From contig JAGASM010000036.1 in the NCBI GenBank assembly GCA_017621735.1, positions 1-64,000 of the forward strand: a DNA stretch of 64,000 nt, given 5' to 3'. Positions within the stretch are counted from its first letter, which is position 1. Every line of letters starts with the position of its first letter. A program made the translations under genes and the position numbers. Under the pieces are notes generated by a model. It ran no database searches. It had not been told where the DNA came from and worked only from the letters and a program-made list of their open reading frames with translations. This document shows, piece by piece, positions 1-64,000 of the stretch. This DNA comes from Clostridia bacterium (GTDB lineage: Bacteria > Bacillota > Clostridia > Christensenellales > Borkfalkiaceae).

Positions 1-209
1 CGTTCAAAATTACTACCGCTAAATCCGTCGTCTATGTAAAAACGGATATTCCTAAACTTATTTTCTTTCGCATAATCCGAAAGCAATAACTTTTGGTTTT
101 TGATACTGTTGCTATCGCCCTCTAAATCGTCATCTGAACTCAAACGAGTATAAAGAGCGGTGTATTGTTGTTCTAAGTGTTTTATTTTTCTATTCGATTG
201 CAAATTCAT
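1..209 (-). CDS. Large serine recombinase (TnpX-like), N-terminal part, cut by window edge
   Basis: The frame runs from ATG at 209 off the left edge, so only the first 69 residues are present. They contain YTRLSSDDD, where the Ser is the likely nucleophile of the serine-recombinase resolvase domain, then DSNSIKNQK and FYIDDGFSGSNFE, which are typical of the large serine recombinases of Clostridia and of Tn4451 TnpX. Such enzymes excise and integrate mobilisable transposons through a circular intermediate. The start codon overlaps the TGA of the upstream tnpW-like gene (ATGA), which suggests translational coupling. The DNA-binding and zinc-ribbon parts lie outside the window, so integrity cannot be judged. 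Confidence 0.9.
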   Translation of the reverse strand, partial: MNLQSNRKIKHLEQQYTALYTRLSSDDDLEGDSNSIKNQKLLLSDYAKENKFRNIRFYIDDGFSGSNFE

Positions 210-511
210 TGTTTTTTACCTCCCGAATTGCAACCTTCAAGCGATTCTGTTGTTATGGATAAATCGTCGGTCAAACTTTCTGCTTGACTTTCAATCAATC
301 TCTTGGTTATATCAAACGCCGAAGTCTTGGCGTTTGGGTTTTGACGAGAAATTATGTAATAGATAGTTTTCCCAATTTTTACTTCACGGGTTCTTACGCA
401 ATTCCAATTCTCGTCACGTTCGTAAAAGATTCTTCCATTTACGATTTGTTCTTGGTTTCTAATTTTATTTTCTATATTATTTTCCTCCTTGTGAAAGGTC
501 GGGGCTTTCAT
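206..511 (-). CDS. TnpW family transposon protein
   Basis: A 101-residue protein with the core REVKIGKTIYYIISRQNP followed by a helix ending in TKRLIESQ. This matches the small TnpW proteins found beside tnpX in Tn4451-type elements; their role is unclear. The N-terminal 40 residues are charged and Asn-rich. Its stop overlaps the recombinase start by 4 nt. The ribosome binding site before ATG 511 is weak. Identification is from memory of the family pattern, helped by the neighbour. Confidence 0.75.
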   Translation of the reverse strand: MKAPTFHKEENNIENKIRNQEQIVNGRIFYERDENWNCVRTREVKIGKTIYYIISRQNPNAKTSAFDITKRLIESQAESLTDDLSITTESLEGCNSGGKKQ

Positions 512-548
512 AGTTTATTTTCCCGACAATTACAAGAAGAAAGAAGGT

Positions 549-818
549 TTATTTTTTATTCTCGGACTCAAAGAAGTCGTCATATCCGTCCATAATCTTG
601 GCAAGACCTAAATCATTTTCAGCGGCTTCGTCCATTAACGCTTTATATCCCGCTTCGATTAGTTGGACTTTTGTAAAACCGTATTGAGTTAAAAACTCGT
701 TTATCTCTTCGGCTTTACTTCTCGGCATACTCGTTCCAAAGAACATACTTTTTGCCTTTCTTTCTTCTTTGTGCTTGTCCTCGTATCTTTTATCTTTTAC
801 ATATCTTTTACTTTCCAT
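549..818 (-). CDS. Small element-encoded hypothetical protein
   Basis: An 89-residue protein, very basic in the first 25 residues (MESKRYVKDKRYEDKHKEER), then a predicted helical segment around EEINEFLTQYGFTK and an acidic tail. A good site (rc of tctcct) lies just before ATG 818. It sits between tnpW and the small membrane peptide in the mobile element. The layout of basic arm plus short helices resembles small DNA-binding accessory proteins of mobilisable elements, but I do not recognise the family and assign no function. Confidence 0.6.
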   Translation of the reverse strand: MESKRYVKDKRYEDKHKEERKAKSMFFGTSMPRSKAEEINEFLTQYGFTKVQLIEAGYKALMDEAAENDLGLAKIMDGYDDFFESENKK

Positions 819-829
819 AATAATTCTCC

Positions 830-955
830 TTAATCCTGTGAAGTGATTGCAGTAACAAGTATTCCAACACAGCTCATAATCAAATGACCTACAATTAACA
901 CTCCTGCGAGCATATACCTCATAGTCACGCCTAATACCTTCATAAATTTTGCCAT
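830..955 (-). CDS. 41-residue single-pass membrane peptide of the mobile element
   Basis: Starts with MAKFMKVLGVTMRYMLAGVL and continues with a hydrophobic stretch (IVGHLIMSCVGILVTAI) ending SQD, so one transmembrane segment with a short basic N-terminus. The site AAGGAGATGTGAAGTT precedes ATG 955. It lies directly upstream of the 89-residue gene with which it would share a transcript. Too short for routine gene calling; the ribosome binding site, hydrophobic pattern and tight packing support it. Function unknown. Confidence 0.6.
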   Translation of the reverse strand: MAKFMKVLGVTMRYMLAGVLIVGHLIMSCVGILVTAITSQD

Positions 956-1099
956 AACTTCACATCTCCTTACTTAAAATATAATGTCGTATTGATACGA
1001 CTTGTTATAATTATTATACTCATTGAGAAAGGCTTTGTCAATAGCTTTTGATAGGTAAAAGCAAAAAATTTTGGATAGCACGTAGTAATTACCGATATT

Positions 1100-2284
1100 T
1101 TAATCGGCTTTACTGTTATTATTAAATTTTCTCTTATATTCAGTTTTAGTGGCGTTTTCACGCTCGATTTCTTCTTCGATTTGTTGCAAACGACTTTTTC
1201 CCAAGTGAGCAATAGGCTCGCCTTTTGGAATAAACGCACCAACGATAGACGGTGCACGGTGAAATGCTCGTGTAAACGCTTCAGGCTCTCGTTCTCGAAA
1301 AAGGGTGTAAGCTCGACTCATTTTGTTGAACTTATCCTTATCTTTTGAAAGTTCTTGAACTTCCTTGAACAATAAGCCGTTATCTTTTTGTTGACGGTCA
1401 ACGACTTCTTCTAAACGTTTAACTTCGGCAGTCAATACGACGATTTGATTTTTTAGCCCATTTCTTGTAACTGCAAACTTGCCTTGTTTTGCATCTTCCA
1501 ACGCTTGGCTATAATCGGCTTCGGCATTACGTTGTTCAACGATTTTATCTCGCTCGGCTTTCGCCGTTGAGATTTCTTTCATTGTTTCGGTAAAATGCTC
1601 GTCCGCTTTTTGAACGGCTTTTTCCATCGTTTCTAATTCTGCTTGCACACGTTTTCCTGCGGTTGATATAATTTCCGTTGATTTATCCCAAGCTTCGTCC
1701 ACGATACACTTTGCCTTAAACTCGGCAGTAGAGAGATGGGAAGCCGTGCTTCCTTCTTTACCACGTTGCAAGCCCCAACGCTTTCCGACTTGCTCGTAAA
1801 AATCCGTTTGTAGTTTAGATAACTCGTTTCGGTTGAGTAAGTGTTTGGCGCAAAGCCGTCCGTCTTTCACGGGGATAAGGTTTAGATGTAGGTGTGGTGT
1901 TGTTTCGTCGTTGTGGACAACGGCAGAGATTATGTTTCTTCTTCCGTATCGACCTATAAAGAAATTAGTGCAGTCACGAAAGAAGGCGTTTTGCTCATCT
2001 TCGTTTAATCCGTTAAAAAATTCTCTATCCGAGCCAAGCACGAAAGAAGCCATTAGCACGGCATCTTTTCTCGGCGCTTTGGGTAGGTTTAATTCTTTTA
2101 TACGTTCGTTAATAAAGTCGGTGTAAGAACTATTCCTAAACACAAGCCGATAATTATTTTTCGTTCTTGAACTGTCGATACAAGTGTTTGAGCCAACGTA
2201 GTTTTCGTCACGCTCGTTTTCATTTTCTATGGGGCAAATATCCGTTTTGTGATACTTCTCCATATGGCATACTAAATACGATAT
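1100..2284 (-). CDS. MobV/Pre family relaxase (TnpZ-like), probable AUA start
   Basis: Nicks the oriT and carries the DNA strand during mobilisation. The family metal motif is visible as HNDETTPHLHLNLIPV; the C-terminal half (from about residue 190) is a long charged coiled coil, as in MobM/Pre. From ATG 2263 the protein has 387 residues, but the seven codons before it read ISYLVCHM, fitting the conserved MobV N-terminus (usually MSYxVCxM), and an AAGGAGG site lies 8 nt before the first of these codons, which is ATA at 2284. I therefore place the start at 2284; ATG 2263 is the fallback. A pMV158-like oriT lies 50-100 bp upstream. Confidence 0.9.
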   Translation of the reverse strand: MSYLVCHMEKYHKTDICPIENENERDENYVGSNTCIDSSRTKNNYRLVFRNSSYTDFINERIKELNLPKAPRKDAVLMASFVLGSDREFFNGLNEDEQNAFFRDCTNFFIGRYGRRNIISAVVHNDETTPHLHLNLIPVKDGRLCAKHLLNRNELSKLQTDFYEQVGKRWGLQRGKEGSTASHLSTAEFKAKCIVDEAWDKSTEIISTAGKRVQAELETMEKAVQKADEHFTETMKEISTAKAERDKIVEQRNAEADYSQALEDAKQGKFAVTRNGLKNQIVVLTAEVKRLEEVVDRQQKDNGLLFKEVQELSKDKDKFNKMSRAYTLFREREPEAFTRAFHRAPSIVGAFIPKGEPIAHLGKSRLQQIEEEIERENATKTEYKRKFNNNSKAD

Positions 2285-2332
2285 TTTGGTTTCCTCCTTA
2301 TGATTTTTTTAGTCGTAAAATAGCCTCGCAGA

Positions 2333-2378
2333 GCACACTACTTTCAAAGGAAAGTATAGTGTGCTATACCTTACAAGT
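2333..2378 (+). other. Probable oriT (MobV recognition and nick site)
   Basis: Inverted repeat GCACACTA-CTTTC (2333-2345) against GAAAG-TA-TAGTGTGC (2350-2364), followed by TATACCTTACA. The block AAGTATAGTGTG at 2352-2363 resembles the nick region I recall for pMV158 MobM, where cleavage follows GTGTG. By that analogy the nick would lie between 2363 and 2364. The position just upstream of the relaxase gene is the usual one for this family. Confidence 0.7.
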
Positions 2379-2401
2379 TTTCTATAAGGTTTTGCTTCCA
2401 C

Positions 2402-2434
2402 CTACGGTGGATAATTTTGATGATAATTTTCCAT
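2402..2434 (-). CDS. Ten-codon leader ORF before oriT and mob
   Basis: ATG at 2434 opens a ten-residue frame (MENYHQNYPP, then TAG). A perfect GGAGGA lies 8 nt upstream. It lies on the leader of the mob transcript, between the attenuator and the oriT. It may be a leader peptide or the relic of a lost gene start; nothing beyond the ribosome binding site shows that it is used. Confidence 0.35.
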   Translation of the reverse strand: MENYHQNYPP

Positions 2435-2706
2435 TTTGATTTCCTCCTAAATTTTCTTTTTACCCCTCACTATTAATGGACACTTAAAGCCTTTCAGTTG
2501 TATACTTTTCACTTATCCAAGGACAGATTTTTGAAAAAGTTCGGGGTGTAGGTGCAAATTCTTTCTATATATCCAAGGACACGAAAATTAAAAAGTACAC
2601 GCTCTTTCTGAAAAAAGGTGCAAAAAAGTCGCTGATAAAAACTACCACCGACCTAAAAGGTGTAAGGGCATACGCCACGAACACAATATTAAGTTTTCAT
2701 TTTTTT

Positions 2707-2769
2707 CTACATAAGCACATCTCCTTTCGTTAGGGGATAAAAAAATCCGTGTAAAAATCTCGCCCACAT
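2707..2769 (-). CDS. 20-codon leader peptide ORF overlapping the attenuator, ending in a start-stop
   Basis: ATG at 2769 opens a 20-codon frame starting MWARFLHGFF, running through the 3' arm of the attenuator hairpin and ending at TAG 2707. The last two codons are ATG-TAG and are preceded by AAAGGAG 8 nt upstream, giving also a minimal start-stop ORF at 2712. Leader peptides spanning a hairpin are typical of antibiotic-responsive attenuation; the drug link is inference. Its own ribosome binding site is weak. Confidence 0.35.
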   Translation of the reverse strand: MWARFLHGFFYPLTKGDVLM

Positions 2770-2792
2770 ATGGGTTCACTTCTACACGGATT
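2739..2792 (-). terminator. Attenuator-like hairpin in the mob leader
   Basis: On the minus strand AATCCGTGTA (2792-2783) pairs with TACACGGATT (2753-2744) and runs straight into seven Us. The loop itself holds CCCATATGTGGG, a smaller hairpin. The structure stands about 40 nt downstream of a good promoter and far upstream of the relaxase, as expected for transcription attenuation. Confidence 0.65.
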
Positions 2793-2834
2793 CTTATCCG
2801 GAAGTATTCGATTTTTGAGTGTAGTACCTAAAAA

Positions 2835-2863
2835 ATTGTACCACAAAATAGACCTATCGCCAA
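2835..2863 (-). promoter_or_regulatory. Sigma-A promoter of the mob leader transcript
   Basis: TTGGCG (2863-2858), 17 bp, TACAAT (2840-2835) on the minus strand. It points at the attenuator and the mob genes. Confidence 0.65.
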
Positions 2864-3206
2864 ACCCGTTTTTGAACGTTGGCGCGCCTACTTGAAAAGT
2901 TGGTCAGTCATCTCAAGCCTTCCACTTATTAAAAGCGAAAGGACGGCACATTGTCGTAAAAAATTGTACGACAATAAAACCCTTAAAAGCCGTTTTGATT
3001 CCCTTTTATGTAAAACGACTTCGGGCAACGGGAGAATTTCTCCCATAAGCATACAAAAATGTACGCCAAACAAAGCCTGCTAATATTCGCAAGCTTCACA
3101 AAGGGGATAAATTTCCCCCTTAATTATATATACCCACACAAAGCATAATCTAAACATATGTTCGTGTTTGTAATTCTATTTTATCATAAGAATTTATAAA
3201 AGTCAA

Positions 3207-3240
3207 TAGGCAGATGTCCACGTTCTTGGACATCTGCCTA
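3207..3240 (-). terminator. Terminator of the membrane-protein cargo operon
   Basis: Perfect 14-bp inverted repeat TAGGCAGATGTCCA (3207-3220) / TGGACATCTGCCTA (3227-3240) with a 6-nt loop, 40 bp past the stop of the gene ending at 3282. A T-rich stretch follows on the minus strand. Confidence 0.75.
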
Positions 3241-3281
3241 CTTTTAGAAAAATTTTTGTAGTTTTGTGTGATTTTTAAAAT

Positions 3282-4265
3282 CTAAAAACGCTCTTTTATG
3301 ATTTGAATCAAATCTTCTCTACTAATATAATCTAAATCTGGATTGCTTAATAGTGACATTTGGGTATTAAATTGTTCTTGTTCGTATTCGTTTATTACTC
3401 CAATAATATCTCCCACTCTAATACTTGGGAACACTTTATTTAATTCATACAAGTAATAAATCCCGATAGCAAAAGAAAATTCTTCCAATATTAAAACAGT
3501 ATTTCTATTGTTTTCAGAGTTGGATATATAAAACTGTCCAAACATTGCCTCGTACACTCTTAAATGAGAGCGTATAGAAGCGCCTATATCCATCTCAAAC
3601 TCTTTATATTTATTATAAAGTCCGTTGCCAACAGCAAAATCTCTCACAATCAATATCAGATGCTGATAAAAAGCATCGTGCTTATTTTGTCTATTTTCAT
3701 CTATTTCTTTAGTTATTTTAGCTATTTCAACCGGATTAATACTTGAAAGCAGAGTTTTTGTATTGTTTTGAATACTTATATGAGATTTTTCTACTGTATT
3801 GATACTTTTAACTTTTCTTTTATAAACAACCGCAATAATAGAGATTATAAATACTGAACTTATAGAAATATACAAACAATATAGTACCGTGTTATCATAA
3901 TCAAATAGCCCAAGTATAAACCCTAATAAAAACAAAATAGCTATGCCGCCTAAAAGATAAGAAAGTCTAAACAGCCACTTAAATTGATGATTTAACAACT
4001 CCAATTTTGAAAGGCTTTCTCTCTCTTTCTTACCGCTTTTTATTTGTAAACCGCATTTAGGACAAGTTTTTATAGGATTTCCAATGCTTGGTATTTGTGG
4101 GGATGAAAAAACACGTTCCGATAATATATTAAATGCAATAAGCGTTGGAATTGAAATAGGAAAAGTTATCATAAGTAAAATATATAACCACAAGTCATTG
4201 AAACGAGAAAAAATATGCCCGCACGATGGACAGGATTGCGTTGTTATAGTGTATGAAATTTTCAT
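3282..4265 (-). CDS. Membrane protein with N-terminal zinc-ribbon pairs (mobile element cargo)
   Basis: 327 residues. CPSC near residue 12 and CPKC near residue 73 could form one split zinc ribbon around a hydrophobic segment (WLYILLMITFPISIPTLIAF). A second hydrophobic pair follows around residues 100-150, then a soluble, mostly helical C-terminal half of about 170 residues with no motif I know. AAAGGAG precedes ATG 4265. Last gene of an AT-rich three-gene operon (6095 to 3282) followed by a strong terminator. Function unknown; likely a membrane-anchored cytoplasmic domain. Confidence 0.7.
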   Translation of the reverse strand: MKISYTITTQSCPSCGHIFSRFNDLWLYILLMITFPISIPTLIAFNILSERVFSSPQIPSIGNPIKTCPKCGLQIKSGKKERESLSKLELLNHQFKWLFRLSYLLGGIAILFLLGFILGLFDYDNTVLYCLYISISSVFIISIIAVVYKRKVKSINTVEKSHISIQNNTKTLLSSINPVEIAKITKEIDENRQNKHDAFYQHLILIVRDFAVGNGLYNKYKEFEMDIGASIRSHLRVYEAMFGQFYISNSENNRNTVLILEEFSFAIGIYYLYELNKVFPSIRVGDIIGVINEYEQEQFNTQMSLLSNPDLDYISREDLIQIIKERF

Positions 4266-4325
4266 ATTTGATTCTCCTTTGTAAAGTTCTGTAAGTGTTT
4301 AAACTTACCATAATATCGCTTTAAT

Positions 4326-5264
4326 CTATTTTCTTTTTGTTAATTTAAATTCCTCGCACGCTTTATCAGGTTTTTTAATCCAAATTTCACATCTTTTCTC
4401 GTTTATATTATATCTACACTTTGAACAATCGGGCTTAATTATTTCATTTTTTATTTCTCTCTCTTTTTCTATGCGTTGTTTTTCCTTTAACTGCTCAGAT
4501 TTTTCCTTTTCTAAAATAGATTTAGTTAAATCAATAATCATTTGACTTGCAACGCCGTCTTTATTTTCTAAAATCTCGTTCAAGGCTTCTATTTGTAGGT
4601 TCATTGAAAATATCTTTTTGGCGTTTATTATCCTACTCTTTTTAGTTTGCTCACTATAATTTTCTTTGATAGCATCAATGACATCAATCAAATTTTGGAA
4701 TTTTAACTGATTATAATATTTTACAAAAAAGATTTTACCTGTCTTTGCTAACAACTTGTTTACTTGCGTTAAATTTTGCTTTTGATTTGATAGAAATAAA
4801 TTGTTGTATTTTTTCATATTAACGTAAGTGATAATGAAAAAAACGTGTCCTATTAGAAGTGGTACACTTGCTAAGCCATAAGTACCATAAAATCCAAACA
4901 AAACAGCAAGCAAAGCAACAAGGTATGGACTAAAAAACACAAGCGATATTAAAGCTGAGTTCATCGATTTTTTTGGTAGCGGGGAAAATTCTACAATTTT
5001 TTCTGCTGCAGGTATATATTTGTTTCGTGATAAGCCATCAAAAATGCTTATTAAAATTAGAACAACTAAAAGAATCCACCGATACGCATTTGAGAAATTT
5101 ATTGTATTCCATCTTATCGTTATTTTATTTGAAAGTAAATCAGAAAAGCTTAACAACAAATCTAATATAAATTGTATTGAAAATATAACCAATGCAACAA
5201 AATGACAAATTCTTCTACGTTTTAAATTTACATTGATTTTAATTAAAAGGTTTTGTTTATCCAT
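4326..5264 (-). CDS. Membrane protein with C-terminal Cys cluster (mobile element cargo)
   Basis: 312 residues. Two transmembrane pairs, at about residues 18-75 and 105-150, then a Lys/Glu-rich helical stretch (about 240-275) and a terminal cluster PDCSKCRYNINEKRCEIW with one more Cys, probably a small metal-binding knuckle. It starts 9 bp after the stop of the SHOCT-domain gene. Together with the zinc-ribbon neighbour this gives two membrane proteins with cytoplasmic Cys motifs in one operon. I do not recognise the family. Confidence 0.7.
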   Translation of the reverse strand: MDKQNLLIKINVNLKRRRICHFVALVIFSIQFILDLLLSFSDLLSNKITIRWNTINFSNAYRWILLVVLILISIFDGLSRNKYIPAAEKIVEFSPLPKKSMNSALISLVFFSPYLVALLAVLFGFYGTYGLASVPLLIGHVFFIITYVNMKKYNNLFLSNQKQNLTQVNKLLAKTGKIFFVKYYNQLKFQNLIDVIDAIKENYSEQTKKSRIINAKKIFSMNLQIEALNEILENKDGVASQMIIDLTKSILEKEKSEQLKEKQRIEKEREIKNEIIKPDCSKCRYNINEKRCEIWIKKPDKACEEFKLTKRK

Positions 5265-5273
5265 AAATCCCTA

Positions 5274-6095
5274 CTAATTATAATATTTCTTTATTATCTC
5301 TTGTTTTGCTAAATTATAGTCTTGTTCGTTAAGCAAACCTTTTTCAAACAAAGACTTAACTTCTTCTAATTCAGCCTCGATGCCATAACTTAAAGTTGTT
5401 GTGCTATTTTCTTCCACCTTGATAGACGAATTTTCCGTCTTATCTTTGATTAAGGTAAAGAACATGATTCCCGACATAATTATAATAATCCCCGAACATA
5501 CTATACAACCAATCAAAATATCTAAGTCAGGCATATCGTAAGGGTTTCCATCAATTAAGGCAAGCCCGCAAGAGTGTAAAATACTCAAAGTAATTACTGC
5601 AATACTTAATCCTGCAATTACTAAAGATATAAAAGCACAAAGCTTATTATTTTTCCTCTTTGAAAAAACTAATACGATGAATATAATACTTGCTACTATT
5701 AACACAAAGGTTAATATGAAAGGAATAAACGCATCTCCGTAATTTATTAGTGGTATCATTGAAAATAGATATGATAATAGCACAACCCCAAGAATAGCTA
5801 AACAAAGCACTTTATGCAATATAACATAAGGCTGATTAGTAGCTTGTCCTTTGGCGAAACTTGTCGGCTTAAATTGTCTATTGTAAGATAAGTCTTTATC
5901 GGTCATAGTTAACATAATTATGCCACCAATCATATTGCAGAACAATAACGTCAAAATACTTATTGCTTGTATTTCTTCTTTTCTTCGTGCATCATTCAGT
6001 TTTTGTAAAGCTATAACCCCAACAACTATAGGGTATATCAAAAAGAACTGACAAATAATGCCTATCCAAATAAAAACTTTTGCTGTTTTTAACAA
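5274..6095 (-). CDS. Multi-pass membrane protein with C-terminal SHOCT domain (mobile element cargo)
   Basis: 273 residues starting at TTG 6095 behind AAAAAGGAGAATA. About six hydrophobic segments fill residues 5-220. The tail EVKSLFEKGLLNEQDYNLAK matches the short SHOCT helix pair found at the ends of many membrane and toxin-like proteins. First gene of the three-gene membrane operon in the element. SHOCT is thought to mediate oligomerisation; the substrate or partner is unknown. Confidence 0.7.
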   Translation of the reverse strand: MLKTAKVFIWIGIICQFFLIYPIVVGVIALQKLNDARRKEEIQAISILTLLFCNMIGGIIMLTMTDKDLSYNRQFKPTSFAKGQATNQPYVILHKVLCLAILGVVLLSYLFSMIPLINYGDAFIPFILTFVLIVASIIFIVLVFSKRKNNKLCAFISLVIAGLSIAVITLSILHSCGLALIDGNPYDMPDLDILIGCIVCSGIIIIMSGIMFFTLIKDKTENSSIKVEENSTTTLSYGIEAELEEVKSLFEKGLLNEQDYNLAKQEIIKKYYN

Positions 6096-6152
6096 ATTAA
6101 TATTCTCCTTTTTATTCCTATACTTTTATTATATCATTATTAGATGAATAAA

Positions 6153-6713
6153 TCAATTCAAACCATTTTGCTTGAACAAATTAATTATTTCCTTTTTTCT
6201 TTGTTTTGCGTATTCGTAAGCGAGTTTCGTACCACTTTTAGGCTGATACGTAGATAGTGCGCTACGATATTGTTTTCTTAACGGCGGCTTGTATGCTTCG
6301 TCATAATAAAAAACGCAAAAATCGCTATCGTCTATCATTGCTTGATTGCGTTCAACGTACTGTGCTCTTCCTGACGTCCATTTTGTTTTATGCTCAATTT
6401 CATCTTCAACGCCAAGTAAAGTTACAGGGCATTTTTCAAAATGCGAATAAATTTCTTCCCAATAAGCACGTTCTTTCTCTAACGTACACGTTTCACTGCG
6501 GCACGTATAAGCACGCCGTTGTATATGCGGATATTTTTCTTTTAATTCGGTGACAATAGCGTGGCAAAGAGAGTTAAAATCACTCCTACTTCCAAATAAA
6601 AAGACTTCAACGCTTTCATCTTCAATCAGATTAGTAATTATGGATTTTAACCGACTTTTAAGTTCTTCTGTTTCGTCAATTTTTCTATGTCCCAAAAAGC
6701 AACAAGTTTTCAT
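6153..6713 (-). CDS. SLOG family protein (DUF1273/YpsA-like)
   Basis: 186 residues from ATG 6713 (AGGAG at 6718-6724); the frame stays open upstream but MKTCCFLGHRK is the family-like start. The N-terminal CCFLGHRK strand-loop, LFGSRSDFNSLC, then YVERNQAMIDDSDFCVFYYD and SGTKLAYEYAK...IINLF are the Rossmann-like SLOG pattern seen in short proteins common on Clostridia mobile elements. SLOG domains bind nucleotide-derived ligands; in this short form the role is not established. Separated from the membrane operon by 57 bp, same strand. Confidence 0.75.
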   Translation of the reverse strand: MKTCCFLGHRKIDETEELKSRLKSIITNLIEDESVEVFLFGSRSDFNSLCHAIVTELKEKYPHIQRRAYTCRSETCTLEKERAYWEEIYSHFEKCPVTLLGVEDEIEHKTKWTSGRAQYVERNQAMIDDSDFCVFYYDEAYKPPLRKQYRSALSTYQPKSGTKLAYEYAKQRKKEIINLFKQNGLN

Positions 6714-6732
6714 AGGCACTCCTAATAAACAA

Positions 6733-6774
6733 AATGAGCCGTTTGGAAACAAATGTTATTTCCAAGCGGCTCTT
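6733..6774 (-). terminator. Hairpin upstream of the SLOG gene
   Basis: Near-perfect 14-bp arms GAGCCGTTTGGAAA and TTTCCAAGCGGCTC around a 9-nt loop, within 25 bp upstream of the SLOG start, followed on the minus strand by ATTTTGTTTATT. It may end incoming transcription or act in the 5' UTR of the SLOG gene. Confidence 0.45.
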
Positions 6775-7240
6775 TGCCTTTAATTGAATTGACATAAATA
6801 AGATGCCGCATACCTTACGATATACGGCAAATATAGAATATACCTTTCTCGTAAGTTTGCTACAACTCGTTCACTCACACAATTGTTTGACCAATGGATT
6901 TGTAAACACGATAAGAGATATAATCCTACCACGATTATATCCATTGGTTCTTATTTATAAAATTAGTGTGATATCTCAAAATGCGAGATTTCGAATTGTA
7001 GCATACTTATTATAAGCGATTCTTCTAAAAAAGTCAATGTGTAATGCCCCGTATGGTAAAAGATTATTGCTAAAAGTTTTATATTTCGACTTTAATACTA
7101 TATTATATAAAGAAAAATCAGACTCCGTAATGGAATCTGATTATTTCTCCGCTTGAAAGTGCAATTTCCTATAAATTTTTAATATTTCAAAAAATCCCTA
7201 AGAGAAGAGCACTAATCCCGTCTTTTTTCTTTTTTATGGA
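6775..7240. other. Hairpin-rich noncoding stretch at the element/chromosome junction
   Basis: No gene seen. Nested inverted repeats: TGCCGCATA/TATACGGCA (6804-6829), ACCAATGGAT/ATCCATTGGT (6890-6948) enclosing GATATAATC/GATTATATC (6917-6941), and AATCAGA/TCTGATT near 7108-7136. AT-rich DNA gives way to host-like composition around 7150-7320, so the element end probably lies here, but without the other end the attachment site cannot be fixed. Confidence 0.45.
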
Positions 7241-7258
7241 GTTTTTTTCAAAAGCCTC

Positions 7259-7287
7259 TTGAAATTTGCCGTGTTTTTCGATATAAT
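7259..7287 (+). promoter_or_regulatory. Promoter of the sialidase-like gene
   Basis: TTGAAA (7259-7264), 17 bp, TATAAT (7282-7287), then a leader of about 33 nt with AAAGGGGA before the start codon. Confidence 0.75.
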
Positions 7288-7326
7288 GAACAAGATGAGG
7301 AAAAAATTGAAAGGGGATGAAACTTT

Positions 7327-8469
7327 ATGGCATTAAAAATCAAAAGAGAAAACCTCGGCGTCGTATTTACACCGCGCGACGAGGAGGTGTACGACCACAC
7401 GACGGGCGTATTATACCCGCGCGTGTTAGAACTGCGTCATGCGGGGGAAAAGAACGGATTGCTCCTTGCAACGTTTGAGCATGCAACGTTGAAAGAACCG
7501 CCCGTTGCGCCCATTTTGTGCAGTCGCGATCAAGGGGTTACGTGGGAAGCGTATTCGCAAATGGAAGACACGCACAACGGTTACGGAATCCGCTTTCAGC
7601 CGACGTTGTTTGAACTTCCGTGCGCTTGCGGGGATTTACCCGAAGGGACGCTTGTTTTCGTCGGGAATTCCGTTCCGCTCGATTTTACGTCGACGCAACT
7701 CGTCTTTTACGTGAGTTTCGATTGCGGATTAACGTGGGAATACCGTTCTACGTTTGCCGTCGGCGGCCCTCCGATCGAACAAAATTTCGACGCGCTCGGT
7801 CCCGTATGGGAGCCGTTCGTCTACATCAACGCTTACGGCGACCTTACCGTCGCGTTCACCGACGAGCGCCCGCATACCGATCCTCGGTTTAACCAAACGC
7901 TTGCGCTCGTCCTTTCCAAAGACGGCGGAAAAACGTGGAGCGAACCGCAATATACCGTTACCGTTCCCGATCGCGGACTTCGTCCCGGAATGCCGATCGT
8001 CGCAAGAATGGGAAACGGAAAATATATCATGGTGTACGAAATCGTGGGCTATCCTTCGTGCGATATTTACTTTAAGTTGTCCGACGACGGAGTAAATTGG
8101 GGGGATCCGCTTTCCCAAGGGAAACGGGTGGAAACGCCGGACGGACTTTATCTCGGCTCTATGCCCTACGTCATTTGGGTTCCGCACGGCGGAAAGAACG
8201 GAACGGTCATCGTTACGGCAAAACGGGAAGGCGAGCATTACGGCATGCGCGATCCCGGATATTATCACGTCAATTACGATAACGGCGAGGGGGAATGGTA
8301 CCGCGTTCCTATGCTGATTACCTATCGCACCGAGCAGTTGCAAGCGGGGTGGAGTATGGGCATGACGCAGGTGGGGGAAAACGTTCTTTTACAACTTGCG
8401 CCTACGCCGATGAATAAAAAAAGAATGCAAATTACATACGGAATCGGCATTCTCGAAACGGAAGAATAA
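7327..8469 (+). CDS. Sialidase-like beta-propeller protein (BNR/Asp-box)
   Basis: 380 residues with four Asp boxes: SRDQGVTW (66-73), SFDCGLTW (130-137), SKDGGKTW (197-204) and SDDGVNW (252-258), the hallmark of six-bladed sialidase-type propellers. Such enzymes cleave terminal sugars, classically sialic acid. An N-terminal Arg is present (FTPRDEE, residue 17), but I cannot confirm the full Arg triad or the Tyr/Glu pair. No signal peptide, so the substrate would be imported oligosaccharides or another intracellular glycan. Single gene with its own promoter, followed by a fourfold terminator repeat. It could act on another sugar or only bind. Confidence 0.75.
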   Translation: MALKIKRENLGVVFTPRDEEVYDHTTGVLYPRVLELRHAGEKNGLLLATFEHATLKEPPVAPILCSRDQGVTWEAYSQMEDTHNGYGIRFQPTLFELPCACGDLPEGTLVFVGNSVPLDFTSTQLVFYVSFDCGLTWEYRSTFAVGGPPIEQNFDALGPVWEPFVYINAYGDLTVAFTDERPHTDPRFNQTLALVLSKDGGKTWSEPQYTVTVPDRGLRPGMPIVARMGNGKYIMVYEIVGYPSCDIYFKLSDDGVNWGDPLSQGKRVETPDGLYLGSMPYVIWVPHGGKNGTVIVTAKREGEHYGMRDPGYYHVNYDNGEGEWYRVPMLITYRTEQLQAGWSMGMTQVGENVLLQLAPTPMNKKRMQITYGIGILETEE

Positions 8470-8473
8470 AGAA

Positions 8474-8810
8474 AAGCCCGATACAAGTCGGGCTTTTTGC
8501 TTGTTTTTCTGCCGATGAGGTTTGAATACTTTCTGTCGCGCATTGCAAAAAACTTTTGAAACGGAAGCACAAGTCAAAGCCCGATACAAGTCGGGCTTTT
8601 TGCTTGTTTTTCCGCGGTTGAGGCTTGAATACTTTCTGTCGCGCATTGCAAAAAAACTTTTGAAGCGGAAGCGCAAGTCAAAGCCCGATACAAGTCGGGC
8701 TTTTTGCTTGTTTTTCCGCCGTTGAGGCTTGAATGCTTTCTGTCGCGCATTGCAAAAAACTTTTGAAGCGGAAGCGCAAGTCAAAGCCCGATACAAGTCG
8801 GGCTTTTTTT
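8474..8810 (+). repeat. Fourfold terminator in 103-104 bp tandem repeats
   Basis: The hairpin AAGCCCG-ATACAAGT-CGGGCTTTTT occurs at 8474, 8577, 8681 and 8784. The spacer units share TTTCTGTCGCGCATTGCAAA and GAAGCGGAAGCGCAAGTC. GAAACGGAAG before the second hairpin matches the last codons of the sialidase-like gene, so the unit seems to include the gene tail. Each hairpin is an intrinsic terminator. This fills most of the gap to sigK. Confidence 0.9.
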
Positions 8811-8896
8811 AATGGAGATGGAGTGGATTATTTTTAGATCGGCGTAATAGGACAAAATAGACGCAACGTATAATAACCTTACAAAAAGGAGGCGAT

Positions 8897-9592
8897 ATGT
8901 TCGATTTATTTTACGCCGTATTATGCAAATTGTTTTTCTTTACGGGAATGGTGCGCGATTCCTATCCCAAACCGCTTTCCCCCGACGAGGAGGAACGCTA
9001 TCTTATCGCGGCGAAAGGGGGAGATAAACGCGCAAAAGATCTGTTGATCAAGCACAATATGAGGCTTGTGGCGCATATTGTCAAAAAGTATTCGGGGGCG
9101 GCGGATACGGACGACATGATCTCCGTGGGGAGCATCGGGCTTATTAAGGCAATCAACACGTTTGAAGTGGGGCGCGGGGCACGCCTTGCAACCTACACGG
9201 CACGGTGTATCGAAAATGAAATTTTAATGCTCATTCGCGCGGGGAAAAAACATCGCAACACCGTGTCTTTATCCGATCCCGTCGGGACGGACAAAGAGGG
9301 GAACGAACTGACCTTGATGGATTTACTCGCGGAAAAAGAGGACGTCGTTTTTGGAAGCGTGGAACAAAAAATCGTGCAAGAAAAGTTTGTACGGCAAATT
9401 CGGGGGATATTGAACGAGCGGGAAACGGAAATTATATGTTTGCGCTATGCGCTTTTCGGTGGGGCTCCGCTTGCTCAACGCGAGGTTGCGCAAAAGTTAA
9501 AGATATCCCGTTCTTACGTCAGCCGAATCGAAAAAAAGGCGATTGAAAAACTGCGCAAGGGACTTCGACGAGAAGACTTCCTTGCCGAGTAA
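8897..9592 (+). CDS. sigK: RNA polymerase sigma factor SigK (late mother-cell sporulation sigma)
   Basis: 231 residues. After a hydrophobic pro-sequence-like N-terminus (FDLFYAVLCKLFFFTGM) comes KPLSPDEEERYL, then the region 2 block LIKHNMRLVAHIVKKYS with DDMISVGSIGLIKAINTF, and a region 4 helix-turn-helix ISRSYVSRIEKKAIEKL. This is the SigK pattern; SigE has a different region 2 and a longer pro-segment. The N-terminus suggests pro-SigK processing. The gene is not interrupted by a skin element. AAAGGAGG lies upstream of ATG 8897. Supports a spore-forming host. Confidence 0.9.
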   Translation: MFDLFYAVLCKLFFFTGMVRDSYPKPLSPDEEERYLIAAKGGDKRAKDLLIKHNMRLVAHIVKKYSGAADTDDMISVGSIGLIKAINTFEVGRGARLATYTARCIENEILMLIRAGKKHRNTVSLSDPVGTDKEGNELTLMDLLAEKEDVVFGSVEQKIVQEKFVRQIRGILNERETEIICLRYALFGGAPLAQREVAQKLKISRSYVSRIEKKAIEKLRKGLRREDFLAE

Positions 9593-9671
9593 ATGCAAAA
9601 AAATCGGTGCGTCGTTTTATAGTAAACGCAGTTTGCGCGTGTCGGCGGTTGGGGAAGGGGAAATTAGTGCG

Positions 9672-9870
9672 GCAGTTTCCGTTGGTTTTTGTAAATCGTC
9701 CAGTTGGAACGGTAAGCGGGGGAAGAAAAAGGCGGGAGCGAGCAGTTTCCGTTGATTTTTACGGTAAGCGGGGAAGAAAAAAGACGAGAGAGGACAGTTT
9801 CCGTTGATTTTTGTGAATTGTCGAGTTAGAACGGCAAGCGGGGAGAAAAAGGCGGGAGCGCGGAGGCTTC
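9672..9870. repeat. Degenerate tandem repeat of about 50-70 bp, three copies
   Basis: Units starting GCAGTTTCCGTTGRTTTTT at about 9672, 9742 and 9793, each followed by GGTAAGCGGGG-AAGAAAAA-GGCGGGAGCG or variants. Copy two has lost the middle part. Lies between sigK and the methyltransferase gene; the rest of 9593-9954 shows no gene. Confidence 0.75.
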
Positions 9871-9954
9871 CGTGAACGGCGAAAGAGAAATGAGAGGGAC
9901 GGGAGAAAAATTAGTTCGCGCGCGAAGAAATTATCGGCGCGTCGCTTTTTTTAC

Positions 9955-9983
9955 TTTACAAAGCGAAGGAAAAAGTTTATAAT
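9955..9983 (+). promoter_or_regulatory. Promoter predicting a leaderless mRNA
   Basis: TTTACA (9955-9960), 17 bp, TATAAT (9978-9983). Only six bases separate the -10 box from ATG 9990, so transcription should begin at or next to the A of ATG. No Shine-Dalgarno sequence is present. Confidence 0.7.
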
Positions 9984-9989
9984 TTATCT

Positions 9990-10850
9990 ATGATTCATCT
10001 TGCCGACGCATGGCGCGATTACGAAGTCATTGCAACGGGCGACGGTTACAAGTTGGAACGGTGGAAGGACGTTTATTTGCTTCGCCCCGATCCGCAGGTA
10101 ATTTGGAAATCGCAGTTCGACTTATTCTCTTATCCAAAACTCAACGCGGTATATCACCGCAGCGAAAAAGGGGGCGGGGGATGGGAGTACCGCAAAAAAA
10201 TGCCCGACGAATGGAACGTAAGTTACCGCGACCTCAATTTCAAAGTAAAACCGATGGGGTTTAAGCATACGGGGCTTTTCCCCGAACAGGCCGTTAATTG
10301 GGACAAAATGGCTTCCCTTATTCAATCGGCGGGAAGACCGATTAAAGTACTCAATCTCTTTGCCTATACGGGCGGGGCGACGGTTGCTTGTGCCAAAGCG
10401 GGCGCAGAAGTAACGCACGTGGACGCGGCAAAAGGAATGGTAGAACGCGCGGGCGAAAATGCGCGCCTTTCGGGCATTTTTAGCGGGATTCGCTATATCG
10501 TGGACGACTGTAAAAAATTTGTTCAAAGGGAAATTCGCCGCGGAAATAAGTACGACGCCGTCATTATGGATCCGCCCTCTTACGGACGGGGGCCGAACGG
10601 CGAAATGTGGAAGATCGAGAGCGAACTTTATCCTTTCGTCCAACTTTGTACGGAAGTGCTCAGCGATAATCCGTTATTCTTTTTGATCAACAGTTACACG
10701 ACGGGGCTGCAACCGGCGGTGTTGAGTAACATTCTTTCCCTTTGCCTCAAAGGACGGAAGGGGAAGATCGAGGCGTACGAAGTGGGGCTTCCCACGGGGG
10801 AAGGGATTTGTCTTCCCTGTGGCGCGGGAGGAATGTTTATCCATGAATGA
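9990..10850 (+). CDS. Class I SAM-dependent rRNA methyltransferase (RlmI-like)
   Basis: 286 residues. SAM-binding motif I NLFAYTGGATVACA near residue 115, the acidic strand end VDAAKGMVE, and the catalytic-type DPPSYGRG near residue 192 are those of the RlmI/YtxD-type enzymes acting on 23S rRNA cytosine. The PUA domain of classical RlmI is absent; the N-terminal 85 residues differ. It overlaps the following pseudouridine synthase by 8 nt, so the pair looks like an RNA-modification operon. The exact target base is not shown by the sequence. Confidence 0.8.
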   Translation: MIHLADAWRDYEVIATGDGYKLERWKDVYLLRPDPQVIWKSQFDLFSYPKLNAVYHRSEKGGGGWEYRKKMPDEWNVSYRDLNFKVKPMGFKHTGLFPEQAVNWDKMASLIQSAGRPIKVLNLFAYTGGATVACAKAGAEVTHVDAAKGMVERAGENARLSGIFSGIRYIVDDCKKFVQREIRRGNKYDAVIMDPPSYGRGPNGEMWKIESELYPFVQLCTEVLSDNPLFFLINSYTTGLQPAVLSNILSLCLKGRKGKIEAYEVGLPTGEGICLPCGAGGMFIHE

Positions 10851-11550
10851 AGAAAATAAACTGACAATTTTATACGAAGATAATCATATCATCGTCGTAT
10901 ACAAACCGCAAAACTTGGCGTCTTGCCCGGATGAGAGCGGGGACTGTAATCTTCTCGATCAAATTAAAGATTATATCAAAACGGCATATCAAAAACCGGG
11001 GAACGTTTACGTTGGGCTTGTACATCGGCTTGACCGTCCTACGGGCGGCGTTATGGTATTTGCAAAAACGAGCAAGGCTGCGGGACGGTTAGGGGAACAA
11101 ATGAAGACGGGGGATTTCGATAAACGGTATCTCGCCGTATTAAACGGAACGCCTTCGCCCGAGAGCGGAAATCTCGTCAACTGGTTGAAAAAGAATACCG
11201 TCAACAATATGGTGTACTTGTGTACGCAGGCGACGGACGGCGCAAAGATGGCGTCGCTTGATTACCGTGTTTTGGAAAAGACGGACAAGTACGCTTTGAC
11301 CGAACTCAAGTTGCACACGGGGAGGAGTCATCAAATCCGCGTGCAAATGGCAGGGATTGCGCATCCCGTTTACGGGGACATGCGTTACGGCGGAGAGCGC
11401 GCGCAAAAGGGAAAACTTGCCCTTTGGGCGTATTCGCTTTCCTTTACGCATCCCGTTACCAAAGAACGCATGAAATTTATCTGCGAACCCCCTCAAGACG
11501 AGGCGCCGTGGAGGCTTTTTCACCTCGAATCGGTCGTTTGGCCGCAATAA
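10843..11550 (+). CDS. RluA-family pseudouridine synthase without S4 domain
   Basis: 235 residues from ATG 10843, which overlaps the methyltransferase stop (ATGAATGA) and has GGGAGG about 10 nt upstream. The catalytic motif is LVHRLDRPTGGVMVFAK, with Asp near residue 66, followed by the KRYLAVLNG and LHTGRSHQIRVQ blocks typical of RluA/RluD. No S4 RNA-binding domain in front. Isomerises uridine in rRNA or tRNA; which site cannot be told. Confidence 0.88.
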   Translation: MNEENKLTILYEDNHIIVVYKPQNLASCPDESGDCNLLDQIKDYIKTAYQKPGNVYVGLVHRLDRPTGGVMVFAKTSKAAGRLGEQMKTGDFDKRYLAVLNGTPSPESGNLVNWLKKNTVNNMVYLCTQATDGAKMASLDYRVLEKTDKYALTELKLHTGRSHQIRVQMAGIAHPVYGDMRYGGERAQKGKLALWAYSLSFTHPVTKERMKFICEPPQDEAPWRLFHLESVVWPQ

Positions 11551-11595
11551 AATTTAGGAAAATATATTTTCTCGAAAAAGAAAGGGCATTATGGC

Positions 11596-11624
11596 TTGAC
11601 GGAACGGGAAAATTTGTGTAAAAT
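11596..11624 (+). promoter_or_regulatory. Promoter of the surface protein gene
   Basis: TTGACG (11596-11601), 17 bp, TAAAAT (11619-11624), about 47 bp before the start codon. Confidence 0.75.
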
Positions 11625-11671
11625 AATTAAGATAAGCGGGCAATGTTTTTGTCCAACCGGAGCATGAAATT

Positions 11672-13807
11672 ATGAAAAAGTATAAAACTCGTTTGACAAC
11701 GTTGATCGCGGCGTTTGCCCTTACCATGGGCGCGGCGATCGGAACGGCCGTCCCCTCGGTGGGAGCGCTTGCGGTCGATTATACGCCGTCCGGCATTTTC
11801 TCTGCGGGAAGAAACGGCGCGGTTACCGCTACCGCGGCAGAAGATGGGGAAGATTCGTTCGTTCAGTTTGAGCTTTCCGACGGGGGATCCGTCCATTACC
11901 GCCGCGATCTTGCGCTGAAGTGGTTTGAAAAGGTAGAAGAAGTCGTAACGCAAAAGTATTTCTCGGTAGAGTTTGCACTTGACGAGATCAATTTTGAAAC
12001 GCTTACCCTTTCGTTTGAAAGCGCGCAAGAAAACGTCAGCAAAGACGGCACGACGGAAAACGCTCTCCTTTTCACGGTGGAAGAGGGACAAGTTTATGCG
12101 GCTTGCAAGTATGCGGATGAAGACGCCGGTTCAAAGACGGCGATCGACGTTTCGAGCGGCGTAAAAGTTGCGTTCGTCAGCGATGAAAACGGGACGTTCC
12201 AAGTAAACGTCAACGATACGGCAGTCGGCGCGTTCCAAAACATCGGCGGATATTACATGGAATACCTCTCTTCGAGTTCTTCCACGCCGAGAATTCCTAT
12301 GAGTTTTGAAGCGGACCTTGCAGAAGGGGAAACGACGCAACTGATTGCAATGAAGTCGCTCAACGGTCAGTCGTTGAAGTTGACGGACGGAAAAATCGTC
12401 GATAACGCGCCCGCAGCGCTCGTTGTAAACGAAAAGGTAAACCATTTCCCTCTCGGATATAAGTTCGCGCTTTCTTACGAAGCGATCGACGTTTGCGACG
12501 AATCTGTTTCCGTATCCCGTCAATACTATATGTACGAGGCGCCCGAAGCAGGCGCGGAGGAAGCGGATCCCAGTTATTCCACCCTTTCCACGTCTACCTA
12601 TTTCCTTCCTCAAACGGAAGGCAGCACGCAGGAAGAAGTATCCGTTCGCTTTAAGTTGGACGACGGCAGAGTCATGGATGCGGACGAATACGTTTACCTT
12701 TCTTGGTACGTAGACAGCGCGCGTTTGGGTACGCACGGCGAAACGCAATACATTCCCGTATCGCGCGACGATCAAGGACCTTCTTATACTTGCACGACGA
12801 TCGACGCGGACGAAAACACCGTCCTCGACGATGCCGCTCCCGCACTTGTTGCGTATGAAAGCGCGGTCAAAGAAGCAAGCGAAAAACTCAACGCAGGCGA
12901 AGGATCGTATTTCTATCTTCCTTCTTTGCGCGGGTTGATTACCGACAACTTTACCGATTACAATAACTTGAAGTTCACCGTCTATTATAAGACGCAGTTC
13001 TCCGCAAGTACGAAAACGGCATCTTCGCTCAATTACAATGCGCTCCGCTTTGAAATTGAAGACGAGGCGGAATATTCCTTCCGCGTTATCGCGTCCGATA
13101 AACTCGGCAACGGGATGACGGTTATGGAAGACGGAAAGCCTGTTAGCGTTACCGCATCCAACGTTTGGGAGCTCGATTGCATTCCTCAATTCACCTTTAC
13201 GGCAAGAAGTACGGGTGCGACCATCGAAGATCCGGGCGAACAGTCCCTCGGCTATCGCGACAGCGTTTATAGCGCTTCCGATTTCGAAATCGTCGGAATT
13301 GAAGGGTATGAAGTAGAATACACCCTCTTCTATTTTGATCAAAACAGATACAACGAAGAGAAGGGAAGTATGCCCACCTATTCGGATATGGTAGAGGCTC
13401 CTACCGATTACGTCGCTTATCTCGAAGAAATTCGTGCATACGACGACTCGGTTACGCAAGACGACGCCGCTTGGGATAGAACGGACAACGACTACGAGTG
13501 GAATGCGACCGAACTTACCTTCCGTCCTCAACAGTCCGGATACTATTTCATCCGTGCGGACGTAACGGACAAGGTATATCCCAGCCAAGAAGTAATTGCA
13601 TATCAAGTCATCGAAGTACGCAACCCGATCGACGAAATCGCGGGTGAGGTTGACTGGTTGCAAAACAACGTTGCGGCAATCGTACTTTTCAGCATTTCCG
13701 CAGTTCTTGCAATTGCAATCGTCGTGCTGTTCGTCGTTAAGCCTTCCGATAAGAAAATGGAAGAAGTAAACTTGACCGAATTGAAAGGACAAAAGAAAAA
13801 TAAATAA
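11672..13807 (+). CDS. Large exported, membrane-anchored surface protein, unknown family
   Basis: 711 residues. Signal peptide in residues 1-34 (KKYKTRLTT, a hydrophobic core, then SVGALA). Extracellular part of about 620 residues is acidic and rich in beta-prone, Ser/Thr/Asp segments, suggesting several Ig-like or jelly-roll modules. A transmembrane helix (AAIVLFSISAVLAIAIVVLF, about 669-690) and a short basic tail ending KGQKKNK anchor it, with no LPXTG sortase motif. Strong own promoter and terminator, so monocistronic. Probably a cell-surface or adhesion protein; no enzyme motif seen. Confidence 0.75.
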   Translation: MKKYKTRLTTLIAAFALTMGAAIGTAVPSVGALAVDYTPSGIFSAGRNGAVTATAAEDGEDSFVQFELSDGGSVHYRRDLALKWFEKVEEVVTQKYFSVEFALDEINFETLTLSFESAQENVSKDGTTENALLFTVEEGQVYAACKYADEDAGSKTAIDVSSGVKVAFVSDENGTFQVNVNDTAVGAFQNIGGYYMEYLSSSSSTPRIPMSFEADLAEGETTQLIAMKSLNGQSLKLTDGKIVDNAPAALVVNEKVNHFPLGYKFALSYEAIDVCDESVSVSRQYYMYEAPEAGAEEADPSYSTLSTSTYFLPQTEGSTQEEVSVRFKLDDGRVMDADEYVYLSWYVDSARLGTHGETQYIPVSRDDQGPSYTCTTIDADENTVLDDAAPALVAYESAVKEASEKLNAGEGSYFYLPSLRGLITDNFTDYNNLKFTVYYKTQFSASTKTASSLNYNALRFEIEDEAEYSFRVIASDKLGNGMTVMEDGKPVSVTASNVWELDCIPQFTFTARSTGATIEDPGEQSLGYRDSVYSASDFEIVGIEGYEVEYTLFYFDQNRYNEEKGSMPTYSDMVEAPTDYVAYLEEIRAYDDSVTQDDAAWDRTDNDYEWNATELTFRPQQSGYYFIRADVTDKVYPSQEVIAYQVIEVRNPIDEIAGEVDWLQNNVAAIVLFSISAVLAIAIVVLFVVKPSDKKMEEVNLTELKGQKKNK

Positions 13808-13826
13808 AAAACCAAACAAACACATG

Positions 13827-13864
13827 GCGTAGCGACGAAAATTTGTCGCTACGCTATTTTTTTG
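13827..13864 (+). terminator. Terminator of the surface protein gene
   Basis: GCGTAGCGAC (13827-13836) / GTCGCTACGC (13845-13854) with an AT-rich loop, followed by TATTTTTTTT. Confidence 0.9.
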
Positions 13865-13867
13865 TGG

Positions 13868-13913
13868 ATTTTAGCGAAAAAAACGCCACTTGAAGTGGCT
13901 TATTTTATAGGGT
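13868..13913. repeat. Weak relative of the FSGKE mini-ORF repeat
   Basis: TTTTAGCGAAAAAAACG-CCACTTGAAGTGG-CTTATTTTATAG shares the TTTAGCG-AAAA block and the CCACTTGAAGTGG hairpin with the repeats at 35978-36340 and 45266-45365, but its reading frame is broken. Confidence 0.4.
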
Positions 13914-13998
13914 TGCTTTTCTTTTAAGAAAAACGTCAACGACGATGCGTTGTATAATTTTACGGCAGGTGCGCAATCTATGGTTAGGAGGAAGTCGT

Positions 13999-14238
13999 AT
14001 GATTATTGCAAATTTAATTTCTTATATTCTCGTCCTTGTCGGCGCGTTGAACTGGGGAATGTACGGGTTGTTGAATTTCAACCTCGTTTCTTCGATCTTT
14101 GCGGGCCCTCGCAACGTCGGTGCGATCATCACGTATACGCTTATCGCGCTTGCGGCAATTTGGTTGATCATTTCGCCCATTCTCACGAACGGCGCGCTCA
14201 AATTGCAAGGCAATCGGGACGTAGAAAAAGTAAGATAA
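13999..14238 (+). CDS. DUF378 family small membrane protein
   Basis: 79 residues from ATG 13999, chosen because TAGGAGGA ends 6-14 nt upstream. Two transmembrane segments with the family core ALNWGMYGLLNFNLVSSIFA and then PRNVGAIITYTLIALAAIW, as in the YuzA/DUF378 proteins. Function unknown. Own terminator follows. Confidence 0.85.
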   Translation: MIIANLISYILVLVGALNWGMYGLLNFNLVSSIFAGPRNVGAIITYTLIALAAIWLIISPILTNGALKLQGNRDVEKVR

Positions 14239-14241
14239 TCA

Positions 14242-14273
14242 AAAACGGAGCAAGTTTTTTGCTCCGTTTTTCC
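14242..14273 (+). terminator. Terminator after the DUF378 gene
   Basis: AAAACGGAGCAA / TTGCTCCGTTTT hairpin with a short T loop and T tail. Confidence 0.85.
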
Positions 14274-14317
14274 TTGCCGTTGGGTATAAACGCCGCAACG
14301 CTTGCATTGTATAGGAT

Positions 14318-14560
14318 ATGAAGTTATCTCAATTAAAGCAAGGGGAACGGGCAACCGTCGAAGAAATTGCGCTCAAAGCGGAAGAGCGGGCACGGCTTTC
14401 CGCGCTCGGCGTTGTTTGCGGACGTGAATTGATTTTACGAAAACGGTTGAAACGTGCCGTACTGTTCGGTGTGAACGGGACGAACGTTTCGGTGTCAGAA
14501 CAAATTGCAAACGCAATCACCGTTCAAAAATGCGGAGGAAGCCGTGAGTCGGAGAAATAA
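14318..14560 (+). CDS. feoA: FeoA, ferrous iron transport accessory protein
   Basis: 80 residues with the SH3-like FeoA fold: MKLSQLKQGERATVEEI, a central LSALGVVCGRELILRKR and VFGVNG-type strand before ISEQIANAITVQ. Works with FeoB in Fe(II) uptake. The ATG lies only about 5 nt after TAGGA, so the ribosome binding site is poor. The 3' end overlaps the feoB start by 17 nt. Confidence 0.88.
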   Translation: MKLSQLKQGERATVEEIALKAEERARLSALGVVCGRELILRKRLKRAVLFGVNGTNVSVSEQIANAITVQKCGGSRESEK

Positions 14561-16376
14561 CTGTCAAGTGGAACAAACTCTTTTGCTTGTCGGAAATCCA
14601 AATGCGGGGAAAAGCACCCTATTTAACGGGTTGACGGGCGGGCATGCGCACGTTGGAAACTGGCACGGCGTAACGGTGGGGACGTTGGAGGGAAGGACGA
14701 GCGCGCAAACGGAAAAACGGTACGCCCTCCGCGCGCGCGTGGTAGATCTTCCCGGGATCTATTCGTATCAGTCCCTCAGTATGGAAGAAGGGGTTACGCG
14801 GGATTACCTTTTAAAACATCCGACGGACAGCGTTCTATTTGTTGTCGAGTGTGCAACGCTTCCGCGTGTTTTCCCTTTGTTGAGAGAGGTCGCAAACGGA
14901 AAACGCCGCGTCATTCTTGTTTTGACAAAATACCGCGCCTTTTGCAAAGCAGGGGGAAAAGTGGACGCGGAGAGTCTTTCCAAACTGCTTAAAATTCCCG
15001 TTATCATTCTGTTTTCAACGGGAAAAAGGGGAATGAACGAACTGAAATCGCGCCTTTCTTCCCTCTTGAAGTTGCCGCCTGCGCAAGTGAACACTTGTGC
15101 AATCGAGGAAGCGTACCGCCCGATGCGGGAGGGGTTTTCCCGCCTCGAAAGCGCGTTGTGTTCGCCATGGGTGGGGATTCCCGTCTTTGTCGCCATTCTC
15201 CTTGCGACCTTTTATTTGACCTTTTCGCCAAATGCGCTCGGATATTATTTGAAAGAGGCAATTCAAAATTTATTTTCCCAAACGCTGTTCGGGTACGCGC
15301 AAACGATTTGTTCTCCCGTTCTTTCGTCGCTTATCAACGCGCTTTTGACGGGGGTGGGGAGCGTGCTTGGATTTCTTCCGCAAATTCTTCTTTTGTTTTT
15401 CGCGCTAATCCTTTTAGAAGAAAGCGGGCTTTTATCACGGCTTGCACTTTTAACGGACGGTGCTTTTGCCGCCGTCGGCTTAAACGGACGTGCGGTCTTT
15501 TCCCTTTTGATGGGGTTCGGGTGTACTGCGGCAGCCATTGCTACGACGCGCGGATTAAACGAGAAAGAATTGCAGCGAAGGGCGATTTTGTGCCTTCCGT
15601 ACATACCTTGCAGCGCAAAACTTCCCGTATTTTTAACGGTAACGGCATCTTTGTTTTCTAACCCGTTTTACGGCGCGGTGTTGCTATACGTGCTCGGAGT
15701 CGGCATTTCCGTTTGCGTGGCATCGTTGATGAAAGGGGAAACAAACGCGCCGCTTATCATGGAACTTGCCCCGCTCAAAATTCCTTCTCCTGTTTTTGTC
15801 ATCAAATCCTTGCTCTTTCAAGCCAAACAGTTTATAATAAAGACGGCGACAGTCATACTCGCTTTCTTTTTACTGTCGTGGCTTTTGTCGTCGTTTACTT
15901 TTTCTTTCCGCTTTTGCGGAGTGGAAGAGAGTATGCTCGCCTCCATTTGCGGGTGGCTCGAATTTTTATTTGCACCGATGGGGTGCGCCGATTGGAAAAT
16001 TGCTTACGCCGCCTTTTCCGGACTGATTGCAAAGGAGAACGTCGCGGGAATTCTTTGCGCCTATTGCGGAGGATTTCCCTATTCCCCGCAAAGCGCGTTT
16101 GCGTTTTCCTGTTTTATTCTCACTTGTTCGCCGTGCATTTCGGCAATCTCCGCAACTGCGCGCGAAGTAGGAATTCCCCGTGCGTTCGCATATGCTGCGA
16201 TACAGACCGCCACGGCGTTCGTCTTTTCGTATCTCGTGTACGGACTGTTGACGGGCGGATATCTTACCGCAATCTTGTTTGCGGGATTCGGCGGAATTGC
16301 CCTTTTCATGAGGAAGATTTATGTTAAAAAAGTACGTGGTCGCACAAGCGGCTTCCCTCAAAAACTTCACCGATAA
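14544..16376 (+). CDS. feoB: FeoB, ferrous iron transporter with altered G4 motif
   Basis: Fe(II) permease with an N-terminal G domain. Start taken as GTG 14544, 6 nt after GCGGAGGAA. 610 residues, at the short end of the family. G1 GNPNAGKST, G2 Thr in GVTVG and G3 DLPG are present, but where family members have NxxD the G4 reads LTKYR, so both guanine-specifying residues are missing. The membrane part has the two gate regions, with the FeoB Cys in GFGCTAAAIATTR and PCSAKLPV and a second half around SGLIAKENVAGIL. Overlaps feoA and the next gene, so one operon. Confidence 0.9.
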   Translation: MSRRNNCQVEQTLLLVGNPNAGKSTLFNGLTGGHAHVGNWHGVTVGTLEGRTSAQTEKRYALRARVVDLPGIYSYQSLSMEEGVTRDYLLKHPTDSVLFVVECATLPRVFPLLREVANGKRRVILVLTKYRAFCKAGGKVDAESLSKLLKIPVIILFSTGKRGMNELKSRLSSLLKLPPAQVNTCAIEEAYRPMREGFSRLESALCSPWVGIPVFVAILLATFYLTFSPNALGYYLKEAIQNLFSQTLFGYAQTICSPVLSSLINALLTGVGSVLGFLPQILLLFFALILLEESGLLSRLALLTDGAFAAVGLNGRAVFSLLMGFGCTAAAIATTRGLNEKELQRRAILCLPYIPCSAKLPVFLTVTASLFSNPFYGAVLLYVLGVGISVCVASLMKGETNAPLIMELAPLKIPSPVFVIKSLLFQAKQFIIKTATVILAFFLLSWLLSSFTFSFRFCGVEESMLASICGWLEFLFAPMGCADWKIAYAAFSGLIAKENVAGILCAYCGGFPYSPQSAFAFSCFILTCSPCISAISATAREVGIPRAFAYAAIQTATAFVFSYLVYGLLTGGYLTAILFAGFGGIALFMRKIYVKKVRGRTSGFPQKLHR

Positions 16377-17133
16377 CGCATGTGCGCAGGCGTCGTTTTG
16401 CTTTCGAACGCTACTAAAAAACAAGGAGATACGCGTAAACGGGCAAAAAGTTTCAAAGGACGTCCTCTTAAAAAAGGGGGACGAGGTTTGCTATTATTTA
16501 ACGGAAGCGCAACTTTTGCGCAAAGCGTTTCAAACTGTTTACGAGGACGAAAACGTGCTCGTTGTCGACAAGGAGAGCGGGGTAAATTCGGAAGCGGTCT
16601 TTTCCGCATTGCAAGAACGGGGGGAATGCTATTTCATTCACCGTCTTGACAGAAATACGGCGGGGCTTATGATTTTTGCCTGTTCCCCGAAAGCGGAGGA
16701 GGAATTGCTTTCCGCGTTCCGCACCCGCAAAGTGGAAAAAATTTATCACGCAACGGTCGTGGGGAAAATGCCGTCCCGTCACGAAATTTTAACAGCGTAT
16801 CTAAAAAAGAACGAAAAAACGGCAACGGTGCACGTTTCCTCTTCGCCCGTTGGAGAAAAGATCATCACCGAGTACGAAGTGCTGTCGGAGGGGGAGGACG
16901 TTTCACTCTTGCGCGTTACGCTCCATACGGGAAAGACGCATCAAATTCGGGCGCACCTCGCCTTTTACGGTCATCCCGTCGTTGGGGATAATAAATACGG
17001 CGACGAATCGTTCAACCGCGCGCGTCATGCAACGCGGCAAAAGTTGGTAGCCAAAACGTTGCGATTGAAAGCGGACGGGGTGCTGTCCTATTTGAGCGAA
17101 CGGGCGTTTTGCTCCTCGCACGAGGCGGAGTGA
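16321..17133 (+). CDS. RluA/RluD-type pseudouridine synthase with S4 domain
   Basis: 270 residues. An S4-like RNA-binding segment in front (FRTLLKNKEIRVNGQKVSKD) precedes the catalytic motif FIHRLDRNTAGLMIFA and the closing LHTGKTHQIRAHLAFYGHP. AGGAAGATTT lies before ATG 16321, inside the 3' end of feoB, an overlap of 56 nt. It is a second member of the family beside the one at 10843, with the extra S4 domain suggesting a rRNA target. Exact site unknown. Confidence 0.87.
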   Translation: MLKKYVVAQAASLKNFTDNACAQASFCFRTLLKNKEIRVNGQKVSKDVLLKKGDEVCYYLTEAQLLRKAFQTVYEDENVLVVDKESGVNSEAVFSALQERGECYFIHRLDRNTAGLMIFACSPKAEEELLSAFRTRKVEKIYHATVVGKMPSRHEILTAYLKKNEKTATVHVSSSPVGEKIITEYEVLSEGEDVSLLRVTLHTGKTHQIRAHLAFYGHPVVGDNKYGDESFNRARHATRQKLVAKTLRLKADGVLSYLSERAFCSSHEAE

Positions 17134-17192
17134 GCGCGCGGAAGCCGCGGGCGGAACGCCTTGTTGCAAACTAAAAATATTTCAGGAAATGC

Positions 17193-17221
17193 TTGACGGC
17201 ATTTTCTTTTTATGATAATAT
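17193..17221 (+). promoter_or_regulatory. Promoter of the metal-resistance operon
   Basis: TTGACG (17193-17198), 17 bp, TAATAT (17216-17221). The -10 box is overlapped by the inverted-repeat operator. Confidence 0.6.
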
Positions 17222-17242
17222 ATGAACAAGTATTCATATATT
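17217..17242. promoter_or_regulatory. ArsR/SmtB-type operator
   Basis: Perfect 10-bp arms AATATATGAA (17217-17226) and TTCATATATT (17233-17242) around CAAGTA. The ATATGAA-N6-TTCATAT form is that of SmtB/CzrA operators. Binding over the -10 box would block transcription until metal releases the repressor. Confidence 0.8.
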
Positions 17243-17260
17243 GATATACGGAGGTGTCAT

Positions 17261-17626
17261 ATGTCAGAATGCCAAAGGGAAAAGGAGCATGCGTGCGCAT
17301 TAGAGCGTGCCATTGCGTGTATGCCGACGGAAGAGGGAATTGAGGCGATGAGCGGGGCGTTTAAGGCAATGTCCGAGCCGAGTCGCTTAAAAATATTACT
17401 TGCGCTGACGCAAGGGGAACTGTGCGTATATCATCTTGTTCAGGCGGTTGGGGGAACGCAAAGCGCCGTCAGTCATCAACTGCGTATTTTAAGAGAGGGG
17501 AAGATCATTCGTGCAAGAAGAGATGGACAAAACGTCGTTTATTCGCTTGCGGACGGGCACGTCGCACAGTTGCTTCAAACGGCATACGAACACCTCTCGT
17601 GTAAGGGAGGGGAAGAAGATGCGTAA
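17261..17626 (+). CDS. ArsR/SmtB-family metal-sensing repressor
   Basis: 121 residues from ATG 17261, after GGAGGTG. Winged-helix core FKAMSEPSRLKILLAL, ELCVYHLV, and recognition helix TQSAVSHQLRIL. Possible metal ligands: Cys4, Cys12 and Cys20 in the N-terminus, Cys55 in the ELCV position used by CadC, and an alpha-5 pattern D98-x-H100-x10-H111-x2-Cys114 like the Zn site of CzrA. So Zn(II), Cd(II) or Pb(II) sensing is likely. Overlaps the ATPase gene by 8 nt, and a matching operator lies just upstream. Confidence 0.9.
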   Translation: MSECQREKEHACALERAIACMPTEEGIEAMSGAFKAMSEPSRLKILLALTQGELCVYHLVQAVGGTQSAVSHQLRILREGKIIRARRDGQNVVYSLADGHVAQLLQTAYEHLSCKGGEEDA

Positions 17627-19667
17627 AGTCGTTCAAATTCGCAATCTCGATTGCGCAAATTGCGCGAGAGAACTTTCGGAAGAACTTTTGGAAGTGGACG
17701 GAATTGAGGAAGCGAATGCCGATTTCATCCATCAAAAGGTAACGCTTGCCTATTCGACGCAAGAGGCGTTCGAGCGTGCGGTTGACCTGATATCTCACTT
17801 TGAAAAGGTGGAAATTATCGACGGAAACGCGCCCGTAAAAAAGGATCGAAAATGGAAAGAACTTTGTTCGGTACTTGTGAGCCTTGCGTTGTTTGTTCCC
17901 GCGCTCGTTTTGTGGATCGTTGGAGAAAACGAGTGGATTTCTTTCGCGCTGTTTTTGAGTTCGGCGGTGGCGGCAGGGTGGCAAGTGGTATATTCCGCCG
18001 TAAAAAATATATTCCGCGCGTTCAAAAGTAAGCGGTTGAGCGCGCTTTTAGACGAAAATTTACTCATGCTCATTGCGAGCGTGGGGGCGTTTGTCATCGG
18101 TCAAAGTATGGAAGGCGCGGCGGTCCTTCTCCTTTATCAAGTGGGCGAATATTTGCAATCGCTTGCCGTAGGGTCTTCCCGCAATGCCATTCAGACGCTC
18201 GCAGCCCTCAAAAGCGGGAGCGCTATTTTGCTGAACGGCAAAACGCAAACGGAAGTTGCACCGGAAGAACTTTGCGTTGGCGATACGGTGCTTCTTCGGA
18301 AAGGGGACAAAGTTGCCGCCGATTGCCGTGTTTTAGAGGGAAGTACGCACGTGGACACAAAATCTTTGACGGGTGAGTCCGACTTGCGTGAGGTCGGAGT
18401 CGGAGCGGAGTTGCTTTCCGGATACGTCGTTTGCGGAAATGCGGTAAAGGCGGAAGTGTTGCGAAAAAGCGATGAAAGCGCCGTCGCTAAAATTTTGGAG
18501 ATGGTGGAGAATGCGACGCAAAACAAGGCGAAACCGGAAAAATTTATCACCCGTTTTGCGCGTTATTATACGCCGATCGTCGTTCTTTTGGCGCTTGCCG
18601 TTGCCATCGTTCCCCCTTTGTTCGACGGATACAATTTTGCCCGTTGGGTGCGCTCTGCGCTCAATTTTCTCGTTATTTCCTGTCCGTGCGCGTTGATGAT
18701 TTCCGTCCCTCTTACCTATTTTTCGGGAGTCGGTGCGCTCGCGCGTGCGGGCGTTTTGTGCAAGGGCGCCGTTTATTTAGACGTTCTTTGTTCTACCCGC
18801 GTTGCGGCGTTTGACAAGACGGGAACGCTGACGGAGGGGAAATTTACCGTATCTTCCGTCAAGGGGGAGGAAAGGGCGCTTTTGCTCGCGGCGGCGGTAG
18901 AGCGCGCGTCCTCGCACCCGCTTGCACAGGCGTTTGCTTCCGTCGAAACGCCCTATCGCGCGGAATGCGTACAAGAAATTGCGGGACGCGGTCTTTCCGC
19001 TGTAATCGACGGCAAAAAAGTCCTCGTCGGAAGTGCAAAGTTTTTGCAAGAGAACGGGATTGTGCGAACGGAAGAAGAGGGGATTTGCGTTGCGGAAGAG
19101 GGGGTGTTCGTCGGCAGCGTCGTCGTTTGCGATCGGATAAAAGATGGCGCGGGGCAAGCCATCGAAAGCCTTAAACGCGCGGGGATCGCAAAGACGGTCG
19201 TCCTTACGGGCGACGGAAAGCGCCATGCCGAAGAAGCGCTTGAAGGAATCCCCGTCGACGAGATTTACGCCGATTTGTTGCCTGCACAAAAACTCGAATG
19301 CGCGAAACGGTTAAAAGAGGAGGGCGGGCTCCTCTATGCGGGGGACGGAATCAACGATACGCCCGTCATGGCGGAGAGCGACGTTTCTTTTGCCATGGGT
19401 GGACTTGGAAGCGACGCCGCGATTGAAACGGGCGATTTCGTGCTTATAACCGATTCGCTCGATTGTATTCCCAAAACCGTGCGCGTGGCAAAGAAAACGC
19501 GAAAAATCGTATTTGAAAATATCGTGTTTTCCATTGCGGTAAAAATAGCGTTAATGGGAATTTCTCTTTTTGGAATCGTTCCGCTTTGGCTTGCCGTATT
19601 CGGCGACGTCGGCGTGATGCTCCTTGCCGTTTTGAATTCGATGCGGATGCGCAGGAAAATCAAATAA
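17619..19667 (+). CDS. P1B-type ATPase exporting Zn/Cd/Pb (CadA/ZntA family)
   Basis: 682 residues from ATG 17619 (GGGAGGGG upstream); the frame is open further upstream but that part lies in the repressor gene. N-terminal heavy-metal domain with Cys12 and Cys15 (NLDCANCARE), transmembrane metal site SCPCALMISVPL, phosphorylation motif DKTGTLTEGKF and hinge GDGINDTPVMAESD. The CPC motif together with the SmtB-type repressor points to Zn(II)/Cd(II) efflux rather than copper. Uses ATP to pump metal out of the cytoplasm. Confidence 0.92.
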   Translation: MRKVVQIRNLDCANCARELSEELLEVDGIEEANADFIHQKVTLAYSTQEAFERAVDLISHFEKVEIIDGNAPVKKDRKWKELCSVLVSLALFVPALVLWIVGENEWISFALFLSSAVAAGWQVVYSAVKNIFRAFKSKRLSALLDENLLMLIASVGAFVIGQSMEGAAVLLLYQVGEYLQSLAVGSSRNAIQTLAALKSGSAILLNGKTQTEVAPEELCVGDTVLLRKGDKVAADCRVLEGSTHVDTKSLTGESDLREVGVGAELLSGYVVCGNAVKAEVLRKSDESAVAKILEMVENATQNKAKPEKFITRFARYYTPIVVLLALAVAIVPPLFDGYNFARWVRSALNFLVISCPCALMISVPLTYFSGVGALARAGVLCKGAVYLDVLCSTRVAAFDKTGTLTEGKFTVSSVKGEERALLLAAAVERASSHPLAQAFASVETPYRAECVQEIAGRGLSAVIDGKKVLVGSAKFLQENGIVRTEEEGICVAEEGVFVGSVVVCDRIKDGAGQAIESLKRAGIAKTVVLTGDGKRHAEEALEGIPVDEIYADLLPAQKLECAKRLKEEGGLLYAGDGINDTPVMAESDVSFAMGGLGSDAAIETGDFVLITDSLDCIPKTVRVAKKTRKIVFENIVFSIAVKIALMGISLFGIVPLWLAVFGDVGVMLLAVLNSMRMRRKIK

Positions 19668-19671
19668 GCGG

Positions 19672-19700
19672 TTGCGGGAAAACCGTAGGTGTGGTATAAT
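19672..19700 (+). promoter_or_regulatory. Promoter of ade, predicting a leaderless mRNA
   Basis: TTGCGG (19672-19677), 17 bp, TATAAT (19695-19700), then six bases and ATG 19707. No Shine-Dalgarno sequence. Confidence 0.65.
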
Positions 19701-19706
19701 AACAGT

Positions 19707-21431
19707 ATGAAACGAATGATTGATTGCGCAATGAAGCGCACGCCGTGCGACCTTGTATTCCGCGGCGGAAAAATATTTAACGTATATACGGGTGAGTTGG
19801 AAGAAAAGGAACTCGCGGTGGCAAACGGAAAAATCGTTGCAATCGGCGAGGGATATGAAGGGGAAACCGTCGATTGTAAGGGGAAAGTCCTTCTTCCGGG
19901 ATTTATCGACGCGCATTTACACGTCGAGAGTACGTTGCTCTCTCCCGAGGCGTTTTCTTCCCTTGCAAGCGCGCACGGAACGACGGGCATCGTTGCCGAT
20001 CCGCACGAAATTACCAACGTTTGCGGAATCGAGGGGGCGGAATACGTGGCGGAAGCGTTTTCCCGTTTGCGCTATCGGGAGGTGGCGCCGATCGACGTCT
20101 ATTTGCAACTTCCCTCTTGCGTTCCCGCAACTCCGTTTGAAACGAGCGGAGCGAAGATTGACGGAAAAGAAACGGCAAAGGAAATTGCAAAACCGCTTTT
20201 TCACGGGTTGGGCGAGATGATGAACTTCCCTGCGGTCATGGCGGGGGAAGAGGACTGCCTCACCAAACTGATTGCGGCTAAAGAGGCGGGAAAAACCGTG
20301 GACGGGCACGCGCCCGCGCTTTCTAACGAAGGTCTTTGCGCATATCTTTGCGCGGGAATTGTAACCGATCACGAGGCGCTTGACGCAAAGGAATGCGCGG
20401 AGAAGGTTGCGCGCGGAATGTACTGTCAACTGCGCAACGGCTCTTCGGCAAAAAATTTAGAGGAAAACGCAAAGGCGATGACGGAGTTCAATTTCAGTCG
20501 TTTTCTCCTTTGTTCGGACGACAAAAACGCGGACGATCTATACAATCACGGACATATAGACGACGCGCTCCGCCGCCTCGTCGCTTGCGGAATTCCCGCA
20601 AAATGGGCGATTTGCACCGCGACGCGCAACGTGTCGGAGTGTTACGGTTTGAGGGCGAAGGGAGCGCTTTCCCCCGGGTTTGACGCGGACATTGCCGTTG
20701 TGGACGACGTGCAGTCCTTTTGCGTGCGCGCCGTGTACAAGAACGGCGTGAAGGTAGCCCAAGACGGGCATGCGCTTTTTGACAGTTCCAAGCGGTATCT
20801 TCCCCAAAGCGTACAAAATACCGTACACGTAAAAGAGGTTGCGGAAGACGATTTTCGCATTGCGCTCAAAGGGAATCTTGTTCGTGCGATGAAGGTGCTT
20901 CCGCACAGTTTGGTGACGGAAAGCGTTACGGCTACGGTCAACCGCAAAGACGGGGACGTCCGTTTAGAGGGGACGGATCTTTGCAAGCTTGCCGTCGTCG
21001 AACGGCATTTCGCAAGCGGAAATATCGGTCTTTGCCTCGTACAAGGGTATGGCTTAAAGGGTGGAGCAATCGGAATTACCGTCGCGCACGACAGCCACAA
21101 TCTCGTCGTACTTGGAGATAACAACGCGGACATGGTGCGCGTCGTTTCCCTCTTAAAAGAGGCAGGCGGGGGCATGGCGCTCGTTTGCGGAGAAAAAGAG
21201 GAGGTGTTCCCTCTCGATATTGCCGGCTTGATGAGTTCCGCAAGCGTGGAGGAAGTGCGCTTGCATACCGCACGGATAACGAAAGAGGCGTACCGTATGG
21301 GCGTAAAAGATTATTACGAGCCGTTTATGACGCTCGCCTTTTTGGCGCTTCCCGTTATTCCGCACTTAAAATTGACCGATCGGGGGTTGTTTGACGTAGA
21401 CGCTTTTGCGTTTACCTCGTTGGAAATATGA
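19707..21431 (+). CDS. ade: Adenine deaminase
   Basis: Converts adenine to hypoxanthine and ammonia. 574 residues, the usual length. Amidohydrolase metal motif PGFIDAHLHVESTLLSP, then the family signature DPHEITNVCG, GHAPALSNEGLCAYLCAG, and SDDKNADDLYNHGHID. First gene of a tightly overlapping operon (ade-GNAT-rdgB-phosphoesterase), each joined by 4-nt overlaps. The start at 19707 follows the -10 box by only six bases; ATG 19731 is an alternative. Confidence 0.92.
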   Translation: MKRMIDCAMKRTPCDLVFRGGKIFNVYTGELEEKELAVANGKIVAIGEGYEGETVDCKGKVLLPGFIDAHLHVESTLLSPEAFSSLASAHGTTGIVADPHEITNVCGIEGAEYVAEAFSRLRYREVAPIDVYLQLPSCVPATPFETSGAKIDGKETAKEIAKPLFHGLGEMMNFPAVMAGEEDCLTKLIAAKEAGKTVDGHAPALSNEGLCAYLCAGIVTDHEALDAKECAEKVARGMYCQLRNGSSAKNLEENAKAMTEFNFSRFLLCSDDKNADDLYNHGHIDDALRRLVACGIPAKWAICTATRNVSECYGLRAKGALSPGFDADIAVVDDVQSFCVRAVYKNGVKVAQDGHALFDSSKRYLPQSVQNTVHVKEVAEDDFRIALKGNLVRAMKVLPHSLVTESVTATVNRKDGDVRLEGTDLCKLAVVERHFASGNIGLCLVQGYGLKGGAIGITVAHDSHNLVVLGDNNADMVRVVSLLKEAGGGMALVCGEKEEVFPLDIAGLMSSASVEEVRLHTARITKEAYRMGVKDYYEPFMTLAFLALPVIPHLKLTDRGLFDVDAFAFTSLEI

Positions 21432-21937
21432 AACTCATTCAAGCAAAAAAAGAACATGTGATACAAATTTTGGAGATTCTCACAGACGCGAGCGCGTTTT
21501 TGCGCGAACAGGGCATCGATCAATGGCAAGGTGTGGGCGCGCCTACGGAAGAGGAGGTGCGTCGCAGCGTTGCGGACGGAACGCAATATGCATTGACGGA
21601 TGCGGGGAAAATCGTCGCCGTATGCACCGTCGTTTCCGATGAGCCTGCATATTTGCAAATTGACGGCCGTTGGTTAAGTTTGGGGAATTATCTTGCCGTG
21701 CACAGAGTTGCGGTGGAACGCTCGTCGCGCGGGCGTGGGCTTACGAAAGTGCTTTATCAAGAAATTGAAGGTTTGGCGCGTTCACGTGGGATCAAGTTTC
21801 TTCGCGTGGATACGCATCGGGAAAATAAAATTATGCAACGCGCGTTTTTATCGTGTGGGTTTACCGCTTGCGGAGTGGTGCAATACCGTGCGGACGGGTC
21901 GATGGAACGCCTTTCATACGAAAAGGAGATCAAGTGA
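21428..21937 (+). CDS. GNAT family N-acetyltransferase
   Basis: 169 residues. Acetyl-CoA binding motif A is seen as RVAVERSSRGRGLTKVLYQE (Q/RxxGxG type), followed by FLRVDTHRENKIMQRAFLSC and GFTACGVV. The start overlaps the ade stop (ATGA). The acyl acceptor is unknown; operon context with nucleobase enzymes gives no clear hint. Confidence 0.88.
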   Translation: MKLIQAKKEHVIQILEILTDASAFLREQGIDQWQGVGAPTEEEVRRSVADGTQYALTDAGKIVAVCTVVSDEPAYLQIDGRWLSLGNYLAVHRVAVERSSRGRGLTKVLYQEIEGLARSRGIKFLRVDTHRENKIMQRAFLSCGFTACGVVQYRADGSMERLSYEKEIK

Positions 21938-22497
21938 AAAAGGTCGTTGCTGCTACGGGGAACAAACACAAATTAGAAGAATTTCGCGCCATTTTATCGG
22001 GTTGGGAAGTGGTGTCGGCGGCGGATGCCGGATTTTTTGACGACGTGGAAGAAACGGGAAAAACGTTTGCTGAAAACGCCGTAATCAAAGCGCGTGCGGT
22101 GTGCCGCGCGACGGGATTTCCCGCACTTGCGGACGATAGCGGACTGTGCGTCGAGGCGCTCGGAGGGGAGCCCGGAATTTACAGCGCTCGCTATTCGGGC
22201 GGCGATGACGCGCAAAACAGGGCGCTGCTTTTGAAAAATTTGCAAGGGAAAGAAAACCGTTCCGCCTACTTTGCAAGTGCGATCGCGCTTGCCTTTCCCG
22301 ACGGAACGCTTTTGGAGGCAGAGGGGAAGACGCACGGAGAAATTCTTTTTTCCGAATGCGGGAACAACGGGTTCGGATACGACAGTTTGTTTTACAGCGT
22401 CGATTTGAAAAAATCGTTCGGAGAAGCGACGGAAGAGGAGAAAAATTCCGTTTCTCACCGCGGTCGTGCCCTTCGTGCGTTGGAGAAACTGCTTTGA
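21934..22497 (+). CDS. rdgB: XTP/dITP diphosphatase (RdgB/HAM1)
   Basis: House-cleaning pyrophosphatase removing inosine and xanthosine triphosphates from the nucleotide pool. 187 residues from GTG 21934, overlapping the previous stop, with AAGGAGA upstream. Motifs: ATGNKHKLEEF at the start, TFAENAVIKARA, ADDSGLCVEALGG-PGIYSARY and GYDSLFY, with SHRGRAL near the end. Sits after adenine deaminase, which makes hypoxanthine, a source of such non-canonical nucleotides. Confidence 0.94.
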   Translation: MKKVVAATGNKHKLEEFRAILSGWEVVSAADAGFFDDVEETGKTFAENAVIKARAVCRATGFPALADDSGLCVEALGGEPGIYSARYSGGDDAQNRALLLKNLQGKENRSAYFASAIALAFPDGTLLEAEGKTHGEILFSECGNNGFGYDSLFYSVDLKKSFGEATEEEKNSVSHRGRALRALEKLL

Positions 22498-22964
22498 AAA
22501 CGCTCATCGTACTTTCCGATACGCACGGTCGCCGCGGGGCAATCGACAAGGTGGCGCCTCTATTTGCAGAAAACGATTTGCTCGTTCACCTCGGCGACGG
22601 CTCGGCGGACTTTCGTCCGATTTTTTCCGCCTATCCCGAAAAGACGTACGTTTGCCGCGGAAATTGCGATTTTTCTTACGGATTAGACGAGGTCGTTTTG
22701 GAGGAAGAGGGGGTGCGGATCCTTTGTTGCCACGGGCACCGATACGGGGTGAAATCAGGACGGGATCGCTTGGCGTACCGCGCAAAGGAACTCGGTTGCG
22801 ATTTGGCGCTTTACGGGCATACGCACGTCGCCCGATACGAAGAGATCGGCGGCGTCGTTTGTATCAATCCCGGCTCGGCTGGGTCGTATTCGGATGCAAG
22901 TTATTGCTATTTGGTGTTGCACCGCGGGAAAATCACTCACACGTTCGTTCCCATTCAAAAATAA
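22494..22964 (+). CDS. Metallophosphoesterase, YfcE/MJ0936 type
   Basis: 156 residues from TTG 22494, overlapping the rdgB stop. Metal-ligand motifs LSDTHG, HLGDGSADF, RGNCDF, CCHGHRYG and YGHTHVA are complete. Family members hydrolyse phosphodiesters in vitro and are frequently encoded next to rdgB in Firmicutes, as here. Last gene of the ade operon, followed by a terminator. Confidence 0.92.
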   Translation: MKTLIVLSDTHGRRGAIDKVAPLFAENDLLVHLGDGSADFRPIFSAYPEKTYVCRGNCDFSYGLDEVVLEEEGVRILCCHGHRYGVKSGRDRLAYRAKELGCDLALYGHTHVARYEEIGGVVCINPGSAGSYSDASYCYLVLHRGKITHTFVPIQK

Positions 22965-22975
22965 AAGAAAAAACC

Positions 22976-23000
22976 CGCCCGCCACTTTAAGTGGCGGGCG
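22976..23000 (-). terminator. Terminator of the EamA gene
   Basis: CGCCCGCCACTT / AAGTGGCGGGCG perfect arms, followed on the minus strand by GGGTTTTTTC. Confidence 0.75.
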
Positions 23001-23004
23001 AAAA

Positions 23005-23034
23005 AAAGGACTGACGTAGGTCAGTCCTTTTTTG
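23005..23034 (+). terminator. Bidirectional terminator between ade operon and EamA gene
   Basis: AAAGGACTGAC (23005-23015) / GTCAGTCCTTT (23020-23030) followed by TTTT on the plus strand and by seven Ts on the minus strand. It includes the EamA stop codon. Confidence 0.8.
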
Positions 23035-23989
23035 GCGTTTGTTGTTCGTTGGGTTGTGAGGGAGGGCTGTCGCCCGTGTGTTCAGGCGCGGCGTCCGTAT
23101 GTGCGGAAAGAAGGGAATGCGATCGATTCCGTTTGAGTTGATAGACGTATTTCACGACCGCCGTTCCGATGATGACGACGTATCCAACGATACTGAGAAC
23201 GTCGGGAATTTGGTCGAGGAAGAAAAATCCGAGGAGCGCCGCAAAGATGACTTGGGCGTAATCGAATACGGCAATTTCCTTTGCGGGGGCCTTTCTGTAG
23301 GCAAGGGTAATAAAGTATTGCCCGCCCGTCGCCGAAGCCCCTGCGAGAATGAGATATAACACTTCAAGCCACGTCATCGGTTTGAAAAACGCAATAAAGA
23401 AGGGCAGAGAAACGAGGGTGGAGAAGGCGGAGAAGAAAAAGACGGTCATATCGCTCCGCTCTCCTTTTTGCCCCAAAATACGGACGCAAGTATAGGCAAA
23501 TCCCGCGCAAACCCCGCTGAGCATTCCCGCAAACGCAGGAACGGCTTCCCAACTGAACGTGGGTTTTACGACAAACATTGCCCCGCCGAACGTGATGAGG
23601 ACAAAGACGATTTCAACAGCGGTAGGGCGCTCCTTCAAAAGCAGAAGGGAGAAGAGAATGGCAAAAAAGGGTGCGAGTTTGTTGAGGATCGACGCGTCTG
23701 AAATATTCAACTTTCCGATGGCGTAAAAGTTCAAAATTACGCCGAGAAAGCCGACGAGCGCGCGCAAAAACAAAAAGAGTAGGCTTCCTTTTTGGATGCG
23801 GAATTTTTGCTCGGAGCGGAGCAAAATAAAAAAGGACACGGCGGTTGCAATGATATTTCGGAAGAATACTTTTTGCATGACGGGAAGATCCCCCGAAAGG
23901 CGGACGAATAAATTCATCAGCGCAAAGCAAAGCGCTGCACCCAAAATATAGATTACGCCGAGGCTTTTTTGTAGAGAAAGTTTCCGCAT
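23021..23989 (-). CDS. EamA/DMT family transporter
   Basis: 322 residues from ATG 23989. Ten transmembrane helices in two EamA halves: ILGAALCFALMNLFVRLSGD in the first, and a second half starting near PAFAGMLSGVCAGFAYTC, with the typical LNKLAPFFAILFSLLLLKER at the end of the first repeat. Polar tail of about 35 residues. The frame stays open far upstream through repeat DNA, but a consensus promoter at 24025-23997 ends 7 nt before this ATG. Metabolite/drug exporter family; substrate unknown. Confidence 0.85.
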   Translation of the reverse strand: MRKLSLQKSLGVIYILGAALCFALMNLFVRLSGDLPVMQKVFFRNIIATAVSFFILLRSEQKFRIQKGSLLFLFLRALVGFLGVILNFYAIGKLNISDASILNKLAPFFAILFSLLLLKERPTAVEIVFVLITFGGAMFVVKPTFSWEAVPAFAGMLSGVCAGFAYTCVRILGQKGERSDMTVFFFSAFSTLVSLPFFIAFFKPMTWLEVLYLILAGASATGGQYFITLAYRKAPAKEIAVFDYAQVIFAALLGFFFLDQIPDVLSIVGYVVIIGTAVVKYVYQLKRNRSHSLLSAHTDAAPEHTGDSPPSQPNEQQTPKKD

Positions 23990-23996
23990 ACGTATC

Positions 23997-24025
23997 ATTA
24001 TATGCGCATTTTTTGAAAAAGTCAA
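23997..24025 (-). promoter_or_regulatory. Promoter of the EamA gene, predicting a leaderless mRNA
   Basis: TTGACT (24025-24020), 17 bp, TATAAT (24002-23997) on the minus strand; ATG 23989 begins after seven bases. No Shine-Dalgarno sequence. Confidence 0.7.
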
Positions 24026-24110
24026 AAGTACGAAAGGGAAAAATCGCTTTTGTTGGAAAAAATCATAAATTCTATCTGGAAGTCCGACGCGTTTCAAGTG
24101 CGGGATTGCT

Positions 24111-24324
24111 CGGCTTTTCCGTTGCGTGCGCGAACAAAAACTTGCGTGCGCTTCCGCAAAAAAGCCCCGCACTGCGTTTGCAGTGCGGGGCGCTATCATT
24201 AGATGATTTTGTTCGGCTTTTCCGTTGCGTGCGCGAACAAAAACTTGCGTGCGCTTCCGCAAAAAAAAACCCGCACTGCGCTTGCAGTGCGGGGGCGCTA
24301 TCATTAGATGATTTTGTTCGGCTT
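24111..24324. repeat. Tandem duplication of hydA tail plus terminator, 103-105 bp units
   Basis: Units at 24111-24213 and 24214-24318, nearly identical. Each holds TTCCGTTGCGTGCGCGAACA, a GC-rich terminator hairpin (24165-24190; 24270-24293) and, in minus-strand reading, the last hydA codons for NKII and its stop. The 24197-24213 copy of these codons is detached from the gene. Confidence 0.9.
24261..24293 (-). terminator. Terminator of the hydCBA operon
   Basis: CCCGCACTGC / GCAGTGCGGG with a T run on the minus strand, 10 bp past the hydA stop. A second copy stands at 24159-24190. Confidence 0.85.
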
Positions 24325-26028
24325 ATACGTCGTATGTAAAATTTCGTGTGCCTTATGGCTATTAGGGAAGCCGAGGTAATCGTTGTAAAGGAGGTCCATT
24401 GCGGGGGAATCCGCCGAGCGGCGAATTTCATTTCCGCAGTCTGCCGTATACAACGCTTTTGCACGCGCTTCTTTGAGTTCAACGGAGTTGCGCACAGCGT
24501 CCGAACGGGTGGGTTGACCGCCGCCGTTTACACAACCGCCGGGACAAGACATGATTTCTACGAAGTCGTACTTTTTCTCGCCCGATTTGATACTTTCGAC
24601 AATCTTGCGCGCATTGTCCAAACCGGATGCAACCGCAACGCGAATGGTGTGCCCTGCGACGAGGTAGGTTGCTTCCTTGATGGGATTGCTTCCGCGGACT
24701 GCAAAGAAGTCCAAAACTTCAAAACTGCCGTCCATCATATGAGCCGCCGTACGGAGCGCCGCTTCCATAACGCCGCCCGTTGCGCCGAAGATCGCGCCTG
24801 CGCCCGTTGCGATTGCAAACGGGTTATCGAATTCTTCGTCTTCAAGTTCTGCAAACTTAATGCCTGCCGTTTTGATCATGCGGGCAAGTTCGCGCGTCGT
24901 GATTGCCGCATCGACGTCGCCTTTCATCTCTTCGCGGCCGCATTCGTATTTCTTCGCCGTGCAAGGAATGACACTGACGACGTACAAGTTTTTAGGATCT
25001 ACCCCGTTCTTTTCGCACCAGTACGTCTTGAGAAGCGCCCCGAACATTTGTTGAGGGGATTTGCAGGTGGAGAGGTTCGGGATCATTTCCGGATACGTTT
25101 GCTCAACGAATTTAACCCAAGCGGGGCAGCAACTCGTGAACATCGGCATAGGCTTGTTCGTTTTAATGCGGTTGATAAGTTCGCTTGCCTCTTCCATAAT
25201 GGTAAGGTCGGCGGTAACGTCCATATTAAATACTGCGTGAGGATTTAATCTGCGGATCGCCGCAACCATCTTGCCTTCGACGTTGGTGCCAACGGGCATT
25301 CTAAACGCTTCGCCGAGCGTTGCGCGGACGGAGGGAGCGGTAAAGAATATAACTTTCTTCGTGCTGTCGGAAAGCGCCTCCCATACTTCGTCGATGTTGC
25401 TCTTTTCAGAAAGCGCACCGACGGGGCAGTCGACGATACATTGACCGCATCCGACGCAAGGGGATTCGGAAAGGGGACGGTCGAACGCGCTGCCGATGTG
25501 GACGTTGAATCCTCTTCCGATGGGACCGATTGCGTTGACGTGTTGCTTTTTGCACGCCGCGACGCAACGCATACAGTTGATGCACTTGTCGTTGTCGCGA
25601 ATGATGTAGGGGGTGGATTCGTCGGGGGGAAGGTTAAAGTCTTCTCCCTTAAATCTGTCTTCGTCTACGTCGTAGCCAAGGGAAAGGCGTTGCAATTCGC
25701 AACTGCGGTTTCTCTCGCAAGAAAGACACTTTTTCTTGTGCTTACTCAAAATGAGTTCGAGCGTCATTTTACGCGACTGACGGCACTTGTCCGTGTTCGT
25801 GCGTACTTCCATGCCTTCCGCTACGGGATAAACGCAAGCGGCAACGAGTCCGCGCGCGCCCGTCGCTTCGACGACGCACATACGGCAGGAGCCGACACGG
25901 CTTACGTCTTTCAAAAAGCAAAGGGTGGGGATTTCAATATGAGCCTGTCTTGCCGCTTGCAAGATGGTCGTTCCTTCCGGAACGGTTACGGGAATGCCGT
26001 TAATTTTCAGGTTAACCATTTTATTCAT
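24304..26028 (-). CDS. hydA: [FeFe] hydrogenase catalytic subunit HydA (bifurcating type)
   Basis: 574 residues. N-terminal 2Fe-2S domain (Cys37, 48, 51, 65), His-Cys cluster region (CLSC, about 101-110), two 4Fe-4S motifs (Cys149-159; Cys191-201), then the H-cluster: TSCCPAW (298-304), IPCTAKKYE (354-362) and MSCPGGCVNGGGQP in the last quarter. In the second motif the usual Met before PC is Ile. Together with HydB and HydC it forms the electron-bifurcating complex that makes H2 from NADH and reduced ferredoxin. Starts 8 bp after hydB; GAGGTGA before ATG 26028. Confidence 0.95.
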   Translation of the reverse strand: MNKMVNLKINGIPVTVPEGTTILQAARQAHIEIPTLCFLKDVSRVGSCRMCVVEATGARGLVAACVYPVAEGMEVRTNTDKCRQSRKMTLELILSKHKKKCLSCERNRSCELQRLSLGYDVDEDRFKGEDFNLPPDESTPYIIRDNDKCINCMRCVAACKKQHVNAIGPIGRGFNVHIGSAFDRPLSESPCVGCGQCIVDCPVGALSEKSNIDEVWEALSDSTKKVIFFTAPSVRATLGEAFRMPVGTNVEGKMVAAIRRLNPHAVFNMDVTADLTIMEEASELINRIKTNKPMPMFTSCCPAWVKFVEQTYPEMIPNLSTCKSPQQMFGALLKTYWCEKNGVDPKNLYVVSVIPCTAKKYECGREEMKGDVDAAITTRELARMIKTAGIKFAELEDEEFDNPFAIATGAGAIFGATGGVMEAALRTAAHMMDGSFEVLDFFAVRGSNPIKEATYLVAGHTIRVAVASGLDNARKIVESIKSGEKKYDFVEIMSCPGGCVNGGGQPTRSDAVRNSVELKEARAKALYTADCGNEIRRSADSPAMDLLYNDYLGFPNSHKAHEILHTTYKPNKII

Positions 26029-26036
26029 ACTTCACC

Positions 26037-27929
26037 TCAAATTCTCTCGATTGCATTGAACTTACAATGCGCCATGCAAAGTCCGCATTTTACGCACTTT
26101 GCCGTGTCGATGACGTGCGGCTGTTTGACCGTTCCCGTAATTGCCTTGACGGGGCATTGCCGAGCGCAGAGGGTACATCCCTTACACTTGTCTTCAATGA
26201 TATGGTAGGTCAAAAGCGCCTTGCATACGCCTGCTTTGCACACCTTCTTTTCAATGTGTTCTACGTATTCGTCGCGGAAGTATTGAAGGGTAGAAAGAAC
26301 GGGGTTGGGCGCAGACTGTCCGAGTGCGCAAAGGGAAGATTGTTTCATGTGCGAAGAAAGTTCTTCAATCTTTTGAATGTCTTCCGATTCGCCCTTTCCT
26401 TCCGTGATTTTGGTGAGAAGTTGCAACAAACGCTTGGTACCGATACGGCAAGGGGTGCACTTTCCGCAAGATTCGTCCGCCGTGAATTCGAGGTAGAACT
26501 TGGAAATGTCGACCATACACGTATCTTCGTCGAGAATGATCATGCCGCCGCTGCCCATCATCGAGCCGATCGCAATCAAACTGTCGTAATCGATCGGGGT
26601 ATCGATGTGCGAAGCGGGGATACATCCGCCCGAAGGCCCGCCCGTTTGCGCCGCTTTGAACGTCTTCCCGTTGGGGATCCCGCCGCCGATCTCTTCGACG
26701 ATTTCGCGGAGCGTCGTGCCCATAGGGACTTCTACAAGTCCGACGTTGGTGATTTTTCCGCCGAGTGCGAAAACTTTCGTACCCGTCGAACTCTTTGTGC
26801 CGATCGAGGAGAACCAAGCCGCGCCCTTTACAATAATCGGGTTGATGTTTGCCCACGTTTCAACGTTGTTCAAAATGGTGGGCTTTCCAAACAAGCCTTT
26901 GACTGCAGGGAAGGGAGGACGGGGACGGGGTTCACCGCGGTGTCCTTCGATACTGCGCATAAGCGCCGTTTCTTCGCCGCAAACGAACGCGCCCGCGCCA
27001 AGACGGATCTCGATGTCGAAATCAAAGCCGGAATCGAGAATGTTTTTGCCGAGTAAGCCGTATTCGCGCGCTTGCTTGAGCGCGATCTTCAAACGTTCGA
27101 CTGCAACGGGGTATTCCGCGCGGACGTAGATAAAGCCGTTGTGCGCGCCGATTGCGTATCCTGCAATCGTCATCGCTTCAAGAACGCTGTGGGGATCGCC
27201 TTCCAAAACGGAACGGTCCATGAACGCACCGGGGTCGCCTTCGTCGGCGTTACAGCAAACGTATTTCACGTCGCTGACGGAAGCCTTTGCAAACGCCCAT
27301 TTTCTTCCCGTGGGGAATCCCGCGCCGCCGCGGCCGCGAAGCCCGGAGGCGAGCATTTCGTTGATGACGTCGTCGGGAGTCATCGAGGTAAGGACTTTTT
27401 CAAGCGCCTGATAGTCGCCCGCTGCGATTGCCTCTTCAATATCTTCGGGAGCAATGACGCCGCAGTTGCGGAGGGCGATACGCATTTGCTTTTTATAGAA
27501 GGGGGTTTCGGCAAAGGGGATGATTTCTCCGCTTTCCGTTACCGTTCCTTGATAGAGAAGGTCTTTTACGATTTCTCCGCCTTTTACAAGGTGTTTTTCC
27601 GTAATTTCTTTTACCGTTTCGGGGGTAACTTGCGCATAAAACGCACCTTCGGGATAAACGATCATGATAGGACCGAGTGCGCAAAGCCCAAAACAACCCG
27701 TCTTAACGACGAGAATATCTTCGATTTTTAACTGTTTTAACGATTCTTCCAACTGGGCGATGACTTTCATCGAACTGGAAGAGGTGCAACCCGTACCGCC
27801 GCAAACGAGGACTTGTTTGCGGTAACCCGTCTTTTCGGCGAGTTTTTCGCCTTGCTCACGAATGACGCGGCGAACTTCGATGAGGTCTTTTTTCTTGGCG
27901 CGGATAGCGTCGAGTTCTTGAATGGTCAT
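26037..27929 (-). CDS. hydB: Bifurcating hydrogenase subunit HydB (NuoF-like)
   Basis: 630 residues. N-terminal thioredoxin-like 2Fe-2S domain (VCGGTGCTSSSS, GCFGLCALGP), central NuoF core with the NADH/FMN motifs RGRGGAGFPTGRKW and GAGAFVCGEETALM, the 4Fe-4S motif ESCGKCTPCRIG, and a C-terminal 2x4Fe-4S ferredoxin (CKGCTLCARQCP, CVKCGLCMAHC). This is the flavin-bearing bifurcation subunit. It overlaps the hydC stop by 4 nt. Confidence 0.95.
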   Translation of the reverse strand: MTIQELDAIRAKKKDLIEVRRVIREQGEKLAEKTGYRKQVLVCGGTGCTSSSSMKVIAQLEESLKQLKIEDILVVKTGCFGLCALGPIMIVYPEGAFYAQVTPETVKEITEKHLVKGGEIVKDLLYQGTVTESGEIIPFAETPFYKKQMRIALRNCGVIAPEDIEEAIAAGDYQALEKVLTSMTPDDVINEMLASGLRGRGGAGFPTGRKWAFAKASVSDVKYVCCNADEGDPGAFMDRSVLEGDPHSVLEAMTIAGYAIGAHNGFIYVRAEYPVAVERLKIALKQAREYGLLGKNILDSGFDFDIEIRLGAGAFVCGEETALMRSIEGHRGEPRPRPPFPAVKGLFGKPTILNNVETWANINPIIVKGAAWFSSIGTKSSTGTKVFALGGKITNVGLVEVPMGTTLREIVEEIGGGIPNGKTFKAAQTGGPSGGCIPASHIDTPIDYDSLIAIGSMMGSGGMIILDEDTCMVDISKFYLEFTADESCGKCTPCRIGTKRLLQLLTKITEGKGESEDIQKIEELSSHMKQSSLCALGQSAPNPVLSTLQYFRDEYVEHIEKKVCKAGVCKALLTYHIIEDKCKGCTLCARQCPVKAITGTVKQPHVIDTAKCVKCGLCMAHCKFNAIERI

Positions 27930-28423
27930 GCTTGTTCCTCCCTGTACTTATCGAGAATTCCCTTTACCATTTCGGGGGTGAGTTTGCCGTAAACGTCTTC
28001 GTCGATCATCACGACGGGAGCAAGCCCGCATGCGCCGACGCAGCGGCAACTGTCGATGGAAAAAAGTCCGTCGGGAGTGCATTCTCCGCACTTGATGTTT
28101 AATTGCTTTTCGAGTTCTTCAAGCAGTTTGTCCGAGCCTTTTACGTAGCAAGCGGTTCCAAGGCAAACGCTAATGCGGTGTTTTCCCTTCGGATTGAGGG
28201 AGAATTGAGAGTAAAACGTAACGACGCCGTAAACTTCTGAAAGGGAAATTCCGAGCCCTTCCGCAATTATTTTTTGCACTTCGATGGGCAAAAATCCGTA
28301 AATTCCTTGCGCTTCTTGCAGGATGTGCATAAGACATCCGGGGGTGGATCGCGATTCTTCGATTACGGCTTTGAGTTTTTGCTCTTGTTCCGCCGTTCCG
28401 CAGAATGCTTTACATTCTTTCAT
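27926..28423 (-). CDS. hydC: Bifurcating hydrogenase subunit HydC (NuoE-like)
   Basis: 165 residues from ATG 28423, directly after AAGGAGGTCTTT. NuoE-type 2Fe-2S thioredoxin fold: helical front with TPGCLMHILQEAQGIYGFLP, GVVTFYSQFSLNPKGKH, and Cys ligands in VCLGTACYVKG and CRCVGACGLAPV. First gene of the hydCBA operon. Confidence 0.94.
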   Translation of the reverse strand: MKECKAFCGTAEQEQKLKAVIEESRSTPGCLMHILQEAQGIYGFLPIEVQKIIAEGLGISLSEVYGVVTFYSQFSLNPKGKHRISVCLGTACYVKGSDKLLEELEKQLNIKCGECTPDGLFSIDSCRCVGACGLAPVVMIDEDVYGKLTPEMVKGILDKYREEQA

Positions 28424-28479
28424 AAAGACCTCCTTCGGGTGTTTTGAATTTTGCACGCGTTGAGCGCGCTTGCTAATTT

Positions 28480-28508
28480 ATTATATCATAAAGGGTTTTC
28501 TTTTACAA
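28480..28508 (-). promoter_or_regulatory. Promoter of hydCBA
   Basis: TTGTAA (28508-28503), 17 bp, TATAAT (28485-28480) on the minus strand. No clear Rex operator recognised nearby. Confidence 0.7.
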
Positions 28509-29140
28509 GAAAAAAATCGCAGTTTTGCCATTTCTTTTCCTTATAGGAAAAAGCGGGGCGTTACAAGTGTGCGGAGAAGGAAAATATAAAATCCGCCGTC
28601 GCAATACGATTATGGTTGTTGGTTGGCTTGGTGTTTTGGAGAGGGGAAGAAGAGGGGCGTGGTCGGTGATAAAAAACGGGATAAGTTTGCGCTTTTGGGA
28701 AGGAAGAAGTTGAAAAAATCCCGTTCCGCTAAAAAGCGGTTGGCGTTTGCGTTGGAAAAAGAAAACAAAGTCTAAAAAATCCCGTTGTTAGGGCGTTAAA
28801 AATCGGTGGCGTTTGTGTGCCGTAGGGGCATAAAGAAAAGGGGTGGGAGAAAGGTGATTCTAAAAAATCCGTGGTTGGAGCATTGTTAATAGAAACGGTA
28901 TACGTTTGTTTTTTTTGGGGGGCTACGCAGTCAGTTGGGGGCGCTTGTGTTGGGAAAGAGAAGTTTGAAAAAACCCGCAGTCAGTTTGGGACGTGCTTGT
29001 GTTGGGAAAGAGAAATTTGAAAAAACCCGCAGTCAGTTAGGGACGCTTGTGTTGGGAAAGAGAAGTTTGCCCCCCTGCGTTTTGGTATCGCTAAAAAACG
29101 GTACCATGTCTAAAAATTTTGCTGTTATTGCCGTCAATAT
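28509..29140. repeat. Gene-free stretch with degenerate repeats
   Basis: No gene supported. Three copies of a 49-53 bp unit CAGTCAGTTGGGGGCGCTTG...GAAAGAGAAGTTTGAAAAAACC start near 28929, 28978 and 29031. To the left, looser copies of AAAAAATCCCGTT with GGCGTTTGCGTTGG recur at about 80-bp intervals. G-rich on the plus strand. Confidence 0.7.
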
Positions 29141-29171
29141 AAAAAACGGTACGCGTTTGGCGTACCGTTTT
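29141..29171 (-). terminator. Terminator of the ilvA-ridA operon
   Basis: AAAACGGTACGC / GCGTACCGTTTT hairpin with a 5-nt loop and T run on the minus strand, 12 bp past the ridA stop. Confidence 0.85.
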
Positions 29172-29182
29172 CCGTTATCCGA

Positions 29183-29563
29183 TTATTTCAAAAGTGCGAT
29201 TACTTCCACTTCCGCAAGGACGTTTTTAGGAAGCTTTTTAACTGCGACGCAACTGCGCGCGGGGCGTGAGGTAAAATATTCTCCGTAAACGGCGTTGAAT
29301 GCGGAAAAGTCGTTCATATCCGCGAGAAAGCAAGTTGTTTTTACAACGCATTCCAAGCCGCTTCCCGCGCCCTTTAAGACGGCGGAAAGATTTTGGCAAA
29401 TACGGTGCGTTTGCTCCGCGATGCCGCCCGTTACAACTTCTCCCGTCTTTGGATCCAAAGGAATTTGTCCGGACGTAAACACAAGATCGCCTACAATCTT
29501 TGCTTGCGAATAGGGGCCGATTGCCGCAGGGGCGTTATCCGTTTGTACGGTGATGATTTCCAT
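29183..29563 (-). CDS. ridA: RidA family reactive imine/enamine deaminase
   Basis: 126 residues from ATG 29563, preceded by AAAAGGAGAACACT; the frame is open upstream, but that part lies within ilvA. Family core: [52 protein letters not shown], and the Arg motif [14 protein letters not shown] near residue 105. Hydrolyses 2-aminoacrylate and 2-aminocrotonate released by PLP dehydratases. It stands directly after the threonine dehydratase gene that makes these imines. Confidence 0.93.
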
Positions 29564-29576
29564 AGTGTTCTCCTTT

Positions 29577-30773
29577 TTATTCGATGCGGAATCCCGCGTC
29601 TTCCAACTCCTTTCGGATTTGTGCGATATGTGCAAAATCTTTTGTTTCCACTTCAATCCGCAAGAAACATCCGATAACCGCACTTCCTGCATTTGCATGT
29701 TCGTGGTGAACGCCCGTTACGTTTCCGCCGCACCGCGCGATAATTTGCGAAACGGCGACGAGTTGTCCCGGTTTGTCGAGCAGTTCAATGTTGAGGGTGC
29801 ACTGTCTTCCCGAGGTGAGAAGACCTCTTTGAATGACGCGGCTTAAAATGGTAACGTCGATATTGCCGCCCGATACGACGCAACAAACCTTTTTGCCTTT
29901 GAGTTGAGGAAGTTTCCCCGAAAGAAGGGCGGCAACGGGGGTTGCGCCCGCGCCCTCTGCAATCATCTTTTGTTTTTCGATGAGGGCGAGAATTGCGGAG
30001 GCGATCTCGTCGTCGTTGACGGTTACAATTCCGTCGACGTACTGTTCACAATAGGCAAACGTATTCGTTCCCGGTTGCTTTACCGCAATGCCGTCCGCGA
30101 TGGTAGAAACGGAAGGGAGCGTTTCAATTTGGTGGTCGCGCATGGAGTTAAACATGCTCGGTGCGCCTTCCGCCTGCACGCCGTATACTTGAATGTTCGG
30201 GTTGAGGCTCTTGATGGCGAATGCAACGCCCGAAATAAGCCCGCCGCCGCCAACGGGGACGATGACTGCGTCCAAGTTTTTCAGTTGCGATACAATTTCA
30301 AGCCCGATCGTCCCTTGTCCCGCAATGACATCTTCATCGTCGAAAGGATGGATAAAGGAGTACCCATGTTCGTCCCGAAGGGCAAGCGCGCGGTTATACG
30401 CGTCGTCGTAAACGCCCGGGACAAGGCAAATGTCCGCCCCGTATGCGCGGGTGGATTCCACTTTGGAAATAGGTGCGCCGTCAGGAAGGCAAATAAGGGA
30501 AGAAATCCCGTTTTTCGTTGCTGCGAGGGCGACGCCTTGCGCATGGTTTCCCGCCGAGCAAGCAATGACGCCGCGCGCCTTTTCCTCGGGGGAAAGTTGG
30601 GAAATTTTATAGTACGCGCCGCGAATTTTGAACGAGCCCGTCTTTTGTAAATTTTCCGTTTTGAGGTAAACGCGGTATTCGTCCGTTAACTTTCCCGCAT
30701 GAATAACGTCCGTCTTGTAGATCGCCTCTTTCAAAACTTCGGCGGCGTGACGGATTTTTTCGAGTGTGAGCAT
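29577..30773 (-). CDS. ilvA: Threonine ammonia-lyase with C-terminal ACT domain
   Basis: 398 residues. PLP lysine is Lys49 in [12 protein letters not shown]; the phosphate-binding glycine loop is [15 protein letters not shown] follows near residue 315. Residues about 325-398 form an ACT domain ([20 protein letters not shown]). Single ACT domain of the short biosynthetic/catabolic form, so allosteric control by Ile/Val or others is possible. Deaminates threonine to 2-oxobutyrate. Its promoter carries inverted TTGCATAA elements. Confidence 0.92.
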
Positions 30774-30801
30774 ACGTACCCCCTCATGATGATTATCAAA
30801 A

Positions 30802-30830
30802 ATGATACTCTTTTATGCAAAATTTGTCAA
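30802..30830 (-). promoter_or_regulatory. Promoter of ilvA-ridA
   Basis: TTGACA (30830-30825), 17 bp, TATCAT (30807-30802) on the minus strand. Confidence 0.75.
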
Positions 30831-30863
30831 ACAAATTGCATAATATCACAAAAATTTATGCAA
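30813..30863. promoter_or_regulatory. Inverted TTGCATAA operator elements at the ilvA promoter
   Basis: TTGCATAA (30836-30843) and TTATGCAA (30856-30863) form an inverted pair just upstream of the -35 box, and a third TTATGCAA (30813-30820) lies in the spacer. Arrangement fits a repressor or activator of threonine catabolism; the regulator is not known. Confidence 0.5.
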
Positions 30864-30905
30864 TTTTTCACGTTAATTTGTCCGCGGCGCGTTTTTTTGG
30901 GACTA

Positions 30906-31643
30906 TTATTCGGGGCGGTAGTTTTCAAAGATGATATTATCCGCGCCGTTTTTCCGAGCGTGCAACTCTTCGTCTTTGGAACGGATCGTCCAAGCAAGGC
31001 GAATTCCTTTGAACTTGGCGTACGCCTTTTGCGGAAGGTCGGCGCCGCAGTAACTGATAAAATCGGGTTTGACGTAAAAATTCAGCCTCATATTTTTTAA
31101 GATCTCCGCTTTGATGCGCGGAAAACACCCAAGATCTTTTCGATTGCTGTTTGCCGCCGCGAGGACGCCGCAAGGGATATCGGGACGAAGTTTTTTGAAC
31201 GTGCGAACGTACAGCGGGTCGAAAGACTGAATGGCAAATTCCCCTTGATAATCGCGCAGTTCGCTTGCAACTTTTTCCAAAAAGTGTTTTTTGGGCGTTC
31301 CCTTCATTTGTTTGATTTCGATGAGAAGGGGGACGCGGCCGTCTACGAGGGATAAAAGTTCGGAAAGGGTAGGAATGCGCTCTTCCGTTTGAAAGAGATT
31401 ACATTTTTTGAGTTGCGCAAGCGTGCAATCGTTTACCTTTTTATCAATTCCGCATGCGCGGAAAAGACTGTCGTCGTGAAAGGCGACGACTGCTCCGTCC
31501 TTGGTCAAACGGACGTCCGTTTCGATGGCAAAACCCAAATCGCGGGCACGGCGAAACGCCGAAAGGGAGTTTTCCGGAATGCCTTCTTCGTGCAATCCGC
31601 GGTGTGCAACGGGGATATCATTCAAAAAAGAGGACTGTTTCAT
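30906..31643 (-). CDS. Glycerophosphodiester phosphodiesterase
   Basis: 245 residues, GDPD TIM barrel. Catalytic motifs AHRGLHEEGIPENSLSAF (His14, Arg15 and Glu near 23), IETDVRLTKDGAVVAFHDD (Glu, Asp and His) and LIEIK are intact. No signal peptide, so cytosolic, releasing glycerol-3-phosphate from deacylated phospholipids. ATG 31643 follows the -10 box by six bases without a ribosome binding site. Confidence 0.9.
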   Translation of the reverse strand: MKQSSFLNDIPVAHRGLHEEGIPENSLSAFRRARDLGFAIETDVRLTKDGAVVAFHDDSLFRACGIDKKVNDCTLAQLKKCNLFQTEERIPTLSELLSLVDGRVPLLIEIKQMKGTPKKHFLEKVASELRDYQGEFAIQSFDPLYVRTFKKLRPDIPCGVLAAANSNRKDLGCFPRIKAEILKNMRLNFYVKPDFISYCGADLPQKAYAKFKGIRLAWTIRSKDEELHARKNGADNIIFENYRPE

Positions 31644-31649
31644 ACGGAT

Positions 31650-31678
31650 ATTGTAGCAAATGTGAGAAAAAAGAGCAA
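31650..31678 (-). promoter_or_regulatory. Promoter of the GDPD gene, predicting a leaderless mRNA
   Basis: TTGCTC (31678-31673), 17 bp, TACAAT (31655-31650), six bases, then ATG 31643, all on the minus strand. Confidence 0.65.
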
Positions 31679-31685
31679 GGAATCA

Positions 31686-31714
31686 TTGCAAAATTTTCCG
31701 AAAAAAGGTATAAT
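31686..31714 (+). promoter_or_regulatory. Promoter of lepA
   Basis: TTGCAA (31686-31691), 17 bp, TATAAT (31709-31714). Partly overlaps the divergent GDPD promoter region. A normal leader with GGAGAAACAC follows. Confidence 0.75.
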
Positions 31715-31746
31715 ACGGGAGAGCGGAACGCTCGACGGAGAAACAC

Positions 31747-33561
31747 ATGGCAAAAGCAAATAAGTTATTGCGTAATTTCTGCATTATCGCGCATATCGAC
31801 CACGGGAAAAGTACGATTGCCGACCGCATTATGGAATTGACGGGGCAAGTAAGCAAGCGGGATATGGAAGAGCAGTTGCTCGACAGTATGGACATCGAGC
31901 GTGAACGCGGAATTACGATTAAATTAACCCCCGTCCGCATGTATTATAATGCAGACGACGGGAATGAGTATGAATTCAACCTCATCGATACGCCCGGGCA
32001 CGTCGACTTTACTTACGAAGTCAGCCGTTCGCTCGCCGCGTGCGAGGGAGCGATTTTGGTCGTGGACGCTTCGCAAGGGATCGAGGCGCAAACGCTTGCA
32101 AACGTTTATCTTGCCCTCGAAAACGATTTGGAAATCGTGCCCGTCATCAATAAAATCGATCTTCCTTCCGCCCGCATTGACGAGGTAAAAAAGGAAATTG
32201 AAGACGTAATCGGGTTGGATACGGAAGGGTGTCCTTGCGTTTCGGCAAAAGAGGGGACGAACATCAAAGATATTTTGGAAGCGGTCGTAAAACTCGTGCC
32301 GCCGCCCGTCGGCGATACGGAAGAACCTCTTCGCGCGCTCATTTTCGACAGTTATTACGATAACTACAAGGGGGTTATCCTCTTTGTGCGCATCAAAGAG
32401 GGAAGCGTAAAGGTGGGGGATACCATCAAAGCGTTTCTTTCTGACAAGACGTACGACGTCGTCGAAGTAGGGGCGTTTGCTCCGCACTTGCAACCGAAAG
32501 AAATCCTTTCCGCGGGGGACGTCGGATATATCGCCGCGTCCATTAAATCCATTCAAGACGTTGCCGTCGGCGATACGGTTACGTTGGCAACGAATCCTGC
32601 AAAGGAGCCTCTCCCCGGTTATAAAAAGGTGCAACCCGTCGTCTTTTGCGGGATTTATCCCCTCGACGGAAGCAAATTCGTCGATTTGAAAGAGGCGATC
32701 ATGAAGTTGCAACTCAACGACGCCGCGCTCATCTTTGAGCCTGATAATTCCGTTGCGCTCGGGTTTGGGTTCCGTTGCGGGTTCCTCGGGCTTTTGCATA
32801 TGGAAATTATCCAAGAGCGCATTGAACGGGAGTTCAACTTGGACATCATTACAACCGCACCCTCCGTTAGTTATCTCGTGCACAAAACGGACGGAACGGA
32901 GTTTTACGTGGACAATCCTTCCCACCTTCCTCCCCCTTCCGACATCGAATTTATGGAAGAGCCGATCGTCAAGGCGGAAGTATATTCTCCGCCCGAATAC
33001 TTGGGCGCGATTATGGATTTGTGCCAAGACAAGCGGGGAACGTTTAAGGACATGACCTACTTGGATGCGCACCGCGTCAAACTCGAATACCGACTTCCCT
33101 TAAACGAGATCGTGTACGACTTTTTCGACGAACTTAAATCGCGCACGAAGGGGTACGCAAGTTTCGACTACGAAGTGGCGGGATACGAGCGGAGTAAACT
33201 CGTCAAGTTGGATATTCTCTTAAACGGGGAAATTTGCGACGCACTTTCCACTATCGTGCATGAAGAGCGCGCCTATACGCGCGGGAGAACGCTTGCGGAA
33301 AACTTGAAAGACGCCATTCCCCGTCAACTGTTTGAAATTCCCATTCAAGCGGCGGTCGGCGGAAAAATTATTGCGCGGGAAACGGTAAAAGCCGTCCGCA
33401 AAGACGTCCTTGCCAAGTGCTACGGCGGGGATATTACGAGAAAGAAAAAACTCCTCGAAAAACAAAAAGAGGGCAAAAAACGCATGCGCCAAGTCGGTTC
33501 GGTGGAAGTGCCTTCGGAAGTGTTTATGGAGATTCTCAAAACGAACAAAGATAGAAAATAA
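31747..33561 (+). CDS. lepA: Elongation factor 4 (LepA)
   Basis: 604 residues, the usual length. GTPase motifs [14 protein letters not shown] (G1), RGITIK (G2), DTPGHVDF (G3), NKIDLPSA (G4), then EF-G-like domains and the LepA C-terminal domain ([35 protein letters not shown]). Ribosome-associated GTPase that back-translocates or aids assembly. Followed by ogt and hemW. Confidence 0.97.
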
Positions 33562-33571
33562 CGGATACGTT

Positions 33572-33877
33572 ATGAATTTTCATCAACGGGTTTACGAATT
33601 TTTACGCACCGTTCCCAAGGGAAAGGTGGTTACGTACGGGCAAATTGCGGCGAATATCGGCGCTCCGCGCTCGTCAAGACAGGTAGGTTGGGCGCTTCAC
33701 GTCAATCCGCAGCCGGGGGTAATTCCCTGTCATCGCGTCGTCAATCGGGAGGGTAGGCTTGCGCCCGCGTTTGCGTTTGGCGGAATCGAGGTGCAAGCGT
33801 CCCTTTTGCGCGCGGAAGGAGTGGAGGTAAACGACGGCTACGTCGATTTATCCCGCTATCAATACAAGGCGGAATAA
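33572..33877 (+). CDS. ogt: Minimal O6-alkylguanine DNA methyltransferase domain protein
   Basis: 101 residues from ATG 33572. Consists only of the Ada/Ogt C-terminal domain: GKVVTYGQIAANIG, the Arg-finger SSRQVGWAL, and the active-site motif IPCHRVVN with Cys53. The N-terminal ribonuclease-H-like domain of usual Ogt (about 160 residues) is missing. The Cys distinguishes it from alkyltransferase-like proteins, where it is Trp or Ala. Likely accepts alkyl groups from DNA irreversibly. Lies 10 bp after lepA, no strong ribosome binding site. Confidence 0.85.
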   Translation: MNFHQRVYEFLRTVPKGKVVTYGQIAANIGAPRSSRQVGWALHVNPQPGVIPCHRVVNREGRLAPAFAFGGIEVQASLLRAEGVEVNDGYVDLSRYQYKAE

Positions 33878-33904
33878 CAAAAACGCCTTTTAAGGAGGAG
33901 TTTT

Positions 33905-35017
33905 ATGGCGGGAATTTATTTGCATATTCCCTTTTGCAAACACAAATGCACCTATTGTGATTTTACGTCTTTCCCCGAAAAACTTTGCTTTTCGGAAGCG
34001 TACATGGCGTGCCTTATCAAAGAAATCGAACAAAGGGGAAAGCAACTTTCCCGCATGACGTTCGATACCGTCTATTTCGGCGGGGGAACGCCTTCCGTCG
34101 TCGATCCGATTTACGTGGCGGCGGCGGTCAAGCAAATTAAAAAGAGTTTCCGTTTGGCTCCCGACGCGGAAATTACCATTGAAATGAATCCCGGCACGGT
34201 GAGCGAAGAGAAGATCGCAATTTATAAGCGCGCGGGGATCAACCGCTTTTCCGTCGGGTTGCAGTCGGCAATCGACGAACAACTCGAAGAGGTAGGGCGT
34301 ATTCATAACGTGCGCGATTATATGTACTGCGCTTCCCTTTTGAAGGGGGAAAACTTTTCCGCGGATATCATGCTCGGATTAAAGGGGCAAACGAAGGAAG
34401 ACGTTCGCAAAACGGTAGAGGTTGCGGTTATGAGCGGAGCGAGCCATATTTCCATGTATGCGCTGACGCCCGAAGACGGAACGCCGATTTATACCGATTA
34501 CTTAAACGGCGAACTTCCCGATTCGGACGAGGTTGCGGAGTTGTACGAATACGGCTATGCGCTCCTCAAAGAGCGGGGATTCGAGCGTTACGAAGTGAGC
34601 AATTTTTGCAAAAAGGGCAAGGAAAGTAAGCACAATCTCAACTATTGGAAACGGGGAGAATACATCGGGCTTGGCGTTTCCGCAAGTTCTTTTCTCGGAA
34701 ACAAGCGGTTTACCAACACCTTTGATTTGGACGAGTATATGAAGTGCGTCCTTTCCGGGTTCCCGCCCGTCATCGAAAGTGAAGACGTTTCGGAAAGCGA
34801 CGCAAAGTTCGAGTTTGTCATGCTCGCTTTGCGCACCGCGCGCGGGCTTTCCGCCAAGGAATATAAGAGCGCTTTCCACAGCGAATGGAAGGAAGATTTT
34901 TCCGCCGCCTATCGCAAAACGGCGGAATACCTTGAAGAAGAGGGGGACGTTGCCCGTATCAAGGAAAAATACCTCTACGTGCAAAATTCCATTTTATCCG
35001 AATACATGAACGGATAA
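33905..35017 (+). CDS. hemW: Radical SAM heme chaperone HemW
   Basis: 370 residues. Radical SAM cluster CKHKCTYC (Cys11, 15, 18), GGGTPS, the family block NRFSVGLQS, and the HemN/HemW C-terminal domain (ISMYALTPEDGTPIY, KHNLNYWKRGEYIGLG). HemW, not HemN, because the N-terminal HemN tail is missing and Cys motif lacks the fourth Cys. AAGGAGGAG precedes ATG. LepA-HemW is a common Firmicutes pair. Confidence 0.92.
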   Translation: MAGIYLHIPFCKHKCTYCDFTSFPEKLCFSEAYMACLIKEIEQRGKQLSRMTFDTVYFGGGTPSVVDPIYVAAAVKQIKKSFRLAPDAEITIEMNPGTVSEEKIAIYKRAGINRFSVGLQSAIDEQLEEVGRIHNVRDYMYCASLLKGENFSADIMLGLKGQTKEDVRKTVEVAVMSGASHISMYALTPEDGTPIYTDYLNGELPDSDEVAELYEYGYALLKERGFERYEVSNFCKKGKESKHNLNYWKRGEYIGLGVSASSFLGNKRFTNTFDLDEYMKCVLSGFPPVIESEDVSESDAKFEFVMLALRTARGLSAKEYKSAFHSEWKEDFSAAYRKTAEYLEEEGDVARIKEKYLYVQNSILSEYMNG

Positions 35018-35068
35018 ACCGCTCGCCGATCGCATATATAAAAATTTCATGCGGAATCTAAATCAACT

Positions 35069-35091
35069 CGACGGGCAACCGTCGGGTTTTT
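35069..35091 (+). terminator. Terminator of lepA-ogt-hemW
   Basis: CGACGG / CCGTCG with GCAA-type loop and a following GGTTTTTG. Confidence 0.7.
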
Positions 35092-35191
35092 GATTTATTT
35101 CCATCAATGACAACGATCGTGGCGGAATTGCTTATAATCGTGTATAGACAATCATAATCAAAACCGTTATACTTACGGAAAGGAGAAAGTT

Positions 35192-35668
35192 ATGTCGTTG
35201 CCCGAAAAACTTTACGGTTTGCGCCGAACACATGGTCTGTCCCAAGAAGCACTTGCCGAAAAATTAAATTGTTCCAGACAAGTAATTTCAAAATGGGAGA
35301 ACGGAACGACAACGCCCGACGTCGAAACGCTGCAAAAATATAGCGAACTTTTCGGCGTCAGCATCGATTCGCTCGTAAAAGACGAGGCGGAAGACTTGCA
35401 AGATGTACCGCCTTCCGTGCCGTCCCCTAAAAAGAATAAAAAAGACGACGGCAAACTGCTCGGAATATTGGGGCTTGCCGTTTCGCTTTTGGGGTGCGTT
35501 TCGCTCATCGTATTCGGCGTTATTTTGATCTTTGACGAGAAAACGGCGAGCGGCGTTGCGCAGTCGTCTACAATCGTTTTGGACGGAACGTCGATTGCAA
35601 TGCTGATTTCGGTGCTGTTCGTGATCTTTGGAGTGATTCTGCTCATCAAAACGGGAAAACGAAAGTAG
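35192..35668 (+). CDS. XRE-family regulator with C-terminal membrane segments
   Basis: 158 residues. N-terminal helix-turn-helix of the Cro/C1 type (GLSQEALAEKLNCSRQVISKWENG, residues about 15-38, then PDVETLQKYSELFGVSIDSL), a linker, and two transmembrane helices (LLGILGLAVSLLGCVSLIVFG; TSIAMLISVLFVIFGVILLI). So a membrane-tethered DNA-binding protein, a form common in Clostridia near small membrane genes. AAAGGAGAAAGTT before ATG. Followed at 9 bp by a small membrane protein likely functionally linked. Confidence 0.9.
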   Translation: MSLPEKLYGLRRTHGLSQEALAEKLNCSRQVISKWENGTTTPDVETLQKYSELFGVSIDSLVKDEAEDLQDVPPSVPSPKKNKKDDGKLLGILGLAVSLLGCVSLIVFGVILIFDEKTASGVAQSSTIVLDGTSIAMLISVLFVIFGVILLIKTGKRK

Positions 35669-35677
35669 GGGGAAGTT

Positions 35678-35926
35678 ATGAAAAAATTGTCGTACGCGTT
35701 TGCGCTTCTTGCAGTTTTACTCACAAACGCCATGTGCGTTGTCGTAACGTACGTTTGCACAAACGGCTATCATGCGGAAAAACATCATTTTACAAGTGCG
35801 CCTTGGGAAGTGGGGTTTTTATTTATAATTCCGTTTGCCGTTGCAATCGCGGCTTGTGCCGTTCTATCTTATATTGCCAAGAAGAAAAGTTTTAACAATC
35901 CCGTCGGCGGCAAGAAAAACGGTTGA
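35678..35926 (+). CDS. Small two-pass membrane protein linked to the XRE gene
   Basis: 82 residues. Hydrophobic start (LSYAFALLAVLLTNAMCVVVTYV) and a second segment (VGFLFIIPFAVAIAACAVLSYIA) with a basic tail. GGGGGAAG before ATG. Second gene of the operon with the membrane-tethered XRE regulator; may signal to or be controlled by it. Family not recognised. Confidence 0.75.
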   Translation: MKKLSYAFALLAVLLTNAMCVVVTYVCTNGYHAEKHHFTSAPWEVGFLFIIPFAVAIAACAVLSYIAKKKSFNNPVGGKKNG

Positions 35927-35940
35927 TATTTGCAGTAAAA

Positions 35941-35978
35941 AAGACGAACGAAAAAATTTTCGTTCGTCTTTTTTTTTG
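35941..35978 (+). terminator. Terminator of the XRE operon
   Basis: AAGACGAACGAAAA / TTTTCGTTCGTCTT perfect 14-bp arms with a run of nine Ts. Confidence 0.92.
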
Positions 35979-36084
35979 TAGCCTTTAGCGGAAAAGAACT
36001 ACCACTTGAAGCGGTGGTATAAAAAATCTATCGCAAAAAAAGTGGATTTTCCGACCGCAAATAAAAAACACAGGAGGATTCGTC

Positions 36085-36135
36085 ATGACGGTAGCCTTTA
36101 GCGGAAAAGAACTACCACTTGAAGCGGTGGTATAA
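36085..36135 (+). CDS. Repeat-borne 16-residue mini-ORF, copy 2
   Basis: MTVAFSGKELPLEAVV, then TAA. GGAGG at 36073-36077 stands 7 nt before the ATG, an ideal ribosome binding site. Whether it is translated is unknown; it may equally be a structural part of the repeat. Confidence 0.3.
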   Translation: MTVAFSGKELPLEAVV

Positions 36136-36210
36136 AAAATCTATCGCACCCCCTGTGTTATAAAAAAGTGGGGTTTCCGACCACAAATAAAAAACACAGG
36201 AGGATTCGTC

Positions 36211-36261
36211 ATGACGGTAGTCTTTAGCGGAAAAGAACCACCACTTGAAGCGGTGGTATAA
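36211..36261 (+). CDS. Repeat-borne 16-residue mini-ORF, copy 3
   Basis: MTVVFSGKEPPLEAVV, then TAA, with the same GGAGG 7 nt upstream. Two codon changes against copy 2 keep the frame and length. Confidence 0.3.
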   Translation: MTVVFSGKEPPLEAVV

Positions 36262-36364
36262 AAAATCTATCGCAAAGCCCCCTGTGATATAAAAAGGCGG
36301 GGTTTCCGACCACAAATAAAAAACACAGGAGGATTTTTCAGTATGCGCTTTTTGGATACTTGTC

Positions 36365-37225
36365 CTATTTCCACAACTGATCGGGATGAAAGCCGTATAC
36401 TTGAACGACTTCAAAGAGCGGACAGTTGGCAATATCGTTAGACGTTACGACGGGACCGCCGTCCGAGTCGATATCGTAGCCGAAATTTTTGTATGCTTGC
36501 CACACCAAATGACTGCAATGCGTCGCTTCGGGCGTAAAGCCTTGGTCTTTTTTTGAAAAGATTCCCACTGTGAGCGAGTAGGGGATTCCGTTTAAGTGTT
36601 CTAACGCGGAAGAGCCGATCTGCGTGCGTTCCTCTTCCGTCAAATCTTTCATACGGAGAATGATAAAGTTGGTTGCCGATTGAAACCACGCCATGCTTTC
36701 GGTATGGGAAAGCCGACCGGGGGCAACCGATTGTAAAATGCTTTCCGTTTTTGCGTTTGCGACGATGGCAGCGTGCCCGTTTCGCCAACCGTACGTGTGG
36801 CAGGTAGAAGTTACGATGACGTCCCCGTCCTTCAAAGGGGCAAAAGGGGCAAGCCTACCCAGAAGCACCTCGTGCGGGGTGGTCGGCGCGGCGAGAATGT
36901 GTACGATTTTGCCTTCGTAGAAGAAGGCGTCTTGGAAATTGAGGATACGCGAAGGCTGCGTTTTGAGTTCATCGAGCGGCTCGCGCGCAAGTCCCGTTTG
37001 ATAGTAAAGCGTTTCGTAATCTTCGTCCGTCCAAACGTCCTTTTCGAGGAGTTCGGTTAAATCTATTTTTTCGTAATCGGGCACGTAACGCGCGGCGTCT
37101 TCCGTTTTCCATTCAACGGCGAGAAGAACGGTCATCACGAGGGCGACGGTTACGACGATTGCCGTAAAAACACAGGACAAGCGGAAGAAAAAAGTGCCGA
37201 TTGAGAATTTTTTCTTCTTTTTCAC
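36365..37225 (-). CDS. Membrane-anchored permuted papain-like amidase (YiiX/NlpC-P60 superfamily)
   Basis: 286 residues from GTG 37225 after GAAAGGAGTTCC. Lys-rich start and one transmembrane helix (about 14-38), then an extracellular domain. His151 in RNGHAAIVANA precedes Cys237 in ATHCSHLVWQAYKNFGYDID, the His-before-Cys order of permuted NlpC/P60 enzymes such as YiiX and YaeF. Such proteins hydrolyse amide or thioester bonds of peptidoglycan or lipids. Anchored outside the membrane. Substrate unknown. Confidence 0.75.
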   Translation of the reverse strand: MKKKKKFSIGTFFFRLSCVFTAIVVTVALVMTVLLAVEWKTEDAARYVPDYEKIDLTELLEKDVWTDEDYETLYYQTGLAREPLDELKTQPSRILNFQDAFFYEGKIVHILAAPTTPHEVLLGRLAPFAPLKDGDVIVTSTCHTYGWRNGHAAIVANAKTESILQSVAPGRLSHTESMAWFQSATNFIILRMKDLTEEERTQIGSSALEHLNGIPYSLTVGIFSKKDQGFTPEATHCSHLVWQAYKNFGYDIDSDGGPVVTSNDIANCPLFEVVQVYGFHPDQLWK

Positions 37226-37503
37226 GCGGAACTCCTTTCAAAATAGCATTGCGCTATTCTTGGATATCATACCACGCGCGGGGGAATCTGTCAAGTGGGA
37301 ATAGGGCGCGTCGCATAGATCGCGCTCTTTGTAGGCAAAGGGGGCAAAAACGCGCGCTCGGAAAGAGGAGCACGGGTGTTTTTGGGGAGAAACAATATAA
37401 GGCGCGCGCCCGTTGGAGTGAGGGAAAGAGGAGATCGCAAAGGCGCGTTGAGAGAAAATCACACGAAAGTTTTTCCGCGCGGCAAAAGGCGTAGTTGTTT
37501 GCC

Positions 37504-37720
37504 GAAAGCGTACAATGCAAGGCTGCGTTTCTACGGAACGGCAGATAGAGGAGGCTTTCTGCAAGAGGCGAATTTACTTAACGAAAGCGTACAACGCGAG
37601 GCTGCGTTTCTACGGAACGGCAGATAGAGGGGGCTTTCTGCAAGAGGCGAATTTACTTAACGAAAATGCACAACGCAAGGCTGCGTTTCTACGGAACGGT
37701 TATACGGAAGGGTGTTCTCG
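37504..37720. repeat. 79-bp tandem repeat, about 2.7 copies
   Basis: GAAAGCGTACAAYGCRAGGC-TGCGTTTCTACGGAACGGCA starts at 37504, 37583 and, varied, 37662; units include AGAGGCGAATTTACTTAACG. Array begins right at the 3' end of the lipoprotein gene. The stretch 37240-37500 to the left shows no gene. Confidence 0.85.
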
Positions 37721-38359
37721 CTCGGCAAGAATTTCCCCCGATTCTCCGTCCAAAAGAAAGGAATGCGTGTTCCCGTTTTTTCCGACAATGGCAACGTAAT
37801 AATAATTTTTCTCTCGGCGCAACAAACGCACGTAAAACTCGGCATGCAGTTCTCCGTCTTCCGTAAACGGAATGAGCGCCTCGTCGCGTTGTTCGAGCAT
37901 TTTTTCAAGCGCCCCTTCTATCGAAAGAGTATTCTCGTTTTTTACCGACGTTGCCGTAATTTCGCGTACATGCTCCCCGCACTCAATGCGTAAATCGACG
38001 GTTGAGGTCGGAAATTCTTTTACGCTTTGCTCGTAGTAGTATTCGTTTTTTACGGTGTGGAAGGACGTTTCTCCGCCGCCTTCCGTTTCTCCGTAAGAAA
38101 AGAAAATACGATAGCCGTCTGCGGAAGAAAAATCGCGCAGGGAGATTTCCACAAGCGACTGCTTTTCGCCGACAATGCCGTCGGAGAGGTGCGGTTGTTC
38201 GCGCGTAACGCAAGAAAACGTTACGGAAAATTCATCCGTTTGCGCGTAAAATAGGTCGCTGCGCGCCTCCGAGATCCGGGAAGAAAAATCGTCGCCGTCG
38301 CAAGCGGTTAAAACGGGAAACAAGATGGCAAGAAGAAGGATAATTTTTGGTCGTTTCAT
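37700..38359 (-). CDS. Lipoprotein with possible PepSY-like C-terminus
   Basis: 219 residues from ATG 38359; the open frame reaches further upstream, but only through repeat DNA. Signal peptide with lipobox (MKRPKIILLLAILFPVLTAC, Cys20). The mature part is beta-rich. The end, YYYVAIVGKNGNTHSFLLDG followed by GEILAE, resembles the last strand pair of PepSY-type domains, which is a weak hint. No ribosome binding site seen. Function unknown. Confidence 0.7.
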   Translation of the reverse strand: MKRPKIILLLAILFPVLTACDGDDFSSRISEARSDLFYAQTDEFSVTFSCVTREQPHLSDGIVGEKQSLVEISLRDFSSADGYRIFFSYGETEGGGETSFHTVKNEYYYEQSVKEFPTSTVDLRIECGEHVREITATSVKNENTLSIEGALEKMLEQRDEALIPFTEDGELHAEFYVRLLRREKNYYYVAIVGKNGNTHSFLLDGESGEILAEREHPSV

Positions 38360-38397
38360 GCTATATGCTATGAAAGGGAAAGGTGCGTTATGCAATA

Positions 38398-38720
38398 ATA
38401 GACGAACGTTGTTTGAATAGGGAGGCGAGAAAGGGGCGTCGGACGGTAGAGGGGACAAAAAAATACGCATGCACGGAAAACGGGAAGATAGACGACCGTT
38501 GCTTTGGGAAAGGGCGTCGGACGGTAGGGGGCAAAAAAATACGCGTGCACGGGGAACGGGAAGATAGACGAACGCGGCTTGAACAAGGGGCGAGAAAGGG
38601 GCGATGGACGGTAGGGGGAAAAGCAAAAAATACGCATGCACGGGAAACGGGACGATGGACGAACGCGGCTTGAACAAGGGGAGAGAAAGGGGCGACGGAC
38701 GGTAGGAGGAAGAGCGAAAT
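38398..38720. repeat. Degenerate tandem repeat of about 65-95 bp
   Basis: Four to five imperfect units built from GACGAACGYGGCTTGAACAAGG, GGGCGAYGGACGGTAGGGGG and AAATACGCATGCACGGGAAACG recur between 38398 and 38720. Fills the gap upstream of the lipoprotein gene; no gene on either strand. Confidence 0.8.
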
Positions 38721-38797
38721 AAAGGGTAGGCGCGCGGGGGCTTCCTTGCTATGCAAGGAGATGTAAAAATCCGCCCGAATTTTTTTCGTTCATACGG

Positions 38798-38826
38798 TTG
38801 CAATTTTCCGTTAGATGTGATAAAAT
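38798..38826 (+). promoter_or_regulatory. Promoter of the membrane-protein/guaB operon
   Basis: TTGCAA (38798-38803), 17 bp, TAAAAT (38821-38826). Confidence 0.7.
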
Positions 38827-38855
38827 ATGCAAAATAACCGAAAGGAGGAAAGAGA

Positions 38856-40899
<2,044 letters not shown>

Positions 40900-40900
40900 G

Positions 40901-40926
40901 AAAAACACCCAATATGGGTGTTTTCC
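40901..40926 (+). terminator. Terminator between guaB and guaA
   Basis: AACACCC / GGGTGTT with AATAT loop and TTTT; partial read-through would feed guaA, which has no promoter I can see. Confidence 0.7.
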
Positions 40927-40959
40927 CCTAAACACGAAAAAATCACGGAGGATTATTAT

Positions 40960-41940
40960 ATGGAAAACAACAAACGTCCCGAAAGTATGGAACGCATCGT
41001 AACGCCCGCTTTGGCGCAAGCGTTTATCGAAGAACAAGTGAAAGAAATTCGCGCACAAGTGGGAGATAGAAAGGTGCTCCTCGCGCTTTCGGGCGGGGTT
41101 GACTCGTCCGTCGTCGCGGCGCTTTTGATCAAAGCGATCGGCAAGCAACTTGTCTGCGTGCACGTCAATCACGGCTTGCTCCGCAAGGGAGAGCCCGAAC
41201 AGGTCGTCGAGGTATTCCGCAATCAAATGGATGCAAACCTCGTATACGTCGATGCGGTCGAGCGCTTCCTCGGCAAGTTGGAAGGAGTGGAAGAACCGGA
41301 GAAAAAACGTAAGATTATCGGCGCGGAATTTATTCGCGTATTTGAGGAAGAAGCAAGAAAGTTGGAAGGAATTGACTTCCTTGCACAAGGGACGATTTAT
41401 CCCGACATTCTCGAAAGCGGTCCTGTCAAGGCGCACCATAACGTAGGCGGACTTCCCGACGATTTGCAGTTTGAACTTGTCGAACCGTTGAAATTCCTCT
41501 TCAAAGACGAAGTGCGCGTCGTCGGAAAAGAGTTGGGACTCCCCGACGGTATGGTATACCGTCAGCCGTTCCCCGGCCCCGGGCTTGGGGTGCGTTGCCT
41601 CGGCGCCATCACGCGGGAAAGATTAGAAGTTGTTCGCGAGTCGGATGCGATCTTGCGGGAAGAATTTGCAAAGAACGGGTTGGAAGGACAGGTTTGGCAG
41701 TACTTTACCGCCGTTCCCGATTTCCGTTCCGTCGGCGTGTTGAACGATACGCGTACGTATGCGTATTCCGTTATTATTCGCGCCGTCAATACCGTAGACG
41801 CGATGACTGCTACGGTTGCGCACGTTCCGTTTGCACTTTTGCAGCACATTACCGAACGCATTACGCACGAAGTGCCCAACGTCAACCGCGTACTCTTCGA
41901 CCTTACGCCGAAGCCCGTCGCGACCATTGAGTGGGAATAA
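40960..41940 (+). CDS. guaA: GMP synthase, ATP-pyrophosphatase part only (no glutaminase domain)
   Basis: 326 residues from ATG 40960 (ACGGAGG upstream). PP-loop SGGVDSS (44-50), the synthetase block [11 protein letters not shown], and the dimerisation domain with [14 protein letters not shown] and the end KPVATIEWE. Ordinary bacterial GuaA has about 510 residues with an N-terminal GATase1 domain; here it is absent, as in the split archaeal type. Amidates XMP to GMP using ammonia, or a partner glutaminase encoded elsewhere. Confidence 0.93.
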
Positions 41941-41954
41941 TCAAATAAAAAAAT

Positions 41955-41990
41955 GCGGCGGGGGGAAATGAGTTCACCTCGCCGTTTTGA
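41955..41990 (+). terminator. Possible terminator of guaA
   Basis: CGGCGGGG / CCTCGCCG with an imperfect stem and TTTT. Weaker than the others in the window. Confidence 0.45.
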
Positions 41991-42004
41991 TAAGGAGTGA
42001 TGCT

Positions 42005-42937
42005 ATGTCCGCATTGTTAAATAAAGGAATTGCAGTGGGAGCGACGTTCTTGACGCTTGTCGCAACGGGGCTCCTTTCGGCGTGCTCCGGGGGAGAGTAC
42101 GAAACGAACGTGCACCCGATCGAGGAGGCGTTCAACGGAATACAAATTAAAACGGAAACGGCGGGGATTGAGTTTATTTTCTCCGAGAGCGACGCGTGCG
42201 CCGTTACCTGTTACGAACGGACGGATATGAAACATGCCGTTTCCGTAAAAGAAGGCGTGTTGACGATCGAGTTGATTGACGAGAGGGAATGGTACGAAAC
42301 CTTTTATGGATTTTCCGATCCCAAAATCACCCTTTCTCTTCCCCGAACGGAGTATGGCGATCTTTTGATTGACGAAAGCACGGGGGACGTGGAAATTCCG
42401 AGCAGTTTCAAATTTACAAGCGTCGATATTACCGTTAGCACGGGGGACGTGGCGTGCAATGCCTCTACGTCGGGAATGATGAAAATAAAATCGAGCACAG
42501 GGGCAATTCGCGTAGAGGGGGCATCGTGCGGGGCGCTCGATTGCTCCGTTTCGACAGGAAGCGTTACCCTTTCTCAAATCAGTTGCGACGGGGGTGTTTC
42601 CGTGGAAGTTTCGACGGGAAAGACGGATGTTTCCGATCTTGCGTGCAGCCGTTTTGATTCGGACGGCAGTACGGGAAAAATCGCGTTAAACAACGTAATT
42701 GCGTCGGGAATGATGTTTATTGAGCGGAGTACGGGGGACGTTTTGTTCGACGGATGCGACGCGAGCGAAATTTACGTGGAAACGGATACGGGGGACGTAA
42801 GAGGGAGCCTTCTTTCGGATAAGGTATTCTTGGTGGAAACGGACACGGGTAAAATTGACGTTCCCAAAACGACGTCGGGGGGAAGGTGTGAGATCTCGAC
42901 GGACACGGGAGATATTAAAATTACCATTCAATCATAA
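42005..42937 (+). CDS. DUF4097-type beta-helix lipoprotein
   Basis: 310 residues from ATG 42005 (AAGGAG upstream). Signal peptide with lipobox (LVATGLLSAC, Cys near 24), then a repetitive solenoid: seven or more rungs with S/DTGD or S/DTGK (VSTGDVACNAS, SSTGAIRVEG, DTGDVRGSL, DTGKIDVPK, DTGDIKITI), the DUF4097 pattern. Right-handed beta-helix on the outer membrane face. Role unknown; such proteins are often near envelope-stress or XRE regulators. Confidence 0.88.
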   Translation: MSALLNKGIAVGATFLTLVATGLLSACSGGEYETNVHPIEEAFNGIQIKTETAGIEFIFSESDACAVTCYERTDMKHAVSVKEGVLTIELIDEREWYETFYGFSDPKITLSLPRTEYGDLLIDESTGDVEIPSSFKFTSVDITVSTGDVACNASTSGMMKIKSSTGAIRVEGASCGALDCSVSTGSVTLSQISCDGGVSVEVSTGKTDVSDLACSRFDSDGSTGKIALNNVIASGMMFIERSTGDVLFDGCDASEIYVETDTGDVRGSLLSDKVFLVETDTGKIDVPKTTSGGRCEISTDTGDIKITIQS

Positions 42938-42942
42938 ATGAA

Positions 42943-42973
42943 AAAAGCGACCTCTTGAAGAGGTCGCTTTTCA
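42943..42973. terminator. Terminator between the DUF4097 and zinc-ribbon genes
   Basis: AAAAGCGACCTCTT / AAGAGGTCGCTTTT palindrome, usable in both directions between convergent genes. Confidence 0.85.
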
Positions 42974-43019
42974 GTTTGTGGTTTTGTCAGCACCGCAGCT
43001 TGCGCGAAGAAATGCGTAT

Positions 43020-43484
43020 TTAGTCGAGTTTATTTCCGCATTTTCCGCAAAACGCGTCGTTTGCGTTGAGTTGTTCTCCGCAAGAGGGGCACGTTTTCGT
43101 CAATTTTGCGCCGCAACTTGCGCAAAAGGTATTTTCGGCGGGGTTTTCCGCTCCGCAAGCGCACGTCTTTTTGGGAGTGCTTACGGCATTTGCAATCGTT
43201 TGAAATCCGGGGCTCATGCTTTTTGTCGCCTCGTTAAATACGGGCGCTGTTTCTTGCATGGTATAAGACTGGATTTCCCGTCTAAATGCGAAAATCGTCA
43301 TCATTGCACCTGCTGCCGTCAACGGAAACCCGATAAACATCAAAAAGAACAGTTTGGGCATGCCTTCTCCGATGGAGGAGAAAAAATCAACAAATCCCGT
43401 AATCACGCAGGCAATTCCCGCGACAAGAGCGCTTATGCCGATAATCTTGAGCAGTTTTTTTGTTTTGAGGTGTTTTTCAGACAT
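43020..43484 (-). CDS. Membrane protein with C-terminal double zinc ribbon
   Basis: 154 residues. Two transmembrane helices (IIGISALVAGIACVITGFV; LFFLMFIGFPLTAAGAMMTI), a linker, then two zinc ribbons: CACGAENPAENTFCASCG and CPSCGEQLNANDAFCGKCG, eight Cys in the expected pairs. AAAGGAGAACGACCT before ATG 43484. Family common in Firmicutes; role unknown. Convergent to the DUF4097 gene. Confidence 0.85.
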   Translation of the reverse strand: MSEKHLKTKKLLKIIGISALVAGIACVITGFVDFFSSIGEGMPKLFFLMFIGFPLTAAGAMMTIFAFRREIQSYTMQETAPVFNEATKSMSPGFQTIANAVSTPKKTCACGAENPAENTFCASCGAKLTKTCPSCGEQLNANDAFCGKCGNKLD

Positions 43485-43592
43485 AGGTCGTTCTCCTTTT
43501 TTTCGCTATTCTATCATAGGAACGTTGAGTTGTCAAGAGGGGGTGCCTGCGCTCTTTGTTTTTTTAATTTTACGTTTGCTTGCCGTTTTCGT

Positions 43593-43621
43593 TTGCTCAA
43601 TGCGGGAGAATATGGTATAAT
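43593..43621 (+). promoter_or_regulatory. Promoter of the ABC-F gene
   Basis: TTGCTC (43593-43598), 17 bp, TATAAT (43616-43621), followed by AAGGAG and ATG 43649. Confidence 0.7.
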
Positions 43622-43648
43622 TTTAAGGAGAACAATGAGAGGTGAACT

Positions 43649-45223
43649 ATGTTACAGGTCAACGGCGTCAGTTTGCAGTACGGAAGCAAAAAACTCTTTG
43701 AGGACGTCAATTTGAAATTTACCAAGGGGAATTGCTACGGAATCATCGGCGCGAACGGAGCGGGGAAATCTACCTTCTTGAAGGTCTTGTCGGGGGAAAT
43801 CGAACCCAACAAAGGGGACGTTTCCATGGATAAAAACGAGCGAATGTCCGTTCTTGCGCAAAACCAAAACAAGTACGACTTTGAAACGGTCTTGCGTACG
43901 GTTATGCTTGGGCATAAACACCTTGTGGAAATCATGGACGAAAAGGACGCGCTTTACGCGCATGCGGACTTTACCGAAGAGGACGGCGTGCGGGCTTCCG
44001 AGTTGGAAAGCGAGTTTGCCGAACTCGGCGGTTGGGAGGCGGAGAGCGAGGCGCAGACGCTCTTGAACGAGTTGGATATTCCCACGGAATTGCATTATTT
44101 GCAGATGAGCGAGTTGGACGCAAAGCAAAAGGTGCGCGTGCTGCTTGCGCAAGCGCTGTTCGGCAATCCCGACGTGCTTCTTCTCGACGAGCCGACGAAC
44201 AATCTCGACTTAAAAACCGTCCGTTGGTTAGAAAATTACCTTCTTAACTTTGAAAATACCATTATTATCGTATCGCACAACCGCCACTTCCTCAACAAGG
44301 TGTGCACGCATATTTGCGACGTTGACTTTGGGAAGATCAATCTCTTCCTCGGCAACTACGATTTTTGGTATCACACGTCGCAGTTGCTTGCGCGCCAACA
44401 AAAGGACGCGAATAAAAAGGCGGAGCAACGCGCTGCGGAACTCAAAGAATTCATCGCGCGCTTTGCGGCGAATGCAAGTAAATCGCGCCAAGCGACTTCC
44501 CGTAAAAAAGAGTTGGAAAAACTTACGATTTCCGACTTTAAGCCCTCTTTGCGTAAGTATCCGTTTATCGATTTTAAGTACGAACGGGAAATCGGAAACG
44601 ATATTTTGCAGGTAGAAGGGTTGACGAAAGAAGGATATTTCAAAAATCTTTCGTTTACCGTGCAAAAAGGGGACAAGATCGGAATCGTATGCGACAAGTC
44701 CACCACCGTTACCATGCTTTACGACGTCCTCACGGGCAAAGAACAGGCGGATGCGGGTACGGTAAAGTGGGGGAAAACGATTTCGCACTCCTATTTTCCG
44801 CAAAACAACAACGAGTTTTTCGACGGCTGCAATTTAACGCTTGTGCAATGGCTTTCGCAGTTCAGTAAAGACCATTACGAAGAATATCTCCGCGGTTGGC
44901 TCGGCAGAATGCTCTTCTCGGGAGAAGAGGCAATGAAGAGCGCAAAGGTGCTTTCGGGTGGCGAAAAGGTGCGCTGTATGCTCGCCAAAATGATGCTCGA
45001 AGGGGGGAATTTCCTCATTTTCGACGAACCGACCAACCACCTCGATTTGGAATCGATCACCTCGCTCAACAACGGACTTACGGCGTTTAAGGGATGCATG
45101 CTCTTGACGTCGCACGACCAAGAACTCATGAATACGGTTGCGAACCGCATTATCGTCATTGACGAAACGAAGACGTTTGACAAGAACGTTACCTTCGACG
45201 AATATTTGGAACTTGTAGAATAA
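43649..45223 (+). CDS. ABC-F family ATPase (YbiT-like)
   Basis: 524 residues, two ATPase domains and no transmembrane part, the ribosome-associated ABC-F type. First domain: Walker A GANGAGKST (34-42), Walker B LLLDEPTNNLDL, but its signature reads MSELDAKQKVRV instead of LSGGQ. Second domain: a normal signature LSGGEKVRC and DEPTNHLDLE, but Walker A is IVCDKSTTVTM, lacking the GxxGxGK pattern. So each composite site is damaged on one side, as in YbiT-like members. Translation factor rather than drug resistance is more likely. Confidence 0.88.
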   Translation: MLQVNGVSLQYGSKKLFEDVNLKFTKGNCYGIIGANGAGKSTFLKVLSGEIEPNKGDVSMDKNERMSVLAQNQNKYDFETVLRTVMLGHKHLVEIMDEKDALYAHADFTEEDGVRASELESEFAELGGWEAESEAQTLLNELDIPTELHYLQMSELDAKQKVRVLLAQALFGNPDVLLLDEPTNNLDLKTVRWLENYLLNFENTIIIVSHNRHFLNKVCTHICDVDFGKINLFLGNYDFWYHTSQLLARQQKDANKKAEQRAAELKEFIARFAANASKSRQATSRKKELEKLTISDFKPSLRKYPFIDFKYEREIGNDILQVEGLTKEGYFKNLSFTVQKGDKIGIVCDKSTTVTMLYDVLTGKEQADAGTVKWGKTISHSYFPQNNNEFFDGCNLTLVQWLSQFSKDHYEEYLRGWLGRMLFSGEEAMKSAKVLSGGEKVRCMLAKMMLEGGNFLIFDEPTNHLDLESITSLNNGLTAFKGCMLLTSHDQELMNTVANRIIVIDETKTFDKNVTFDEYLELVE

Positions 45224-45225
45224 CA

Positions 45226-45260
45226 AAAACCCGTTCCCGCCTCGCGGGAACGGGTTTTTT
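45226..45260 (+). terminator. Terminator of the ABC-F gene
   Basis: AAAACCCGTTCCCGC / GCGGGAACGGGTTTT perfect 15-bp arms, CTC loop and T run. Confidence 0.93.
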
Positions 45261-45265
45261 TTAAT

Positions 45266-45365
45266 TATAGCCTTTAGCGGAAAAAGATCATCGCTTGAAG
45301 TGGTGGTATAAAAAATAAAGTAAGATTGCCGACCGCAAATAAAAAACGCAAGAGGATTTTGAATG
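45266..45365. repeat. Dispersed single copy of the FSGKE mini-ORF repeat
   Basis: GCCTTTAGCGGAAAA, CGCTTGAAGTGGTGGTATAA, CCGACCGCAAATAAAAAAC and GCAAGAGGATTTTGAATG match the 35978-36340 array. Here the mini-ORF reads AFSGKRSSLEVVV and lacks an ATG. The copy ends 20 bp before the 0A box of spo0A. Confidence 0.8.
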
Positions 45366-45388
45366 AAAAAAAGAAAAATTCGCGGTAA

Positions 45389-45395
45389 TTCGACA
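45389..45395 (-). promoter_or_regulatory. 0A box upstream of spo0A
   Basis: TGTCGAA on the minus strand, a perfect match to the 7-bp Spo0A binding site, 60 bp upstream of the spo0A -35 box. Suggests autoregulation. Confidence 0.65.
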
Positions 45396-45455
45396 TTTTT
45401 GTATACAAAAACAATAATTTTGCAAAATTATATTTTATTTTTTTACAAAAATCGC

Positions 45456-45484
45456 TTTACACTTACAAAAATGTGTTTTATAAT
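45456..45484 (+). promoter_or_regulatory. Promoter of spo0A
   Basis: TTTACA (45456-45461), 17 bp, TATAAT (45479-45484); AGGCGAGGG lies before the start. Confidence 0.75.
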
Positions 45485-45515
45485 ACCTACATCATCACAT
45501 TGAGGCGAGGGAATT

Positions 45516-46280
45516 ATGAAACAAGAACAAGTGATCATTTTAGAAAACAACGAGTCGTTTGCGCAACAATTACAAGCGGAACTTTCAAAATGGGAGGGGC
45601 TTTCCGTATGTGCAGTAACGGACGACGGGGAAGAGGGGTTATCTCTCATCGAGCGGCATAAACCGTCGCTGATTTTATTAAGTCTGCATCTAAAACGGCA
45701 AGACGGATTTTCCGTTTTGGAAGAATTGCACAAGTTGGGAAAACGGGCAAACGTTGTCGTGCTCGGCAACTTTTCGGATGATGCGGTTATCAATCGCGTC
45801 ATTTCACTCGGCGCACGTTATTACATGATGAAACCCGTTTCCGCGGAGGTGGTCGCGGGGCGGTTAAAGCAACTTGCGGAAGAGGACGCAGGCGCGCCTG
45901 TAACGGAGAACGTTGAACGCAAGCGCGCCGGATCGCTTGACGAGCGGATTAGCGGAATTTTTATTTCTATCGGGATTCCGCCGCATATCAAAGGATATAA
46001 TTATTTACGTGAGGGGATCAAAATGGCGGTGGAAGATCCGCACATCATCAACAACGTAACGAAAAAATTGTATCCGATGATCGGGGAACGTTTTGAAACT
46101 TCGGCAAGTAAAGTAGAACGGGCAATTCGCCATGCCATTGAAGTTGCTTGGAATCGTGGACGCATTGATGCGGTAAATGCAATCTTTGGAGCGCGGGTAT
46201 ATATCGGTACGGAAAAGCCGACGAACAGTGAATTTATTGCGCTTGTTGCGGATAAACTCATTTTAGAAAATATGGCGTAG
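45516..46280 (+). CDS. spo0A: Spo0A-family sporulation regulator with degenerate receiver domain
   Basis: 254 residues. The C-terminal effector domain is well conserved: FISIGIPPHIKGYNYLREGI, VTKKLYPMIGERFETSASKVERAIRHAIEVAW. The receiver aligns without gaps to B. subtilis Spo0A but differs at nearly every active residue: Glu10-Asn11 for Asp10-Asp11, Ser56 for the phosphorylated Asp56, Gly84 for Thr84; only Lys106 remains. Phosphorelay control as known cannot work. Flanked by an ABC-F gene and ftsK; the usual spoIVB neighbour is absent, so a second, normal copy elsewhere is possible. Own promoter and a 0A box. Confidence 0.9.
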   Translation: MKQEQVIILENNESFAQQLQAELSKWEGLSVCAVTDDGEEGLSLIERHKPSLILLSLHLKRQDGFSVLEELHKLGKRANVVVLGNFSDDAVINRVISLGARYYMMKPVSAEVVAGRLKQLAEEDAGAPVTENVERKRAGSLDERISGIFISIGIPPHIKGYNYLREGIKMAVEDPHIINNVTKKLYPMIGERFETSASKVERAIRHAIEVAWNRGRIDAVNAIFGARVYIGTEKPTNSEFIALVADKLILENMA

Positions 46281-46329
46281 CCGCACGGGTTGCCGCGTTC
46301 ATGGGTATGGCGGAAGGGCAATTCTTTCT

Positions 46330-46620
46330 ATGGGAAGACGGCTTTTCGGCGGACAAGGCGTGCGGAGTGTTCTACGAGCGCGGCGAAGAGGGAGTTTCAG
46401 TTTTCGAGCGGATAAAGCGTGTACGGTGTTCTACGGGGGCGCGGCGGACGAAGAAAGCGTGTACGGTGTTCTACGGGTGCGCGACGGAAGAAGGGAGTTT
46501 CAGTTTTCTAGCGGATAAAGCGTGTACGGCGTTCCATTGAGCGCGGCGAAGAGGGGGTTTCAGTTTTCGAGCGGATAAAGCGTGTACGGTGTTCTACGGG
46601 TGCGGCGAAGAGGGAACTGT
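46330..46620. repeat. Degenerate tandem repeat of about 55-75 bp, four to five copies
   Basis: GCGGATAAAGCGTGTACGGTGTTCTACGGG with GCGGCGAAGAGGGAGTTTCAGTTTTCGAG recur between 46330 and 46620. No gene between spo0A and ftsK; 46621-46832 contains only a hairpin GGGCGGGGAACCGCCC and the ftsK promoter. Confidence 0.8.
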
Positions 46621-46832
46621 GGCTTTTGCAAATCGTTTTGAAAAACCGCACGTTTTTTGAATGAAATAATACGTTGGCGATTGTACGAAAAAAGCGATGA
46701 TTCGGGCGGGGAACCGCCCGTATTTTTTCTATTTACCATCGAATTTTTTGCTTGGCTATACGCGCGCGTGCCCCTTTTATGAAAAAAAGTACTTTTTTCC
46801 GTGCAAAGAGGGAAAATATTTTCGCAATACCG

Positions 46833-46861
46833 TTGAAAAATCCAAGGAAAAATGTTATACT
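46833..46861 (+). promoter_or_regulatory. Promoter of ftsK
   Basis: TTGAAA (46833-46838), 17 bp, TATACT (46856-46861). Confidence 0.72.
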
Positions 46862-46910
46862 GTAAAGTGAGAAAAAAGCGATTCCCGTAAGGGAAGAACG
46901 GAGGAATATT

Positions 46911-49900
46911 TTGAACGGACTCGGACGAGGCACAAATAAAGAAAACAAGGAGAATCGTTCCTTTTTCACACGGGAAACGGTCGGCATGACGCTATTGCTG
47001 TTTAGTGCGATTGCGTTTTTGATTGCGGTTACCCGTTCGTTGATGTTTGGGGAAGTGGGGATTGCCATTACGGGATTCTTGCTCGGCGTTTTCGGTTATC
47101 TTACCTATCCTATTCTCATTTTGTTGATTTACACATCCGTCGTGATGGTATTTGGGAAGAAATTACTTCCCACCCGTTGGGTTACTTATTTTTACGCGCT
47201 TTTGGCGGTTGTCTTTTTGATCGTTCACCTTGGAACGAGTGTGGACGCCGTGAACGGAACGTATGGCGAATATCTGGTTGCGTGTTATACAGCGGGAGAA
47301 GGTGGGATTACTACCTGCACGGGGGGCGGAATCGTCTATGCGCTTGTCGTGTATCCTTTCCGCGCGCTCCTTTCCGTTGCGGGCGCGTTCGTCGTATTTT
47401 CCTTCCTCGTCGCGCTTACCCTCTTTTTGATCGTTCGCAAAACGCCTCTTTTTGAGGCGGTCAAGCGCAGAGCGGTGGGCGGAGAAAAACAAGTGCGCAA
47501 ACCGCAAAGCACGGCGGGGAGAGAATTACCCCAAGCGGAAGGCGTGCGCGCGTATCCCGCGCCGATTACGTTTGACGATTTACCGCAGGCGGAAGCGCCG
47601 AAAGCGGTTCCCGTTCAACAAGAGCGGACGGAAGCGGGGGCGCCGAAGGTGTCCGAATATCGCAAGAGCCGTGAAATTCTCTTTTCAACCGATCCTGCGA
47701 GCAGTTATCGCGACAATTTGATTTTCGACCGCGATTCGCGGTTTAACAGTACCAAGCGCCGTTCGACGGTTACGCCGACGGAAGGGGAAACGCCGACGAC
47801 CTATTTGAGCGGATACTCCGAGCGCGCGGAAGAGGTGCGCGAGAGTATGCCGAGAAGGGTAGTCGAGCCGACGCGCCCGCGCTACGAAGAGGGGACGTTC
47901 CGTGCCGAAACGCCCACGCAATACGACCTTCCCCAAATAGAGGCGCCCGCGCCCTCTTACCGCGCGAGCCAAGCGCCTGCACAACCCGTTCAAGAACGCG
48001 ATTATTACAAAAACGACGTAGCGTACGAAGAAGAATATTCTTCCGCGCCCAACGTTTCCGATTATGAGGATGAGATTCCCGACCTGCTTCCCGAAGAAGA
48101 ACCCGTCCGCGAGTTGCCCGCAGAGCAAGTGGAACGGGTAACGCCTTCGTCTGCGATGGCGTCGGATATCCGCAGTTTGTTCTCCTCCTCCCAAGATACA
48201 AAAGATAAGGATGATTCCATTTCAGGAGGGCGCATTCGTCCCGTTCCGACGGAGCAAATGGACGTCGAGAGAGGCGGGCGTATTCGCGGGGAGCAATTCT
48301 CCGAGGGATTGCGCGGAGAAAGACGGAGCGTTGCAGGGTTGTTTGATTCGGAAGAACCGGAACTTCCCGAAGAAACCGAAACAACGCCTCTTCCCGAAAG
48401 CGGAAGAAGGCTTCTTGCGCACACCATGGCGGCAAGCGCAACGCCGAAAGAGGAAGAAAAGCCCGCACCCAAACCGCAAAAACACGTGTACAAGGCATAT
48501 AATCGCCCGTCGATCGAACTGTTCCGTCAATCGGAAGATAAGGTGGACGTTCCCCAAGAGGAAATCGACCGCAATTCCGCGATTATCGTGGAAACGTTGG
48601 ACGGTTTCCACGTCGATGCGGAAGTGGTTAAGGTAACGTGCGGTTCGTCCGTTACCCGTTACGATATCGACATTCCCCGCAATATCACGGTCAATACCGT
48701 TATCAAAAGGGATGAAGAAATCGCCATGCGCCTCCATGCGCGCGACGGCGTCAATATGTATGCAAACCGTGAAAGCGGAGCCATTTCCATCGAAGTTCCC
48801 AACGCGAAGCGCGCAACCGTAGGGGTGCGTTCCGTTATGAATGCGGACGACTACGTCAACGCGAAACCGACGGCGCTTGCCTTTGTCATGGGGAAAGACG
48901 TCGAGGGGCGGGACGTATGCGGTGATATCGTCAAAATGAAGCACGTGCTCGTGGCGGGCTCTACGGGCTCGGGGAAATCGGTGTGCCTTAACGCGCTTCT
49001 CGTCAGTTTGATTTGCAAGTATTCGCCCGAAGATTTGCGCCTCATCTTGATCGATCCCAAAAAGGTAGAGTTCGCCGTGTTCGACGGGCTTCCGCACTTG
49101 ATGATCAACGAAATTATCGCCGACGCGCAAAAGGCGGTTACGGCGCTTAATTGGGCGATCAAAGAAATGGAACGCCGTTACAGTTTGTTCGAGCAAAAGA
49201 CGAGGGACGGAAGTCTTGTCCACAATATCGACGATTACAACACAAAGCGTACCGAAGATGAGGACAAACTTGCAAAGATCGTCATCGTCGTCGACGAACT
49301 TGCGGATTTGATGTCGGTTGCAAAGAAAGACATAGAAGAAAGGATTCAGCGACTTGCGCAAAAGGCGCGGGCGGCGGGGATTCACCTCGTCATCGCAACG
49401 CAGCGTCCGTCCGTCGACGTCATTACGGGCGTCATCAAGGGGAATTTACCTACGCGCCTTGCATTCCGCGTCATTCAAGAAGTGGACAGCCGTACCATTC
49501 TCGACGAATCGGGTGCGGAAAAATTGCTTGGCTACGGGGATATGCTTTACCGTACGGAAGGAATGTTCAGTTGCAAGCGCGTTCAAGGCGCGTTCTTGAC
49601 GACGAACGAAATCGAATCGGTCGTCAAAGATATCAAGGCGAACAACGAGGCGTATTTCGACGAATCGGTTGCCGACTTTATCAACAGTACCAACCAAACG
49701 GCGGAAAGCAGCGGCGCGGCAAGCGACGCGGACGGCAGTGCAGCGGATCCGCAGTATATCAAAGCGCTCGGAATCGTAGTAAAACTCGGTCAGGCGTCCA
49801 TTTCGCTTATTCAGAGAAAGTGTTCGGTCGGCTATAACCACGCGGGGAAAATTATCGAGTGGATGGAAGTGATGGGGTACATTTCCCCGTTTGACGGAAA

Positions 49901-49967
49901 GGCGAAAGCGCGTACCGTATTGCTTACGCCCGAAGAGTACGAAAGTAAGTACGGCAGTTTGGATTAA
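46911..49967 (+). CDS. ftsK: FtsK/SpoIIIE DNA translocase
   Basis: 1018 residues from TTG 46911 (ACGGAGGA upstream). Four to five N-terminal transmembrane helices (residues 25-185), a long acidic, Pro/Glu-rich linker (about 190-540) longer than in SpoIIIE, then the motor: Walker A AGSTGSGKSVCLN (about 681), DPKKVEFAVFDGLPHL, Walker B IVIVVDELADLM, RPSVDVITGVIKGNLPTRLAF, and the winged-helix gamma domain (SISLIQRKCSVGYNHAGKII). Moves DNA through the division or sporulation septum. Could serve as both FtsK and SpoIIIE. Confidence 0.95.
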   Translation: MNGLGRGTNKENKENRSFFTRETVGMTLLLFSAIAFLIAVTRSLMFGEVGIAITGFLLGVFGYLTYPILILLIYTSVVMVFGKKLLPTRWVTYFYALLAVVFLIVHLGTSVDAVNGTYGEYLVACYTAGEGGITTCTGGGIVYALVVYPFRALLSVAGAFVVFSFLVALTLFLIVRKTPLFEAVKRRAVGGEKQVRKPQSTAGRELPQAEGVRAYPAPITFDDLPQAEAPKAVPVQQERTEAGAPKVSEYRKSREILFSTDPASSYRDNLIFDRDSRFNSTKRRSTVTPTEGETPTTYLSGYSERAEEVRESMPRRVVEPTRPRYEEGTFRAETPTQYDLPQIEAPAPSYRASQAPAQPVQERDYYKNDVAYEEEYSSAPNVSDYEDEIPDLLPEEEPVRELPAEQVERVTPSSAMASDIRSLFSSSQDTKDKDDSISGGRIRPVPTEQMDVERGGRIRGEQFSEGLRGERRSVAGLFDSEEPELPEETETTPLPESGRRLLAHTMAASATPKEEEKPAPKPQKHVYKAYNRPSIELFRQSEDKVDVPQEEIDRNSAIIVETLDGFHVDAEVVKVTCGSSVTRYDIDIPRNITVNTVIKRDEEIAMRLHARDGVNMYANRESGAISIEVPNAKRATVGVRSVMNADDYVNAKPTALAFVMGKDVEGRDVCGDIVKMKHVLVAGSTGSGKSVCLNALLVSLICKYSPEDLRLILIDPKKVEFAVFDGLPHLMINEIIADAQKAVTALNWAIKEMERRYSLFEQKTRDGSLVHNIDDYNTKRTEDEDKLAKIVIVVDELADLMSVAKKDIEERIQRLAQKARAAGIHLVIATQRPSVDVITGVIKGNLPTRLAFRVIQEVDSRTILDESGAEKLLGYGDMLYRTEGMFSCKRVQGAFLTTNEIESVVKDIKANNEAYFDESVADFINSTNQTAESSGAASDADGSAADPQYIKALGIVVKLGQASISLIQRKCSVGYNHAGKIIEWMEVMGYISPFDGKAKARTVLLTPEEYESKYGSLD

Positions 49968-50132
49968 GCGGAATTTAGGCGGACGGAATTTTCAAAAAGT
50001 CCGCGCGGGGGCGTGTTTTCCTCAAAGAAACGGAAGGGTAACTTTTTCGGAAACGGCAAGGGGTGCGTCAATTCCCCGCAAAGCAACTTTTTTCGGAAAC
50101 GGTAAAACAAAAGCAGGTAGGAGTCTTGGCGG

Positions 50133-51464
50133 ATGATCAAGAAAAAGTTTGGGATGATTTCCCTTGGGTGCGATAAAAACCGCGTCGACGGCGAACGGTT
50201 GCTCGGCGAGGTGAAAGCGCACGGATGTGAAATAACAGACGATCCGAGCGAAGCGGAAATTTTAATCGTCAATACGTGCGCATTTTTGAATGCGGCGCGA
50301 AAAGAGGCGATTGAAACGGTGCTCGAATGTAACGGATACCGAAGCGGGAAGTTGGAAAAACTTGTCGTAAGCGGATGTCTTCCCGAAAAGTACGTAGACG
50401 AACTGTTTGCGCCTTTGACGGAAGCGGACGTGTTTCTCGGCATCAACGACGCAAACGTTCTCTTTGAGGCGTTGGAGCGTTCTTATCGGGGAGAACGGGT
50501 GAACGGCGTTCGTTCTTGTCAAAACCCTGTTCCCGCGACGCGCGTGCTTACCACGGTGCCGCATCTTGCGTATTTGAAAATTGCGGACGGTTGTGCAAAT
50601 CACTGCACGTACTGCTTGATTCCCAAAATCCGCGGGAAGTACCGTTCTTATCCGATGGAAGACCTTGTAGAAGAGGCGAAAGGGCTTGGGCAAATCGACG
50701 AACTCATTCTCGTCGCACAAGATACCACCCGTTACGGAATCGACCTTTACGGAAACAATCAATTTGTAAATTTAATCAAAAAAATTTCTAAACTTGACAA
50801 CATATGCCACATTCGTTTGTTATACTGTTATCCGGAAATGATTTCCGAGGAGTTGATTGAAGAAATCAAGCGGAATAAAAAGGTATTGCATTATTTGGAT
50901 ATTCCTTTGCAGCACTCGGAAGACCGTATTTTGAAGAGAATGGGGCGGCGGGGAACGCGGCAAAGTTATCTTTCTTTGTTTGAACGTCTTCGCAAAGAAA
51001 TTCCCGATCTCGCCATTCGCACGACGTTTATCAGCGGGTTTCCTTCCGAAAAAGAAGAGGAACACGTCGCGCTCAAACGGTTTTTAGGGGAGGCAAACTT
51101 GACCAACTGCGGGTTTTTTGCCTACTCTCGTGAGCCTGATACGCCCGCGTACGGCATGGCGGAGCAAGTGCATCACGCGACGAAAGGTCGCCGAGTGCGT
51201 GAGTTGTACGCCGTGCAGGCGGAAATATCCCGCACATATTTGCAAGCGTACGTAGGAAAGACGCTCGAAGTCGTTTGCGACGGGATTGATTACGAAAAAT
51301 CATGTTTCGTCGGAAGGGCGTTTTTCCAAGCGCCCGAGATTGACGGAGTCGTCTACTTTACCTCCCCTCGGGCGGAAACGGGAAAACGGTATCAAATCGT
51401 CGTGGATTCGGCGGACGAATACGATCTATACGGACATACGGAGGAATCATATGAACTTACCTAA
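50133..51464 (+). CDS. rimO: Ribosomal protein S12 methylthiotransferase RimO
   Basis: 443 residues. UPF0004 domain with SLGCDKNRVDGE, NTCAFLNAARKEAIE and SGCLPEKY Cys ligands; radical SAM site GCANHCTYCLIPKIRGKYRS; C-terminal TRAM domain ending near DEYDLYGH. The SLGCxKNxVD and GRYRS-like motifs separate RimO from MiaB. Adds methylthio to an Asp of S12. Start ATG 50133; overlaps pgsA by 14 nt. Confidence 0.95.
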   Translation: MIKKKFGMISLGCDKNRVDGERLLGEVKAHGCEITDDPSEAEILIVNTCAFLNAARKEAIETVLECNGYRSGKLEKLVVSGCLPEKYVDELFAPLTEADVFLGINDANVLFEALERSYRGERVNGVRSCQNPVPATRVLTTVPHLAYLKIADGCANHCTYCLIPKIRGKYRSYPMEDLVEEAKGLGQIDELILVAQDTTRYGIDLYGNNQFVNLIKKISKLDNICHIRLLYCYPEMISEELIEEIKRNKKVLHYLDIPLQHSEDRILKRMGRRGTRQSYLSLFERLRKEIPDLAIRTTFISGFPSEKEEEHVALKRFLGEANLTNCGFFAYSREPDTPAYGMAEQVHHATKGRRVRELYAVQAEISRTYLQAYVGKTLEVVCDGIDYEKSCFVGRAFFQAPEIDGVVYFTSPRAETGKRYQIVVDSADEYDLYGHTEESYELT

Positions 51465-52041
51465 CAAAATTACCTTGGCGAGAATTTTTCTCATCCCCGC
51501 GTTTATCGTACTCTTTTATTTGGAGGAGACGTTAAACGGATATAACTACCTTGTCGCGGGAATCGTCTTTTCTGTTGCGGCGGCGACCGATTTTGTAGAC
51601 GGACACATTGCAAGAAAGCGCGGGCTTGTTACCAACCTCGGAAAATTTCTTGATCCGATTGCGGACAAAGTTCTCGTTTCCACGGCGTTTATCTTGCTTT
51701 TAACAAGACCGATGGCGTTTGAAGTGGTCGGGGAATGGGGGATTCCCGTCGCGGGCGTTCTCGTCGCGTTGATTTTGGCGCGGGAACTCATCGTAAGTGG
51801 ATTCCGTATGATCGCCGCGGGACAAAATATCGTTCTTGCAGCGGATAACATCGGAAAAATCAAGGCTTGGATGCAAGACGTCGCGGTTGCGGCGCTCGTC
51901 ATCGCGACGTCTTTTCTCGGCACGGAGTTTGGAACGGTTGCCGTTTATATCGGACTCGTTTCCTTTGTCATATGCGCAATTTTAACCGTTTGGTCGGGAA
52001 TTCATTACATTGTAAAAAACAGAGCGGTGCTCAAATCTTGA
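51451..52041 (+). CDS. pgsA: CDP-diacylglycerol-glycerol-3-phosphate 3-phosphatidyltransferase
   Basis: 196 residues from ATG 51451 (GGAGGA upstream). CDP-alcohol phosphotransferase motif D-x2-DG-x2-AR-x8-G-x3-D-x3-D complete: DFVDGHIARK...GKFLDPIADK. Five to six transmembrane segments. Makes phosphatidylglycerophosphate, the precursor of PG and cardiolipin. rimO-pgsA-cinA-recA is a common Firmicutes order. Confidence 0.95.
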   Translation: MNLPNKITLARIFLIPAFIVLFYLEETLNGYNYLVAGIVFSVAAATDFVDGHIARKRGLVTNLGKFLDPIADKVLVSTAFILLLTRPMAFEVVGEWGIPVAGVLVALILARELIVSGFRMIAAGQNIVLAADNIGKIKAWMQDVAVAALVIATSFLGTEFGTVAVYIGLVSFVICAILTVWSGIHYIVKNRAVLKS

Positions 52042-52051
52042 GGGGGCAATC

Positions 52052-53122
52052 GTGAAATACGCACTCATTGTCCTCAGAGAGGGAAGGCGTTCGCTCCGCG
52101 GAGAAGGATATCCCGCCGTCGTCGACGCGTTTTTATCGGGAGGGGTGGAACTTTCTGAAATCGTCCTGTGTTCGCTTTCGGACGGAAGGGCGATCGCATC
52201 GACGGTAACGCGATTAAAAGGGGAATACGACGGGGTGTTTCTCACTTGTGCGGAAGAGCGGCTTGGATATGCAAGCGATCTGCTTTCCGCGTCGGGCATT
52301 GTTTTAAGCGGCGGTTTGTGTGAGGGGGAATGCCTTTTTGCGCTTATCCCCGCGACGGCGACGGGAGTGAAAGCGGTATCCCTCGAAGTGGTTCCCGCCA
52401 TCGATAGGCAACGGAAAAAGCGCTATTCGCAAATCGTGATCCGCGCGGTCATGCCCCCGCCCGAACGGGTAGAAGGCTTGATTGCACAGGCAAAACGCAT
52501 GAGCGGAGGGAGTTTGTCCTTTTCCGTTTGGGACGAATTCGGCGATACGCGCATTGAAATCGTGTACGATTCGGAAACGCCCAAAATGCTTGCGGACGAC
52601 GTAACGCGTTTGTTTGTTTCCGCCCTCGACGAGTACGTATACGCCGTCGACGATACGCCGCTCGCGCAGAGGGTATGCGACGCGCTTTCCCTTCACCGTT
52701 TGGTGCTTTCTACGGCGGAATCGTTTACGGGCGGTAGCGTCGGAAGGGAGATCGTTTCCGTTCCCGGAGCAAGCAAAGTGTTTTACGAAGGGTTAAACAC
52801 ATATGCGAACGAATCGAAAATAGAACGGGCGGGGGTGTCCCTTCTCACCTTAAAGGGGGAAGGAGCGGTATCCGATAGCGTCGCATACGAAATGGCGGCG
52901 GGATTGATCGGACAAGGACATTGCGACGTCGCGGTATCCACGACGGGGATCGCGGGACCAAAATCGGACGACACGAATAAGCCCGTCGGTCTGTGTTATA
53001 TTGCGGTGGGGACAAAGGAGCGCGTGCGCGTTTACCGTTTCCATTTGGAAGGGGATCGGGAAAAAATCACCCAAACGGCGAAAAACCTCGCCCTCTTCCT
53101 CGTTTACAAAGAGATAAAATAA
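52052..53122 (+). CDS. cinA: CinA-family protein with degenerate N-terminal domain
   Basis: 356 residues from GTG 52052. C-terminal amidohydrolase domain (PncC type) is well kept: STAESFTGGSVGREIVSVPGAS, GLNTYANESKIE, VSTTGIAGPKSDDTNKPVGL. The N-terminal molybdopterin-like domain is short and lacks the family GGLGPT-DD loop, reading LTCAEERLG. So nicotinamide-nucleotide deamidation is likely, while the pyrophosphatase half is probably inactive. Usual CinA has about 410 residues. Confidence 0.9.
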   Translation: MKYALIVLREGRRSLRGEGYPAVVDAFLSGGVELSEIVLCSLSDGRAIASTVTRLKGEYDGVFLTCAEERLGYASDLLSASGIVLSGGLCEGECLFALIPATATGVKAVSLEVVPAIDRQRKKRYSQIVIRAVMPPPERVEGLIAQAKRMSGGSLSFSVWDEFGDTRIEIVYDSETPKMLADDVTRLFVSALDEYVYAVDDTPLAQRVCDALSLHRLVLSTAESFTGGSVGREIVSVPGASKVFYEGLNTYANESKIERAGVSLLTLKGEGAVSDSVAYEMAAGLIGQGHCDVAVSTTGIAGPKSDDTNKPVGLCYIAVGTKERVRVYRFHLEGDREKITQTAKNLALFLVYKEIK

Positions 53123-53137
53123 GTAAGGAGATAGAAC

Positions 53138-54163
53138 ATGAACGAAGAAAAACTCAAAGCATTAGACGCGGTGCTTGCACAAATTGAAAAGGCGTACGGG
53201 AAGGGTGCGATTATGAAATTAGGCGCAGAAGCGGGAAATACGGACATCGAAACGATTCCCACGGGCTGCCTTGCACTCGATTTGGCGCTCGGAATCGGCG
53301 GACTTCCCCGCGGAAGAATGATTGAAATCTACGGACCGGAATCTTCCGGTAAAACGACGGTCGCCCTTCATGCCGTTGCACAAGCGCAAGCGCTCGGCGG
53401 AATTGCGGCGTTTGTCGATGCGGAACACGCGCTCGACCCCGTCTATGCAAAAAAACTCGGCGTTAAGTTGGACGAACTCTACGTTTCCCAACCGGATACG
53501 GGCGAACAGGCGCTCGATATCGTCGATTCGCTCGTGCGTTCTTCCGCAGTGGATATTATTGTCGTCGACTCGGTTGCGGCGCTTACGCCGAAGGCGGAAA
53601 TCGAAGGGGATATGGGAGATAGCCACGTCGGATTGCAAGCGCGCCTCATGAGCCAAGCGCTCCGGAAACTGACGGCAATCGTCAACAAGAGCAAGACGTG
53701 CGTCGTCTTTATCAACCAACTGCGCGAAAAGGTTGGGGTAATGTTTGGAAATCCCGAAGTTACTCCCGGCGGTAAGGCGCTTAAGTTCTACGCGTCCGTT
53801 CGGATCGACGTAAGAAAAATTGATACGTTGAAAGATTCCGAAGGCGCTGCGGGGAACCGTACGCGCGCAAAAATCGTCAAAAACAAACTCGCGCCTCCCT
53901 TCCGTCAGGCGGAATTTGACATCATGTACGGCGAAGGCGTTTCGCAAGAGGGTTGTATCATCGACCTCGGCGTACAGTACGACGTCATCAAAAAGAGCGG
54001 AGCATGGTACAGTTATAACGACAATAAGGTGGCGAACGGCCGCGAAAAAATGCGTCAATTCTTGCGCGATAATCCCGAACTCGCTTCGGAAATGGAAGAA
54101 AAGATCCGCGCTGCGGCAAAGGGACTTTCCGCCGAAGACGTCGCGGGCGCAGAAGAAGCGTAA
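53138..54163 (+). CDS. recA: Recombinase RecA
   Basis: 341 residues. Walker [10 protein letters not shown] (66-74), Walker [11 protein letters not shown], loop L1 region [21 protein letters not shown]2 with [22 protein letters not shown], and KAxFR end. Homologous recombination and SOS. SOS box not recognised upstream, since it lies in the cinA operon. Its last codons are repeated downstream (see repeat). Confidence 0.98.
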
Positions 54164-54349
54164 CAAACCGCTTGTCGCTTGACGAAACGCCTTGCACGGG
54201 GTTTCTTTATTCTCCGTCCGCACGCAAAGAAGTGGCGGGCGCAGAAGAAGCGTAACAAACCGCTTGTCGCTTGACGAAACGCCTTGCACGGGGTTTCTTT
54301 ATTCTCCGTCCGCACGCAAAGAAGTGGCGGGCGCAGAAGAAGCGTAAAA
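54143..54349 (+). repeat. Tandem duplication of the recA tail plus terminator, 92-bp units
   Basis: The last recA codons for AGAEEA and the stop occur at 54143, again at 54235 and 54327, exactly 92 bp apart. Between them lies a shared spacer with CTTGTCGCTTGACGAAACGC and a weak terminator GAAACGCC / GGGGTTTC. The two full units are almost identical, so the duplication is recent. Confidence 0.95.
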
Positions 54350-54383
54350 ATTGTATAAATCGAAACCGTAAACGGAGGATACG

Positions 54384-56261
54384 ATGCATCACGGGTTTAT
54401 CAAAGTTGGCGTTCGCGCACCCAAGTTAAAGGTGGCGGATGCGGAATATAACGCGCGCGTTTTATTAGAAGAAATGGCGGCGGCGGATGCGGAAGGGGTA
54501 GAAATTCTCGTCTTCCCAGAACTTTGCATCAGCGGAGCGACTTGCGGCGATTTGTTTTTTCAGCAAGCGCTTATCAATCAATGTCTTACCGCACTTCAAG
54601 CGCTCGTAAAAGGGACGGAGGGGAAAAATCTTCTCGCGTTCGTCGGGCTTCCGTTTTTCTTCGAGGGGGCGTTGTATAATTGCGCCGCCGCAATCAAAGG
54701 AGGAAAACTGCTCGCGCTCGTTCCCAAGCGTAACTTCCGATTAAGCGGGCATGACGGACGTTATTTTGCCGTCGGGGCGGACACGGTAGGCACGGCGGAG
54801 TGTTTCGGCGCGCACGTTCCATTCGGGACGAATATCCTCTTGCGCGCGGGGCAGGTATGCGTTGCGTGCGAAATCGGAGAGGATTTGTACGCGCCCGACG
54901 CGCCCTCTTCCCACCATGCTTTGGCGGGGGCGAACGTCATCGTCAATCTGTGTGCGGAAGAAGAAACCGTTTGCCGTGATCAAACGCGGCGCCTTTTGGC
55001 GGGAGCGCAGTCGGAAAAACTTTCTTGCGCATATCTCCTTGCGTGTGCAGGAGAGGGAGAATCGACGACGGACGGCGTATACGGCGGACATTGCCTCGTT
55101 GCAGAGGACGGGGAAATCGTACGGGAATCCCTTCCCTTTGAAGGGAACGGCTGTGATTGCGAAATAGACGTCGAGGCACTTTGCGTTTCCCGTCGCAAAA
55201 AATACGCGTTAAAGAGTGAAAACTACGTTTGTGTTCCCGTTACTTTTGAACAGTCTTTTTTTCCGTTGACGAGGGGGGTCATTAAGAATCCGTTCCTCTC
55301 CTCGTTAAACGATACGGCAAAAGAACGGATTCTCACCATACAAGCGCGTGCGCTCGCAAGAAGAATTGCGCATACGGGGGCAAAGAGTGCCGTCATCGGG
55401 ATTTCGGGCGGGCTTGATTCAACGCTTGCTTTTCTCGTCGCCGTTCGCGCGTTTGATTTTTTACAGCGTTCGCGGAAGGAAATCGTTGCAATCACAATGC
55501 CGGGATTTGGTACGACGGACGCAACGAAGGGGCATTCTCTTCGTCTTATGCAAGAGTTGGGCGCAACGGCAAAAACGGTGGATATCGTCCCGTCCGTACG
55601 CTGTCATTTTTTAGATATCGAACACGACGAACGCGATCGGGGCGTAACGTACGAAAACGCGCAAGCGCGCATGCGGACGCTCGTTTTGATGGACGTTGCA
55701 AACAAGACGGGCGGGCTCGTCGTCGGCACGGGCGATTTGAGCGAACTTGCCCTCGGTTGGTGTACGTATAACGGCGATCACATGTCCATGTACGCGGTGA
55801 ACGCGGGAATTCCCAAAACGCTTGTCAAAGAACTCGTCCGTTACGAAGGGGATCGGTTGGGCGGAAACGTTCAAAGCGTTTTGAATGGAATTCTTTCTAC
55901 GGAGATCTCTCCCGAACTTCTTCCACCTGATGAAAAAGGGCAAATTGCGCAAAAAACGGAGGATCTGGTCGGACCGTACGAATTGCACGATTTTTATTTG
56001 TATCACTGTATCAAAAATGCGTTTTCCCCTTCAAAAATTTTGTATTTGGCACAGGAAGCGTTTGGGACGCAATATTCCAAAGAAACGCTCAAAAAATGGC
56101 TGCGCCGCTTTTACGGTCGTTTTTTCTCCCAACAGTTTAAGCGCTCGTGTTCGCCCGACGGGGTAAAAGTTTGCTCGGTAGGGGTTTCTCCGCGCGGAGA
56201 ATGGCAAATGCCGTCCGACGCTTGCGTAACCGCATGGCTTGCCGAGTTGGAGTGTGAATAA
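54384..56261 (+). CDS. nadE: NAD synthetase with glutaminase-like domain lacking the catalytic Cys
   Basis: 625 residues (CGGAGG upstream). Nitrilase-like domain (1-270) keeps Glu46 (VFPELCISG) and Lys115 (LVPKRNF), but where glutamine-dependent NadE has EICEDLW this protein reads CEIGEDLY, so Gly165 replaces the nucleophile; the nearest Cys is Cys162. The synthetase domain is intact: ISGGLDSTLAFLVA, TKTGGLVVGTGDLSELALGW-like core and ILSTEISPELLP. It should amidate deamido-NAD with free ammonia. Flanked by its own terminator. Confidence 0.93.
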   Translation: MHHGFIKVGVRAPKLKVADAEYNARVLLEEMAAADAEGVEILVFPELCISGATCGDLFFQQALINQCLTALQALVKGTEGKNLLAFVGLPFFFEGALYNCAAAIKGGKLLALVPKRNFRLSGHDGRYFAVGADTVGTAECFGAHVPFGTNILLRAGQVCVACEIGEDLYAPDAPSSHHALAGANVIVNLCAEEETVCRDQTRRLLAGAQSEKLSCAYLLACAGEGESTTDGVYGGHCLVAEDGEIVRESLPFEGNGCDCEIDVEALCVSRRKKYALKSENYVCVPVTFEQSFFPLTRGVIKNPFLSSLNDTAKERILTIQARALARRIAHTGAKSAVIGISGGLDSTLAFLVAVRAFDFLQRSRKEIVAITMPGFGTTDATKGHSLRLMQELGATAKTVDIVPSVRCHFLDIEHDERDRGVTYENAQARMRTLVLMDVANKTGGLVVGTGDLSELALGWCTYNGDHMSMYAVNAGIPKTLVKELVRYEGDRLGGNVQSVLNGILSTEISPELLPPDEKGQIAQKTEDLVGPYELHDFYLYHCIKNAFSPSKILYLAQEAFGTQYSKETLKKWLRRFYGRFFSQQFKRSCSPDGVKVCSVGVSPRGEWQMPSDACVTAWLAELECE

Positions 56262-56290
56262 AAAGGGAGACATTAGAACGTGTCGGAATA

Positions 56291-56333
56291 AAACCGCCTT
56301 GCAAAAAAAATTGCGAGGCGGTTTATTTTTTTT
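56291..56333 (+). terminator. Terminator of nadE
   Basis: AAACCGCCTTGCAA / TTGCGAGGCGGTTT (one mismatch), A-rich loop, then TATTTTTTTT. Confidence 0.85.
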
Positions 56334-56364
56334 ACAAATCGGGGGGCAAAATATGCGGCTGTGT

Positions 56365-56850
56365 TGGGGGTAAGGTTGTTTATCGTGCGCTGTTCGTTAG
56401 GTTTTTTGCTTATGCCGTTTGCATATCTTTGCGGGGTTGGGTTGTTTTCCGTGCGCTGTTCGGTAGGTTTTTTGCTTATGCCGTTCGCATATCTTTTCGG
56501 GGGGATGGGTTGTGTTTCCCGTGCGGCGTTTGGTAGGTTTTTGCTTGTCGCCGTTTGCATATCTTTTCGGGGGTAGGGTTGCTTGCCGTGCGGCGTTCGG
56601 TGGGTTTTTGCTTGTCGCCGCTTGTGTATCTTTGTGGGGTTGGGTTGTTTCCCGTGCGGCGTTCGGTAGGTTTTTGCTTATACCGCTTGCATATCTTTGT
56701 GGGGCAGGATTGTTTATCGTGCGCCGTTCGGTGGTTTTTTTGCTTATACCGTTTGCGTATCTTTGTGGGGGTAGGGTTGTTTCCCGTGCGGCGTTCGGTA
56801 GGTTTTTGCTTGTCGCTGCTTGTGTATCTTTGTGGGGTAGAGGTAGGACT
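56365..56850. repeat. 60-63 bp tandem repeat, about eight copies
   Basis: GGTTGTTTCCCGTGCGGCGTT-CGGTAGGTTTTTGCTT-ATACCGTTTGCATATCTTTG is repeated about eight times with drift. The period is close to a multiple of three, so long spurious frames exist on both strands; none has a ribosome binding site. Fills the nadE-rny gap. Confidence 0.9.
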
Positions 56851-56944
56851 GTATTTTCCGTTATCGTTGGCATGTTTTTTGACCGTACCCGCCGCTGTCG
56901 CTTTCGGTTTTTTTGCATCGTAGGAATGGATTGCTTTCATTCTA

Positions 56945-56973
56945 TTGACAAATAGAAAGAAATAAGATATAAT
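56945..56973 (+). promoter_or_regulatory. Promoter of rny
   Basis: TTGACA (56945-56950), 17 bp, TATAAT (56968-56973), a full consensus match; leader of about 75 nt with AAGGAGG. Confidence 0.85.
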
Positions 56974-57056
56974 AAAAGGGACAATGGCATAAGTCTATCC
57001 GTTTTACGGATTGTTTGTGGATATGAGTCAATTGAAAATTTTAAGGAGGCTGTATT

Positions 57057-58676
57057 ATGACCTATTTGAACAGCCTGCTCCTTGCAACAATGAATATCGG
57101 TCTTGCAATAGGCCTTTGTGCTGCGGCGCTCGTCGTTGGCGCAGGTGTGGTATTCCTCGTTCTGAACAACGTTTACAAAAAGCGCGAAAAGAAAAGAGCG
57201 GAAGATAAACTCGACGAAACGAACGTACGCGTTGCCCGCATGATTGAAAGCGCAAAGGCGGAATGTAAACAGATAAAGAAAGAAGCAATTTTAGAAGCAA
57301 AGGAACAGGATCTTAAACTTAGAAACGAATTCGACCGTGAGGTAAAGGAAAAACGCGCGGAGCAACAGCGCGTGGAACAGCGCCTCAACCGCCAAGAAGA
57401 TCTTCTTGAAAAGAAGGAAAACGAACTCGCTCGCGCCAAAGAAAGCGTAGAAGCGCAAAAACAAAACCTTCAAAAGAAGTTGGAAGAAGTGGAGCGCACG
57501 CAAGCGCAAGTTGCCCGTCAACACGAATTGATGATCGAGGAACTTGAACGGGTTGCGCAACTTACCAAGGATGAGGCAAAGCGAATCCTCACCGAGGAAA
57601 TTTTGGACGAAACCCGTCATGACGTTGCAATTCAAGTGCGTAACTTGGAGCAACAGGCAAAGGACGAGGCGGAACTCAACGCAAAAAACATCATTACCCT
57701 TGCCATTCAGCGGTGCGCGTCCGACCATGCGTCGGAGTCGACCGTGTCCGTCGTTCCTCTTCCCAACGACGATATGAAAGCGAGAATTATCGGGCGCGAA
57801 GGGAGAAATATCCGCGCGATCGAAAACGCAACGGGCATTGAACTGATCATCGACGATACGCCCGAGGTCGTCATTCTTTCCGGGTTTGATCCCGTGAGAA
57901 GAGAAGTTGCGCGTATCACGCTCGAACGCTTGATTCAAGACGGGAGAATCCATCCCGCGCGCATTGAAGAAACGGTGGAGAAGGTTCAAAAAGAACTCGA
58001 TCAACAAATCAAAGCGGCGGGCGAAAACGCAATGTTCGAGGTTGGAATTTTTGGATTGCACCCCGAAATTATCAAGCTCATCGGTCGCTTGAAATTCCGT
58101 ACGAGTTACGGGCAAAACGTATATCGCCATTCCGTTGAGGTTGCTCAACTTGCGGGACTTATGGCGCAAGAACTTGGGCTTGACGTCAACTTTGCAAAGC
58201 GTGCGGGACTTTTGCACGATATCGGCAAAGCGGTCGACCACGAACAAGAGGGTACGCACATTCAGTTGGGCGCGGACATCGCGAAGAAGTACAAGGAAAA
58301 CGCGATGATCGTCAACGCAATTATGGCGCACCACGGCGACGTAGAACCCAAAACGATCGAGGCAGTCCTCGTTGCGGCGGCGGATGCAATCTCGGGCGCG
58401 CGCCCCGGTGCCCGTCGTGAAACGGGGAGCAACTACGTCAAGCGCCTTGAAAAGTTGGAAGAAATTGCAAAGAGTTTCCACGGCGTCGACAAGACGTACG
58501 CCATCCAAGCGGGGAGAGAGGTGCGCGTCATCGTCAAACCCGAACAGGTGGACGACGCACAAGCGCTCTTCCTTGCAAAAGACATTGCAAAGAAGATCGA
58601 GGCGGAGTTGGAATATCCCGGACAAATTAAAGTCAACGTCATTCGCGAATTCCGCAGCGTAGAATTTGCAAAATAA
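57057..58676 (+). CDS. rny: Ribonuclease Y
   Basis: 539 residues. N-terminal transmembrane helix (about 12-38), long coiled coil (45-215, [20 protein letters not shown]), KH domain ([17 protein letters not shown]), HD domain ([28 protein letters not shown]) and the closing [11 protein letters not shown]. Membrane-anchored endonuclease that starts mRNA decay. TTTAAGGAGGC precedes ATG. Confidence 0.97.
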
Positions 58677-58692
58677 AAAAATCGAAAAAAGG

Positions 58693-58735
58693 ACGCCTTG
58701 CGTTTACGAAAGTAACGTGCAGGCGTTTTTTTTTG
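58693..58735 (+). terminator. Terminator of rny
   Basis: ACGCCTTGCGTT / AACGTGCAGGCGT (one bulge) and nine Ts. Confidence 0.8.
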
Positions 58736-58810
58736 CACAAAAAAGGGAACGGCGGCGTAAGATATAATAGGCGGAGGAAAATCCGCCAAATTTACGCAAG
58801 AGGTTTTACT

Positions 58811-59131
58811 ATGAGTTGTTGTAACCCTTGTTGCAACGTAGAGAACGGAGGCTTTTTCCGTTGCCTCCGCAATTTGTTTCAAACGGAATATAATCAAAAC
58901 AACGGATGCCGCTGTTGCCATCATTGTTGTACAACCGCGCAAACGTACCCGATTTATCAAACGGGAGCGACGGCATGCGCGCAAAACAATCGGTGCAGTT
59001 CTTACGATTGGAGTAACGTAACCTGTTGCGGACAGTACGACGCATACTATGCGCGGCAGTACGCGCTTGACGGCGGGCGGTGCGGTATTTGCGGCTGTTC
59101 GTCCCTTTACGGCAGAGGTCAAAACGGCTAA
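58811..59131 (+). CDS. Small cysteine-rich protein
   Basis: 106 residues from ATG 58811 (AGAGGTTT upstream). Twenty Cys, in CC pairs and CxxC motifs: MSCCNPCCNVENG, GCRCCHHCCTT, VTCCGQYDAYYA, CGICGCS; also many Tyr, Asn and Gln. No signal peptide. Composition resembles small spore-coat or cross-linked morphogenetic proteins of Clostridia, or a metal-storage protein. TATAAT at 58763-58768 has no matching -35, so another sigma factor is possible. Family not recognised. Confidence 0.75.
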   Translation: MSCCNPCCNVENGGFFRCLRNLFQTEYNQNNGCRCCHHCCTTAQTYPIYQTGATACAQNNRCSSYDWSNVTCCGQYDAYYARQYALDGGRCGICGCSSLYGRGQNG

Positions 59132-59173
59132 ATCCCGTTTTTCCACAGGCGTGGTAAAACGTAACGATAAGGG

Positions 59174-59204
59174 CAGGATTCGGATTCTTTCCGAATCCTG
59201 TTTT
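59174..59204 (+). terminator. Terminator of the Cys-rich gene
   Basis: CAGGATTCGG / CCGAATCCTG with a 7-nt loop and TTTTGG. Confidence 0.8.
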
Positions 59205-59252
59205 GGTTGGTTAAAATTTTGTATATATGCGCAAAAAAACGGGCAAAAATAA

Positions 59253-59281
59253 TTGCAAGCAAACATTTTCCGTGATATAAT
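59253..59281 (+). promoter_or_regulatory. Promoter of the YitT-family gene
   Basis: TTGCAA (59253-59258), 17 bp, TATAAT (59276-59281). Confidence 0.75.
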
Positions 59282-59317
59282 ACCGTTGCCTAGAAATTTC
59301 GGGCATTTGGGAAGACT

Positions 59318-60238
59318 ATGAATTTTTTGCAAAAGTATAAGTGGTGGAAATACGTACGTCATTTTCTTATCGTCGTCGCGGGCAATGCGATTGCGGCGGC
59401 GGCATCGGCATTTTTTATCGTTCCAAACGGACTTGTAATGGGTGGAACGACGGGGGTTGGTATTTTCGTCGGTCAGTTTTGGAGCGAACAAGCCGTTTCC
59501 CTGATCGTTTTGATTGCAAACGTCGTGTTGTACCTCATCGGCGTTGTAACGCTTGGAAAACAGTTTGCAATTTCAACTTTGATGGGGACGTTTCTCTATC
59601 CCGTTTTTATGGGCGCATTCAGCGCGATTTTAGGAGATCGTCTTTTGACGACGGATACCTTCCTTGCTACCGTTTGCGGCGGTTTGTTTATGGGGATCGG
59701 GATCGGAATCGTCATTCGCGAAGGCTCCTCTACGGGTGGAACGGATATCCCTCCGTTGATTTTCCACAAATATTTTGGACTCCCCGTTTCCGTCGGGCTT
59801 TGGATTATCGACATTTCCGTCGTCGTCATGCAGGCGTTCGTTATGCCGTTTGAATCCGTTTTGTACGGAATCGTCATCGTCCTTTTATACAGTTTCATCA
59901 TCGATCAAATTTCCGTCATCGGACAGAAGAAAACGCAGGTAAAAATCATCAGCGAAAAATACGAAGAGATCCGCGAGATGATCGTCGAAACGTTGGGCTT
60001 GGGCGTAACCGTATTGTACGGCGAAACGGGATTTTTGAAGGAAAACTGTCATATGATATTGACCGTTGTTTCTAATCGCCGTTTGGTACGTTTGAAAAAC
60101 GAGGTGCACCGCATCGATCCTGCGGCATTCCTTACCGTAAGCGTCGTATCGGAAGTGCGCGGAAGAGGGTTCTCCATGGAACGACTCTATTTAAAAAAAC
60201 CGACGGAAGAAACAGAAATAAAAACGGAAGAATCATAA
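59318..60238 (+). CDS. YitT family membrane protein with DUF2179 domain
   Basis: 306 residues. Five to six transmembrane segments with the family motifs NAIAAAASAFFIVPNGLVMGG, GGLFMGIGIGIVIREGSSTGGTDI and YGIVIVLLYSFIIDQI, then a cytoplasmic DUF2179 domain (about 205-285; GVTVLYGETGF, VSNRRLVRLKNEVHRIDPAAF). Common in Firmicutes; transport role presumed but unproven. Own promoter and terminator. Confidence 0.92.
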   Translation: MNFLQKYKWWKYVRHFLIVVAGNAIAAAASAFFIVPNGLVMGGTTGVGIFVGQFWSEQAVSLIVLIANVVLYLIGVVTLGKQFAISTLMGTFLYPVFMGAFSAILGDRLLTTDTFLATVCGGLFMGIGIGIVIREGSSTGGTDIPPLIFHKYFGLPVSVGLWIIDISVVVMQAFVMPFESVLYGIVIVLLYSFIIDQISVIGQKKTQVKIISEKYEEIREMIVETLGLGVTVLYGETGFLKENCHMILTVVSNRRLVRLKNEVHRIDPAAFLTVSVVSEVRGRGFSMERLYLKKPTEETEIKTEES

Positions 60239-60274
60239 AAGCCCCGCGCCCATGTTTGGGCGCGGGGCTTTTAT
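60237..60274. terminator. Terminator between the YitT gene and the convergent lipoprotein gene
   Basis: AAAAGCCCCGCGCCCA / TGGGCGCGGGGCTTTT with a 4-nt loop; symmetric, so it can work both ways. Confidence 0.92.
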
Positions 60275-60331
60275 TTAGATATTTTTGTCGATCGTCGAAA
60301 AAGGACGAGGCGCGTAAAAACGCAATCAAAG

Positions 60332-61201
60332 TTACGAGAGTTTGCGGAAAAATTGTGCGCGGGCGACGGGAAGCGCGATTGCCTCGCCGCACGGGGTATC
60401 GTCGTACGATTGCACGTCGTCGAACGCGGTGATAAGCGTAATCAAAGAGGACGTCCAAACGGGATCCGATTGGTTGTGGCGGAGGGATTCCGTTTGGATT
60501 TCCGTATGTTCAGTTTCCACGCAAAGGGCGGGGAGAGAACGTGTTTCGTAAACGTCTTCTCCTTCGTAAAGGGTAAGAGAAACGGAGCCTTGCGTATAAG
60601 CGGTGAGGAAGGGAACGGTATCTTCGCTCATCAAATCTTCATAACGGAGCAATTCTTCCCACTGCGTCCATGCGGTTGCGGTAACGTGCCACTCGGCAAC
60701 GACGTTTTCTTTTTTGGTTTGCGCAATCGTTTGCACGTAAAAGGGGGTTTCGACGTATGCGCCGTCAAATAAAAGGGAGAGTTCGGAGGTTTCTTGGTTT
60801 GTGAGCGTGTATTCAACGGTATAGAAGGTGTAGTAGGCGCTGTCCACATTTGCGCCCTCCGTTTTGGTGCGAAGAAAGAACGTGAGATCGTTTTTGCGCA
60901 ACTGTGCGCGACAAAAAACGGAATTCGGATTTTCTTTCAGTTCCGCAACGTCATATCCTTTCTTTTGCAAAAAGGCATACGGATAGGCGAGATACTCGCT
61001 GCTTTCCTTATTTGTAAGGTAAGAATGAATGAGGGAATCGACCGATTCGCTTTCCAAAACCGCGCGCAGGGTATCGCTGTAAAGCGGATTGCCGCGCAAA
61101 GGCGCGTTGTCCGTTTTGAGCGTTTCCGCGCAAGCGGTGCAACAAAAGAGCGTGCCGATGGCAAGCATGGATATTGCGGTTGTCGCGCGAAATCGTTTCA
61201 T
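60332..61201 (-). CDS. Lipoprotein of unknown family
   Basis: 289 residues from ATG 61201 (GGAGGG upstream). Signal peptide with lipobox LFCCTAC near residue 24. The mature part starts ETLKTDNAPLRGNPLYSDTL and is mixed alpha/beta, rich in Thr and Glu, with no repeats and no catalytic motif I recognise. Promoter with a 17-bp spacer at 61250-61222. Likely a membrane-attached surface protein. Confidence 0.75.
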   Translation of the reverse strand: MKRFRATTAISMLAIGTLFCCTACAETLKTDNAPLRGNPLYSDTLRAVLESESVDSLIHSYLTNKESSEYLAYPYAFLQKKGYDVAELKENPNSVFCRAQLRKNDLTFFLRTKTEGANVDSAYYTFYTVEYTLTNQETSELSLLFDGAYVETPFYVQTIAQTKKENVVAEWHVTATAWTQWEELLRYEDLMSEDTVPFLTAYTQGSVSLTLYEGEDVYETRSLPALCVETEHTEIQTESLRHNQSDPVWTSSLITLITAFDDVQSYDDTPCGEAIALPVARAQFFRKLS

Positions 61202-61221
61202 AAGTTCCCTCCGTCCGTAAC

Positions 61222-61250
61222 AGTATACCACGTTCGCAAAAAAAAATCAA
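61222..61250 (-). promoter_or_regulatory. Promoter of the lipoprotein gene
   Basis: TTGATT (61250-61245), 17 bp, TATACT (61227-61222) on the minus strand. Confidence 0.7.
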
Positions 61251-61309
61251 GCGTGAGGACGCAAACGTATGCAAAAGCGAACAGTTCACGGGGGAAGAAA
61301 TTTTTTTGC

Positions 61310-61338
61310 TTGACCTTTATTTCAAAGGTTGCTATGAT
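61310..61338 (+). promoter_or_regulatory. Promoter of the 54-residue gene
   Basis: TTGACC (61310-61315), 17 bp, TATGAT (61333-61338). Confidence 0.7.
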
Positions 61339-61354
61339 GAAGTTAAGGTGATTT

Positions 61355-61519
61355 ATGAAGACGTATTTGATTAAATATTATACGACCGAGTCGGCATACC
61401 GAATGGGACTTTCGTCTTATCAAGAACGTGTAACGGGAGAGCGAACGTTTGTCTACAAATGGGCGCAAAACAAATTGAGTCATTCGCAGTTTTCTTATTT
61501 TGAAATCGTAGAGTGCTAG
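61355..61519 (+). CDS. 54-residue protein with own promoter, unknown
   Basis: Starts MKTYLIKYYTTESAYRMGLS and ends FSYFEIVEC. AAGGTGA lies 4-10 nt before ATG 61355, and a good promoter stands 17 bp before that. Strand-like start, then a basic, aromatic middle (RTFVYKWAQNKL). The complete set of promoter, ribosome binding site and stop makes it a likely real gene despite its size. Family not recognised. The 3' end runs into repeat DNA. Confidence 0.65.
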   Translation: MKTYLIKYYTTESAYRMGLSSYQERVTGERTFVYKWAQNKLSHSQFSYFEIVEC

Positions 61520-61860
61520 GCGCGCGGGGTGCATGCCGTAGAGTGATGGCGGGAGCATGGCTTTCGGTGCGGGCTTTTTACGGGGCGCTTTGAAAAGGAG
61601 TGTTGTCTTTGTTTTGCGTTTTCGGCATGACTTTCGGTCGCGTTCGGGTTTCCGTTTTGAAATTACGCGGCGCGGGACAGATTGGGCAAATCCTGCATGC
61701 CGTAGTGTGATGGCGGAACGGTTGTTCGTGGTGGGCTTTGTGCGGGGAGCTTTGAAAAGGAACGTTGTCTTTGTTTTGCGTTTTCGGCATGATTTTCGGT
61801 CGCGTTCGGTTTCCGTTTTGAAATTACGCGGCGCGGGACGGATCGGGCAACCGCGCGCGC
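61520..61860. repeat. Two copies of a 175-185 bp repeat
   Basis: GCATGCCGTAGAGTGATGGC (61530) and GCATGCCGTAGTGTGATGGC (61697) head two similar units containing TTGTCTTTGTTTTGCGTTTT, TTTCGGTCGCGTTCGG and AAATTACGCGGCGCGGGAC. No gene. Confidence 0.85.
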
Positions 61861-62068
61861 GGTTTTCTGTTTAGAACGGTAGAGCGGAGCGTGCGGTTTT
61901 TTGTTTAGAACGGTAGAGCGCAGCGTGCGGTTTTCTGTTTAGAACGGTAGAACGCAGCGCGCGGTTTTTTATTTAGAACGGTAGAGCGTAGTGTGCGGTT
62001 TTCTGTTTAGAACGGTAGAGCGGAGCGTGCGGTTTTTTGTTTAGAACGGTAGAGCGCAGCGTGCGGCA
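61857..62068. repeat. 35-37 bp tandem repeat, six copies
   Basis: GTGCGGTTTTCTGTTTAGAA-CGGTAGAGCGCA recurs six times with few changes, right up to the nrdR promoter. The shortest unit of all arrays in the window. Confidence 0.9.
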
Positions 62069-62085
62069 GCATTGTAAAAAAACTC

Positions 62086-62114
62086 TTTACAACGCGGCGC
62101 AATTATGATATAAT
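62086..62114 (+). promoter_or_regulatory. Promoter of nrdR-ispG
   Basis: TTTACA (62086-62091), 17 bp, TATAAT (62109-62114); the -10 region continues into the palindrome TATAATAAATTATA. Confidence 0.78.
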
Positions 62115-62156
62115 AAATTATATCATTCCGCGACGAGGGCGGACGGGAGGCTTAAA

Positions 62157-62624
62157 ATGCGCTGTATGTATTGTAATTGCACGGAAAGCAAAGTAATCGA
62201 TTCGCGTTCCGCGGACGATGAGAGAACGATTCGCCGCCGCAGAGAGTGTATCGGTTGCGGACGAAGATTTACCACTTACGAAACGATAGAAATGTCGCCG
62301 ATTCTCGTTGTAAAGTCGGACGGTACCCGTCAGGCGTACGATAGCGGGAAGGTGAAGCGCGGAATCATCAAGGCGGCGGAAAAACGTCCGATCCCCATTG
62401 AACAAATCGACGCGCTCGTAGAAGATATTACCAAAAAGATATACAATTCTATGGAGCAAGAAATTTCTTCCAAGCGCATAGGGGAAATGGTCATGGACGG
62501 ATTAAAACATCTTGACGAAGTCGCATACGTACGGTATGCGTCCGTTTACCGTTCGTTTACGGATATTTCTTCTTTTATGATGGAATTGCAGCGAATGATG
62601 GAACGGAAGGATAAACAGGAGTAA
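62157..62624 (+). CDS. nrdR: Transcriptional repressor NrdR
   Basis: 155 residues. Zinc ribbon with MRCMYCNCTESKVIDSRSADD and CIGCGRRFTTYE, then the ATP-cone domain (VVKSDGTRQAYDSGKVKRGI). Represses ribonucleotide reductase genes in response to ATP/dATP. GGGAGGC before ATG. 4 bp before ispG. Confidence 0.96.
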   Translation: MRCMYCNCTESKVIDSRSADDERTIRRRRECIGCGRRFTTYETIEMSPILVVKSDGTRQAYDSGKVKRGIIKAAEKRPIPIEQIDALVEDITKKIYNSMEQEISSKRIGEMVMDGLKHLDEVAYVRYASVYRSFTDISSFMMELQRMMERKDKQE

Positions 62625-62628
62625 GCAA

Positions 62629-63675
62629 ATGTCAAACAAGACCGTTTGCGTAAAAGACGTGCTCTTGGGCGGCGGAAAAATTGCCGTTCAAAGCATGACG
62701 ACGAAAAAAACGAGCGGCGTGGAGCAAAGCGTCGCTCAAATTTTACGCCTGCAAGAGGCGGGGTGCGATATCGTCCGCGTTGCCATTTTGGACGAGGACG
62801 ACGCGCGCGCGTTAAAGGCGGTCAAGGAGCGCGTATCCGTGCCCATTGTTGCGGATATTCATTTTTCGCCCCGTCTTGCGATTCTGGCAATCGAGAACGG
62901 AGCGGACAAGGTACGCATCAACCCCGGGAACATCGGCGGGGAGAGGGAAATTGCGTCCGTCGCACAGTGCATTCGTGCGCATCGGATTCCCGTTCGCGTC
63001 GGCGCGAATACGGGGAGCATCGAAAAGCATTTTTTGCAGCAATACGGAAAGAGCGCGGAGGCACTCGTAGAGAGTGCGCTTTCCAACGTTTCTTTGCTTG
63101 AAAAGCACGGCGTGGAAGAAATCGTCCTTTCCGTCAAAGCGTCGTCCGTCCCGTTGACGGTAAGCGCATTCCGATTGCTTTCTTCCCGATGCGGGTATCC
63201 GCTGCATCTCGGGGTAACGGAGGCGGGAACGGAGCGCATGGGCGTAATCAAGAGCGCGGTGGGAATCGGCGCGCTTTTATTAGACGGAATCGGCGACACC
63301 ATTCGCGTTTCTTTGACGTCCGATCCCGTCAAAGAGGTATATGCCGCGCACGATTTGTTGCGTGCTTGCGGGATTGAGAAGGATTACGTCGAGGTCGTTT
63401 CCTGTCCGACTTGCGGGCGGTGTCAGTACGATTCGATGGGGCTTGCGGAGCGCGTCAATCAGCGCGTTTACGGCATCAAGAAAAAGTTAAAGGTCGCCGT
63501 CATGGGGTGCGTGGTAAACGGGCCGGGCGAGGCAAAAGACTGCGATTTGGGAATTGCGGGCGGAAAAGAGTACTGCCTGATTATGGAGCGCGGAAAAGAA
63601 CACGCAAAGGTAAAGACGGAAGAGGCGGAAAGGGAGTTTTTCCGCCGTTTAGAACAACTGTTGGACGAACGGTAA
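62629..63675 (+). CDS. ispG: 4-hydroxy-3-methylbut-2-enyl diphosphate synthase (IspG/GcpE)
   Basis: 348 residues. Start with the family block VQSMTTKKTSGVEQSVAQI, ADIHFSPRLAI, KVRINPGNIG, and Fe-S ligands in SCPTCGRCQYD and MGCVVNGPGEAKD. Late step of the MEP isoprenoid pathway. CAGGAG before ATG 62629. dxr and rseP, the usual upstream partners, are not in the window. Confidence 0.97.
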   Translation: MSNKTVCVKDVLLGGGKIAVQSMTTKKTSGVEQSVAQILRLQEAGCDIVRVAILDEDDARALKAVKERVSVPIVADIHFSPRLAILAIENGADKVRINPGNIGGEREIASVAQCIRAHRIPVRVGANTGSIEKHFLQQYGKSAEALVESALSNVSLLEKHGVEEIVLSVKASSVPLTVSAFRLLSSRCGYPLHLGVTEAGTERMGVIKSAVGIGALLLDGIGDTIRVSLTSDPVKEVYAAHDLLRACGIEKDYVEVVSCPTCGRCQYDSMGLAERVNQRVYGIKKKLKVAVMGCVVNGPGEAKDCDLGIAGGKEYCLIMERGKEHAKVKTEEAEREFFRRLEQLLDER

Positions 63676-63687
63676 AAAGGACGAAAG

Positions 63688-64000
63688 ATGAGAAGTAGCG
63701 AATATTTAAGCGAAATAAGAAGTGCGAGCGGGCTTTGTCGCGCCGTTTTGACGGGGATTACCGTAAAGGGGAAAAATGCAATTTTCCATCTTGCGACGGA
63801 CGTTCGCTATTCTCCCGAGGACGAGGCGCATGCACTTGCGGTAACGGAAAAGTACGTTCCGCAAGGGCTTTCCGCGCGGGTGGAAATTGTAAAATCCGTC
63901 CCCGACGAGGAGGCTGTGCGCAAAAAAATTGCAGACGTATTGCGAATTCGATTCCCCGGCGTGGCTGCGTTTATCGTGATGGAGGACATTGAGGTCGTCC
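63688..64000 (+). CDS. polC: N-terminal part of a probable DNA polymerase III PolC, cut by window edge
   Basis: Open from ATG 63688 to the window end (104 residues): MRSSEYLSEIRSASGLCRAV, then beta-strand rich VLTGITVKGKNAIFHLATD and a helical segment. Polar, soluble, no motif by itself. The call rests on the frequent Firmicutes order ispG-polC and on similarity in style to the PolC N-terminal domain. No catalytic residue lies in this part. Confidence 0.6.
   Translation, partial: MRSSEYLSEIRSASGLCRAVLTGITVKGKNAIFHLATDVRYSPEDEAHALAVTEKYVPQGLSARVEIVKSVPDEEAVRKKIADVLRIRFPGVAAFIVMEDIEVV

Follow-up and report, generated by a model that had tools for sequence, protein, structure and literature searches.

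The four hairpins that follow the BNR-repeat (sialidase-like) gene are part of a tandem array that probably arose by local duplication at the 3′ end of that gene, as a minisatellite of a lineage with an unusual tendency to form or retain such arrays. Its class is assigned from repeat structure in one genome of the species, and on that footing the array itself counts as an ordinary minisatellite; what matters more is the excess of such arrays in the genome.

The array lies within the 64-kb stretch of DNA that was analysed (the window), between the BNR gene and a SigK-like gene (Table 1). The product of the upstream gene scored 30.5 bits against Pfam BNR (cut-off 27), stayed below the cut-off for BNR_2 (25.9 against 31.4 bits) and had no match in NCBIfam; the nearest relative found shares 79% protein identity. 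The downstream gene matched NCBIfam PRK05803 with 289.3 bits (cut-off 252) and reached 285 bits against TIGR02846, below the cut-off of 298.65. TRF described the intervening DNA as 3.3 head-to-tail copies of period 103 (95% matches, score 614), which is within the ~10–200 bp unit range of minisatellites and VNTR loci, and the repeats are 93–97% alike. The same 24-base hairpin opens every unit and leads into a T-rich run. The fourth unit is partial and stops directly behind its hairpin, with unrelated DNA beyond, suggesting either that the ancestor already had two hairpins or that a spacer was lost. When the 1.78-Mb genome was searched with the 103-bp unit, strong matches were confined to this locus and the next-best match covered 34 bp at 82%. 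No Rfam family matched at gathering score anywhere in the window.

Table 1. Coordinates of the BNR locus and of two further arrays in the window.
Feature	Position	Strand	Basis or remark
BNR/Asp-box (sialidase-like) protein gene, 380 aa	7327..8469	+	upstream of array
Gene tail GAA ACG GAA GAA TAA, first 10 bases recurring 103 bp downstream	8455..8469	+	read from sequence
Tandem array, 3.3 x 103-bp unit (hairpin + spacer + degenerate gene-tail copy)	8473..8808	+	TRF
Predicted terminator hairpin 1	8471..8498	+	terminator scan, folding
Predicted terminator hairpin 2	8576..8599	+	terminator scan, folding
Predicted terminator hairpin 3	8680..8703	+	terminator scan, folding
Predicted terminator hairpin 4, in partial last unit	8783..8806	+	sequence reading, terminator scan, folding
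SigK-like sporulation sigma factor gene	8897..9592	+	downstream of array, same strand as BNR gene
Array after [FeFe]-hydrogenase gene (24304-26028, -), 2.1 x 103 bp	24106..24324	-	TRF; begins inside gene tail; contains terminator-like site
Array after recA (53138-54163, +), 2.3 x 92 bp	54135..54347	+	TRF; begins inside gene tail

The first-pass annotation had described four identical terminator hairpins 103–104 bp apart after the sialidase-like gene, and sequence, TRF and a terminator scan agree on this arrangement. The hairpin AAAGCCCGATACAAGTCGGGCTTT starts at 8473, 8576, 8680 and 8783 (spacing 103, 104 and 103) and is identical in all four places. Folded alone, the hairpins gave −15.1 to −21.5 kcal/mol with z-scores of −4.4 to −7.3. 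Scanning positions 7300–10000 returned 11 terminator-like sites against 4.5 (sd 2.1) in shuffles, with all four hairpins listed on the + strand. At each of the four sites a G+C-rich stem-loop is followed by a T run, the arrangement of an intrinsic terminator as predicted from sequence.

The unit was also said to repeat the last codons of the gene, and it does so in register: GAAACGGAAG, at the end of the BNR gene (8455–8464), is found again at a lag of 103. The match is exact in the first repeat only, the following two having GAAGCGGAAG. Of 238,694 positions tested in the genome sample, 25 (about 1e-4 per position) had 10 or more consecutive matches to the 32-bp tail. Because the last codons recur exactly 103 bp on, we conclude that the gene tail was copied. 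The C-termini of 14 of the 18 relatives read have IET or LET plus a few residues, and since ET is kept at the same place, the ET codons are native to the gene and were copied from there. The stretch from tail to hairpin differs at several positions between the gene copy and the repeats. As the gene copy has diverged from the repeats while these are nearly alike, the first duplication of the tail would predate the expansion, and the earlier description of the gene-tail duplication as an older one is plausible from the sequence.

We propose that the gene tail, the terminator and ~60 bp of downstream DNA were duplicated head to tail in an early event, and that the copies may afterwards have grown to three full units and one partial unit by slippage or by unequal recombination with one another. 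The terminators would have been carried along with the duplicated unit. Such duplications would be common in the lineage, with units mostly of 50–135 bp, and would persist in non-coding DNA, often right behind stop codons.

Two further arrays in the window also begin inside a gene tail. The near-equal period claimed for the array behind the [FeFe]-hydrogenase gene was recovered by TRF, and the array behind recA has a somewhat shorter unit (Table 1). Among 24 readable congener rows inspected by eye (L028, L033, L035, L040 and L047 being left out), the gene after recA lies within ~55 bp of the recA stop or overlaps it in 13, which makes it probable that the array behind recA is an addition of this lineage. 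In a separate reading of loci, the minus-strand ones L011–L015 were likewise left out. Longer or denser arrays occur in the window at 56365–56838, 61530–61850 and 61855–62066, with periods of 66/198, 162 and 34 bp, respectively.

For a census of arrays we combined the window with 40 stretches of the same genome, in all 717 kb or ~40% of the 1.78-Mb, 43-contig assembly; the stretches were chosen from contigs whose length was known or presumed to be large and are not a random draw, and L166, which is all N, was set aside. TRF was run up to period 500, 25 bp was the shortest period accepted, the best of overlapping rows was retained, and an array was called non-coding when less than half of it was coding according to a simple gene caller. 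The sample held 59 arrays, 52 of them non-coding although 85% of the sampled DNA codes, and arrays made up 11% of its non-coding DNA. Periods of 50–135 bp accounted for 45 of the 52. Leaving out the window, 36 non-coding arrays of this size remained in 653 kb. They are unevenly spread: 42 non-coding arrays of all sizes fell in the first 464 kb sampled and 10 in the second 253 kb, and contigs carried from none to many.

In contrast, one 10–20 kb stretch from each of 40 congeneric species (787 kb in total) contained 33 arrays, 17 of them non-coding and only two of these with periods of 50–135 bp. The comparison of 45 with 2 gives p=1e-12 for a size range set after seeing this genome; from 25 bp upwards the non-coding counts are 52 and 17. 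Per base, the excess is thus ~25-fold for non-coding arrays of 50–135 bp and ~3-fold from 25 bp up. Nine stretches sampled at the level of the order (180 kb) held 11 arrays, six of them non-coding and two of those in the size range, and a single 50-kb stretch of E. coli K-12 held no arrays. Loci retrieved by searches for BNR, recA, sigK and families (388 kb, with some overlap) lie outside the census and held 16 arrays, four with periods of 50–135 bp, in which coding was not classed. A literature search on tandem repeats in Borkfalkiaceae found no paper, from which we do not claim absence from print.

The period of the BNR array had been taken as a hint of a size rule, with a preferred length near 92–105 bp across the genome. 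Tested on the 40% sample, the rule holds in a broad form: the 52 non-coding arrays have a median period of 93.5 bp with quartiles of 73 and 109, forming a class around 95 bp with no sharp length. The narrow band itself contained 12 of the 45 arrays against 7.3 expected under a uniform distribution over 50–135 bp (p=0.052); of the 10 arrays in the second sample one fell in it, and such a band is not established. Only 3 of the 52 had periods below 50 bp, a scarcity that does not stem from detection since arrays were kept from 25 bp and TRF covered periods up to 500. Phasing of the periods by helical turn was rejected (Rayleigh p=0.68 at 10.5 bp).

Non-coding arrays crossed the 3′ end of a gene in 15 cases and the 5′ end in 2, compared with 219 and 302 of 2000 unit-length control windows (Fisher p=2e-4). 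These 15 do not include the BNR array, as TRF places its start 4 bp past the stop. This bias rests mainly on the first sample, in which it was noticed (14 against 1); the second, with 1 against 1 among 10 arrays, is too small to confirm or deny it. Together with the in-register match and the ET codons of the relatives, the crossings support the gene-tail duplication proposed earlier. An array behind a stop codon would be tolerated because the upstream copy leaves the gene whole and promoters and start sites are untouched. Where the arrays lie can therefore be accounted for by selection against alterations of genes and start regions, but their excess over congeners cannot.

Two features of composition were recorded. 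In the 46 arrays with enough flank, the G+C content of non-coding array DNA was 0.487 against 0.421 in flanking non-coding DNA (p=3e-5). Plain duplication does not predict G+C-rich array DNA, and this counts against it; the difference could stem from gene conversion between copies or from another origin. The motifs CGCACGC and GCACGCA, the best of 5650 k-mers, occurred in 9 and 7 of the 52 arrays where 0.9 and 0.4 were expected, a several-fold enrichment in array units over both non-coding and coding DNA. Their positions within units varied, and the shared motif was rejected as a border mark.

Several losses of repair functions were considered as causes of the excess and rejected. Duplications accompany flap-nuclease deficiency in yeast (rad27), with loss of the 5′–3′ flap nuclease domain; this domain (PF02739) was present in 38 of 41 genomes, scoring 192.6 bits in the genome studied here. 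MutS1 was matched in all 41 genomes (40 above cut-off), arguing against loss of mismatch repair, and RecJ in 40 (39 above cut-off, this genome included). Ku, a LigD 3′-phosphoesterase-ligase and a LigD-type polymerase are encoded by three adjacent, separate genes in this genome (stretch L100, 10477–13507). A broken LigD was rejected, as the frames read as two intact genes for ligase and polymerase. In eight of the nine congeners with a polymerase match the LigD-type polymerase lies in an open frame of more than 800 aa, which suggests a fusion.

A wider proposal, which we put forward tentatively, is that a mutational process specific to this lineage, and absent or weak in its congeners, generates tandem duplications of ~50–135 bp (median ~95) throughout the chromosome. 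These would accumulate behind stop codons and repeatedly copy gene tails and terminators. Their size would be fixed by some length-setting step, for example fill-in of a ~100-nt gap or stagger and its joining, with Ku, LigD and the separate LigD-type polymerase as the enzymes.

As a rival reading, duplication by end joining in this lineage is unlikely. Nicks staggered by ~100 nt would be filled in and joined by Ku and LigD to leave a direct repeat of the length of the stagger, and the three genes lying side by side and the scarcity of short periods fit this account. Mouse cells need Ku80 for small tandem duplications at staggered breaks (PMC8355091). The ends of the arrays agree with it in part: among 15 analysable two-copy arrays, seven had overhangs such as blunt duplications give in simulation (−13 to +5) and two were shorter, but six carried 10–39 extra bases, and fewer than 1% of the simulated duplications gave 6 or more extra bases. 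Uniform short flanking repeats were likewise rejected, with at least 10 extra bases in only these 6 of 15. Ku was found in 11 of the 41 genomes including this one, yet the stretches (187 kb) sampled from the other ten Ku-bearing species, all among the 40 congeners, held no non-coding array of 50–135 bp, so that Ku is not a sufficient cause. Outside the sampled stretches, three Ku-bearing congeners have arrays of 45, 49 and 167 bp, with coding unclassed.

Selection for the four terminators as such, with repeated stops shielding the sigK-like gene from transcription of the BNR gene, is in our judgement quite unlikely. In its favour, the hairpins are intact and without a difference among the four whereas the spacers vary, and the gene that follows on this strand encodes a sigma factor of the sporulation type. 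Behind the same BNR gene, a relative recorded as Candidatus Borkfalkia faecavium carries an array of 3.0 copies of a 50-bp unit (L093, 4200–4351), with hairpins seen by eye. However, few changes would be expected anyway in 26 bp of such similar copies. Moreover, a terminator-like site was found in the units of only 6 of the 52 non-coding arrays, compared with 17% of 400 control windows, in a scan strict enough to pass over the recA unit with its weaker hairpin; the other 46 had none. With no enrichment over controls, termination is not the feature common to the arrays, the terminator at the BNR locus looks like a passenger, and terminator-driven duplication was rejected as a general cause. The label of a fourfold terminator is accordingly right about the hairpins and overstates termination. 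We conjecture that, as a likely side effect, the sigK-like gene would be better shielded from transcription coming from upstream.

That a mobile element or dispersed repeat (MIRU, BIME/REP or MITE-like) was inserted behind the BNR gene is very improbable. One dispersed family of ~126 bp, in tandem at some of its places, does occur in the window (35978–36335), with further members at L104 7515–7775, L115 3775–4091, L168 5514–5646 and 8221–8346, and L153 3333–3408, and insertions behind recA vary among congeners as judged by eye. The 103-bp unit, in contrast, is strong at its own locus only, and 49 of the 59 array units had no other match in the sampled 40% of the genome (E 1e-3). Finally, it is barely credible that overlapping contig ends or unmerged strain variants were joined into arrays during assembly: the assembly is in 43 contigs and units are about as long as common k-mers and reads, but such an artefact would affect genes, whereas 52 of the 59 arrays are non-coding in DNA that is 85% coding; most arrays have copies several percent apart, and 15 of the 59 have at least three copies.

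Local duplication at the gene tail, in a lineage that makes or keeps such arrays, is thus the reading we prefer. The excess, in which many arrays copy gene tails, offers a natural case for asking what creates and keeps ~100-bp duplications in bacteria, and it raises the question of how repeated stop signals arise without selection for them.

Among known systems, tandem intrinsic terminators consist of several hairpin and T-run signals in a row behind one gene, as is seen after the BNR gene. Here, in contrast, each signal is an exact copy within the 103-bp repeat unit, and terminator-like sites are missing from most sister arrays. MIRU constitute one sequence family at many loci. The 103-bp unit, strong at one locus, does not behave in this way, and most array units here match no other place in the sample. 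In size the units are comparable: MIRU units measure 40–100 bp and are scattered over 41 locations in Mycobacterium tuberculosis H37Rv (PMC2734929).

Ku-dependent small tandem duplications have been described at engineered staggered breaks in mammalian cells (PMC8355091). They resemble the arrays in being direct repeats of unique local sequence of tens of bases; here, the agreement extends only to the genes present and to some of the array ends, and the stretches sampled from Ku-bearing congeners are without such arrays. The closest likeness in structure is to bacterial minisatellites and VNTR loci, which share head-to-tail, near-identical, intergenic units of tens to ~100 bp. In the rnc-fpg1 region of M. 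tuberculosis, a repeat array fills a place at which the genes of related species are only a few bp apart (PMC2734929), and the recA array resembles it in placing repeats where relatives have a short gap. The arrays here differ from these loci in that the unit includes a gene tail, and may include a terminator too.

Follow-up and report, generated by a model that had tools for sequence, protein, structure and literature searches.

The NAD synthetase (NadE) encoded in a draft genome of a gut Clostridia bacterium (Christensenellales; Borkfalkiaceae; GCA_017621735.1) carries a glutaminase domain that has lost its catalytic nucleophile, and we consider it most probable (roughly 85%) that the protein is an ammonia-only NAD synthetase, derived from a glutamine-dependent one, in which the pseudo-glutaminase domain is retained as a scaffold. 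In the window, by which we mean the whole 64,000-nucleotide stretch analyzed (positions 1 to 64,000 of contig JAGASM010000036.1), the nadE gene occupies 54384..56261 of the forward strand, on which guaA and guaB (below) also lie. The open reading frame encodes a long-form enzyme of 625 amino acids with Pfam matches to CN_hydrolase and NAD_synthase, and the product reaches a full-length family score against NF002730 (PRK02628), with 721 bits at an NCBIfam cut-off of 473. The stretch between recA and nadE (54135-54347) consists of 2.3 copies, 98% identical, of a 92-base unit made up of the recA tail and its terminator-like sequence. Tandem repeats also occur in other intergenic regions (8473-8808, 24106-24324, 35978-36335, 56365-56838, and 61530-62066; unit lengths 34-198 bases), a large number for 64 kb.

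Damage to NadE is concentrated in the glutaminase domain

The closest solved relative of the window NadE is the glutamine-dependent NAD synthetase of Mycobacterium tuberculosis (PDB). Aligned with it, the nitrilase-like N-terminal domain (54384..55253, approximately residues 1-290, with CN_hydrolase at 8-252) has an incomplete Cys-Glu-Lys triad: Glu46 (54519..54521) and Lys115 (54726..54728) are kept and correspond to Glu52 and Lys121 of the M. tuberculosis enzyme, while the position of the nucleophile, Cys176, is taken by Gly165 (codon GGA, 54876..54878) in the motif CEIGEDLY. The first-pass annotation of this DNA had reported the Gly substitution together with the retention of Glu46, Lys115, and the synthetase domain, and was correct on each of these points; when relatives were aligned around the motif, as it had proposed, Cys was present in 24 of 24 newly fetched relatives of the same genus and in 234 of 246 distinct homologues. 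It described a single substitution, however, and missed the other changes in the domain. The YRE loop (54729..54758) is degenerate, reading RNFRLSGHDG for xxLPNYxEFYE, so that FRLSGHDG stands against PNYxEFYE, the loop is two residues shorter, and its second glutamate is lost. Position 52 (54537..54539) is Ala, where 99.6% of intact relatives have a Tyr equivalent to Tyr58 at constriction 1 of the ammonia tunnel in the M. tuberculosis enzyme (PMC6946656). The Trp that follows the motif has become Tyr169, and a conserved pocket Ser has become Cys190.

To compare the two domains, we counted the losses at columns where 95% or more of 229 intact relatives agree, of which 52 lie in the glutaminase domain and 123 in the synthetase domain. 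The window NadE has lost 13 of the 52 glutaminase columns (mean 0.64 and maximum 5 in the intact relatives), compared with 5 of the 123 synthetase columns, which is within the intact range (mean 1.3, maximum 12). The damage thus falls mainly on the glutaminase domain, and the synthetase domain with its C-terminal loop (55311..56258, approximately residues 310-625) is intact by its domain match and its invariant columns. According to published structures, the YRE loop and Tyr58 participate in glutamine binding, position the catalytic Lys, and contribute to constriction 1 of the ammonia tunnel (PMC6946656). With the nucleophile, the YRE loop, and the constriction Tyr all gone, the sequence leaves no plausible glutaminase activity for the window NadE, although the continued presence of Glu46 and Lys115 counts against an ammonia-only reading.

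A sequencing or assembly error at codon 165 can be dismissed despite the draft status of the source assembly, as 13 conserved positions are altered in a frame that is still open and the same pattern is seen in many other genomes. It is also very improbable that Cys162 (54867..54869), or another Cys, is the nucleophile in a shifted alignment. Cys162 is indeed the nearest Cys, only three residues before Gly165, as the first-pass annotation had pointed out, but a Cys at this column accompanies the true nucleophile in 123 of 297 intact relatives, which rules out a shifted alignment with Cys162 as the substitute. The structural model has residue 162 within a strand (158-164), with Gly165 starting the next helix at the place of the nucleophile turn.

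Loss of the NadE nucleophile recurs among relatives

We read NadE sequences from the genus, family, and order of the host and from named Clostridia. Among 331 distinct homologues, 297 have Cys at the nucleophile position and 34 do not, with Gly in 23 of the latter; seven further family members, picked because they looked short, all lack the Cys. In the host family, 22 of about 189 NadEs read are non-Cys. Elsewhere in the order the figure is about 20 of 82, spread over about 13 further families, in a sample skewed toward weak matches, and the non-Cys counts are not to be read as frequencies. One bacterium recorded as Oscillospiraceae has Ser at this position.

In a tree of the synthetase domain, the dead NadEs form 25 to 32 clades made up of pseudo-forms only, the number depending on weak branches. 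A single clade of 18 dead family members was rejected (AU test, p = 7e-68), and so was a single clade of the three dead NadEs in the genus of the window (p = 0.013) when the nearest relatives of the window NadE were included; without those relatives, one clade was not rejected at the genus level. One ancestral loss of the glutaminase is ruled out by the tests of the 18 family members and the three genus members.

The losses in the dead NadEs are restricted to the glutaminase domain and differ in extent. One relative has only the Cys to Gly change and Tyr52 to Val, with an intact YRE loop; the window NadE has lost the YRE loop and has the Glu and Lys; other dead forms are also without the Glu or the Lys, and the shortest are 544 to 600 residues long. 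Because the dead forms are nested, we infer an order of steps in which Cys to Gly, with changes of Tyr52, would come first, loss of the YRE loop second, and loss of Glu46 or Lys115 with shortening of the domain last. With its nucleophile lost, its synthetase conserved, and its pattern recurrent, the window NadE belongs to this group of pseudo-glutaminase long forms.

Other arrangements were seen as well. Five genomes of the genus have a short, ammonia-type NadE, one of them together with a long form. Two more genomes of the genus, both 97% complete, gave only weak relatives and neither a long nor a short NAD synthetase, and these bacteria may import NAD precursors past the NadE step. Genomes G063 and G173 have a dead long NadE and a frame of 246-251 amino acids with weak similarity to the synthetase domain, which is possibly a second, ammonia-type enzyme.

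The dead domain is predicted to keep its fold

The model of the window NadE has a mean pLDDT of 88 and a pTM of 0.84, and it matches the M. tuberculosis structure 6ofc over its length with a TM score of 0.89. The N-terminal domain is modeled mostly with pLDDT above 90, a high-confidence prediction that the nitrilase fold is kept, and even the shortest relative, of 544 amino acids, is predicted to have this fold. A structural role for the pseudo-glutaminase domain is plausible from these models: unable to split glutamine, it would be kept as a folded part of an enzyme that is probably octameric.

The replacement residue itself is informative. In 16 of 21 events in which the nucleophile was replaced by a residue, that residue is Gly, where about one-sixth would be expected from single-base changes (p = 3e-9). 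The position is therefore still constrained, which speaks against free decay. A tight turn suited to Gly, or a wider chamber, would explain the preference.

Two other accounts of the domain have to be weighed here, both of which we regard as unlikely. In the first, the domain is without a role, is merely decaying, and will eventually be deleted, as might be expected from losses that accumulate and from relatives in which it is up to about 100 residues shorter. The preponderance of Gly is at odds with this account, as are frames that remain open across 540-640 codons in dead forms, a fold predicted with high confidence even for the shortest form, and the retention of most other conserved columns of the glutaminase domain. 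In the second, the dead chamber is an inlet for free ammonia, with Gly165, a small residue 52, and the loss of the YRE loop opening the tunnel to solvent. The lost residues do form constriction 1 of the tunnel (PMC6946656), and of 33 dead forms, 24 have a replacement of Tyr52, almost always a change to Ala, Ser, Cys, or Val; small residues, however, would also be expected from the loss of packing and the relief of the tight nucleophile turn.

Free ammonia is the likely nitrogen donor

The draft genome (1.78 Mb, 95.6% complete) contains one NadE by protein search. No second NadE was found in the protein and PF02540 searches of this draft; the remaining PF02540 matches are weak, and the one within the window is GMP synthase. 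Genes for the supply of NaAD are present, with NadA and NadB together on one contig and PncB on another, and therefore NaAD should be made and NadE should be needed. The absence of a working glutaminase, a complete synthetase, the sole NadE found, and the upstream pathway together make free ammonia the likely donor. The synthetase domain would form NaAD-AMP and take NH3 directly from the cytoplasm. Long-form NadEs are known to accept free ammonia in vitro, and the human enzyme is equally specific for the two donors, with a kcat/Km of 0.49 per s per mM for ammonia versus 0.45 for glutamine (PMC6946656). Many NAD synthetases have no glutaminase domain at all, and these use ammonia in vivo (PMC3376133). 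The first-pass annotation had proposed direct use of ammonia and structural retention of the domain, and the losses at the site, the sole NadE found, and the predicted fold all argue for this proposal.

A separate, stand-alone glutaminase of the nitrilase type could instead feed the synthetase, as in Thermus thermophilus, since two-subunit NAD synthetases exist (PMC3376133). We consider this quite improbable, as the docking site is still filled by the dead domain, and at the locus itself no stand-alone nitrilase gene was noticed adjoining nadE. The missing part of the draft genome could encode another NadE or a separate glutaminase.

No Amt ammonium transporter was found in the host genome by a search that gave one in 14 of 14 control genomes, and the closest intact relative has Amt. 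Amt is present in 54 of 201 genomes, and in 0 of the 15 dead-NadE genomes among them. Because Amt is mostly confined to other genera, this evidence is weak, and so is the case for Amt loss as the driver of glutaminase loss.

Two other amidotransferases of the genome show similar losses

The GMP synthase in the window, guaA (40960..41940, 326 amino acids), consists of the ATP-pyrophosphatase part only. It begins 60 bases after guaB, the IMP dehydrogenase gene (39442..40899, identified by eye from its translation), a gap that leaves no room for a GuaA glutaminase, and no other GuaA was found in the genome. Many family members have a short GuaA with about 70-88% identity to this one, and in some of them a long form is present as well.

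The class I glutaminase family has just two matches in the genome, CarA and HisH. HisH is intact, with the motifs GICLGMQ and FHPEKS. CarA, encoded next to carB in an arginine gene cluster (L402:16901-17962, the same as L367:988-2049; contig C19), reads GVGLGHQ for GICLGHQ and QFQPST for QGHPEA when compared with the Escherichia coli small subunit, and its triad is fully lost, with Cys changed to Gly, His to Gln, and Glu to Ser. The NCBIfam name of this dead CarA is still that of a glutamine-hydrolysing enzyme. In a further sample of about 230 kb of the genome, CarA and HisH were again the only class I glutaminases, and motifs of PurF, GlmS, and GatA were not found.

Dead NadE and short GuaA go together in the host family. 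A short GuaA alone is found in 16 of 18 genomes with a dead NadE versus 8 of 83 with an intact one (Fisher p = 6e-11), and the association persists under permutation confined to genera (p = 0.0005). Short-only GuaA is likewise frequent in genomes that have no long NadE (14 of 25). Two dead-NadE genomes are exceptions in having a long GuaA. On the tree, two to three supported independent pairs agree for NadE and GuaA and none is opposed, too few for significance. The best reading of this pattern is a recurrent shift from glutamine to ammonia that takes in several enzymes and of which the window NadE is a part. We hypothesize that lineages with plentiful ammonia lost the NadE glutaminase repeatedly, along with the glutaminases of further amidotransferases (GuaA and CarA in this genome). 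On a broader scale, we lean toward the view that glutamine is being given up for free ammonia, many times over, across a whole order of gut Clostridia, in NadE, GuaA, CarA, and perhaps further ATP-dependent amidotransferases; NadE and the single CarA examined would retain the dead glutaminase as a folded scaffold, whereas GuaA occurs in a form that lacks it.

Comparison with known systems

Long NadEs are regarded as glutamine users, and a complete set of interface motifs has been proposed as sufficient for that call (PMC3376133). Database rules, including these published motif rules, would misname the NadEs described here as glutamine-utilising. In a survey of about 900 genomes, every GMP synthetase and carbamoyl-phosphate synthetase recorded had a glutaminase component (PMC3376133, Table 1). 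In the literature searched, which left most subscription journals outside its scope, we found no earlier report of a natural dead or pseudo-glutaminase in an NAD synthetase. Ranging in their losses from a single residue to a shrunken domain, the relatives illustrate in nature how a channelled two-domain enzyme may abandon its first reaction, and the series makes it testable why the domain is kept and whether the loss is driven by the gut's ammonia supply.

Another enzyme, mitochondrial carbamoyl-phosphate synthetase I, also carries a dead glutaminase domain, in which the catalytic Cys is replaced by Ser. The domain is kept in this ammonia-using enzyme (5dot, 6uel), whose glutaminase fold and pathway are unrelated to those of NadE, and which is a direct parallel for the dead CarA of the host.

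With the M. tuberculosis NadE, an octameric-type member of PRK02628/NF002730, the window NadE shares the domain order, the fold, the synthetase motifs, the C-terminal loop, and the Glu and Lys of the triad, but it has lost the nucleophile Cys, the YRE loop with its second Glu, the constriction Tyr, and the pocket Ser. The C176A variant of the M. tuberculosis enzyme (3sdb, 3seq, 3sez, 3szg) is a laboratory form in which the nucleophile alone is removed and the whole structure is retained; the loss in the window NadE is natural, wider, and recurrent. The single-domain NadEs of E. coli and Bacillus subtilis use free ammonia, the donor that we would expect for the window NadE as well, but they are without the N-terminal domain and the C-terminal loop. 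The window NadE has both, its N-terminal domain being folded in the model, and is thus not of the single-domain kind. By descent, the window NadE is a member of the glutamine-dependent family; it departs from that family in its catalytic residues, and it resembles the ammonia-dependent NadEs in its expected behavior.
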